This document shows, in pieces, positions 1-39,906 of a stretch of 39,906 nucleotides of DNA. Numbering within the stretch: position 1 is the first letter of the stretch; the number at the start of each line of letters is the position of its first letter. A model generated the notes under the pieces. It had not been told where the DNA came from and made no database searches. It saw nothing but the letters and a program-made list of their open reading frames with translations. A program made the position numbers and the translations under genes. This stretch comes from Tepidibacillus decaturensis (GTDB taxonomy: Bacteria > Bacillota > Bacilli > Tepidibacillales > Tepidibacillaceae): the NCBI RefSeq assembly GCF_001561915.1, contig NZ_LSKU01000001.1, positions 772,812 through 812,717 on the forward strand, written 5' to 3'.

Positions 1-183
1 GCAATTATTGCAATTGCACGAATGCTTTTAACAGCTATATACAACATCCTCAAAAAGAAAGAACCATATAATGCTGAATTATATAAAAAATCGGATGTTC
101 TTCCAGTAAACCGTGAAATCACGGTAGAGCAAGCGATTTTATTAGCTAAAACTCAAGGTTATCGTGTAATGGTGGCAACTTGA
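1..183 (+). CDS. IS110-type transposase, C-terminal end (partial)
   Basis: Frame 1 is open from the window edge to TGA and encodes about 60 residues. It begins AIIAIARMLLTAIYNILKKK and continues with an acidic/aromatic stretch (EPYNAELY), then a tail with VNREITVEQAILLAKTQGY. The alanine/isoleucine-rich helix followed by a lysine-rich turn resembles the C-terminal end of IS110/IS116/IS902-family transposases, which are site-specific recombinase-like (DEDD/serine) enzymes. Only the tail is present because the gene starts left of the window, so no catalytic residues can be checked. The family call rests on remembered similarity of this short tail and is moderate. Confidence 0.6.
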   Translation, partial: AIIAIARMLLTAIYNILKKKEPYNAELYKKSDVLPVNREITVEQAILLAKTQGYRVMVAT

Positions 184-210
184 TATTTTCTTATCCATAT
201 ATTTTTTAAA

Positions 211-236
211 AAGTCATCAATAGATGGCTTGTTTGC
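211..236 (+). terminator. Weak hairpin after transposase tail
   Basis: AAGTCATC-AATA-GATGGCTT can fold into an 8-bp stem (one G-U pair) followed by GTTTG. It lies 28 bases after the transposase stop and could terminate it or be part of the IS end. Confidence 0.35.
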
Positions 237-393
237 TATGCTCTTTTCTTTACTGACGGCTTCTAGTATTTATTTCAGACTTTTCCTCCTTGTTTTTATC
301 AATCTATTAATAAGACGAAAATGAGAGCAAAAAGTTACAAAAGAATTAAAAATTTTGTAGAATTTCATTAACATCATTTTCATTGAAATACGC

Positions 394-424
394 AAAAAAT
401 AGCAAGCGAAGGCTTGCTATTTTA
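394..424. terminator. Bidirectional-looking rho-independent terminator
   Basis: AAAATAGCAAGC and GCTTGCTATTTT form a 12-bp perfect stem around GAAG, with A-rich and T-rich flanks on either side. It separates the IS remnant from the minus-strand metal operon. Apart from this hairpin, 184-627 holds only the doubtful small ORF at 448-564. Confidence 0.7.
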
Positions 425-447
425 ATGGAAGGTATCAGTAATTATTT

Positions 448-564
448 TTAAACGTTATCTTGTTGATTATGGACTTCATCTTGGATTTCACCTCTAAATC
501 CGTCAATTGCCTCAATTCGATTTTGGTTTTTATCTTCGATTTGTGCGATTTCTTTTTCTGACAT
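448..564 (-). CDS. Possible small ORF, 38 aa, unknown
   Basis: An ATG-initiated minus-strand frame gives MSEKEIAQIEDKNQNRIEAI and ends QQDNV. It is very hydrophilic and acidic with no membrane segment or known motif. The same frame stays open about 13 codons upstream of the ATG (reading YTNYWRKAHKDE) without another start, and no convincing ribosome binding site lies at the usual distance. It may be the 3' remnant of a longer gene. I do not recognise it. Confidence 0.25.
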   Translation of the reverse strand: MSEKEIAQIEDKNQNRIEAIDGFRGEIQDEVHNQQDNV

Positions 565-627
565 TTCATCTTTATGAGCTTTTCTCCAGTAGTTTGTGTA
601 ACTCTATTTTTAAATATGATTTGTTTC

Positions 628-999
628 TTAATTTTCTTCTAATAGGTGCATGAAACTTAAGTTTAAAATCTCTTTTACGTGTTCATCTTTTAATGAGTAT
701 AAAACGGTAGTTCCTTGTTTTTTGGTTGAAGTAATTCCTAAAGTTTTCATTAAGCGAAGATGATGACTTGTGTTTGCAATCGAAAGGTTTAAAAGTTGGG
801 AAATATCATGCACACATAATTCTTCTTGTCGAAGAAGAAGAAATCCAATTTTCACTCTGTTTATATCTGAAAAAGCTTTAAACCAATTTGCAATAATTTC
901 AGCAGAAATTTGTGAAAGCTGGTTTTGAATAACCATTTTCTCCTTTTGATCGGTTTTACTACAAATATGTGAATTAGTCACAGCTTTCACCACTCTCAC
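628..999 (-). CDS. ArsR/SmtB-family zinc-responsive repressor
   Basis: A 123-residue winged-helix metal sensor that probably represses the efflux gene upstream and releases DNA when zinc (or Cd/Co) binds. Both classic SmtB metal sites can be read: C62 and D65 in LCVHDIS, with H11 and C13 in the N-terminal tail (alpha3N site), and D105, H107, H118 and E121 in the last helix (alpha5 site). These sit one residue away from the SmtB numbering (C61/D64; D104/H106/H117/E120). The recognition helix is SIANTSHHLRLMKTLGI. The start is GTG and overlaps the end of the CDF gene by 26 bases, so the two are translationally linked; the metal-binding tail argues for this long start rather than the internal Met22. 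Regulator placed after the transporter in one operon is the reverse of the usual czrA-czcD order. Confidence 0.88.
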   Translation of the reverse strand: MRVVKAVTNSHICSKTDQKEKMVIQNQLSQISAEIIANWFKAFSDINRVKIGFLLLRQEELCVHDISQLLNLSIANTSHHLRLMKTLGITSTKKQGTTVLYSLKDEHVKEILNLSFMHLLEEN

Positions 1000-1924
1000 A
1001 TAGTTCTATTGTTTCGATTTGAATAGTACTATGTTCGATTCCGAAATCCTTTTTCAGGTTATGTTTAAGCTTGAGTAATATATTTTCGAAGCTAAACTCG
1101 GTTATATTATTATTTAATACAATATGGCAGCTTAATGAAGGAAATCCTGAGGTGATAGACCATACATGTAAGTCGTGAATCGATTCGACTTCTGGTACTT
1201 CTAAAATAGTGGATCGAATTTTATCTAGCTGAATATTTGTAGGTACTCCCTCCATTAGAATATGAATAGAGGATTTTGTTACTCGCCATCCACTGACTAA
1301 AACTAAAATAGCAACGAGGATGCTTGCAATTGGGTCTGCTATCTGCCAACCAAAACCCCATAGCAACAATGCAGCAACTATAGCACCGACAGAACCCATT
1401 AAATCTCCTAATACATGAAGAAAAGCACTTCTTAGGTTTAAATTGTCTTTTTCACCCTTCATTAAAATCCATGCAGTCACTACATTGACAAGAAGACCAA
1501 GAACTGCGATCCATAACATGCCCATACTTTGTACTTTAGCTGGTTGAAAAAGGCGTTGAATACCTTCATAGAAGATATATATTGAAATCACACCAAGTGC
1601 GATCCCGTTAATTAACGCTACAATGATTTCTGCCCGTTTATAGCCATAACTGTTCATGGCATTTGTTGGTTTCTCTGAGAACCAAAAGGCCAAAAGGCTT
1701 AAAAATAATGCAACTGAATCACTCAACATATGCCCGGCATCTGAAAGAAGGGCAAGGGAGTTTGTAAGAAAACCGCCAATAATTTCAACAATCATAAATC
1801 CTGTGATGATGAAAAAGGCAATCATTAATAATTTCTTATTAGAAGTATGAGTATGCATGTGTCCATGATGGTTATGATGAACATGGTGATCATAATTATT
1901 GTGATGTTGATTTGAATGAGTCAT
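974..1924 (-). CDS. czcD: Cation diffusion facilitator, zinc/cadmium efflux (CzcD/ZitB type)
   Basis: A 316-residue membrane antiporter that exports Zn2+ (and probably Cd2+/Co2+) in exchange for protons. The N-terminus is a histidine-rich cytoplasmic tail (about 14 His in the first 26 residues), followed by six predicted membrane spans and a cytoplasmic C-terminal domain containing HDLHVWSITSG. The transport site is formed by H65 and D69 in SDAGHMLSD (TM2) and H170 and D174 in HVLGD (TM5), the HD-HD pattern that favours zinc. Start is ATG behind TAGGAGGAA. It is first in the operon, with the SmtB-like repressor overlapping its 3' end and a 7-6-7 inverted repeat directly before the ribosome binding site. 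Confidence 0.93.
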   Translation of the reverse strand: MTHSNQHHNNYDHHVHHNHHGHMHTHTSNKKLLMIAFFIITGFMIVEIIGGFLTNSLALLSDAGHMLSDSVALFLSLLAFWFSEKPTNAMNSYGYKRAEIIVALINGIALGVISIYIFYEGIQRLFQPAKVQSMGMLWIAVLGLLVNVVTAWILMKGEKDNLNLRSAFLHVLGDLMGSVGAIVAALLLWGFGWQIADPIASILVAILVLVSGWRVTKSSIHILMEGVPTNIQLDKIRSTILEVPEVESIHDLHVWSITSGFPSLSCHIVLNNNITEFSFENILLKLKHNLKKDFGIEHSTIQIETIELCESGESCD

Positions 1925-1938
1925 ATATCTTTCCTCCT

Positions 1939-1958
1939 ATTCAAAAATTCATTTGAAT
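1939..1958 (-). promoter_or_regulatory. Candidate operator of the zinc operon
   Basis: ATTCAAA-aattca-TTTGAAT is a perfect 7-6-7 inverted repeat that ends only a few bases before the ribosome binding site of the efflux gene. SmtB/CzrA proteins bind AT-rich palindromes with TGAA/TTCA half-sites, so this is the natural candidate for autoregulation by the co-transcribed repressor. The assignment is inference from position and half-site. Confidence 0.55.
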
Positions 1959-2142
1959 ATTATAATTTTATTCTCTTGAGGTAGAAAATGCAACAAATGA
2001 TATTAATTTTAATTTTTTAAAAATTGGATAAACTACAGCAGGATTTTTTAAAACGTTGAAGAATTAAAGAATTTAATATCTTTTTAACTCATATAAATTA
2101 TAAATAGAACGCTTGTATTCTTTGATGGGTGGTCGGAACAGA

Positions 2143-2679
2143 GTGGAATACCATGAATATTTTCAGGAAATAGCCTTAAGGTTAAATAGGAATTTTGATG
2201 TTACTAAGGATGTACAAATATTGGGACAATCTATTCAAATTTTCGCAAAATCAGAGATACATAACGAAAGCTACTTTGGTTCAAAGAACCTAAAACTTTG
2301 GCGGGCAGAGAATTTTGAATACTGTCTTATCCAGCAAGTTGATGTGATTACAGAAGATCAAATCAAACAATTTCAGCTGTTTTTAACTCAAGCGGTTGAT
2401 TATTTTGTAAAGCCGCATTCTGAGCATATGTCTAGTATGATTACAGGAGTAATCGTTACTAAACATTTCCCTAAAGAATTACAAGAAATGATTAAACAGT
2501 TCAAATATCGCAAGTCTTTTAATCTTTCTTTAAAAGGATGGGCAGATGTAAGATGTTTGGCTGTTGATCTTCACTCAAACAGAGTGATAAGTAATAAAAA
2601 GGGAAAGGAGGTACAGCAATTTTATCTTCCATTCATGGATAGGCCTAAGAAAAAGATGGCTTGGTTAATAAAAAAATAA
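2143..2679 (+). CDS. Conserved-looking hypothetical protein, about 178 aa
   Basis: I do not recognise this protein. It is soluble, with no signal peptide or membrane segment, and mixed alpha/beta in appearance: a helical N-terminus (EYHEYFQEIALRLNRNFDV), a strand-rich middle and a basic C-terminal end (DRPKKKMAWLIKK). The frame is open from a TTG at 2113 and an ATG at 2125, but the best start is GTG at 2143 because GGGTGG lies about 9 bases before it; neither upstream start has a usable Shine-Dalgarno. It is followed after 15 bases by cstA, so it is probably co-transcribed with it. A link to peptide or pyruvate uptake is only guilt by association. Confidence 0.6.
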   Translation: MEYHEYFQEIALRLNRNFDVTKDVQILGQSIQIFAKSEIHNESYFGSKNLKLWRAENFEYCLIQQVDVITEDQIKQFQLFLTQAVDYFVKPHSEHMSSMITGVIVTKHFPKELQEMIKQFKYRKSFNLSLKGWADVRCLAVDLHSNRVISNKKGKEVQQFYLPFMDRPKKKMAWLIKK

Positions 2680-2694
2680 AGGGGAGGGATTAAA

Positions 2695-4338
2695 GTGAGT
2701 GCTTTAGTTTTACTTGGTATTGCAATTATTGCTTTTGTTATTGCTTATAAAGTGTATGGCGGATTTTTAGTAAAACATTTAGATTTAGATGACTCAAGGA
2801 AAACGCCAGCCCATACCATGAAAGATGGGGTTGACTATGTACCTGCCAAAGCACCTGTATTATTGGGTCATCACTTTGCTTCTATCGCAGGTGCGGCACC
2901 GATTATTGGTCCTGTAACGGCAGCAGTCTTTGGTTGGATTCCTGCATTTCTTTGGATTGTTTTGGGTTCTATTTTTATAGGTGCCGTTCATGACTTTTCT
3001 TCTATCGTTGCTTCGATTCGCCATAAAGGGAAATCGATTGGGATCATTATTGATCATACGATGGGAAAATCAGGAAAGACTTTATTTAATATATTTGCTT
3101 GGTTAACTTTAGTCTTAATAATCGCTGTTTTTGCTAACATTGTTGCAAATACTTTTGTTGCGGTACCTGAAGCTGGAACTGCTTCTATGCTATTTATTGT
3201 CATAGCGATTGTTTATGGTTTTACAGTTTATCGAAATAATTTCCCAGTGATTATTGGAACGATTGTTGGCGTGGCTTTATTACTTTTATCGATCTGGTTT
3301 GGAATAAAATTCCCCTTGGTATTATCTTTTAATCAATGGATTACCATCTTAATGATCTATGTTATTGTTGCTTCGATTGCACCTGTTTGGATTTTACTCC
3401 AACCTAGGGACTATTTAAATTCATTTTTGTTATATGGAATGATGGCAGGAGCAATTATTGGATTATTTTTTTACAATCCAACGATTCAATTAACTGGCTT
3501 TGGAGGATTTAAAACTAATTTGGGTTATATGTTCCCTGTCTTATTCGTAACCATTGCCTGTGGAGCAATTTCTGGTTTTCATTCTTTGGTCGCTTCAGGT
3601 ACGACGGCAAAACAAATTGATAAAGAAACAGATGCTAGAATTATTGGTTATGGTGGAATGTTAATTGAGGGTACATTGGCAACGGTAGCTTTAATTACGG
3701 CTGCAATGTTAACAAAAGGTGATTATGCTGCAGCCATTGGTAATGGGGGCCCTGTTGCATTATTCTCAACTGGTGTTGGAAGCTTTTTAGAGAAAATAAG
3801 CATTCCCCATAGTGTAGGAACCACCTTTACCTCTCTTGTTGTTTCTGCTTTTGCATTAACCACATTGGATACAGCTACAAGACTTGGCAGATATATCTTC
3901 CAAGAGTTTTTTGAAAGGGATTCCGCCAATGGAAGTGTAGCCAAAAACTTAGGGACGAATCCTTATGTAGCCACTATCGTAACGGTAGTTGCTTCGGGAC
4001 TACTTGCTTTAAGTAACTGGCAAGCGATCTGGCCAATCTTCGGTTCTGCTAATCAGCTGTTGGCAGCAGTTGCACTACTCACCGTATCTGTTTGGTTAGC
4101 CAAGATCGGTAAAAATAATAAATTTACTTTATATCCAATGATTTTTATGTTTGCTGTAACCTTAACCGCCTTGGCACAATTGTCCTATAAGAATTTAACC
4201 TTAGCAGATGCAAAATTATCTAATTATGTATTAGGTGGATTTGGAGTAGCTTTGTTTATTTTGGCTATCGTTTTGATTATTTTTGCCATAAAAACATTAA
4301 AGAAAGCACATGAGGAACATAAAGGATTCAGTGTTTAG
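2695..4338 (+). CDS. cstA: CstA-family carbon starvation transporter
   Basis: A 547-residue polytopic membrane protein of the CstA family, which imports pyruvate and/or peptides when preferred carbon is short. Family hallmarks are visible in order: VLLGHHFASIAGAAPIIGPV, GAVHDFSSIVASIRHKG, SGFHSLVASGTTAKQI, TLDTATRLGRYIFQE and PIFGSANQLLAA. It is shorter than E. coli CstA (about 700 residues) because the C-terminal extension is missing, which is common in Firmicutes and anaerobes. Start is GTG with GGGGAGGG six bases upstream. The downstream small cysteine protein begins 24 bases after the stop and is probably in the same operon. Confidence 0.93.
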   Translation: MSALVLLGIAIIAFVIAYKVYGGFLVKHLDLDDSRKTPAHTMKDGVDYVPAKAPVLLGHHFASIAGAAPIIGPVTAAVFGWIPAFLWIVLGSIFIGAVHDFSSIVASIRHKGKSIGIIIDHTMGKSGKTLFNIFAWLTLVLIIAVFANIVANTFVAVPEAGTASMLFIVIAIVYGFTVYRNNFPVIIGTIVGVALLLLSIWFGIKFPLVLSFNQWITILMIYVIVASIAPVWILLQPRDYLNSFLLYGMMAGAIIGLFFYNPTIQLTGFGGFKTNLGYMFPVLFVTIACGAISGFHSLVASGTTAKQIDKETDARIIGYGGMLIEGTLATVALITAAMLTKGDYAAAIGNGGPVALFSTGVGSFLEKISIPHSVGTTFTSLVVSAFALTTLDTATRLGRYIFQEFFERDSANGSVAKNLGTNPYVATIVTVVASGLLALSNWQAIWPIFGSANQLLAAVALLTVSVWLAKIGKNNKFTLYPMIFMFAVTLTALAQLSYKNLTLADAKLSNYVLGGFGVALFILAIVLIIFAIKTLKKAHEEHKGFSV

Positions 4339-4361
4339 GATATATGATTTAGGAGGGACTC

Positions 4362-4772
4362 ATGGTAAAACCAAGTGTGATCATTGTTAGGGAGCAGGAC
4401 GAACTTGTTGCCGCATGTTGTGTGCCGTTTGATGGAGAGTTTCTTCAACAGATAGGTAAGATGGATCTTTATCTTAAGGAAAGAGCCGTTATACACAATA
4501 CTGGAGAATTGTATCAGCAATTAAGTAAAGAATTTGGGGAAAATCTATCCTTAGATATAGTTGATCCGAGAAATAAAGGATATCTTTTTCCTCGCATCAT
4601 CAAAGATGTTGTTAGATATAAACTTTCTCTCTGGCAAGCGATCAAAACAATTTTTACACTTAGGGTGCCAGCCGTGATCTTAAATGGTCAATTGCTTGCT
4701 TCCGGGAAAGGGAAGATTTCTACTGAGACATTTGAGCTGATAAAAAGATCGATAAATCGTACGAACATCTAA
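4362..4772 (+). CDS. Small vicinal-cysteine protein, thioredoxin-fold-like, downstream of cstA
   Basis: A 136-residue cytoplasmic protein, not assigned to a family. It has an adjacent pair C19-C20 after a short beta strand (VIIV), an alpha/beta pattern, and near the C-terminus RVPAVILNGQLLASGKG. That last stretch has the look of a thioredoxin-fold cis-proline loop (P103) with its beta hairpin, as in ArsD or glutaredoxin-like proteins, which suggests a metalloid- or thiol-handling role. The start is secure: AGGAGGG lies 4 bases before ATG. Its last residues (INRTNI) are read from DNA whose other strand still encodes the end of a selA relic, so the present C-terminus may have been created by that junction. 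Confidence 0.6.
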   Translation: MVKPSVIIVREQDELVAACCVPFDGEFLQQIGKMDLYLKERAVIHNTGELYQQLSKEFGENLSLDIVDPRNKGYLFPRIIKDVVRYKLSLWQAIKTIFTLRVPAVILNGQLLASGKGKISTETFELIKRSINRTNI

Positions 4773-4883
4773 AACAAATTGATCATCAAATACCCTGCCA
4801 ATAATACGTGGAGAGGTTAGTCTTATTGCCTTTTCAAACTTATGAATGGGAAGGGCAAATGGCTGAATAGCAATAATTTCGTT
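4755..4883 (-). pseudogene. Relic of a second selA (C-terminal fragment)
   Basis: The minus strand encodes 42 residues, EIIAIQPFALPIHKFEKAIR then LTSPRIIGRVFDDQFVLDVR and TI. These align without gaps to the C-terminal region of the intact SelA at 8027-9430 (KLISIKPKHIPVHRFEEALR, ITSPHIIGRISDEQFFLDVR, TI), with 25 of 42 identical. An in-frame TAG lies just upstream and the rest of the gene is missing, so this is a remnant of a diverged paralogue rather than a recent duplicate. The relic overlaps antisense to the 3' end of the cysteine-pair gene. SelA makes selenocysteyl-tRNA, so an older selenium locus once stood here. Confidence 0.85.
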
Positions 4884-4911
4884 GCAAGCCTAGCCTACCG
4901 TGATTTAGCTT

Positions 4912-4966
4912 AATAACCTCTCATCCCAAAAGGAAATTCCGTTATCTGGATGAGAAGGTTATTTTC
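4912..4966. terminator. Long inverted repeat, terminator-like
   Basis: AATAACC-TCTCATCC pairs with GGATGAGA-AGGTTATT (15 bp with one bulged A), followed by TTTTCCC. It can end transcription coming from the cstA group. The 4773-5160 gap otherwise contains the selA relic, a second hairpin and the pab promoter. Confidence 0.65.
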
Positions 4967-5006
4967 CCATTCCTCGTTTAAGTGTTATGGTGGAAAACAT
5001 TTGGAG

Positions 5007-5036
5007 AAGAGGCATTTGTAATAATGTCTCTTTTTC
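5007..5036 (+). terminator. Hairpin with T-run
   Basis: AGAGGCATT-tgtaat-AATGTCTCT followed by TTTT forms a stem with one G-U pair. It is a second plausible stop between the cstA group and the pab operon. Confidence 0.5.
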
Positions 5037-5104
5037 GTTGTGCGCCCGGCATTTTTTTGACTATTACATGAGATTCAACAAGAAACGATAACAAAGCCAT
5101 TTTC

Positions 5105-5133
5105 TTGTTTTCATTGTGGAATGGAAATATAAT
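5105..5133 (+). promoter_or_regulatory. Candidate sigma-A promoter of pabA
   Basis: TTGTTT and TATAAT are separated by exactly 17 bases, and the -10 lies 34 bases before the pabA start. The -10 box is a perfect consensus; the -35 matches at the TTG core only. Confidence 0.55.
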
Positions 5134-5166
5134 TAAATCGTTATTAAATCTCTGGGAGTTGTGCTA

Positions 5167-5766
5167 ATGATATTAATGATTGATAATTATGATTCTTTTA
5201 CCTTTAATTTAGTTCAGTACTTAAAAATGCTAGGAGAGTCGGTAGAAGTTCATCGTAATGATGCATTAACCATTGACCAAATTAGAACGATGAATCCAGA
5301 AATGATAGTGATTTCACCGGGGCCATGTACGCCAAACGAAGCAGGGATTTCTGTTTCGGTAGTGGAGCAATTATCCGATGAATTTCCTATTTTGGGAATT
5401 TGTTTAGGTCATCAAATTATTGCTCAAGCATTTGGTGCAAAGATTGTTCATGCCTTAGCCCCAGTACATGGAAAAGTTCATCCGATTACTCATGATGGTA
5501 AAGGTGTATTTAAAGGGCTCAAAAATCCTCTGAATGTCACACGATATCACTCATTAATTGTGGATAAAAAATCACTACCTGAAGACTTCATCATTACTTC
5601 AACTACTGCTGAAGGAGAAATTATGGGTATACGACATAAATATAAGTTAATCGAAGGGATACAATTTCATCCTGAAGCCATTCTGACGGAACATGGCATA
5701 GATATGCTTAGAAATTTCTTGTATCATACTAGAGAGGCGAAAAAGAATGATTATCAAACCATGTAG
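5167..5766 (+). CDS. pabA: Aminodeoxychorismate synthase, glutamine amidotransferase subunit
   Basis: A class I glutamine amidotransferase of 199 residues that supplies ammonia to PabB for 4-amino-4-deoxychorismate, on the way to folate. The nucleophile is the cysteine in GICLGHQ, and the His-Glu of the triad is FHPEA near the C-terminus; the oxyanion motif is [12 protein letters not shown]. The preferred start is ATG at 5167, nine bases after GGGAG; an in-frame GTG at 5161 is too close to that site. In Bacillus this subunit often also serves anthranilate synthase, which cannot be excluded. Its 3' end overlaps pabB by 20 bases. Confidence 0.93.
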
Positions 5767-7138
5767 TATATCTATTAAAAGTGTGGATTTATTTGAAGCA
5801 ATAGCTAATGAAAAATATCCTATGTTTCTTGATAGTAATCAAAATTTTGCGGAATTAGGACGTTATTCTATCATTGTGGCGAATCCTTTTGGCTATTTAA
5901 AAACGATAGGTAATCAAACTGATCTTAATCTTCCAACTGGACATGATAGAATAATAGGTAATCCTTTTAAAATATTAAAGGACATGCTTATTAAATATAA
6001 AGTTAAAAATAATACAGAATTTCCATTTGTTGGAGGATTAGTTGGCTATCTTGCTTATGACCTTGCTCATTTTATTGAAAAGCTTCCAACGAACACACTT
6101 GATGATATTCAAATACCAGATATGTTTTTTGGACTCTATGATGGTGGAGTTATCTTTGATCATTACAATGAGAAGGTATTTATTGTTGATAGTGGTGTTA
6201 GAGAAAATGAAAATGAACGGATTTTATGGTGGGAGAGGAAAATAAAACAAACAAAAAAGTCAATGAACTTGCATCTTTATCATGAAACTCCACCTTATCC
6301 CGATAGAAACAAAGATCATAGCGCATTTAAAGGGAACATGAGTAAACAAGAATATTTTGAAAGTATAGCAAAAATTAAAGAGTATATTAAGAATGGAGAT
6401 ATATATCAAGCTAACTATACACAACGCTTTTCCGCAACAATTAAAGAAACTCCTTCTAAACTCTATCTTCACCTAAGGGAAAAAAATCCTGCACCATTTG
6501 CTGCTTATCTTGATATTGGGGACAGTTATATTCTTTCCAGTTCACCTGAGAGATTTATCAAGCTAATAGATCGTGTAATTGAAACAAGACCTATAAAAGG
6601 AACGATTTCAAGAGGATCAACACCAGCAGAAGATGCAAAAAACAAAAGTATATTAGAAAATAGTGAAAAAGAAAAGGCAGAACTTTTGATGATTGTAGAT
6701 TTAGAACGAAATGATCTTGGTAAAGTTGCGAAAACAGGGACAGTTGAAGTCGTAGATTTATTTAAAGTTGAAGAATATACAACCGTTTACCACTTAGTTT
6801 CAACGATCAGAGCTGTTTTAGATGATGGGTACGATGTTGTTGATCTAATTCAAGCTACCTTTCCGGGAGGATCGATTACTGGGGCACCAAAAATTCGAGC
6901 GATGGAGATTATTGATGAGTTAGAGCCTACAAAAAGAAATGTTTACACTGGATCGATTGGATATATCGATTTTAGAGGGAATACCGATCTAAATATAGCG
7001 ATTCGAACCATTGTGATTAAAGATGGGACTGCACATTTTCAAGTAGGTGGGGGAATTGTGTGGGATTCTGATCCTGAAAAGGAATATGATGAGAGTCTAG
7101 CAAAGGGAAAGGCACTCTTTGAGGTTCTTAGATCGTAG
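5747..7138 (+). CDS. pabB: Aminodeoxychorismate synthase component I
   Basis: A 463-residue chorismate-binding enzyme that aminates chorismate with ammonia from PabA. The N-terminal domain (TrpE-N type) holds [12 protein letters not shown]. The catalytic domain shows [25 protein letters not shown] (the PIKGT lysine at about 284 is typical of PabB, whereas TrpE has an alanine there), [25 protein letters not shown] and GSIGYID. Its ATG lies inside the end of pabA behind AGAGAGG, so translation is coupled. It is followed after 23 bases by pabC. Confidence 0.95.
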
Positions 7139-7161
7139 AATATAGAAAGGGGAAAAGATGT

Positions 7162-7962
7162 GTGATTCTATATAATGGTAAAATAATGAATAATTGTATT
7201 CCCCTTATTTCAAGCAATGTTTTTTTGGGGACAGGCATTTTTGAAACATTAACCGTTTATCATAAAAAGGCAATCGATTTAAAATCTCATATCGATCGCT
7301 TATTTCTATCTTTAAAGTTTTTTAATCTTTATGTTGAAATTTCAAAACAAGAATTAATTTCACAAGTGGAATATTTTATCAAGCATATTGATGAAAAGAA
7401 AGTTGCTTTACGCATTGTCGTTATACAATCTATTAAAAATGAACCAGCTGATATAATCATTTCTGCGAATCATTTTCCATATCAAAAAGAAGATTATGAA
7501 AGGGGTTTTAAGATTAGTCGGTCAAATGTTATAAGACATAGTGCTAATCCATTACTTTACCACAAGACAACAAATTATCTTCTGAATAAATTAGAATTGG
7601 AAAAAGCTCAACGTAAAGGTTATGATGAAGTTATTTTTCTTAACGAAATAGGGGCTATTACTGAAGGAACAAGAAGTAATCTTTTTTTAGTTTGTAATGG
7701 CAACATCTATACGCCAAAAACTTCTTGTGGTTTATTAGAAGGCGTGACACGGAATAAAATAATAAATATTGCTAAAAAACTAGGATTTAATGTAATCATT
7801 GATACGATTCCTAATCATTTTCTTGAATCATGTGATGAAGCTTTCTTAACTAGTTCATTATTAGGCATTATGCCCATATCCCAAATTGAAAACAAAAAAT
7901 TAAATAATAGTACGTATGTAATTACGCCAATATTATTGAACGAAATTAATAAAGAAATGTAA
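7162..7962 (+). CDS. pabC: Aminodeoxychorismate lyase
   Basis: A fold-type IV PLP enzyme of 266 residues that removes pyruvate from aminodeoxychorismate to give p-aminobenzoate. The PLP lysine is in YHKTTNYLLNK, the pro-acid segment is FLNEIGAITEGTRSNLF, and TPKTSCGLLEGVTR binds the cofactor phosphate. Start is GTG preceded by AAAGGGGAAAAGAT. It completes a three-gene p-aminobenzoate operon; no folP or other folate genes follow. Branched-chain or D-amino-acid transaminases share the fold, but the operon context fixes the role. Confidence 0.92.
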   Translation: MILYNGKIMNNCIPLISSNVFLGTGIFETLTVYHKKAIDLKSHIDRLFLSLKFFNLYVEISKQELISQVEYFIKHIDEKKVALRIVVIQSIKNEPADIIISANHFPYQKEDYERGFKISRSNVIRHSANPLLYHKTTNYLLNKLELEKAQRKGYDEVIFLNEIGAITEGTRSNLFLVCNGNIYTPKTSCGLLEGVTRNKIINIAKKLGFNVIIDTIPNHFLESCDEAFLTSSLLGIMPISQIENKKLNNSTYVITPILLNEINKEM

Positions 7963-8003
7963 GTATTGAAGGGAAAAAATTATGAAAAGCTGAATTATAC
8001 AAT

Positions 8004-8036
8004 AGAGAGGCGAAACAGGCGCCTCTCTAGTTTTTT
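8004..8036 (+). terminator. Terminator of the pab operon
   Basis: AGAGAGGCG-aaacagg-CGCCTCTCT followed by AGTTTTTT. The stem overlaps the stop codon of the convergent selA, so both genes end in this hairpin. Confidence 0.9.
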
Positions 8037-9430
8037 GCAATCCATTGTATTTTTTCTACAATTAAATCAAATTCCTTTGGTTCAATGGTTCTCACATCTA
8101 AGAAAAATTGTTCATCTGAGATTCTGCCAATGATGTGTGGGGATGTGATTCGTAAAGCCTCTTCGAATCTATGAACGGGAATATGCTTTGGTTTGATACT
8201 AATCAATTTGGTTAGTAGCTGAACATCAGGCATTGATCCTCCACCGATTTCAGAAAATCCATCGATGATCTTCATTTCAAATTGCTCAGCTATCACTGGT
8301 TTTAACATACTATAGAGTTTTTCACTTTTTTCTTCAATTATCTTCTCCTTCATGAGAATCATTTTTAGAGTAGGTATCTTATCTTGAGCTTCTTCAAGCA
8401 AATAGTGTCTTAAGGTTGCTTCCAAAGCAGCTAACGTCATTTTATCGACTCGAAGAGAACGGGTAAGTTGATTTTTCTTTAAACGATCAATCCACTTTTT
8501 CTTACCGACGATGATACCGGCTTGAGGGCCTCCAAGTAATTTATCGCCACTAAAAGAAACAAGATCAGCTCCTGCTTTAACAGTCTCTTGTACCGTTGGC
8601 TCATTGCCAATCCCATGTTTTTTGAAATCATAGAGAACTCCGCTACCTAAATCTTCATACACAGGGATCTGATGTTCTTTGCCAATTTCAACAAGTGTCT
8701 TCAAGCAGACTTCTTTGGTAAATCCAATAATTTTAAAGTTACTCGTATGTACTTTCATTAATAAACCGGTTTGATCGGTAATCGCTCGCTCATAGTCATA
8801 CCGATGGGTTTTGTTTGTTGTTCCCACTTCCATTAGATGGGCACCACTTTGAGCCATGATTTCAGATACGCGAAAAGAACCGCCTATCTCAACAAGTTGT
8901 CCTCTGGATACAATGACTTCTTTTCCTTGTGCCATCTCTTTTAAGATTAAAATCACAGCAGAAGCATTATTGTTCACCACGAGTGCGGCCTCAGCACCTG
9001 TAAGTTGAACCAGTAAATCTTCCACATGATCGTAACGAGAACCCCGTTTTCCAGTTGATAGGGTATATTCTAAATTGGTGTAATCTGTAGCTGCTAGTTG
9101 TGCAGCTAAAATTGACTCATTGGATAATTTTGCTCGTCCTAAATTGGTATGTAAGATTACTCCTGTACCATTTACGACAGATCTTAAATGGGGAGTCGTT
9201 AACCGTTTATATTGATGGCTTATTTTTTCTAAAATAGTAGATAGCGAAAGCACAGTAGGAGTATCCGATTGTAAGATCTTTTCTCTTTCAATTTCAATCG
9301 TTTTTGAAATAATATCCGAGACCAAATTTAACGGAGAACTTTCTATCAGCTTCTTCACTTCTGGAAGTTGAAGGATTGTTGAAACGGCGGGTAATGCTCT
9401 TAAAGCTTCTTTTTGTTTTTCGGTTAACAT
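8027..9430 (-). CDS. selA: L-seryl-tRNA(Sec) selenium transferase
   Basis: A 467-residue PLP enzyme that converts seryl-tRNA(Sec) to selenocysteyl-tRNA(Sec) using selenophosphate from SelD; bacterial SelA forms a decamer. The family core is seen as VVNGTGVILHTNLGRA, NLEYTLSTGKRGSR, EDLGSGVLYDF and the PLP-binding FSGDKLLGGPQAG (Lys near 295). The C-terminus TSPHIIGRISDEQFFLDVRT is typical. Start is ATG with AGGAG ten bases upstream. It is on the same strand as selD, about 10.6 kb downstream, with an IS-rich island between them; no selB or tRNA-Sec gene is visible in the window. Full length and intact. Confidence 0.95.
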   Translation of the reverse strand: MLTEKQKEALRALPAVSTILQLPEVKKLIESSPLNLVSDIISKTIEIEREKILQSDTPTVLSLSTILEKISHQYKRLTTPHLRSVVNGTGVILHTNLGRAKLSNESILAAQLAATDYTNLEYTLSTGKRGSRYDHVEDLLVQLTGAEAALVVNNNASAVILILKEMAQGKEVIVSRGQLVEIGGSFRVSEIMAQSGAHLMEVGTTNKTHRYDYERAITDQTGLLMKVHTSNFKIIGFTKEVCLKTLVEIGKEHQIPVYEDLGSGVLYDFKKHGIGNEPTVQETVKAGADLVSFSGDKLLGGPQAGIIVGKKKWIDRLKKNQLTRSLRVDKMTLAALEATLRHYLLEEAQDKIPTLKMILMKEKIIEEKSEKLYSMLKPVIAEQFEMKIIDGFSEIGGGSMPDVQLLTKLISIKPKHIPVHRFEEALRITSPHIIGRISDEQFFLDVRTIEPKEFDLIVEKIQWIAKN

Positions 9431-9452
9431 AAAAAACGAACTCCTTCATCAT

Positions 9453-9471
9453 GATAATTGCTAGAATTATC
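9453..9471 (-). promoter_or_regulatory. Inverted repeat just upstream of selA
   Basis: GATAATT-gctag-AATTATC is a perfect 7-5-7 inverted repeat in the selA leader, a few bases before its ribosome binding site. It could be an operator or a small leader hairpin; nothing else supports a specific regulator. Confidence 0.35.
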
Positions 9472-9524
9472 TTATCATAACATACTTTTTATTTTAAAAC
9501 GAATCAAAGAAAACCCACGTTCAA

Positions 9525-9730
9525 TTAGGCTTCAATGGCATCCACCATAAAATCCGCTGTCATATTTGATTTGGTGAATTCTAGATGAAGCTGATTATTG
9601 CTTACATCTAAAATCCCAAATGGTGTAATAAATTCATTCCCAAAATCATGGTCAACTGCTTGTGTATTTGTCCTGCTTTTTTCCGCCCCTAGAAAAGGGA
9701 CCGATTTTCACCCTGTCATTCGTATCATGA
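9525..9730 (-). pseudogene. ISAzo13-like transposase remnant
   Basis: The minus strand encodes VKIGPFSRGGKK and, one frame over, TNTQAVDHDFGNEFITPFG followed by LHLEFTKSNMTADFMVDAIE and a stop. Together these match the ISAzo13-family pattern IGPFSRGGK...ADHDF...TPFGI...TSDFIVD as I remember it. The frame changes at an A-run in GGAAAAAAGC, and both ends are missing, so it is a dead fragment. The rest of the 9431-9895 gap holds the selA leader repeat and the 18-bp palindrome. Confidence 0.65.
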
Positions 9731-9796
9731 TATGCTCCCCTTAAGGTAGACAGGTTAAAAAACAAAAATCTGTTTAAACTTAAGGGGAGCATATCA
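9728..9796. repeat. 18-bp perfect inverted repeat, IS-end-like palindrome
   Basis: TGATATGCTCCCCTTAAG and CTTAAGGGGAGCATATCA are exact reverse complements separated by 33 bases that include AGACAG...CTGTTT, which extend the pairing. The sequence resembles IS3-family termini (GGTAGACAG) facing each other. It may be a miniature element or two fused IS ends left after deletion of the body. Confidence 0.65.
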
Positions 9797-9895
9797 CATA
9801 TCACTTTTTGGACAGTCCCTGTTTTTTTAATTACGTGTGGTTTATTTGACGCTTACCTTCAATTTTCCCATTCTAAATAATTAGTGTTTTCTTAT

Positions 9896-10105
9896 TCATC
9901 TATTAATATCCGACAATTTTTGTTGGATTTTTCGAATTGCCTCTATCTGCTGTTCTTGAAAAGCTAAGTTACGTTCATCTATTCGTAAAAATTCCTTGTG
10001 CTGCTTTACTACTAGTCGATAAATTCCAACCATTAAAATAAGAAGTATTAAAGGAAGAATCAATCCGGCGAATGATAGTATTTGAAATGTTACATTCCCA
10101 ATCAA
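9896..10105 (-). CDS. Small single-span membrane protein, unknown
   Basis: A 69-residue protein with one membrane segment (about residues 7-34, FQILSFAGLILPLILLILMV and onward) and a charged, glutamine-rich C-terminal helix (EQQIEAIRKIQQKLSDINR) likely to form a coiled coil inside the cell. Start is TTG with GGGAGG about nine bases upstream. Not recognised; it could be a small regulatory or toxin-like membrane protein, but nothing directly shows that. Confidence 0.6.
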   Translation of the reverse strand: MIGNVTFQILSFAGLILPLILLILMVGIYRLVVKQHKEFLRIDERNLAFQEQQIEAIRKIQQKLSDINR

Positions 10106-10210
10106 TATTTTTACCTCCCTTGCTATATGCTGACTTATTAATCTAAATTCATAATCTTTATATCATATAACCACTCATTATCTATCACAGAATGATGAGT
10201 AGTAACATTG

Positions 10211-10246
10211 TTAACGCTTTCTCACCGACAATGACGTGAGCGTTAA
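10211..10246. repeat. Inverted repeat between two small genes
   Basis: TTAACGCT pairs with AGCGTTAA, and an inner CAC/GTG extends the stem. It lies 38 bases after the stop of the secreted protein read on the minus strand and may act as its terminator, although no T-run follows. Confidence 0.4.
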
Positions 10247-10284
10247 TAATTATAAAATCACTTCTATATCAAAGTATAAATTTA

Positions 10285-10944
10285 CTACCAATTTCCTGAA
10301 TCCCAGTCGGTATCATTTCCAACAAACAGTTTAAGATAGAAAGTACTAGTATAATAACCACCTGCTGACCCAGTAAATCTAAGATAACCATAAGCATCAC
10401 TTGAAGATGTTTCTTTTGATTGGGCAACAGTTAAAGTTATATTGGAAATATCAGAAACACCAGAAATATACCATTCATATACTCTATCTAAACTATCATA
10501 TCCGTATTGTACATTCGTATAATCTGCTAGAAATGAAGCATATATTCCTCCACTTAATCTAGATACCTTTCTTCCTATGTAATTTACATAACCAGAACCA
10601 GTTCTACTTGTACCACCAGAGACAGATGTAATATCAACTGAACCATCAGGATAAATAATTTTCTTTTCATAACCAGGAATACCATTCTTATCTATAAACT
10701 TTTTCTCCTTAATTTTACCCTTATCTTTCATTTTGGGATTATTGGCACCGAGGATTTCCCCATTCTCGATCTTCTCAATAAGCTTTAATTGCGTTTCCTG
10801 ATCTATTCCTGCTTTACCAAAATTAGCCTTAATTTGATTTACTTGTTTTTCCGTTAATGGTTTTCCTTTTGCAAAAGTAACTCCACCAAAAGATGCGATC
10901 ATTAATGCTAAGATAATAAGAGTACTAAATAACTTTTTCACCAT
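10285..10944 (-). CDS. Secreted protein of unknown function, 219 aa
   Basis: The protein has a clear Sec signal peptide: MVKKLFS, a hydrophobic core to about residue 21, and a probable cleavage after VTFA-KG near residue 25. A charged helical region follows (about 30-95, many Lys/Glu), then a Gly/Ser/Thr/Tyr-rich, cysteine-free, beta-type C-terminal half ending in FVGNDTDWDSGNW. No enzyme motif was found. A ribosome binding site is present (GGGAATGAGAAATGGTG context) but weak. It sits next to a subtilase relic and may be a surface or matrix protein; the family was not recognised. Confidence 0.65.
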   Translation of the reverse strand: MVKKLFSTLIILALMIASFGGVTFAKGKPLTEKQVNQIKANFGKAGIDQETQLKLIEKIENGEILGANNPKMKDKGKIKEKKFIDKNGIPGYEKKIIYPDGSVDITSVSGGTSRTGSGYVNYIGRKVSRLSGGIYASFLADYTNVQYGYDSLDRVYEWYISGVSDISNITLTVAQSKETSSSDAYGYLRFTGSAGGYYTSTFYLKLFVGNDTDWDSGNW

Positions 10945-11032
10945 TTCTCATTCCCTTTAAATATATAATAGAAACATGGTTATGGAGTACAAATATTCAT
11001 TAATTTCTTCAAAAAAGGTGTTGTTCATTATG

Positions 11033-11458
11033 TTAATTATTAACCTTTATTAACCCATTCCCATACTCAAAGCTATTCCCTAAAGGAACTGCATTCTCAT
11101 CCAATGTCTTTTTCCCAGTAAAACCTTGTTGGTGTGCTTCTGTTGTCTGAATATGAGGAATTCCCCAAGGAATTGTTTGATTATTGATCGACACTTTTGC
11201 ATCTTCTTCAATATAAGCAATCTTTGGATTCATAGACAAAGAATCAAATGCTTGTTCTGAAAGTTCCACCGAAACAACTGGGATATGTTTAAACTGTTTT
11301 TTTACTTTTCCTCCATGCGTATTAATGACTTCCTTATTTACCATTACATAAAAGCCTATTAAGTAGGATTTAACCAATGATGAGCTTGTATTTACACCAT
11401 TATCCATTGCAAATGTAGCGGAAGTAAGTGTAATTACTAAAAAAAGTGCTAAAATCAT
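11033..11458 (-). pseudogene. Subtilisin-like serine protease relic, catalytic domain deleted
   Basis: The ORF keeps a signal peptide (LALFLVITLTSATFA), an I9-type propeptide (YLIGFYVMVNKE ... FKHIPVVSVELSEQAFDSL ... IAYIEEDAKV) and the first residues of the mature protease (TIPWGIPHIQTTEAHQQGFTG). It then jumps straight to the protease C-terminus (TLDENAVPLGNSFEYGNGLI). The Asp, His and Ser catalytic blocks are all absent, so about 230 residues were lost in frame. The start also looks damaged: the good site AAGGGGGTG precedes GTGAAAATG, whose frames stop or miss the ORF; one extra A would restore an MKNVKRTLSM start. It probably has no protease activity; residual inhibitor activity of the I9 domain is conceivable. 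Confidence 0.82.
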
Positions 11459-11589
11459 ACTTAGCGTTCTCTTTACATTTTCACCCCCTTTTTTTCCTTT
11501 TCAAACATATAGACGTAGAATTTAAAAAAAGGGTTCCCTAATTTCCCTAATTTTTTTAATTTTATGTGTAAAATAATTCTCGAGGATTT

Positions 11590-12766
11590 TAATAGGAAAT
11601 ACTAGCCAAAAAAGAGAAGGCGTTCTATCATAAATGTATGCTTCCACGCAAATACATTTTAGAAAGAGGCCTTCTCATGGATAATATTATATCAACATTA
11701 TATCAGTTAATAAAGAATACAAATAATTTAATTGAGTTAGAGGAAAACATTCAAATTTATATGCATGAAGTATTTGTTTCTTTGATAGGGGAGATTTTTA
11801 CTCAGCTAAACCAAGTTATTAAGGAAAAACAACAAGAAAAAGGTTGGTTCGTAAAAAGGGAAGATTGGAAAACGATTCAATTTACGTTTAGCGCTGTACG
11901 TTTCCAACATACATTAATGGGTGACAAAAAGGGGGACTCTCACTATCCTTTTGATGAGTGGATAGGAATACGGAAATACCAGCGATATAGTCCTTTAGTT
12001 GAAGTGAAAGTAGCAGAACTAGCAAGTGAGAGTACCTATCGTGAATCCGCACGTATATTACAGGAATGGATAGCAGTTAACAAAACCATAGGAAGTATCG
12101 TAAGACGTGTAGGAAAAGCACAAGCTAAGGCGGATAAAGAAATGGTTATCGAGTTAATACACAGATTGTTTCAAATAGCGATGGAGGACAAGGCTATACT
12201 GCGGAGAAGTTTCAAGAAGCCTTTTCACAGTCTCGTTATGCTGTTTTAAACCAGTTAGACCCCTATCATATTGCACAGGCATTAAATAGGACAATAGGTG
12301 GTGGGAAGAGCGAGTACAAGGATTCAATAGGAAAGGCTTTAAAAGAACACAATCTAGATGATTTTACGTTATGGTTGGATACATATGAAAGTACACTCGA
12401 TGAACAGAAACAAGTAGAAAAAGTAAAAAACCCACCAAAGGATGCAAGAAGTTTAGGGGCAATGGAATCCAACCAACGTCATGTATCCTACCGGATGAAA
12501 AAGCGAGGAATGCATTGGAGTTTAGAAGGTGCAGAAGCGATGATAAAAGTGAAACAAGGAATCTTAAATAAAACATTAAGAAGTACTTATCTCGCACATC
12601 AACGAAGAAGTGAAAGAAAACAACGTGACGTGAAGAAAACCGTAAGATTAGCACAAATTCTACGAGAGAGCACTCATCCATCGATTGGAGTAAAGCAAGG
12701 CTCAATCAGCCTGTATACTGCTCACTAAACGGCAATAGGAAATCTTATGAAAAGTATTCGAAATAC
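11590..12766 (+). mobile_element. Degenerate ISLre2-like insertion sequence
   Basis: An ATG at 11638 or, better, the ATG at 11677 starts MDNIISTLYQLIKNTNNLIE and continues through FDEWIGIRKYQRYSPLVEVK to HRLFQIAMEDKA (to about 12190). The frame then shifts and resumes as YTAEKFQEAFSQSRYAVLNQ and LDPYHIAQALNRTIGGGKSE. It runs on to SIGVKQGSISLYTAH and a TAA, after which the same frame reads TAIGNLMKSIRNTW. This matches the two ends of an ISLre2-family transposase (about 460 residues) with the central catalytic part deleted. It is not functional. The element ends are estimates; no clear terminal repeats were found. Confidence 0.8.
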
Positions 12767-12811
12767 CTGGGTTAATTAGTTAGGTTCCTTAGACCTAACT
12801 AATTAACCCAG
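12767..12811. repeat. 19-bp perfect inverted repeat (strong hairpin)
   Basis: CTGGGTTAATTAGTTAGGT and ACCTAACTAATTAACCCAG are exact reverse complements around a 7-base loop. No T-run follows on either side, so it is not a classical terminator. It lies right after the ISLre2-like transposase end and may be a subterminal structure of that IS. Confidence 0.75.
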
Positions 12812-12931
12812 ACCACCAAGCGATAGCGTGGTAGCTATGGAAAGTGTACAATAATAGAATGCTGTAACTGCTAGTGTTAAAGGTTGATCGAGAAAAACTT
12901 GACACAAACGCAAACCTTACGTCCTTTGACA

Positions 12932-12961
12932 GGGAAGTTATTTTATTTAATAACTTTTCCC
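12932..12961. repeat. Inverted repeat in the gap after the IS
   Basis: GGGAAGTTATT pairs with AATAACTTTTCCC with one bulge. Together with the 19-bp hairpin it is the only structure I see in the gene-free stretch 12729-13064. Confidence 0.4.
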
Positions 12962-13064
12962 ACTTCGACAAGCTTATCACTTCTCTCTATATATTATACA
13001 ATGGTATCATATATGGTGTCGAGCTTCTTGATATTATGGTATGAATTGTTTATATGAATCAGTG

Positions 13065-14290
13065 TTAAATAGTATCCAGCTCTTTTTCTTTATGTTTCCT
13101 GACAGCATAGCTATTTAAAGCATACAAAGCTATCGCTATAAAATTAAGTATACCTAAATACAAAATAATATTCGCATTTCCGAATAGTTTAATCATGAAT
13201 GGGGCGATTAATAAGCCGGCTATCTGAGCAACAGCGGCGATTGCCATAAAGATGGTGAATATATTTCCAAGCTTATCTTTATATATTTCCTGAAATTTTG
13301 TAACGACTAAGATTTCAAATATGCCCGAAATATACGTCATAATAAAGGTTGCGATTAATACACCGATCTCTTTAAATAAGAAAACCAATAAAAGCCAAGC
13401 GATGCCTGCAAAAGCATATGATCCTACGGTCAATTTAGAAAATTCGATTTTATCTTTAATCTTTGTTGAGCTTAAGCTTCCTAAGCTGAACCCTATTAAA
13501 AGCACTGCAAAATAAATTCCGTATAAATAAGATTTTCCGCCGTCCGCAAAATACCCTACGACTGTAATTAAGCTTATTTTAGTGTGGAATTGTAAAACCA
13601 CCGCAATAATTAGAATTCCGACGACAAATTTATTACTAAAAACTTCGCTGATACCTTCTCTTATTTGGGTACGGTAATTTTTTATCGACTCTCTCAATCG
13701 AACTTGATCTGTATTCTTTCCTTTATCGTTTGAAACTTCGACTCCGGCAAAAAATAATATCGTTATGAAATATGTAATGAGATCAAATATAAAAATACTA
13801 AAATAACTTATGACCGTAACTAAGATACCGCTTATCACATCTGCTGTTCCATTGATAATATTTCGGCTTGCCGTTAATAAACTATTTGCCTTTGCCAGTT
13901 CTTTTTCTTCTACCACCTTAGGTACAATGACCTGCGTTAATATATAAGAACCGTAATTACTAAGACTGAAGATGAATTCTCCAATAACAATGAAAACAAA
14001 ATTGTAATGATTGATGCCAATAAATATCACAAAAAAACTAAACACACCGAGCACATCTGGATGATTTGAAGAAAGATGAGACTCTTTTTTGAGACCATTT
14101 TATTAAATAAAGGCCCAAGAAGAAAGCCAAGAATGATTGGAATAACTGATGTTAAGGCGCTGATAGATAATAGAAGATTATTTTTAGTTTGGGCATAGAT
14201 AATGATCGGGATAGCAATCATAAACAAACTATCGCCGAAATTTGTTACACCAATCCCTAAAAGTAAATTTGTAAAAGATTTATTTTTCAT
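13065..14290 (-). pseudogene. MFS exporter of the peptide cluster, interrupted by a one-base frameshift
   Basis: The first reading frame (14290-14027) gives MKNKSFTNLLLGIGVTNFGD and two to three spans, including GFLLGPLFNKMVSKKSLIF. A second frame (from 14054) continues with nine more spans, including the MFS-like EKELAKANSLLTASRNIING and a C-terminal KHKEKELDTI. The frames meet at a 7-base run (plus-strand A at 14031-14037). One more base there would give an uninterrupted protein of about 408 residues resembling MFS drug and siderophore exporters. It starts only three bases after the E1-peptidase stop, with AAAGG upstream, so it is the export partner of that operon. It is either inactive, read by slippage, or a sequencing artefact. 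Confidence 0.8.
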
Positions 14291-14293
14291 TCT

Positions 14294-16671
14294 TCAATCC
14301 CTTTCAACCTTTCTTATTATGTCTGATAAAAATAAAATCATTTCGTTACCTATCTCTTTATAAAATTCTTTATTTACTTCAATTTGAAAAACTGATTTCA
14401 AAATATTTTCAATTGTTATTTGACTTGGATCATTTTGCTTCAAATAATTAGTTAGATTTAATTCAAATGCAGGAGCTTTATATAATAATTTTGCAAACTT
14501 AAAACCTATAAGTTTTGCATGTGGATATAAATAAATGTCGCGTTTTCCAAATAAAACATCTTTACTCAGTGTGATATTTAGTTGGCTATATTCATCATTT
14601 TTAACTACTCTTTCACCAAAAAGTTCTTTAATTAAATTATTTCGTACTTCTAATACATTCTCAATATTAATATCTTCCAATTTCAAAATTTCTTCTTCAT
14701 AAAGATCTAAAGAAAAAACACCGACCATTGTACCTTGAAGATTATAAATCATCATATTCAAAAACGATTTATTTAAATTAGATTGTTCCATCAAAATAAA
14801 CATAAGTTTAAATTCAGTAAGTATTGCTAATGATTCAGATACTATAGAATTTATATACTTTGCATTATTACCTCTATTTAAAAAAGAATTATAATATGCA
14901 TGCCCAATTTCATGAGTTAGATCCATTATATCCTTACCACTTCCTTCGTATGTTACAATTATTTCAGATAATCCATACCTCGGGTTCCAAATACATAAAG
15001 GATTAACACGATTTTCTGTTATAGTAATCATATTGTGAGTAGTTACATAATTAATAAACCCTCTAAAATCTGAAATGAAATTAAACCTGTCAATTTCAGA
15101 AATTAGCATTAAAGCTTCATTAACATCTAAAAATTTATCTGAATAAGGTTTATATTTTTCATAATCAACTTCATTATCATCTTTATAAAGTAAATTGTTC
15201 ATTTCTTGAGCTATACCAGTTAATACTATTTTAATGTCTCTTTTTTCATCCCATTCTTTGATTAATTCATCAAAATACATTTCTTTTTTCTTTTTCAAAG
15301 CGTTTATTGATAAATCAATTAATTCTGACTGATTTTCTTGATATTTTTTGATGCAATCATTATCAATATCTTTTGCTTCTAACATTTTTATGGAAAATTC
15401 ATTCATGGAATACCTAGTATCCTTACAATCTATGTATTTCTCAGACAATATTTTCTCATACTCATTAAGATCTTTATCCTCTTCGTCAATTAAATCTAAT
15501 TCGAATTTAGTATTTAGCCGTATAATTTCATCATATATATTAGAATCACTATTAATATAGAACTTTTTGTACAATAGAAGTGCATTAGAAAAAAGTATTT
15601 GATTATAAAAATAATTTCTTTCATCATCATTTTTTAGCATGTTCAAAGTCTTTTCAGACTCATCAAAATCAGTTTGAAGTTCTTTAATTTTAAACGAATT
15701 ATCATTTTCCATTGAAGGAGTTAAATAGTTATAACTTAACTCTTTCAAATCAAAATCTAATAATGAAAATAGCTTTTGTAACCACAATCTAGAAAGTAAT
15801 ATTGCAGATAAATCACCAAGCAATCCTAGTCCTGAATTTTCATTAATCCATTTGTGGATATTATTTTCAGCTTCACGGTTTTCATCTAAAAAATCTTGAT
15901 TCACTTCAAGAGCTCTTACCATACCAAATATATAACCTGAAATAAAAACAGGAATTTTTCTTCTGTTAAAATAATCAAAAATAGTTTGTAAAACACTCGT
16001 ATCATGACTATCAAAACATATAAAAACAGCATCAATAGAATTTACATCATCAATATTATCAAACTGTTTTTCACTTTCAAAATATTCATTGTATAAATTT
16101 AATTTTATATTTTTCTTTACCTCATTAATCTTTCTTTCTATAACGTTTATTTTACTTTTACCTATATCTTCAACAGTGTAAAAATGTTGATGTACTATAT
16201 TTTTCTCTTCAACAATGTCGCCTTCAATCAAATCAAATTTTACTATTCCTAATTGTAACAATACCCTTACTAAGGAGGTTCCAACAGTACCTAGACCAAT
16301 AATTAAAACTCTCTTACTAGACATTTCTTGGATAATTTCATCTTTATCACTATTATTTAGAAAATTATTTAGAAAATTTGCAGTTCTCAAATTTGAAAAA
16401 TCTTCTAATTTGTCATCTATATATACCAATCCGTTATCTAATAAAAATTTATTTGTCTCTTCTAATTCAAAATTATTAACATGATATTTATTTATCCAAG
16501 TCTTAACATCCTCTTCATAATATTGTTTACTAATCAACTCTAAATATTCCCACCATTTATCAAAGTCATCTACTTCAATAATCATATCCTTATTTAAGCT
16601 ACCATACATATGAAAAGTAATCTCGTTATTTTTTTATTTCCTCTAAAATTAAGATGGTTTTTTAAGCGCAT
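14294..16671 (-). CDS. ThiF/MccB-like E1 domain fused to M3-type metallopeptidase
   Basis: A large two-domain protein. Counting from the in-frame ATG at 16609 (771 residues), the E1 domain has a nucleotide loop VLIIGLGTVG at 101-110, EGDIVEEKNIVHQHF, EDIGKSK and the acidic VFICFDSHD; no CxxC zinc pairs are seen. The C-terminal half is a thermolysin/oligoendopeptidase F-like M3 domain with HEIGH at 566-570, a third-ligand helix SIVSESLAILTEF and the substrate-side YLYPHAKLIGF. The ATG at 16609 has no ribosome binding site. The ATG at 16671 does (AGGAGTG), and with one extra base in the A7 run (plus-strand T at 16629-16635) it adds MRLKNHLNFRGNKKNNEITF plus H, a typical start of RiPP E1 proteins (the peptide-clamp/RRE region). 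Likely role: adenylate and process the encoded peptide. Very AT-rich, suggesting horizontal origin. Confidence 0.8.
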
Positions 16672-16832
16672 TTTTTCACTCCTCTCATCATAACAAATAT
16701 ATTTTTGATTATTTACGTCTACTTACAGTTAGTTGAATTTGATTTCTTCCTATAAGTTAATTTGATCTCTTGATTATTTCACCCAAATCTATATTATATA
16801 AGAATCATTGCTTTAATTTATATTGTTTAGGT

Positions 16833-16880
16833 GATTTAGGGAGGATATATTTGGCTATATCTTCATTTCCTCCCTAAATC
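16833..16880 (-). promoter_or_regulatory. 13-bp hairpin between mini-ORF and E1-peptidase gene
   Basis: GATTTAGGGAGGA and TCCTCCCTAAATC are perfect reverse complements. It begins 14 bases after the 18-codon ORF and lacks a T-run, so it looks like a partial terminator or RNA-stabilising structure that would leave the mini-ORF more abundant than the enzyme gene, as described for the mccA-mccB intergenic hairpin. It also hides a GGGAGG motif. Confidence 0.65.
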
Positions 16881-16893
16881 TTAGGAGCGTGTA

Positions 16894-16950
16894 TTAACAA
16901 AAAGCTACGCAAATGTGATCAGACTTTGATACAACTCTTTTCAATTTCAT
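16894..16950 (-). CDS. Candidate ribosomal peptide precursor, 18 aa
   Basis: A mini-gene with an excellent ribosome binding site (AGGGGGTG, about six bases before ATG) encodes MKLKRVVSKSDHICVAFC and stops with TAA. It has a basic N-terminal half (MKLKRVVSKS) that could be a leader and a cysteine-containing hydrophobic C-terminal half (DHICVAFC) that could be the modified core ending in a free Cys carboxylate. It sits directly behind a good sigma-A-type promoter and ahead of the E1-peptidase gene, the position mccA has before mccB. Too short to be found by ordinary gene calling. Precursor identity is inference; translation start signals are seen directly. Confidence 0.6.
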   Translation of the reverse strand: MKLKRVVSKSDHICVAFC

Positions 16951-17012
16951 TATAATCACCCCCTATTACATTATTGAAAGATGTTTTGTATAAAATGCTA
17001 ATTCTAAATTAA

Positions 17013-17041
17013 ATTTTAATAGATAGTATATTTACCATCAA
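17013..17041 (-). promoter_or_regulatory. Promoter of the peptide/E1/MFS operon
   Basis: Read on the minus strand, TTGATG and TAAAAT are separated by exactly 17 bases; transcription would start about 55 bases before the mini-ORF. Its -35 box overlaps the -35 box of the divergent receptor gene. Confidence 0.6.
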
Positions 17042-17060
17042 TTCGGAAACATGGTATAAT
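17032..17060 (+). promoter_or_regulatory. Promoter of the RNPP receptor gene
   Basis: TTACCA, 17 bases, then TATAAT preceded by TGG (extended -10). It shares bases 17036-17037 with the opposing promoter's -35, so RNA polymerase or a regulator bound at one must affect the other. Confidence 0.6.
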
Positions 17061-17076
17061 ATTCCTTAATTAAAAT

Positions 17077-17090
17077 AACTTTTTTAAGTT
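17077..17090 (+). promoter_or_regulatory. Candidate operator in the receptor leader
   Basis: AACTT-tttt-AAGTT is followed by a further AAGTT and, nine bases after the first, another AACTT. These repeated half-sites between the -10 box and the ribosome binding site are a plausible autoregulatory binding site. Confidence 0.35.
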
Positions 17091-17120
17091 AAGTTTCCCA
17101 ACTTCAAGGGGGTGGTATTT

Positions 17121-18371
17121 TTGAAGACAGGTGATAAAATAAGATACCATAGAATACAGAAAGGAATTACTCAAGAACAATTAGCTGACGGAATTATTTC
17201 TAAATCTTATTTAAGCAAGATCGAAAATAACACGGCTAAACCACATCGAGATGTCGTCAATCTTCTGTTTAAAAGACTAGAGATTCCCTCATTGGAAGAA
17301 GATACACAGAGGATTAAAGAAATAAATAGAAAACTGGATGAGTGGTATGAAGTAGTAAAAAGTAGAGATAAAGATAATGCTATCAAAATGGAAAAGTCTA
17401 TTAGTAATGACATAAGTAGAATTGAAGATACAACTGTATTCATCCGATTTCGATTATTTTCATTAAGACACCATCTATTATTATATAATTTCGATGAAAG
17501 CAAGAAGATCATTCAAGAATTCAAAGCATTAGAGAAACATCTTCCCGATAAACAAAAGTACTATTTCTATTACTTTTATGGACTTTATCAATATTTACAT
17601 AACAATTTTTCAGAATCATTAGATTATTACTCAAAAGCAGAAAAAATCGGCTATCAAATTCATATTGATGAACCCGAATTGACTTACTTAATATCCCTCG
17701 TTCACACTAGGCTAAATCATGTTACCTTAGCCATACATTATGCAAATACTGCTTTAGATCTATCCAATCAAAATATGGATTACCTACGCAGTGTCGAAAC
17801 CCAATCTATTTTAGCCATTAATTACATGCGTATTAAAGAGTATGATAAAGCAAAACATCATTTGGAAAAATCTTTAAAAATCACTGAAAAACACAATGAC
17901 CCATATCTGATAAGCAATATATACCACAATCTGGGGTATATGTACTCTAAGGTAGATCAACACGATTTAGCTATTGATTATTATCACAAGAGTTTAAATC
18001 TAAAAAAAGGATGTCATGAACGGATAACCAATACAATTTATTACTTGGCTGAAAGTTATTATGCCGTCAAGAATATTGAAGATGCAACAAGATGGATTAA
18101 AAAGGGACTTAAAATTACTGAAAAATATAACATTATCACTAATCAAATAAAATTATATCTTCTACAATTAGAATATAACATTGATCAAGAGCAATCGCGT
18201 AAATATATCGAAGAAATAGCGATCCGTTACCTTCAAGAAAAACAAAATTGGAAAGAATTAAGTGAAGCTGCAGAAAAATTATCTAATTATTATGCCAATC
18301 AACAATCCTATAAAAAGAGTCAAGATTATTGCTGTTTGGCTAATGATGCCAGAAAAAATATTCAAATGTGA
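17121..18371 (+). CDS. RNPP-type peptide receptor: HTH regulator with TPR domain (NprR-like)
   Basis: A protein of about 416 residues with an N-terminal Cro/C1-type helix-turn-helix (KIRYHRIQKGITQEQLADGI ... SYLSKIENN, residues 4-45) and a long array of tetratricopeptide repeats (roughly 90-410; clear units are YKYDKAK-like KEYDKAKHHLEKSLKITEKH and HDLAIDYYHKSLNLKKG). Length and layout match NprR/PlcR-type receptors that bind a re-imported signalling peptide in the TPR groove. The start is TTG, eight bases after AAGGGGG; an upstream in-frame GTG overlaps that site. The gene is followed after ten bases by a small exported-peptide gene, its probable cognate signal, and it faces away from the E1-peptidase operon, the likely target. 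Confidence 0.88.
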   Translation: MKTGDKIRYHRIQKGITQEQLADGIISKSYLSKIENNTAKPHRDVVNLLFKRLEIPSLEEDTQRIKEINRKLDEWYEVVKSRDKDNAIKMEKSISNDISRIEDTTVFIRFRLFSLRHHLLLYNFDESKKIIQEFKALEKHLPDKQKYYFYYFYGLYQYLHNNFSESLDYYSKAEKIGYQIHIDEPELTYLISLVHTRLNHVTLAIHYANTALDLSNQNMDYLRSVETQSILAINYMRIKEYDKAKHHLEKSLKITEKHNDPYLISNIYHNLGYMYSKVDQHDLAIDYYHKSLNLKKGCHERITNTIYYLAESYYAVKNIEDATRWIKKGLKITEKYNIITNQIKLYLLQLEYNIDQEQSRKYIEEIAIRYLQEKQNWKELSEAAEKLSNYYANQQSYKKSQDYCCLANDARKNIQM

Positions 18372-18381
18372 GGTGATAATA

Positions 18382-18498
18382 ATGAAGAAGCTGGTATTTT
18401 CTTTAATATTCAGCATCCTAGCTATAACTTCTCTGGTACAAGTCACTATTTTTGCTGAAGAGCCCCCTAAAGCTACAAGTGTTCAAATAGACAAATAA
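18382..18498 (+). CDS. Signal-peptide-bearing propeptide, probable cognate of the RNPP receptor
   Basis: A 38-residue ORF with MKK, a hydrophobic core (LVFSLIFSILAITSLVQV) and a likely signal-peptidase site after TIFA, leaving EEPPKATSVQIDK. It has a good ribosome binding site (GAGGTGATAATA before ATG) and starts ten bases after the receptor stop. NprX- and Phr-type signals are made this way: Sec export, trimming to a 5-8 residue C-terminal peptide and Opp import. The mature signal is probably within KATSVQIDK. A longer overlapping frame starting inside the receptor gene is not needed. Confidence 0.82.
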   Translation: MKKLVFSLIFSILAITSLVQVTIFAEEPPKATSVQIDK

Positions 18499-18511
18499 TT
18501 ACATACTAGAA

Positions 18512-19797
18512 GGGGGTGTCGCAAAACTACCTTAGGTAGTTAGCGGCGCTCTCTTTTTATGTTGAAAATAAAAAATCAGCCCATCTTTGGAGAAACTCCC
18601 TCCGTGGCATGGCTGATTTTAGACATGGATAAATAAGCCTTCAACTCAAGGCTTTTTTCGATAATATATTATGCTATTTTTAGATCATGAAGCGACTTTC
18701 CAACACGGTCTTTCTGAATTTTTGCATGAAGTTTATTCACGTTATAACCAAAGCATAAGAGAATAAACTCATTTTTGACGCTGTTTTTGCCACGTGTTAA
18801 GAATCGATTAAAATCGTAGTCGTTTTTTAGGACGCCGAAAGCTCCTTCTACCTGAATGGAACGATTGACTCTTAACAACGTCCCTTCCTCGGATGTAATA
18901 TTCTCATATAATACCTGACGTTTTTCAATAAACGTTTTAGATACTTGCATCTTTCTGTTCCCTTTTGCCTTTGTACATTTTGTACATTTCGTTTTGAATT
19001 GGCATCCACTACAATCTTCGCATTCATAAACGGTTAATTCGGATCGGTAACCTGTTGCTGATGTTCTATGGGTGATTCCAATGGGCTTAAGCTGTTTTCT
19101 ATTGTGACATGTATATTCATCTGTCTGTTCATTGTAAAACATATTTTCTCGTTTACTAATGTTATTTTTAAAACTTTTCTTTTTCCATTGTTCATAGGTT
19201 TGAGGCTTTATTTAATAAGTCTGCTCTTTTCCTTCCAGATAAAGATAATTTTCTTCGCTTTTATATCCAGAGTCTGCAATGATGTTCTGATACCACATTT
19301 TTAGATGGGATTCCATTTCGTCTAAAAAAGGAATAAGGGTTGTGGTATCATTTCGATCTTGAAATATCCCAACTCCTGTTACATACTCACTCTCTACCCA
19401 ATCTGAACGTTGTAAGCAGGTTTTAATTGAGCATTGCGCATATGGTCGTCTTTCATATGCATGAATGTCGCATCTGTATCTGTCTTGAAGTAGCTGTTTC
19501 TTCCTTCAAATAATTGGTTGTGGGTATTGTATCTCTCCTGACGTTCATAGTAAGTCTGCAATTCTTCTGTCAACTTCTGCAGTTTGGTCTTCCGTTTTCC
19601 AATTCCATGAACGAACTCGATTTGTTCTTGCTTTCGTTTTTCTTCTAAGTGGGTAAGTATGACTCTTAGATCATCTAATAAGGTTTCCTTGGTTACTTTA
19701 AAGTTGGTCTCATAGGCCAGATTCATTTCCTCGATAAAGGATTGAATATTCACATACATCTTGGCTTCATTTAAATAAAGAAACCATAGAATTTCTC
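18512..19797 (-). mobile_element. Degenerate IS1182-like insertion sequence
   Basis: The 3' end begins with GGGGGTGTCGCAAAAC, typical of IS1182/IS5-group termini, 14 bases after the signalling peptide gene. The minus-strand transposase reads from [16 protein letters not shown] through [20 protein letters not shown] and [11 protein letters not shown], then shifts one frame to [20 protein letters not shown] and ADSGYKSEENYLYLEGKEQT. A TAA stop interrupts, and it resumes at MFYNEQTDEYTCHNRKQLKP to the zinc-ribbon-like CEDCSGCQFKTKCTKC and RSIQVEGAFGVLKNDYDFNR. One frameshift, one nonsense codon and loss of the N-terminal part and the other end make it inactive. Confidence 0.85.
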
Positions 19798-19878
19798 GCT
19801 GGCGGAGGGAATATTTTAGAGGTGTATATAGAAGGAAAATGGGAACCTTTTAACAAATTGTATCCAAAAGACGAATAG
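19798..19878 (+). pseudogene. Orphan C-terminal gene tail beside the IS1182 remnant
   Basis: A short plus-strand frame reads [20 protein letters not shown] and YPKDE, stops with TAG and runs into a strong terminator 12 bases later. It looks like the last 25-27 codons of a gene whose body was removed when the IS1182-like element inserted or deleted. Product unknown. Confidence 0.5.
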
Positions 19879-19889
19879 GGAAATTTCAG

Positions 19890-19931
19890 AAAAAAGGAGC
19901 AATCTGTAAGGCTATAGATTACTCCTTTTTT
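19890..19931. terminator. Strong bidirectional terminator
   Basis: AAAAAAGGAG-c-AATCT and AGATT-a-CTCCTTTTTT form a 15-bp stem with one internal mismatch, T-runs on both strands. It serves the orphan gene tail on the plus strand and could stop selD transcription on the minus strand. Confidence 0.85.
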
Positions 19932-20016
19932 GATACTAACTACAATACAATCACCCACTACCTTTTACGTGAAGCTTTGTTACCATATGAACGTGGGTGC
20001 TTCCTGATGATGATAT

Positions 20017-21078
20017 TTATACCACATGAATTTTTCCAGGGTGTTTATCCGTAACTTCTCCGATTATCTGTGCATCTTTCACACCAAGGCCGTGCATTTT
20101 TTGAAGCAAGTCTTCTGCAGCCTTTCCTTCTAAAGCAACAAGTAATCCGCCAGAAGTAACGGCATCGGCAAGTAAGAGTTGATCATATTGGTCTATGTGA
20201 TCCTCAAATATAACATGTTGGGAAACCCATTTCAGGTTATCCCTGCTACCTGCTGGAACGTGTTTATTGATTGCCAGCTCTTTGGTACCATCAAGAATTT
20301 CAACTTTTGCTGAATCGATCACAAGCCCCACGTTTGTGTTCTGTACCATTTCAAGAGAATGACCTAATAATCCAAATCCTGTCACATCTGTTACAGCAGA
20401 AACAGGATAGCCTTTCATTGCTTCAGCAGCATATTTGTTTAAAAAGGCCATCACTTCAGTCACTCGCTCGATCCGTTTTTGATCAAGGACGCCATCTTTT
20501 ATTGCCTTTGTTTGGATACCAACACCAATTGGTTTGGTTAGGATTAATTTGTCCCCAGGTTTTGCTTCATGATTTGTCCATATCTCATTTGGGTGAGCTG
20601 TACCTGTTACCGATAAACCAATGAGCGGTTCAACATTATCTGTAGAATGGCCGCCGATTAAAATAGCACCAGCTTCTTTAATCTTATCTGCACTTCCTTT
20701 AAGAATTTCTGCTAACATTTCAGGTCCTAGCTTGTGAATAGGATAACCAACAATGTTCATTACTGTCAATGGTATCCCACCCATTGCATAGACATCACTT
20801 AATGCGTTGGCAGCGGCAATTTGCCCGTACATATATGGATCATCAACAATCGGTGTGAAAAAATCCACCGTTTGGATTAAAGCTAAATCATCGGAAAGTT
20901 TGTAAACACCAGCATCATCAGGGGTTTCTAAGCCAATTAATACATTTTCATTAAATTCTTGCTTTGGTAAATAACGCAAAACTTGCGCTAGGTCCTCAGG
21001 ACCAATTTTGCAACCTCATCCAGATTTATTAGTGGTTTGTGTTAAACGAATTTTTTCGTTCATATTCAGCAAATCCAT
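20017..21078 (-). CDS. selD: Selenide, water dikinase; itself a selenoprotein (UGA at codon 21)
   Basis: SelD makes selenophosphate from selenide and ATP, the selenium donor for SelA. The standard ORF would start only at MRYLPKQEF, but the same frame continues upstream through one TGA (21018-21016) to ATG at 21078, which has a perfect site (AAAGGAGGGG). The readthrough product begins MDLLNMNEKIRLTQTTNKSG, then Sec, then GCKIGPEDLAQVLRYLPKQ. The Sec falls where E. coli SelD has the catalytic Cys17 in GAGCGCK. Downstream are the usual DDAGVYKL, TVDFFTPIVDDPY, ALSDVYAMGG, VGGH-like ILIGGHS and TDVTGFGLLGH motifs. Full length 353 residues. It is divergent from thiI. Confidence 0.95.
20976..21018 (-). 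promoter_or_regulatory. Candidate bacterial SECIS element in selD
   Basis: Directly after the UGA the transcript can fold: an outer stem GCAAAA/TTTTGC and an apical hairpin GGTCC-TGA-GGACC whose tip lies about 20 bases from the UGA, the distance expected for SelB-dependent recoding. Pairing is read by eye; the exact loop nucleotides differ from the E. coli fdhF model. Confidence 0.6.
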
Positions 21079-21245
21079 TATTGAAACCCCTCCTTTTGCA
21101 AAAACTATATATTATTATAATAAATTTTTGGAAGAAAATCCTGTTTTATTTGAAAATAAGTTTTCTTTTGGAGTTTTATCTACTACTAATCTTTGGTATA
21201 TTTTAATAGGCAACAACATTAGTATGGAAAAGAAGGGTGTTTTCA

Positions 21246-22472
21246 ATGCATTATGACTATATTCTAGTTCGTTATGGAGAAATTGCTTTAAAAGGGAAGA
21301 ATCGTTATCGATTTGAAGATAGATTGGTACAAAATATCCGAAATGTACTTAAAGATTTACCCCAGGCAAAAGTAACTAAAACGTTTGGTCGTATCTATGT
21401 AGAACTAAATGGTTCACCTTATGAAATCGTAATTGAACGTCTAAAAAAAGTGTTTGGACTTATTTCATTTAGCCCTGTAAAAAAAACTGGGTTGGAATTA
21501 GAACAGATTAAAACCACAGCTTTAGAAGTGATAGAACAACTAAAACCGATTCCAAAAACGTTTAAAGTGGAAACGAAAAGACCATACAAATTATTTCCAC
21601 TCAATTCTCCTGAAGTTACGAATGAAGTAGGGGGACATCTCTTAAGAAATATTCAAGGATTAAAGGTGGATGTTCACCATCCTGATACAACTGTTATGGT
21701 TGAAATTAGAGAAGAAGGTGTTTTTATCTACTCAGAAGTCATTAAGGGAATTGGTGGGATGCCAGCTGGAACTAGTGGGAAAGGGATTGCTTTACTTTCA
21801 GGTGGAATCGATAGTCCTGTTTCTTCTTGGTATGCGATGAAAAGAGGATTATTGGTTGAAGGCATTCATTTTCATACATATCCTTTAACTACTGAAGAGT
21901 CGATTCAAAAGGTGATTGATTTAGCGCAAGCCCTTTCATATTTTTCAGGGCAATTTAAAGTTCATATGGTTCCTTTTTTGGAAATTCAAAAGGAAATCAA
22001 AACATATGCTCCAGAAAGTCATAATATCACCATGATGCGTAGGTTTTTCTTCCGTATAGCGGAAAGACTTGCAGAAAGAAGAGGGGCTTTATCTCTTATT
22101 ACAGGTGAAAGCTTAGGACAAGTGGCAAGTCAAACATTAGAAAGTATGTATGCGATCAATCAAGTTGTACATACCCCTATTATTAGGCCGCTAATTACGA
22201 TGGACAAATTGGATATTATTGAAGTTGCTCAAAAAATAGGAACATATGAAGCTTCGATACGGCCTTTTGAGGATTGTTGCTCTTTATTTGTTCCAAGAAA
22301 TCCTGCTACCAAGCCATCCATAAAAATAGCAGAGAAGGCAGAAAGTTATATGGATATCGACCAACTGGTAGAGGATGCTCTTGCTAATACTCGTGTTATA
22401 ACGGTCACACCCCATTCAAAGATCAAAGCAAAAGATCTTCTTTTTACGGATATTAAAGTTTTTACTAAGTAA
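21246..22472 (+). CDS. thiI: tRNA 4-thiouridine synthase ThiI
   Basis: A 408-residue ATP-dependent enzyme that thiolates uridine-8 of tRNA and supports thiazole synthesis in thiamine formation. Order: N-terminal ferredoxin-like region (RYGEIALKGKNRYRFEDRL), THUMP domain, then PP-loop domain with the nucleotide motif LLSGGIDSPV, GESLGQVASQT and the catalytic-region RPFEDCCSLFVPRNPATKP. The C-terminal rhodanese domain of the E. coli enzyme is absent, as in Bacillus. Start is ATG at 21246 behind AGAAGGGTG; an in-frame GTG nine bases earlier lies in the ribosome binding site. No nifZ-type desulfurase partner is adjacent. Confidence 0.94.
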   Translation: MHYDYILVRYGEIALKGKNRYRFEDRLVQNIRNVLKDLPQAKVTKTFGRIYVELNGSPYEIVIERLKKVFGLISFSPVKKTGLELEQIKTTALEVIEQLKPIPKTFKVETKRPYKLFPLNSPEVTNEVGGHLLRNIQGLKVDVHHPDTTVMVEIREEGVFIYSEVIKGIGGMPAGTSGKGIALLSGGIDSPVSSWYAMKRGLLVEGIHFHTYPLTTEESIQKVIDLAQALSYFSGQFKVHMVPFLEIQKEIKTYAPESHNITMMRRFFFRIAERLAERRGALSLITGESLGQVASQTLESMYAINQVVHTPIIRPLITMDKLDIIEVAQKIGTYEASIRPFEDCCSLFVPRNPATKPSIKIAEKAESYMDIDQLVEDALANTRVITVTPHSKIKAKDLLFTDIKVFTK

Positions 22473-22588
22473 ACGAATCGGATTTAATCTTAGAAAAGCA
22501 TAACTTGTCAGTTATTCCGAAAGGATTTTGAAGATATAACGAATAAAATAATCAAGTGGTAATGAATAAAGTGAATCGAAGAAAGATC

Positions 22589-22622
22589 AAAAAAACAGTA
22601 TCGATTTTGATACTGTTTTTTT
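22589..22622. terminator. Strong terminator downstream of thiI
   Basis: AAAAAACAGTATC-gatttt-GATACTGTTTTTTT: a stem of 13-14 bp with T-run, about 115 bases after the thiI stop. Confidence 0.9.
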
Positions 22623-22689
22623 GTATGGGTTATACAGAATTTGGGAACTATAAATATGCTGAAAATCTTTCTAGAAAGGGGAAAATAAT

Positions 22690-23277
22690 GTGAATGCTGG
22701 ATTATTACAAGCATGGAGAGCGTTTGATTTTATATACCAGCATATGACAAGATTAGAGTATGTGGATAAGGAAAACGGAAATATTTTCCGAGTTGTTTTT
22801 TGTAAATATCATGGCCCAGATTTAGTAACAAGGGATGGAACACATATTTCTAAAGGCGACCCTATTGTCAAATTACATATCCATAATTGGGGGTTAGCAA
22901 ATCGTTTACAGGGTATCAACAATGAGGCAAGGCTTGGTTTAATCACATTTAGAATCGTAAAAGATTCTTTACCCACCCTTGCAACTTATATTGAACATCA
23001 TCCAAAGGGGAATGCTGTTAAAGCAGTGATAGGCACAACTTTTTTACATCGAGGTGTAAATCGACTTGGTTTTGATGTACACCCAGTTCCAGATTTATTA
23101 AGATTCCGTATTAAAAATCAATATTTAAAATTGATTTTATTTCTAATCCACCCAAACGGGATCAAACGATTAAAAAGGAAACCAGAAGAGCTTGTACTTA
23201 AAAGGGTATACATATCCAAAAACCATTTACTTAATCAATATGGAACAGCTTCACAGCAAATGGAGGAGCTAATGTGA
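22690..23277 (+). CDS. ykoP: YkoP-like protein
   Basis: A 195-residue soluble basic protein similar in length and character to B. subtilis YkoP. Recognisable stretches are WRAFDFIYQHMTRLEYVDKE, GDPIVKLHIHNWGLANRLQG and GTTFLHRGVNRLGFDVHPVP. Function is not known. GTG start behind AAAGGGGAAAATAAT. It overlaps the next gene by four bases and is followed by the same partners as in B. subtilis (ykoN-like glycosyltransferase, ykoQ-like phosphoesterase), a set linked there to the forespore; that regulation is not visible here. Confidence 0.75.
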   Translation: MNAGLLQAWRAFDFIYQHMTRLEYVDKENGNIFRVVFCKYHGPDLVTRDGTHISKGDPIVKLHIHNWGLANRLQGINNEARLGLITFRIVKDSLPTLATYIEHHPKGNAVKAVIGTTFLHRGVNRLGFDVHPVPDLLRFRIKNQYLKLILFLIHPNGIKRLKRKPEELVLKRVYISKNHLLNQYGTASQQMEELM

Positions 23278-24422
23278 AAGTTTTAATTGTTACAGAAGTC
23301 ATCGCTGGCAGAGGACACTATAAGGCGGCAGAGTCCATTGCTAAGTCAATAAAAGATCAATATCCAACCCATGAGGTAAAAATCGTAAATATTTTATCCA
23401 TTGTAAGTAAACGCATTGAAAGAATAGTACAAGCCATCTATTTAAGCATGATTACAAAAAGGCCCCAATTATGGGGTTGGATATATAAAAAAGAAACACG
23501 TTTGTCATTCCTATTCAAAGAATTACTAGCTGATCTAATAAGATGGAAATTAGAGAAGTTTATTTTAGATGAAGTCCCACAAGTGGTTATTGCAACTCAT
23601 GCTAGTGGCCTTGGTGCATTATCCAAAATAAAAGAAAAGCATCATTTTCTATTAGGAGCGGTTTTTACAGATTATCATCTTAATAGCTTTTGGATTCATT
23701 CAAATATTGATTATTATTGTGTCGGTCATGAAAGTTTAAAAGAAAAACTAATCACTAACTATCAGATTGATCCGGAAAAAATATATGTTACTGGTATCCC
23801 GATAGACCCGATTTTTGCTAAATCCCATCAGCGTCAACAAGTAAATAAAAGGAACAGTGAAAAAGGAGAGAAAGATTCTTTTCGGATACTCGTTATGGGG
23901 GGAGGATTAGGGTTTGGGGGAATAAAGGAGATTATTGGTGCACTAAACCAAATAAAAGAAATACCGATATCTGTTACAATTATTACTGGAACAAACCAGC
24001 ATTTATTTGATGATATCACTAAAATGAAAAGCACCTTAAATTATCAAATCCAGTTGCTGCAATATACTGAAGAAGTTTATCTGATCATGAAGAACAACGA
24101 TGTACTAATTACCAAACCTGGAGGGATGACGGTATCTGAAGCGTTAACTGTACCCATTCCTATACTCATCTATAAACCGATTCCTGGACAAGAAGAACAC
24201 AACGCTAATTTCCTTGTTAAAAATCATTCAGCCATTCGAATCAACCATATTGAATATATTCCCTATTGGATTAAATACCTTTACCATCATCCCAATCTGT
24301 TAACAAAACTTAAAAATCATCAAGCTCATATTGCCAAACCATCTTCTGCTTTGTTCATCTCCTCCTTATTTTTAAAAAATGAAGTACGTGATGAAAACAT
24401 GCAAAAAATGATACAAAAATAG
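23274..24422 (+). CDS. YkoN/UgtP-like glycosyltransferase
   Basis: A 382-residue GT-B fold glycosyltransferase of the MurG/UgtP (GT28) type. The N-terminal acceptor domain (MGDG-synthase-like) contains TEVIAGRGHYKAAESIAKSI and IATHASGLGALSKIKEKH; the C-terminal domain has RILVMGGGLGFGGIKEIIGA and the nucleotide-sugar motif TKPGGMTVSEALTVPIPILI, with PIPGQEEHNANFLV after it. It probably transfers a sugar from UDP-sugar to a lipid or envelope acceptor at the inner membrane face. GTG start inside the end of the ykoP-like gene (ATGTGA overlap), so translation is coupled. In B. subtilis the homologous locus also pairs these genes. Confidence 0.82.
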   Translation: MKVLIVTEVIAGRGHYKAAESIAKSIKDQYPTHEVKIVNILSIVSKRIERIVQAIYLSMITKRPQLWGWIYKKETRLSFLFKELLADLIRWKLEKFILDEVPQVVIATHASGLGALSKIKEKHHFLLGAVFTDYHLNSFWIHSNIDYYCVGHESLKEKLITNYQIDPEKIYVTGIPIDPIFAKSHQRQQVNKRNSEKGEKDSFRILVMGGGLGFGGIKEIIGALNQIKEIPISVTIITGTNQHLFDDITKMKSTLNYQIQLLQYTEEVYLIMKNNDVLITKPGGMTVSEALTVPIPILIYKPIPGQEEHNANFLVKNHSAIRINHIEYIPYWIKYLYHHPNLLTKLKNHQAHIAKPSSALFISSLFLKNEVRDENMQKMIQK

Positions 24423-24455
24423 GCTGTTCACTTTTACAGTAAACAGCCTATTTCT
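24417..24455. terminator. Shared bidirectional terminator
   Basis: AAATAGGCTGTT and AACAGCCTATTT form a 12-bp perfect stem with an inner ACT/AGT pairing. It stands between the convergent glycosyltransferase and phosphoesterase genes. Confidence 0.85.
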
Positions 24456-24491
24456 TAAAGCTTCAAAGGAAAAACGCCACGTTTGTGGTTT

Positions 24492-25292
24492 TTAAGAAGA
24501 TAAAGTATGAAGAGTAATTTCTGGTTTGGATCGTAAACGAATATTTATCCCTGTTTGTCCTAAACCCTCGCTAATATAGAATGCTCGTTCTTGATGAAAA
24601 TGAAGTCCTTTAATTATATTTTGGCGGGCAAGTTTACCCATCTTTACTAAGTGGTAGGGTTTTGGCCAATGAATTTGGCCACCATGAAAATGTCCTGATA
24701 ATAAATAATCAAAAGAGTAATCAGCCATGTGTAACACAACGTTTGGATCATGAGTTAATACTAGATTGATTCCACTTTTTATCCCGTCAAACGATCTTTT
24801 TAAATCACTTCGTTTTGTACTAAAGTCATCAATACCAATGATATTGATGGTTTGGTTGCCAATTTGGATGGTCCTATTTTCATTTCTTAAAACAACTGCT
24901 CCCGTTTTTTCAATCGCTTCTTGAAAAATATTTATTTTTTCTCGTAACAAATAATCGTGATTTCCAAAGACCACATAAATCCCGTATTTTGGTTTTAGAT
25001 GATGTAATACCTTTAGATAGTCTAAAAATTTATCGATATTTTTGATTCTTTCTAGATAATCACCTGTCAGCGCAATGATATCAATTTTTTGACCCTTTAA
25101 TTGCTGAGATAATTGCTCTGGTGTAATAGAGATATTTTCCATATGAAGATCGGAAAGATGCAAGATATGAAGCGGTTTTAAATCTTTATGATTTATATTT
25201 AAATGAACTTCTCTAAATTCGGGATGATAGGTATTTTTGTGTGCATGGTAATAGAGTAAAATCAAAGTTGCAATCAGAATAAACCATATCAT
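24492..25292 (-). CDS. Membrane-anchored metallophosphoesterase (YkoQ-like)
   Basis: A calcineurin-type phosphoesterase of 266 residues with one N-terminal membrane anchor (MIWFILIATLILLYYH). All five metal-binding blocks are present: LSDLH, LTGDYL, VFGNHDY, LTHDPNV and SGHFHGGQ, so it should be active on phosphodiesters or phospholipid-linked substrates outside or at the membrane. The frame is open further up to a TTG, but the ATG at 25292 is six bases after AAAGGTG and gives a clean signal anchor. It converges on the ykoP/ykoN-like pair, matching the B. subtilis yko cluster content. Confidence 0.88.
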   Translation of the reverse strand: MIWFILIATLILLYYHAHKNTYHPEFREVHLNINHKDLKPLHILHLSDLHMENISITPEQLSQQLKGQKIDIIALTGDYLERIKNIDKFLDYLKVLHHLKPKYGIYVVFGNHDYLLREKINIFQEAIEKTGAVVLRNENRTIQIGNQTINIIGIDDFSTKRSDLKRSFDGIKSGINLVLTHDPNVVLHMADYSFDYLLSGHFHGGQIHWPKPYHLVKMGKLARQNIIKGLHFHQERAFYISEGLGQTGINIRLRSKPEITLHTLSS

Positions 25293-25451
25293 TTTTGTCA
25301 CCTTTTCTATCAATTGAGATACAATATCAATATTAAAGGCAATATGGATGAATGTATATGCTTAAATATTGGAAAACAAATGAGAAAAACAAAAAAACAT
25401 GCAGCTAGAAAGCGTACATGTCATGATTTCAAATTGTAAATTTTTTTAAAT

Positions 25452-25526
25452 TGGCTGGGCTGGCAGGATTTGAACCTACGAATGACGGAGTCAAAGTCCG
25501 TTGCCTTACCGCTTGGCTACAGCCCA
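25452..25526 (-). tRNA. tRNA-Gln (UUG anticodon)
   Basis: On the minus strand the 7-bp acceptor TGGGCTG/CAGCCCA, D-arm with AGCCAAGCGGTAAGG, anticodon stem ACGGA/TCCGT around CTTTGAC with anticodon TTG, and GGTTCGAATCC T-loop are all present, with the CCA end encoded. It is a standard-length elongator tRNA. Confidence 0.97.
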
Positions 25527-25685
25527 TCAACTTGACAATCATTATGTTTTGCAGAACGTCGAAAAAATATTCAAGATTTTAAAGATTAAACTTTTACTGT
25601 AGATAACTTGTTGTTTTTCTAATAGAATAGTCGATATCTTATTTTTTTGGATTCTGGGAAACATAGGAATATGGAGGTGCACGTT

Positions 25686-27566
25686 GTGGAAGATACCAGT
25701 TTTTCGTTTACTTCATTATTGATCGTAACGGTTCTTTCGTTTATTGTTCCAATCGTTATAACCAAGTTAAAAAGAATTCATATCCCTATTGTAGTAGGCG
25801 AAATTTTAGCAGGGATTTTAATTGGCAAAAGCGGTTTTAACTTAGTGGCCATGGATGATTGGTTAAATTTTATCATGTTCTTCGGTCTAGCTTATTTGAT
25901 GTTTACTTCAGGGTTAGAAATAGACTTTAATATTTTATTTGATAAAACAAACCGAGAAAGTGAAAATACCAGGAAATCATGGCAGCACTATTTAAAAAAT
26001 CCTGTACTATTTTCAACAATTATTTTATTCATAACGTTAATATTCGCTTATTTCGTTTCGTTCGTTATGATGAAGATTCAATTTGTAAAAGACCCTTTAC
26101 TGATGTCTTTAATTATCGGGACAACCTCATTAGGTGTTGTTGTTCCTATCCTTAAGGAAAAGAAAATATCGGGAACACCATTTGGTCAATATATCATTAC
26201 AAATGCCGTGATGGCTGATTTTGTAACCATGTTACTCATCTCAGTGGCCGTATCCCTTTTCAAAGGTGGATTTCGCCCAGAAATTCTTTTGGTCTTTGGA
26301 TTATTATTGCTCGTTTTTGTTTTCTATTGGATTAGTAAAAAATTTGAAGGAAATAAATTGTTTGAAGACTTAGCACATGGTACTGCACAAATCGGGATAC
26401 GTGGTTCCTTTGCATTGATGCTCATTTTTCTCGTACTTGCTGAATCGATCGGTGTTGAAATGATTCTAGGCGCTTTTTTAGCAGGTGTGGTCGTATCACT
26501 AATTAGTCAAAACAGAAGGGAAGAAATTTATCATAAATTAGATGCCATAGGTTTTGGTTTTCTCATTCCCATGTTTTTTATATTGGTTGGTGTAACTTTT
26601 GATCTGAATATACTCATTCATAATCCAAAAGCTCTATTATTTGTACCCATTTTATTTATTTTAACCTATCTTGTAAAAGGAACACCTGCATTGCTTTTAA
26701 GACTATTTTTTCCTTGGAAGAAAACAATTGCTGGAAGTATCCTCTTAACTACACAAATGAGTGTAACGATAGCAGCAGCCGCTATTGGGCTTCAAGTTGG
26801 GGCAATTTCTCCTGAAGTAAATGCAACAATCGTGTTGGTGGCTATTTTAACGAGCATTACCTCCCCGATCTTATTTGGTAAGCTTTTTCCACCATCTTTA
26901 GAAGAAAAAGAAGATGAGCATGTATTGATTATTGGAGCAACACAAAATGCCATACTTCTAGCGAAAAATTTACTAAAATCAGGGATGCGAACCTTAATTA
27001 TTGATTCTGATCGCAAAAAAATTGATGAAGTAACTAGAATTGGCGTTGAGGGAGTTTTTGGAGATGCGATGGATCTTTCCCTATTAGATGAATTAGAAAT
27101 AGAAAAATCAAAATCAATGATTATTGCAACTGGGAATGATCAAATTAATTTTCAAATTGCCGAGAAGATGGCCAATCAATATCGACTAAACCACTTAGTT
27201 GTTTTACTCAGTGATCCAATATTGATTGATAAAGCAAAATCCAATCGTAATATTAGAGTTATCAACCCTAAACTATCTACAGTAAGTCTGTTAATGAATA
27301 TGATTAAACACCCTTTAGCTGCAGATATTTTAGAGGATCGAAGAGATCTACACATGGAAGAAGTGGAAATCACTAACCCTCGACTAATAGGAATTAGTTT
27401 GCGCTACCTTAAATTGGCTAGGGATGTACTGATCTCTTCTATTTATCGTAATGGAGAAACTCTTTTACCGCATGGGGATTCAGAATTTCAGTTTGGGGAT
27501 ATCCTCCTTGTTTTAGGAACCACAGATGCCGTTCAGGAATTTAAACGTCACGCCTCAACGCTATAA
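25686..27566 (+). CDS. Kef-type (CPA2) monovalent cation:proton antiporter with TrkA domain
   Basis: A 626-residue protein: 12-13 membrane spans (about residues 5-410) with CPA2 motifs VVGEILAGILIGKSGFN, FFGLAYLMFTSGLEIDF and SLGVVVPILKE, followed by a cytoplasmic RCK/TrkA-N domain (VLIIGATQNAILLAKNLLKS, LIIDSDRKKIDEV) and a TrkA-C domain with FGDILLVLGT. It probably exchanges K+ or Na+ for H+ under control of a nucleotide bound by the RCK domain. The start is GTG at 25686, six bases after GGAGGTG; the in-frame ATG upstream lies within that ribosome binding site. It stands alone, ended by a hairpin. Confidence 0.9.
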   Translation: MEDTSFSFTSLLIVTVLSFIVPIVITKLKRIHIPIVVGEILAGILIGKSGFNLVAMDDWLNFIMFFGLAYLMFTSGLEIDFNILFDKTNRESENTRKSWQHYLKNPVLFSTIILFITLIFAYFVSFVMMKIQFVKDPLLMSLIIGTTSLGVVVPILKEKKISGTPFGQYIITNAVMADFVTMLLISVAVSLFKGGFRPEILLVFGLLLLVFVFYWISKKFEGNKLFEDLAHGTAQIGIRGSFALMLIFLVLAESIGVEMILGAFLAGVVVSLISQNRREEIYHKLDAIGFGFLIPMFFILVGVTFDLNILIHNPKALLFVPILFILTYLVKGTPALLLRLFFPWKKTIAGSILLTTQMSVTIAAAAIGLQVGAISPEVNATIVLVAILTSITSPILFGKLFPPSLEEKEDEHVLIIGATQNAILLAKNLLKSGMRTLIIDSDRKKIDEVTRIGVEGVFGDAMDLSLLDELEIEKSKSMIIATGNDQINFQIAEKMANQYRLNHLVVLLSDPILIDKAKSNRNIRVINPKLSTVSLLMNMIKHPLAADILEDRRDLHMEEVEITNPRLIGISLRYLKLARDVLISSIYRNGETLLPHGDSEFQFGDILLVLGTTDAVQEFKRHASTL

Positions 27567-27600
27567 GGGCTATAAATAAGCCCTTTCTTCTTTTTATTCT
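27565..27600 (+). terminator. Terminator of the antiporter gene
   Basis: AAGGGCT-ataaata-AGCCCTT followed by TCTTCTTTTT, overlapping the stop codon. Confidence 0.85.
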
Positions 27601-27722
27601 TTAGAGCCTCGTAAGTAATAAAAAATTAATTTTTTTGTTGAAATAGGAGGGTTCATGTCATGATATGTAGAATAGAAAAAATATTCAAATCATTTACATA
27701 TTAGAAAAGAAGGTGACGACAA

Positions 27723-28811
27723 ATAGATATCCCACAATATATTGATCAGTTATTAGAGCATTGCCTTTTGCAAGATGCGAGTGATTTACATTTTGAACCC
27801 TTTGAGCATCATGCGGTGATTCGCTACAGGGTAGATGGTTTTCTAAAGACCTATGAAAAAATACCTATTTCACAGCACACATTGATTCTTTCGAGAATGA
27901 AAGTTTTAGCTGATTTAAAAATTGGAGAGAGGCGGTTACCTCAAGATGGGGCAATCAGTATAAGTGACCGAACACCAGCAATCGATCTAAGAATTTCTAC
28001 TCTTCCAACTGTTTACGGGGAAAAGATGGCCATAAGAATTTTAAAAAAAGAACCAAAATATAAAGATATTGATGAATTAGGCATGCATCCCCTAGTCAAA
28101 GTACAATTTCAAAAATCATTAAAACAAACAACAGGATTAATTTTACTTACAGGGCCAACTAGTTCTGGTAAGACAACCACATTATATACTGCACTTCAAT
28201 TCCTTAACCAAACCCACCGCAACATTACTACCTTAGAAGACCCAGTTGAATACAAGATAGATGGAATTAACCAGGTTCAAGTTAATAGTCAAATTGGCTT
28301 AAATTTCGGAAAAGGTTTACGTGCAATTCTTAGACAAGATCCAAATGTAATCATGATTGGCGAAATTAGAGATCATGAAACTGCAAATATTGCGATTCAA
28401 TCAGCATTAACAGGTCATTTGATTTTGTCTTCTTTACATACATACGATACGGCAAGTGCCATTACAAGGCTATTAGACATGGGAATAGAACCTTATTTAA
28501 TTGCTTCATCGATTCGACTTATTCTTGCACAACGACTGGTTAGGAAAAGGTGTTCTTGCAATGGTCAAAACTCAGAATGTTTGATTTGTGGTGGCGATGG
28601 TTATCAAGGGAGGTTTGCAGTTTTTGAAATGCTTCCAATTGACGATTCGATTCATGACCTTATTTTGCAACGTGCTTCTGTACATCAAATAAGGGATAAA
28701 ATGAAGGAAATGAATTTAAAAAGATTACAAGATGAAGTACTAGAGCAAGTACAACTTGGAAAAACAACAATGGAAGAATTTCATCGCGTAATGGTGACGG
28801 ATTATGAATAG
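27723..28811 (+). CDS. comGA: ComGA, competence pseudopilus assembly ATPase
   Basis: A PilB/GspE-type hexameric ATPase that drives pseudopilus assembly for DNA uptake. Motifs: ASDLHFEP at the N-terminus, Walker A GPTSSGKTT, Asp box ITTLEDPVEYKIDGINQVQV, Walker B IMIGEIRDHETA, His box SLHTYD, and a tetracysteine zinc site (CSC...CLIC). No ATG/GTG/TTG is available at the family's normal start: an in-frame stop lies at 27714-27716. The codon 8 bases after GAAGGTG is ATA (27723), giving IDIPQYIDQLLEHCLLQDAS, which fits ComGA N-termini. The first standard start, TTG at 27768, has no ribosome binding site and would drop the first helix. It heads the seven-gene comG operon and overlaps comGB by 8 bases. 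Confidence 0.93.
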   Translation: MDIPQYIDQLLEHCLLQDASDLHFEPFEHHAVIRYRVDGFLKTYEKIPISQHTLILSRMKVLADLKIGERRLPQDGAISISDRTPAIDLRISTLPTVYGEKMAIRILKKEPKYKDIDELGMHPLVKVQFQKSLKQTTGLILLTGPTSSGKTTTLYTALQFLNQTHRNITTLEDPVEYKIDGINQVQVNSQIGLNFGKGLRAILRQDPNVIMIGEIRDHETANIAIQSALTGHLILSSLHTYDTASAITRLLDMGIEPYLIASSIRLILAQRLVRKRCSCNGQNSECLICGGDGYQGRFAVFEMLPIDDSIHDLILQRASVHQIRDKMKEMNLKRLQDEVLEQVQLGKTTMEEFHRVMVTDYE

Positions 28812-29841
28812 ATGGCTTATAAAGTGGAGAGATCATGATTTTGCTGAATTTAGCCGAATGGTTAAAATTCAACTCCAAAATGGGATACCTATACTGTACG
28901 GTCTAAAGTTTATAAAAGAAACGTTACCAAAAAAATTAAGGCCAGACATAAAGCAAATCATCTACTTGATAGAACAAGGGGAATCGATTAGTAGGTCTTT
29001 GGAACAAATCAAGTTTCCAAAAAGTTATTTATCGATTATTCGTTTAGGGGAGGAACAAGGGGAATTAATAAAGGCATTTGAACAAATGGAATGGTATTAT
29101 CGTCAAAAAAATCAGTTAAAACAAACGATCAAGTCCGTAATTGCATATCCACTATTTATATTAGTAATGATTCAATTGCTCTTTATATTTTTAGCAACTG
29201 TCTTAATTCCTCAATTTCTTCAGTTATACCGAATGATACAAGCAGATATACCTTCCTCAACCAGAAAACTCATCTCTAGCTATTATTTTTTTCAAAACAA
29301 TCTATGGTGGATTTTACTATTGTTTGCTGTTTTGCTGGGATTGTTTTTCTATCTAAGACAAAAGAATCGATTTCGGAAGAATTTGATTTTGTTGTTATTG
29401 AAACTACCCTTTTCAAGAAGAGTTCTTTTACAAAAATATACTTATTTGTTTAGCTTTCATCTAGGAACCTTTTTAAATAGTGGTGTTTCTTTTTTAAAAG
29501 GGATTGAGCTATTGCTTGAATATGATGACCCTTTAATTAAAGAAACTAGTTTCAGAATGAAAGAGTTGATGTTACAAGGAAATTCAGTAAGTGAATCAAT
29601 GAAGCAAGAGCTTATTTTTTTGCCTTCTTTTGCTGAAAATCTTAAGTTTTATGAAGAGACAGGATCTTTAGACACAGGTTTACAATATATTTCTACCCAA
29701 TTACAAAATCAAATTGAACATGAACTTAACCAAAAGTTAAAATGGCTTGAACCAATTCTTCTCATGGTTTCGGGGGCGTTTGTCTTTCTAATCATTTATA
29801 CCTTATTTTCACCGCTTTTTTATTTAATGGATTCTATATAA
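28804..29841 (+). CDS. comGB: ComGB, pseudopilus inner-membrane platform protein
   Basis: A 345-residue GspF/PilC-family polytopic protein that anchors the assembly ATPase and the growing pseudopilus. Two GspF repeats are seen (GESISRSLEQ...YLSIIRLGEEQGELIKAFEQ; GNSVSESMKQ...NLKFYEETGSLDTGLQYI), each followed by membrane spans (ILVMIQLLFIFLATVLIPQF; FLIIYTLFSPLFYLM). ATG overlaps the comGA end, so expression is coupled. Confidence 0.93.
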   Translation: MNRWLIKWRDHDFAEFSRMVKIQLQNGIPILYGLKFIKETLPKKLRPDIKQIIYLIEQGESISRSLEQIKFPKSYLSIIRLGEEQGELIKAFEQMEWYYRQKNQLKQTIKSVIAYPLFILVMIQLLFIFLATVLIPQFLQLYRMIQADIPSSTRKLISSYYFFQNNLWWILLLFAVLLGLFFYLRQKNRFRKNLILLLLKLPFSRRVLLQKYTYLFSFHLGTFLNSGVSFLKGIELLLEYDDPLIKETSFRMKELMLQGNSVSESMKQELIFLPSFAENLKFYEETGSLDTGLQYISTQLQNQIEHELNQKLKWLEPILLMVSGAFVFLIIYTLFSPLFYLMDSI

Positions 29842-29866
29842 AAATTAGAAATGGGGGGATAATGCG

Positions 29867-30235
29867 ATGAGATTTAAAAATGAGAAAGGTTTTACTTTAA
29901 TTGAGCTTTTAATATCAATCTTTATTATTGGCGTTATTTTGGCTATTTCAATGCCTAATTTAAAAGCCTCTGGGGAAAAAGCACAAGCGAAAGCATGTCA
30001 AGCTAATCAAAAATTGATCTATGTGCAAATGGAAAATTATTACTTAGAACATCATCAATATCCTAATCAAGAGGGTTTCTTAAATGAATTATATAAAGAG
30101 CAATTATTAGATCAAATCCCAATCTGTTCAGCTGATGGGACATATTCCTATGAATTAGTAATTGATGCCATAAGTGGACAAGAGAGATTAAAAATCAGGT
30201 GTTCAATTCCGGAACACAATATTGGCGAGGAATAA
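29867..30235 (+). CDS. comGC: ComGC, major competence pseudopilin
   Basis: A 122-residue type IV-like pilin: short basic leader ending KG, then FTLIELLISIFIIGVILAIS with Glu at +5 for assembly, cleaved by the ComC prepilin peptidase (not in the window). Cysteines in KACQAN, IPIC and IRC can form the stabilising disulfide known for ComGC. Start is ATG behind GGGGGGAT. It is the third gene of the operon. Confidence 0.94.
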   Translation: MRFKNEKGFTLIELLISIFIIGVILAISMPNLKASGEKAQAKACQANQKLIYVQMENYYLEHHQYPNQEGFLNELYKEQLLDQIPICSADGTYSYELVIDAISGQERLKIRCSIPEHNIGEE

Positions 30236-30236
30236 G

Positions 30237-30680
30237 ATGGAGAAGAAATTTATCTCTGAAAAAGGATTTGTTTATTTTGAATTATTGATGACTTTGTTTA
30301 TCGTGAGTTTGCTTTTCTCACTAACGATTCCATCTTTTCAATCCTTGTCCTCTCATTTTGAAATAGAAAATTGGATTGAACAATTTACCGCGGATTACTA
30401 TTGGGCTCAACAAGAAGCGGTTGATTCAGATCAATGGGTGGAAATATTATTTAAACCTGCATTTTATTCATATGAGATACGTAATGGCAATGGATCTTTA
30501 AAAAAGGTGTATTATGATTCAAGTATTAAGGTAACGGAAAATTTGTTAAACCACCGTATTATGTTTAATGGTTTTGGTCAACTCGCTCAACAAAGTGGTA
30601 CGATTACTGTTAAAAACGCTAAAATAACGAAGAAGATCGTTATTCAGCTATTAACGGGGCAGATCCATGTGGAATCATAA
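30237..30680 (+). CDS. comGD: ComGD, minor pseudopilin
   Basis: A 147-residue pseudopilin with cleavage motif KG-FVYFELLMTLFIVSLLFSL, Glu at +5. The start at 30237 is five bases after GGCGAGG; an in-frame TTG 15 bases earlier overlaps the end of comGC and is not preferred. The downstream comGE start lies within its 3' end. Confidence 0.87.
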   Translation: MEKKFISEKGFVYFELLMTLFIVSLLFSLTIPSFQSLSSHFEIENWIEQFTADYYWAQQEAVDSDQWVEILFKPAFYSYEIRNGNGSLKKVYYDSSIKVTENLLNHRIMFNGFGQLAQQSGTITVKNAKITKKIVIQLLTGQIHVES

Positions 30681-31011
30681 AGGGGCTATTCTGATTGAAA
30701 CGTTAGTATCCATTTTTATAATTAGTGTCATTTTAATGAGCTACATTCCCATCTATTCGCAAGTGGTTAAAGAGAAAGAACAACGGAAAATGTATGATCA
30801 AGCTATCATACTGGCTAGAAAAGAAATGGAAGAAACCCAATTAACACTAGTTTCAAGTACAAAACAAATCGACTCTTATTTGGTTGAAGTAAAAGTCAGT
30901 TCTTATTTGGAAAATATTTTAGAATTAAAGGTGACAGTGAAATGGGAAGAGTTAGGATTGGGCAAACAAAGGCAGGTAGTTTTAAGAAAACTGATTTATT
31001 CGCCTACCTAA
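30667..31011 (+). CDS. comGE: ComGE, minor pseudopilin
   Basis: A 114-residue pseudopilin-like protein: short leader MWNHKG, then AILIETLVSIFIISVILMSY with Glu at +5. It overlaps comGD by 14 bases and comGF by 70, as expected for the tightly packed comG operon. Assignment is by order and motif. Confidence 0.85.
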   Translation: MWNHKGAILIETLVSIFIISVILMSYIPIYSQVVKEKEQRKMYDQAIILARKEMEETQLTLVSSTKQIDSYLVEVKVSSYLENILELKVTVKWEELGLGKQRQVVLRKLIYSPT

Positions 31012-31469
31012 GAAATATAAAAGGATTTACCTATCTCGAATTATTGATCTCCATTTCCTTTTTATCCTTTATGTTACTGTTTTTGTCTAGCCTTCTTTTA
31101 ATGACTATAAATGAAAAGAATGAGCAACGAAATACGATGATCTTACAACATTCTTATCAAATAGGATATCAATATTTAAGATCTGAGGTCTTAAAAAGTG
31201 AAGATATCTATGGTGGAGGCTTGTTTCCTTTTTATATACAACACGGAGAAGATACTCAAGTTTTTCGGACAGCAGGGGATAAAGTGATTCGATCGATTAG
31301 AAAAGGAATTGGTCCATTTGAAGGGTCAGTTGTTGTTTTTGAATATGTTGACCAGATCCGTTTTGAAGTATTACCTAACCATAAAGGAATTCGTCTGTTT
31401 GGTCAATTAAAGGAAGGAAATAGCATCTTTTCATTTGATGAGGTTATCCTAAGAAGGGTAGGGCAGTGA
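30942..31469 (+). CDS. comGF: ComGF, minor pseudopilin
   Basis: A 175-residue protein with KG-FTYLELLISISFLSFMLLF and Glu at +5, followed by a GspJ-like globular part (YLRSEVLKSEDIYGGGLFPF). The ATG at 30942 lies deep inside comGE and has no strong ribosome binding site, giving an unusually long 29-residue leader; no better in-frame start exists before the pilin motif, so it may depend on translational coupling. Confidence 0.85.
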   Translation: MGRVRIGQTKAGSFKKTDLFAYLRNIKGFTYLELLISISFLSFMLLFLSSLLLMTINEKNEQRNTMILQHSYQIGYQYLRSEVLKSEDIYGGGLFPFYIQHGEDTQVFRTAGDKVIRSIRKGIGPFEGSVVVFEYVDQIRFEVLPNHKGIRLFGQLKEGNSIFSFDEVILRRVGQ

Positions 31470-31861
31470 AAATGGCTGTTGGAAATGAAAAAGGTTCTGT
31501 TCTTTTAGCTATTTTAGTTGCATTTACTTTATTACTATTTTCGTTATTTCCAATCATAAATAATCTGATCATATGGAAAGAGATTCTACAAAAGATGGAA
31601 CAAGAAGCTAACACAGATTACTTATTAGAGTCTGGTATCGCTTTGGCACTTCATGATCTACAACAAGAACCTGATTTCCTAGGAAATAGGACCTATGTTT
31701 ACAATGGAAATACTTATGTTATACAATTTACCCCAGAAGTAAGCTCTGATCCATTAACAGTAAACTTGAATATTCAAATACCAGCATTAACACAAAAGGA
31801 ATTAAAAGTTGATGTCAATACAGATACCTACACGATACAATATTGGGAAGAAAGTTTTTAG
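31466..31861 (+). CDS. comGG: ComGG, minor pseudopilin (GspK-like)
   Basis: A 131-residue last gene of the comG operon. Its pilin-like motif is KG-SVLLAILVAFTLLLFSL, lacking the +5 glutamate (Ala instead), as in tip-type minor pilins related to GspK. GTG start overlapping the comGF stop by four bases. Confidence 0.83.
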   Translation: MKMAVGNEKGSVLLAILVAFTLLLFSLFPIINNLIIWKEILQKMEQEANTDYLLESGIALALHDLQQEPDFLGNRTYVYNGNTYVIQFTPEVSSDPLTVNLNIQIPALTQKELKVDVNTDTYTIQYWEESF

Positions 31862-31921
31862 GATAGGGCGCAGTAGCTAATATAGGCAATTACTAATATA
31901 AATGGAAGAAGGTTCTTTTTG

Positions 31922-32446
31922 ATGGATTTATTAAAAGAGCATCTTGTTTTGATTGGATTTATGGGGGTTGGGAAAACGACGCTCGGACAAGCCTTAGCAA
32001 ACCATATGGGAATATCATATATTGATACTGATGATCTCATTGTGCAAAAAGAAAAATCGGATATACCTACCATTTTTGCAAAAAAAGGTGAGCATTACTT
32101 TAGAAAAATTGAATCCCAAGTATTCCTTAAAACCCTCGGCCAAAAACCATTTTCAGTGATCTCAACAGGTGGCGGAATAGTTTTATCAGAAAAAAACCGT
32201 TCTGCAATGAAGGAACAGATGGTGATCTGGTTACAGGCCTCTGTTGATGAAATTTATAAACGGATATCTAATAATGGAGATCGCCCTCTATTAAAAAATG
32301 GAACTGACGTAAAAAGGAATATCTTAGACATGATGAATGAAAGACATGCTTTATATGAGCAAGTGGCCAATTTCTCAATTGATACAGATCAAAAATCAAT
32401 CAATCAAATGATTGAGGAAATACTGCAAATGTTAAATCTTAAATAA
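31922..32446 (+). CDS. aroK: Shikimate kinase
   Basis: A 174-residue P-loop kinase that phosphorylates shikimate in chorismate synthesis. Walker A is GFMGVGKTTLGQ, the shikimate-binding residues appear as DTDDLI, FRKIE and STGGGIV, and the lid is NNGDRPLL. The start is ATG at 31922 (GAAGG nine bases before) or the adjacent TTG at 31919. It follows comGG after 60 bases, as in several Bacilli, and feeds the chorismate used by the pab genes. Confidence 0.93.
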   Translation: MDLLKEHLVLIGFMGVGKTTLGQALANHMGISYIDTDDLIVQKEKSDIPTIFAKKGEHYFRKIESQVFLKTLGQKPFSVISTGGGIVLSEKNRSAMKEQMVIWLQASVDEIYKRISNNGDRPLLKNGTDVKRNILDMMNERHALYEQVANFSIDTDQKSINQMIEEILQMLNLK

Positions 32447-32518
32447 GTTGTAATTTGTTCCCCTTAGGATATTTTTTAAATATTTTGTTGATACTGATAA
32501 TGAAAGGGGGAACAATGG

Positions 32519-32704
32519 ATGAAATCTAATGATTTTGTGAAGTACTTAACCATTCAATTGGTTGAACGGATTGACAATCCCAAACAAAAGTCAAAAGAAA
32601 CAGCAAAAAAACAAACTGAATCTTTTTCTTCTCACTGGTTTGGACTTATTCCTTTTTCCTTAAAAATGGTGATGAAAAGCTCAAAAAAGCATAAGCAGGT
32701 ATAG
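32519..32704 (+). CDS. yqzE: YqzE-like small protein
   Basis: A 61-residue basic protein with SNDFVKYLTIQLVERIDNPK and SHWFGLIPFSLKMVMKSS, the conserved ends of the B. subtilis YqzE family, which also lies behind comG there. Function unknown. Start is ATG eight bases after AAAGGGGG. Confidence 0.85.
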   Translation: MKSNDFVKYLTIQLVERIDNPKQKSKETAKKQTESFSSHWFGLIPFSLKMVMKSSKKHKQV

Positions 32705-32707
32705 GGG

Positions 32708-32744
32708 ACCCCCTTCTCGCTCATATTAACTTTAGAGAGGGGGT
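32708..32744 (+). promoter_or_regulatory. Hairpin that masks the ribosome binding site of the next gene
   Basis: ACCCCC-t-TCTC pairs with GAGA-GGGGGT (10 bp, one bulged T, 16-base loop). The 3' arm contains the GAGAGGGGGTG Shine-Dalgarno of the UPF0180 gene, whose ATG follows six bases later. It may limit translation or act as a terminator for yqzE; there is no T-run. Confidence 0.6.
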
Positions 32745-32750
32745 GTACCT

Positions 32751-32981
32751 ATGCCACGGGTTGCAATGGAACAATCGTTAAATTACTTAAAGAATTATTT
32801 AAGAAGCCAAGGTGTTGAGGTTACAGATTTAAATCAGCAAACAGGGCAAGTGGATGCAGTGATTATTTCAGGTCAAGATAAAGATGTAATGGGAATGGAA
32901 GATATCACATCTAAAGTACCAGTAATCAATGCAAGGGGACTAACCCCAGAGGAAGTTTATCAAGCGATCAATCGTCAATAA
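32751..32981 (+). CDS. UPF0180 family protein (YkuS-like)
   Basis: A 76-residue soluble protein with the family pattern: an N-terminal helix (VAMEQSLNYLKNYLRSQGVE), then a strand with VDAVIISGQDKDVMGMEDIT and a C-terminal INARGLTPEEVYQAI. B. subtilis YkuS is the nearest relative I recognise; its role is unknown. Its ribosome binding site lies in the 3' arm of a hairpin. Confidence 0.8.
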   Translation: MPRVAMEQSLNYLKNYLRSQGVEVTDLNQQTGQVDAVIISGQDKDVMGMEDITSKVPVINARGLTPEEVYQAINRQ

Positions 32982-32997
32982 TCTTCAATAAAGTGAT

Positions 32998-33029
32998 AAG
33001 AGCAATGGATCTATCCATCGCTCTTTTTT
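32998..33029. terminator. Terminator between convergent genes
   Basis: AGAGC-a-ATGGAT and ATCCAT-c-GCTCT with a two-base loop, followed by TTTTTT on the plus strand. Confidence 0.9.
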
Positions 33030-33044
33030 CATATTAGGACTTTA

Positions 33045-33893
33045 TTAAGGATGTAGATAAAATGTGCCAAAGGCTTGAGCATCTTTAAATGGAACATAAC
33101 GAATCAGATCAAGTGTCTCATCATAAAGTGTGATATAGTTTTGATCATCCCATGCATGATAACCAATGACTGGAAAAGCAAATTGTACTTGTCGATCATA
33201 TTTTGACCCTACAAAAAGCACTTCTTGCTTTTGTTTAAGTGAAAGAATGAGTTGATTTTCTGTTATTGATAGGTTGTTTTTATTATTCAATAACCAAGAT
33301 AAGTCTTCATATGGATTAAAAATAAGTTTATCATTAAATAAAGAATCTGTTAATTTTTCCTTTAAATCTAGTCCAATGGTTTGCCTATATTCAGGTTGGT
33401 AGGCACTTAGATCAGGGAGCCATTCTCCCGTGGAACCCTCTATATATATGTTTTCATTCTTTGTATCAAAAAACCAATAGTTTTCAAAAGGTGAATGATA
33501 GGTAAATTCTTTAGGGATCATTTCTTTTATACCTTCATCCGCGATCACTTGTTTTTGATATGGGAGTATTGAACCCAACCCATATTCAACCACCTTCATT
33601 TTGTTATCATCTTTGGTTACAACGATATAACCTTGTTGCTGCTCATCGGTAGAGAAAGTAATGATTTGAACATCTTCATTCATAGGCTTTATCACTATTT
33701 GTTTTAGATATAGCAAATCCAACCTTTCTTGATAGGGGGAAGTCTTGGTAAGTTGCTGAAGCCATGTTTCTATTTGTTTTTCTAAATTGATTTCCTTTGT
33801 TTCAGAGTATCCAACTTGTTGTAGTAGCAGAATAAAGAAAAAGATAAGAAATAAGAAAGATAATTTCCTTTTTAAACCAATCATCCGATACAT
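33045..33893 (-). CDS. Secreted or lipid-free exported protein, unknown
   Basis: A 282-residue protein with a signal peptide (basic MYRMIGLKRK, hydrophobic LSFLFLIFFFILLLQQVGYS, probable cut near residue 30), no lipobox and no cysteines in the mature part. The mature part has repeated beta-type stretches such as GYIVVTKDDNKMKVVEYG, somewhat reminiscent of C10-protease propeptide/Spi-type inhibitor domains, and many aromatic residues. No catalytic motif found. Start is ATG behind GAGGTGATAAAAT. Position between comG and yqhG corresponds to a variable site in Bacilli (matrix and sin genes in B. subtilis). Confidence 0.65.
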   Translation of the reverse strand: MYRMIGLKRKLSFLFLIFFFILLLQQVGYSETKEINLEKQIETWLQQLTKTSPYQERLDLLYLKQIVIKPMNEDVQIITFSTDEQQQGYIVVTKDDNKMKVVEYGLGSILPYQKQVIADEGIKEMIPKEFTYHSPFENYWFFDTKNENIYIEGSTGEWLPDLSAYQPEYRQTIGLDLKEKLTDSLFNDKLIFNPYEDLSWLLNNKNNLSITENQLILSLKQKQEVLFVGSKYDRQVQFAFPVIGYHAWDDQNYITLYDETLDLIRYVPFKDAQAFGTFYLHP

Positions 33894-34004
33894 ATTTTAT
33901 CACCTCTTCTATATGGTCCTATTTTATTCTGATTTTTTTGCGATGTCTGTTAGAATCTGTCGCTACTGATTGCGATTTTTTTAGAAAGTTTTATCGAGGG
34001 AACA

Positions 34005-34042
34005 AGAAAAATAGAGAAAGTTCGCATAAGGAATCTTTCTCT
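34005..34042 (-). terminator. Terminator of the yqhH-yqhG transcript
   Basis: On the minus strand AGAGAAAG and CTTTCTCT form an 8-bp stem followed by ATTTTTC, 17 bases after the yqhG-like stop. Confidence 0.75.
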
Positions 34043-34059
34043 TTATGGTTATGAAACAT

Positions 34060-34920
34060 TTAATGAATATATTCGACATTTTCTGGTACTTGCTCACTCA
34101 AATAAAAAACCCCATAATTAATTGGCTTTACTTCAATTCTTGGTGAATACTGCCATTTTACTTCATTCAATCTTCTTTCCTTTTCGACAAGTTTTTGTGA
34201 TTTTTCTTCCTGTTGTTCAGGATTAAATTCTTTTTCTGGATCTTCATGAATAAGATAATAGGATTCTAATTGTTCAATCTCTTCTTCTAATCGCTGCTGT
34301 GCAGCCTCTGCCCACTTAAAATTTTCCTTTTTGATTTCATGTAAAATCCATTCCTCTAATTGTAAGGCTGCTTCTCTAAAGGTAATGAAAGTGGGTACAG
34401 TAGAAACGTTAGCAGGTAACATGGGGCTGAGATTGATTTTTTGTAAAGTCTGAATAAAATTTTCCTTCATCTTTCCATTAGATAAATTTATCCCCACTGA
34501 AACCAATTTATCTTTTTTCTTATCGCTAATAAATTCGATTTTATAATTAACCCCAAGCCAGGGACTCAAAGTATTGAATGTTTTTATGGAATCAAGCTGT
34601 TGTTGATAGAGACGAACCATTTTTCCTCGTTTTTTTGTGGAATGAAAAATTTGTTGGAGTCGATTAGAGCCAAATCGAATCTCTTCCCCACGGATCCCTT
34701 GTGAAGAATGCTCAGGGTCAAAAATAAAAGTCATCGTCATTGTTTCAGGCTCAACACCCATTCTTTCTACAAAAGTCCAATAATATGGACGGTTGGTTAG
34801 ATCTTTGTCTACAGGAACAGAAAGTTTGACTGTAGTGTGTGAAGGTTCTCTTTCAATAATATGGCATTGAAAAAGCTGCAGGTATTGCTCTACATACTCT
34901 CTAACCCATTTTTGATCCAT
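34060..34920 (-). CDS. yqhG: YqhG-like protein
   Basis: A 286-residue soluble protein, rich in charged helices toward the C-terminus (KWAEAAQQRLEEEIEQLESY, likely coiled coil) and ending with PRIEVKPINYGVFYLSEQVP. Together with the adjacent helicase and the divergent gcv operon this matches the B. subtilis yqhG-yqhH arrangement. It begins three bases after the helicase stop, so the two are one transcript and may act together. No enzymatic motif seen; function unknown. Confidence 0.82.
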   Translation of the reverse strand: MDQKWVREYVEQYLQLFQCHIIEREPSHTTVKLSVPVDKDLTNRPYYWTFVERMGVEPETMTMTFIFDPEHSSQGIRGEEIRFGSNRLQQIFHSTKKRGKMVRLYQQQLDSIKTFNTLSPWLGVNYKIEFISDKKKDKLVSVGINLSNGKMKENFIQTLQKINLSPMLPANVSTVPTFITFREAALQLEEWILHEIKKENFKWAEAAQQRLEEEIEQLESYYLIHEDPEKEFNPEQQEEKSQKLVEKERRLNEVKWQYSPRIEVKPINYGVFYLSEQVPENVEYIH

Positions 34921-34923
34921 GAT

Positions 34924-36636
34924 CTATCCGTTCACCCCATTAACAATATGATTGCCGATCTGTGACAATTTTTCTTTAAAGTCTTCGTTATCCTTTGCAT
35001 CGATCATCATTTTCATGATGTTATTTTCAAGGTCATTTAATTTTAATTTTTCTAAGATCACATCAAGTGAACCGATGACATTTTCAAACATATTAATTTT
35101 TTCATGAAGAAGATAAAGAATATGTTCTTCGATCGTTTGATTTGTAGAAAGATTATAAATATACACGTTTCTTGTTTGGCCAAGACGATGTACACGCCCA
35201 ATTCTTTGTTCCACTTTCATCGGATTCCAAGGCATGTCGTAATTAATAATTTGATTACAAAATTGAAGATTGATTCCTTCTCCTCCAGCCTCTGTTGCTA
35301 CCATCACTTGAGCTTTTCGTTGAAATAGATCCATCATCCAATCTTTTTTCCCTCGATTAAACCCTCCACGGTAGGGAACAGAAGTAATTCCTTGTTCTTT
35401 AAGTTTAGTAATAAGAAATTCTTGTGTTGCTCTGTACTCTGTAAAGATAATTACTTTATCATTGATTTCTTTGATTAAAGAAATAATTTTATCTGCTTTT
35501 GATTGAGTTTCTACCTTTTTGGCGATTTGCACCAACCGCAGGATTTCATTTTTCATTTCTTCATTACCACCTGATTTTTTAAACATATTAACAAGAGTAA
35601 TAAAGGCTGCGTCACGACTACTACATATTTCTCTTTGTAGTGTAATTAGAGATAGCATATTCTGAATATCACCTTTTAACTGGCGGTAATATCCTCTTAC
35701 AAAGCTGGAGATTTCATCATATAGTTCTCGTTCAGGTGCAGTTAGTTCAATCGGTATCGTTTTTACGATTCTTTGAGGAAATTCAATTTCTATCTTTTCA
35801 TCAGAGCGTTTATTGCGAATCATTACCTTTTCAATTTCTTGTCGTAAGATCTCTTTATTTTTAGGGTTTCTTTTGTCCTTCATATGTTCTTTTTGAAAAT
35901 GATAGTATCTTCCTAGCTGACCCGGTTTTAAAAGGGTGACTAGATTATATAATTCGGTCATATCATTTTGAATAGGGGTTGCTGTTAGTAATAGAATAAA
36001 TTTCTTTTTAATTTTATTGATAAACTCCCAGTTCTTTGTATTTTTGTTTTTTAGTTTATGTGCTTCGTCAACTACTAACATATCATAATGTTGATTTAGA
36101 ACATAGTCGACATGGGGTGGACGCTTTGCCGTATCCATGGAGGCCACAATAATATCGTACTTGTCCCACATCCATTCTTTCTTTTGTGCCACAGCTGGAA
36201 TTCCTAATTTATGATTTAATTCTCTTGTCCATTGCAAAACAAGGGAAGCTGGGACCAGAATAAGAATTTTCTTTGCCAGGCCTCTGATTAAATACTCCTT
36301 CATAATTAGTCCTGCTTCTATTGTTTTTCCTAAACCTACTTCATCTGCAAGGATGGCTCTGCCATGCATTTCATTTAATACTTTTTTTGCGGTTTCAATT
36401 TGGTGGGGAAAAGGAGTTAAGTATGGAAGATGAGCCAAACATTGAAGTTCATTAAAATCTTTGATTTGCATCACTTCTTCCGCTTGATAGGCAAGTTGAA
36501 AAGCCTCCCATAGATCCCATGGTCCGTCTTGTTTAAATGATTGTTGCAGATCATAAACCCATTGTTGTTCAAAATGAATCGGAATTGTAATATTTCCTTG
36601 ATCAATGGAGTATATTTTTTCTTGCATCATACTCAT
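34924..36636 (-). CDS. yqhH: SNF2-family DNA/RNA-dependent ATPase (YqhH-like)
   Basis: A 570-residue Swi2/Snf2-type helicase (RapA-like). Motifs in order: ILADEVGLGKTIEAGLI (Q/I), LILVPASLVLQW (Ia), VVDEAHKLKN (II), LLTATPIQND (III), IIFTEYRATQEFL (IV), VATEAGGEGINLQFCNQII (V) and EQRIGRVHRLGQTR (VI). It lacks added DNA-binding domains, so a remodeller of protein-nucleic acid complexes is more likely than a processive helicase. ATG start behind AAAAGGAG. It diverges from the glycine riboswitch. Confidence 0.92.
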   Translation of the reverse strand: MSMMQEKIYSIDQGNITIPIHFEQQWVYDLQQSFKQDGPWDLWEAFQLAYQAEEVMQIKDFNELQCLAHLPYLTPFPHQIETAKKVLNEMHGRAILADEVGLGKTIEAGLIMKEYLIRGLAKKILILVPASLVLQWTRELNHKLGIPAVAQKKEWMWDKYDIIVASMDTAKRPPHVDYVLNQHYDMLVVDEAHKLKNKNTKNWEFINKIKKKFILLLTATPIQNDMTELYNLVTLLKPGQLGRYYHFQKEHMKDKRNPKNKEILRQEIEKVMIRNKRSDEKIEIEFPQRIVKTIPIELTAPERELYDEISSFVRGYYRQLKGDIQNMLSLITLQREICSSRDAAFITLVNMFKKSGGNEEMKNEILRLVQIAKKVETQSKADKIISLIKEINDKVIIFTEYRATQEFLITKLKEQGITSVPYRGGFNRGKKDWMMDLFQRKAQVMVATEAGGEGINLQFCNQIINYDMPWNPMKVEQRIGRVHRLGQTRNVYIYNLSTNQTIEEHILYLLHEKINMFENVIGSLDVILEKLKLNDLENNIMKMMIDAKDNEDFKEKLSQIGNHIVNGVNG

Positions 36637-36750
36637 GGGCTAAACTCCTTTTGAAATATTCGTGTAATCCTTAGTATGAAACGAATTCTTCTCTTTTATG
36701 AAGAAAAAGTTGGATTATGAAATAAAATGCTATTCTGTAAGAGTTTTAAT

Positions 36751-36759
36751 TGATATAAT
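36751..36759 (+). promoter_or_regulatory. Extended -10 promoter of the gcv operon
   Basis: TGATATAAT combines a TG extension with a perfect TATAAT box about 35-40 bases before the first glycine aptamer. No good -35 box is seen at 17 bases. Confidence 0.65.
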
Positions 36760-36794
36760 ATTTCTAAGATTAAAATGAAATATGGGCGAATGAA

Positions 36795-36957
36795 GATAGA
36801 AGGAGAGACTACGAAATGTAGCGCCGAAGGAGCAAGCCAAAGAGGTGAATCTCTCAGGCAAAAGTACTTCTATTGGACGCATCTCTGGAGAGTGCTCTAT
36901 GAGCCGCCAAAGGAGCAACTTTTTTTAGGTAACTCTCAGGCACAAAGGACAGAGTAG
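36795..36957 (+). promoter_or_regulatory. Tandem glycine riboswitch
   Basis: Two consecutive glycine aptamers. The first contains GGAGAGACT...GCGCCGAAGGAGCAAG then CTCTCAGGCAAAAG; the second contains TCTCTGGAGAG...GCCGCCAAAGGAGCAA then CTCTCAGGCACAAAGGAC. These are the conserved cores of the gcvT element. Located 77 bases upstream of gcvT with a terminator between, it should switch the operon on when glycine is in excess. Confidence 0.96.
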
Positions 36958-36988
36958 ATTGAACTATCTATCGCTCTGTCTTTTTTTT
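36948..36988 (+). terminator. Riboswitch expression-platform terminator
   Basis: GACAGAG-TAGAT pairs with ATCTA-tcg-CTCTGTC followed by eight T. The 5' arm overlaps the end of the second aptamer (AAAGGACAGAG), so glycine binding and terminator formation are mutually exclusive. Confidence 0.9.
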
Positions 36989-37033
36989 ATGGAAAGGAAA
37001 AATTTTGTTATAATCCATTTAGGAGGTGATGTT

Positions 37034-38134
37034 ATGGTAGAGGGTTTAAAAAGAACACCGCTCTATCCACTATACGAAAAATATGGTGCTAAATTAGTTG
37101 ATTTTGGAGGATGGGAACTACCTGTCCAATTCTCTAGGATTAGTGATGAACATCAGGCAGTAAGAGAAAGAGCAGGATTATTTGATGTATCCCATATGGG
37201 TGAAGTTGAAGTTAAGGGGAAAGATGCACTAAATTATATCCAAAAAATAATTACAAATGATGCGTCAAAATTAGTAGATGGTAAGGCTTTATATAGTCCG
37301 ATGTGTTATCCAGATGGTGGAACGGTTGATGATCTATTAGTATACAGATATGTTGAAGATCATTATCTAATTGTTATCAATGCTGCTAACATCGAGAAAG
37401 ATTTCGAATGGTTTCAATCCCATTTAGAGGGAGATGTACATATTAAAAATATTTCCGATCAAGTATCTCAATTAGCCCTTCAAGGACCATTGGCCGAGAA
37501 AGTCTTACAGAAAATGGCGGATACTGATTTATCTTCGATTGAACCTTTCTATTTCGTTCCCGAGGCTAATATTGAGGGGATCAGAGCCATGGTTTCCCGA
37601 ACAGGATATACAGGTGAAGATGGTTTTGAAATCTATTTATCCAATGCAGATGCCCCCAAATTATGGGAGAAAATATTAGAAGTCGGTAAAGATGAGGGAG
37701 TATTACCTTGTGGGTTAGGTGCTAGAGATACGCTGCGTTTTGAAGCAAAGCTACCTCTCTATGGGCAAGAACTTTCAAAAGACATATCTCCTATTGAAGC
37801 AGGGTTAGGTTTTTTTGTAAAATTGGATAAGGGTGACTTTATTGGAAAAGCTATCTTAGCAGAACAGAAAGAGCATGGGGCACAAAGAAAATTAGTCGGA
37901 ATCGAAATGATCGACCGTGGAATTCCCCGTTCTCACTACTTAGTTTATGTTGGCGATGAAGTGATCGGTGAAGTCACGACCGGAACTCAATCTCCTACCT
38001 TACAAAAAAATATCGGACTTGCTTTGATTAAGAAAGAGCATGCAGATATTGGTAATGAGGTATTTGTGGAGATTAGAAACAAAAAGTTAAAGGCTAAAAT
38101 TGTTAAAACTCCTTTTTATAAAAGGAGCAAGTAA
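37034..38134 (+). CDS. gcvT: Glycine cleavage T protein (aminomethyltransferase)
   Basis: A 366-residue folate-dependent enzyme that releases ammonia from the aminomethyl-lipoyl H protein and forms methylene-tetrahydrofolate. Motifs: [69 protein letters not shown] and [12 protein letters not shown]. The start is ATG at 37034 behind AGGAGGTGA; an earlier in-frame ATG falls inside the riboswitch terminator and is not used. First gene of the gcv operon. Confidence 0.97.
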
Positions 38135-38168
38135 AAAAATCATTTAATTGATGTGGGAGGTATTTTTG

Positions 38169-38561
38169 ATGAGTGAATTAAAACAAAACCTTAAGTACAG
38201 CAAGGAACATGAATGGGTTGAAGTGCTAGGCGAAAACAAAGTAAGAGTGGGCATCACTGATTATGCTCAACACTCTTTAGGTGATATTGTTTTCGTTGAA
38301 GTTCCAGAAGAAGGTAGCGATGTATCAGCAAACGAAACCATGGGTTCTGTTGAATCAGTAAAAGCTGTTTCTGATGTATACACACCAGTTTCTGGTAAAG
38401 TTGTTGAAGTAAATGAGGACTTAGAAGATGCACCTGAAGTGATTAACGAAGATCCATATGGAAAAGGATGGATGGTTGTGATTGAACTTAGTAATCCATC
38501 CGAATTAGATCAATTGTTGTCTGCGGAGGAATATGAGGCCTTTATTAAAGAGGAGGAATAA
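38169..38561 (+). CDS. gcvH: Glycine cleavage H protein (lipoyl carrier)
   Basis: A 130-residue lipoyl-bearing shuttle between the P, T and L proteins. The lipoylated lysine is K65 in [11 protein letters not shown]. The start ATG at 38169 has GGGAGG about eight bases before; an earlier in-frame ATG lies upstream of that site. Unlike B. subtilis, where gcvT is followed by gcvPA and gcvPB and gcvH lies elsewhere, here gcvH is inserted in the operon after gcvT. Confidence 0.96.
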
Positions 38562-38566
38562 TTTAA

Positions 38567-39906
38567 ATGAAATTCCGATATATCCCAAACACTGTCGAAG
38601 ATCAAAGAGAGATGTTGGCAGCCATTGGGGTTGAATCGGTAGAGGATTTATTTGCCGATATCCCACAAACTGTCCGTTTTGAAGGGGAACTAAATATCCC
38701 AAAAGCTTTATCTGAACAAGATGTAACTCATTTGATGTCTAAATTAGCGCATAAAAACATTACGATGAATGATTACCCGAGTTTCTTAGGTGCGGGAGTC
38801 TATCATCATTTTATTCCAAGTGTAGTGAATCACGTTATTTCTCGTTCAGAATTTTATACAGCATATACTCCTTACCAGCCAGAAATTAGCCAAGGGGAAT
38901 TACAAGGGATTTTTGAGTTTCAAACATTGATAGCGGAGTTAACAGGGATGGAAGCAGCGAACTCTTCAATGTATGACGGGGCTACATCTTTAGCAGAGGC
39001 TGCAGCAATGGCTGCAGGCTCTACCCGTCGTCAAAAAATTATTGTATCTCGCGCTGTCCATCCAGAAGCAAGAACCATTTTAAAAACGAGTGCCAAAGGT
39101 CATAATTTAGATGTGGTCGAAGTAAACATAAAAGATGGGGTTACAGATTTAGCTGAGTTAAAGAGTAGAATCGATCAAGATACTGCAGCGGTGATTGTTC
39201 AATACCCGAACTTTTTCGGCCTTATCGAGGATCTTAAAACCATTGAAAAAGTTGCTCATGAAAACCAAGCCCTTTTCATTGTAAGTGCCAATCCAATGGC
39301 ATTACCTATCTTAAAATCTCCAGGAGAATATAAAGCAGATGTAGTTGTTGGTGATAACCAGCCAATGGGAATTCCAGCCTCCTTTGGCGGACCGCATGTT
39401 GGATTCTTTGCAACAAATTCAAAGTTAATTCGAAAGATGCCTGGAAGAATCGTTGGCCAGACGGTTGATGATGAAGGGAATAGAGGTTTTGTTCTTACCC
39501 TGCAGGCACGTGAACAACATATTAGACGAGAAAAAGCAACCTCGAATATTTGTTCAAACCAAGCATTAATGGCACTAGCTTCTGCTGTATATATGAATAC
39601 CATGGGAAAACAAGGAATTCAAGAAGTGGCAAAACAAAATCTTCAAAAAGCTCATTATGCATATAAAGTACTAACTTCTATCAATGGAGTAGAGCCTGCA
39701 TTTCACCTTCCTTTCTTTAATGAATTTGCAATTAAACTACCTAAACCTGTTTCTGAAATCAATAAGGCCTTATTACAAGATCATTTCATAGGCGGTTATG
39801 ATGTAAGTAAAGACTATCCCGAATTAGAAGGTATCATGCTTGTTGCTGTAACTGAGGTCAAAACAAAAGAACAAATTGATCAATTCGCAGCAAGATTGGA
39901 GGGATT
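38567..39906 (+). CDS. gcvPA: Glycine dehydrogenase (decarboxylating) subunit 1 (partial)
   Basis: The frame starts with MKFRYIPNTVEDQREMLAAI, 14 bases after AGGAGGA, five bases after the gcvH stop, and stays open to the window end (446 codons), which is within a few residues of the usual full length. Motifs: FLGAGVYHHFIPSVV, FYTAYTPYQPEISQGELQGI, MYDGATSLAEAA and PASFGGPHVGFFA. It forms the P protein with GcvPB, which should follow; the PLP lysine is carried by that second subunit. Confidence 0.96.
   Translation, partial: MKFRYIPNTVEDQREMLAAIGVESVEDLFADIPQTVRFEGELNIPKALSEQDVTHLMSKLAHKNITMNDYPSFLGAGVYHHFIPSVVNHVISRSEFYTAYTPYQPEISQGELQGIFEFQTLIAELTGMEAANSSMYDGATSLAEAAAMAAGSTRRQKIIVSRAVHPEARTILKTSAKGHNLDVVEVNIKDGVTDLAELKSRIDQDTAAVIVQYPNFFGLIEDLKTIEKVAHENQALFIVSANPMALPILKSPGEYKADVVVGDNQPMGIPASFGGPHVGFFATNSKLIRKMPGRIVGQTVDDEGNRGFVLTLQAREQHIRREKATSNICSNQALMALASAVYMNTMGKQGIQEVAKQNLQKAHYAYKVLTSINGVEPAFHLPFFNEFAIKLPKPVSEINKALLQDHFIGGYDVSKDYPELEGIMLVAVTEVKTKEQIDQFAARLEG

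Follow-up and report, generated by a model that had tools for sequence, protein, structure and literature searches.

SelD has been described as "often a selenoprotein itself" (PMC4561486), and no bacterial selenoproteins are more widespread than SelD and FdhA (PMC1794560). Autoregulation of SelD synthesis is an idea already published, the title of an older paper carrying the words "...autoregulatory mechanism in selenocysteine...". In the current bSECIS model, the hairpin that recodes UGA has a loop of 3-9 nt with a G in the first two loop positions, mostly of the pattern N1-G[G/U]N-N2, and lies 16-37 nt from the UGA (PMC13188914). The SECIS elements of some bacterial selenoprotein genes misfit this single stem-loop model, according to the same review (PMC13188914), and an existing prediction tool overlooks some known selenoproteins (PMC12013277). 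In eukaryotes, stem-loops termed SRE and HRE adjoin the UGA of SPS genes, and their descent from the bSECIS has been proposed (PMC4561486).

The selD gene and the selenocysteine machinery

The window analysed here is a 39,906-nucleotide stretch of a Tepidibacillus decaturensis contig. The selD gene, the elements at its 5' end and the selA gene of the same window are as follows.

20017..21078, minus strand: selD, selenide,water dikinase, 353 aa with Sec at residue 21 (translation with the TGA read through; TIGR00476)
21016..21018, minus strand: in-frame UGA, the Sec codon at the catalytic Cys position, where Cys-SelD has TGC or TGT
21089..21093, minus strand: ribosome-binding site GGAGG, read from the sequence, about 10 nt before the ATG at 21078
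8027..9430, minus strand: selA, Sec synthase, about 11 kb from selD (TIGR00474, 611.8 bits; PF03841, 6.8e-157)

The selD reading frame runs from the ATG at 21078 to the stop at 20017 and contains a single in-frame UGA in the context KSG-U-GCKIGPED. A preliminary description of this DNA had proposed such a frame, passing through one TGA to a well-placed ATG, and had assigned the UGA to the catalytic Cys of a Sec-containing SelD. Each of these points is borne out. Read through, the product scores 393.7 bits on TIGR00476 (cut-off 125), profile positions 1-310 corresponding to SelD residues 11-320, and the stretches before and after the UGA are therefore parts of a single protein. The G-C/U-G-C-K motif, which holds the catalytic Cys or Sec and a nearby Lys, is present as SG-U-GCK, and relatives with a Cys-SelD have TGC or TGT at the same codon. 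The longest open reading frame in selD under table 11 spans 20017-20979, starts from a TTG at residue 34 and encodes 320 aa, as had been foreseen for naive gene calling. The SelD protein itself is an ordinary family member, and Sec-containing SelD is already well known in bacteria. By family membership, its predicted activity is the synthesis of selenophosphate from selenide and ATP.

The genome (2.96 Mb, 99% complete) contains selA, selB, tRNA-Sec and one selD, and no second selD has been found in it. The selB gene is located on the contig about 5 kb before the first base of the window, with the tRNA-Sec (67.8 bits against a gathering score of 47) beside it. The Sec-decoding trait, selA, selB, selC and selD in one genome, is thus present, and the absence of selB and selC that had been named as an argument against the Sec reading is not what the genome holds. 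Two fdhA genes of the genome also have an in-frame UGA and are further selenoprotein candidates. UGA-SelD has been found in all four of the other same-family genomes searched; the named close relatives are Vulcanibacillus modesticaldus and Bacillales UBA6259.

Some additional loci have been observed. A second, weak similarity to the C-terminal part of SelA (window 4749-4877, minus strand, E 1e-3) is perhaps a remnant copy near selA, and two IS1182-family transposase fragments (18669-19142 and 19394-19759, minus strand) adjoin selD. A formate dehydrogenase alpha paralogue, L197 (G000:C1:1424862-1426871, minus strand), carries Cys at the Sec site and, elsewhere, a single in-frame TAG, at codon 110 of the match; this gene could be broken. 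Elsewhere in the window, an ordinary tandem glycine riboswitch (36790-36954, plus strand, 73.4 and 43.3 bits) directly precedes gcvT (36959-38134). The 771-aa protein encoded at 14294-16609 (minus strand) has an N-terminal ThiF/E1 domain only, next to an 87-aa open reading frame and a transporter, and this locus is possibly a peptide-modification cluster.

Two hairpins downstream of the UGA

The minimum-energy fold of the RNA after the UGA consists of exactly two adjacent hairpins, for which we will use the terms H1 and H2.

20991..21003, minus strand: hairpin H1, GGUCC-UGA-GGACC, 13 nt, likely a spacer or compacting helix (fold; stem kept in relatives, loop not)
20972..20990, minus strand: hairpin H2, UAGCGCAA-GUU-UUGCGUUA, 8 bp, putative and likely SelB-binding apical hairpin (fold; RNAalifold; covariation)
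20980..20982, minus strand: H2 loop GUU, 33 nt from the UGA, fitting the bSECIS pattern N1-G[G/U]N-N2 (loop pattern; A-GUU-U also in an fdhA signal)

The tips of H1 and H2 are located ~20 nt and ~35 nt after the UGA. The preliminary description had placed a two-part hairpin here with its tip about 20 nt downstream; the RNA signal and the position of its tip hold for H1, but the two parts are separate hairpins. RNA folding, one of the checks it had recommended, returns H1 and H2, but the folding energy of the single window sequence is not significant (z -1.13). The support for the predicted two-hairpin signal is comparative, not folding energy. The earlier reading is thus partly supported, and H2, by comparison the likely SelB site, was not singled out in it.

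H2 has the distance from the UGA, the small loop and the leading G[G/U] of a bSECIS, and the H1 loop of the window lacks G[G/U]. The signal departs from the single stem-loop of the model in having two tandem hairpins, each with comparative support of its own, and it is therefore filed as a bSECIS variant. No Rfam SECIS covariance model matches positions 20900-21150 up to an E value of 10. When the genome was searched for other tandem signals with model R1, only selD scored strongly and the next matches were at chance level.

For the comparative tests, the bases were numbered with the U of the UGA at position 0, which puts H1 at 15-27, the H2 loop at 36-38, the H2 stem core at 31-35/39-43 and the outer pairs at 30-44, 29-45 and 28-46. 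The bases were read ungapped from the Sec or Cys codon, and no alignment choice enters. The null was obtained by shuffling synonymous codons within each position. In the exploratory set (126 UGA-selD and 39 Cys-selD loci from the class Bacilli and from genome contigs), all five H2 core pairs are found in 62 of 90 distinct Bacilli UGA sequences, against 33.2 +/- 2.6 (maximum 41) in the null, and in 4 of 35 Cys sequences, against 1.8 shuffled. Two predictions were then fixed beforehand for a held-out set of phylum-wide UGA-selD genes, fetched blind to structure by protein similarity only. The full H2 core is present in 47 of the 103 new distinct sequences (null 14.6 +/- 2.6, maximum 23 in 1000 shuffles), and the second prediction, GG in the H1 loop of genes lacking H2, is likewise borne out, with 45/56 sequences without H2 versus 7/47 with H2. 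Across 224 distinct UGA-selD sequences the full core occurs in 118 (null 41.4 +/- 4.1, maximum 54), compared with a near-chance 4 of 39 in Cys-selD (null 1.8, maximum 5), and these shuffle figures, like the Fisher figures below, are inflated by the relatedness of the sequences. Pair 30-44, which was not used in picking, is paired in all 118 H2-bearing sequences (null 89.8, maximum 99).

In addition, 38 sequences with H2, drawn from Bacilli, Clostridia and several further phyla, were aligned. H2 is paired in 98.7% of the cells of this alignment, and the two helices taken together have 32 double-changed cells versus 9.5 shuffled; these sequences were picked for H2, so the unselected codon-shuffle tests weigh more. 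RNAalifold, with no structure supplied, returns the 8-bp H2 as consensus. Pairs 32-42 and 35-39 each change 8 times when followed on the full-length tree, and the independent-pair contrasts favour pairing by 4 to 0, too few for significance by themselves. The tandem model matches 130 of 398 phylum genomes, the weak matches including genes with the recognition loop in H1. As judged from these comparisons, H2 is under RNA-level selection in UGA-selD genes. Some Cys-selD genes, for example L116 and L152, also carry a full H2-like hairpin and are perhaps relics of a recent Sec-to-Cys change.

The pairing is also visible in the codons and residues that form H2. In Bacilli UGA-selD genes with Gln-Val-Leu, the Gln and Leu codons are CAA-TTG in 42 cases, CAG-CTG in 19 and mixed in 1. 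The third base of the Arg CGN codon follows the first base of an earlier codon in 77/77 cases, being T or C after codons starting with G or A (62/62) and A or G after codons starting with T (15/15). The residue after Val-Leu tracks the third base of the preceding Ala, Thr or Ser codon that is paired with it, G going with Arg, A with Cys, T with Ser and C with Gly, with 4 exceptions in 118. Because the residue follows the paired base, H2 pairing appears largely to dictate which of these four amino acids stands at this position. The H2 loop takes its GU from a Val codon (GTN) that is common in Cys-SelD as well, which counts against the tandem-signal reading.

Proximal and tandem signals and the proposed role of each hairpin

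Two arrangements can be distinguished among UGA-selD genes. The proximal type has one hairpin, with a GG loop in H1; the tandem type has the GU loop in H2 and keeps the H1 stem, the H1 loop being free. When H1 is judged by the best H1 hairpin of each sequence, a loop of the G[G/U] type is present in 20 of the 118 sequences that have H2 versus 86 of the 106 that lack it (p 5e-23, a value that kinship makes too small). The ~17% of H2-bearing sequences that retain such a loop count against the tandem-signal reading. An H1 stem of at least 4 bp is found in 96% of H2-bearing relatives versus 72% under synonymous shuffling, in part through a shifted register, as in UCGGC-CCA-GCCGA; the loop is not conserved. 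A fitting bSECIS hairpin is located at the place of H1 or H2 in 118 of the 120 distinct UGA-selD sequences of the first set.

Four genomes (G094 with L151 and L184, G342 with L169 and L183, G378 with L165 and L186, and G253 with L185 and L194) each have one proximal and one tandem UGA-selD and a single SelB. Two SelBs serving the two signal types are ruled out by the one SelB per genome, and that SelB must therefore tolerate both arrangements. In another genome, G004, two UGA-SelD genes (L028 and L030) are both of the tandem type, the second with U-TGK in place of U-GCK.

A role for each hairpin can be proposed from the distances. SelB carrying Sec-tRNA would bind the GU loop of H2, and H1 would act as a compacting spacer whose 13 nt fold out between the UGA and H2. 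In the tandem selD the GU is at positions 36-37, and without the 13 nt of H1 it would be at about 23-24 (36 - 13 = position 23). In the same genome, the UGA signals of fdhA place GU at position 22-23, in the loops A-GUU-U and GGUCU, and it is this agreement that leads to the proposal. SelB reading H2, with H1 as the spacer, is most likely the arrangement in this gene. Elsewhere among the selD lineages, H1 with its GG loop would do this job as the only, proximal hairpin, and a shift of the recognition site between H1 and H2 appears to have taken place. The four genomes with both types and one SelB fit the spacer idea and also imply that SelB tolerates both.

One alternative is an ordinary single bSECIS, the two-part hairpin of the earlier reading, in which SelB binds H1 extended by the lower stem GCAAAA/UUUUGC and H2 is incidental. 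The H1 tip at ~20 nt is at the canonical distance, G is the second base of the UGA loop in the window H1, the lower stem can pair in the window sequence, and selD genes without H2 clearly look H1-using. However, the lower stem was rejected for lack of covariation (2 double-changed cells versus 1.3 shuffled), and it competes with H2, which covaries strongly. The H1 loops of H2-bearing genes, which include UUC, CCA, AAG and AAA without G[G/U], also argue against a single bSECIS, and this explanation is unlikely.

SelB could also bind H1 while H2 assists from downstream, as a roadblock that stalls the ribosome at the UGA or excludes release factor 2. Selection on H2 confined to UGA genes suits any recoding role, that of a helper included, and the eukaryotic SREs are examples of helper stems next to a UGA (PMC4561486). 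On the other hand, a helper leaves unexplained both the loss of G[G/U] from H1 alongside H2 (20/118 vs 86/106) and the A-GUU-U loop shared by H2 and a local fdhA signal, making this a rather improbable account. That the UGA arose by sequencing error or by mutation in a pseudogene, or is simply read through with a different amino acid, is scarcely credible. Nothing specific favours such an account beyond the fact that the window by itself could not rule it out. The same UGA stands in 224 distinct selD sequences from many lineages with Cys codons as the sole alternative seen, the misread TGA that the preliminary description had allowed for is rejected by the TGA kept at this codon in the four other same-family genomes and most relatives, and the UGA is accompanied by the full Sec machinery and by an RNA signal for which selection is seen in UGA genes only.

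Based on these observations, the feature is probably a functional Sec-containing SelD whose UGA is predicted to be recoded by a tandem-hairpin bSECIS. The RNA part appears to be a well-supported new bSECIS variant, and the proposed mechanism is plausible. The broader view, that the bSECIS is modular, with a 13-nt H1 spacer that resets the distance, one SelB reading proximal and tandem signals, a recognition site that has moved and pairing that overrides residue choice, would have an even chance of being right.

Comparison with described selenocysteine systems

No description of a tandem or two-hairpin bacterial SECIS was found in the literature searched, which did not extend to supplementary figures; Supplemental Fig. 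SM6.1 of PMC4561486, in which an RNAz structure of the SelD bSECIS is given, might depict one. The tandem architecture is widespread in one of the two commonest bacterial selenoproteins and lends itself to a covariance model for detection. It also offers a natural test of the reach of SelB from the UGA and a clear case of RNA structure deciding an amino acid in a protein.

The SelD of the window does not differ as a protein from the Sec-containing SelD systems already described (TIGR00476; SPS2-type, PMC4561486, PMC1794560), with which it shares the family, the UGA at the catalytic Cys and the accompanying selA, selB and selC. With the bSECIS model (PMC13188914), H2 shares the loop pattern and the distance of 33 nt, and H1 shares the distance. 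The model has one stem-loop, whereas selD adds a conserved hairpin with an unconserved loop between the UGA and the recognition hairpin. The signals of the two fdhA genes in the same genome share the GU in a small apical loop, which in one of them (A-GUU-U) is the H2 loop, but their GU lies 14 nt closer to the UGA with no intervening hairpin. E. coli fdhF has a single-hairpin SECIS. The eukaryotic SRE and HRE are likewise coding-region RNA structures beside the UGA in the same gene family (PMC4561486); they are helpers to a 3'UTR SECIS, and the likeness to the selD signal drawn here is one of description.
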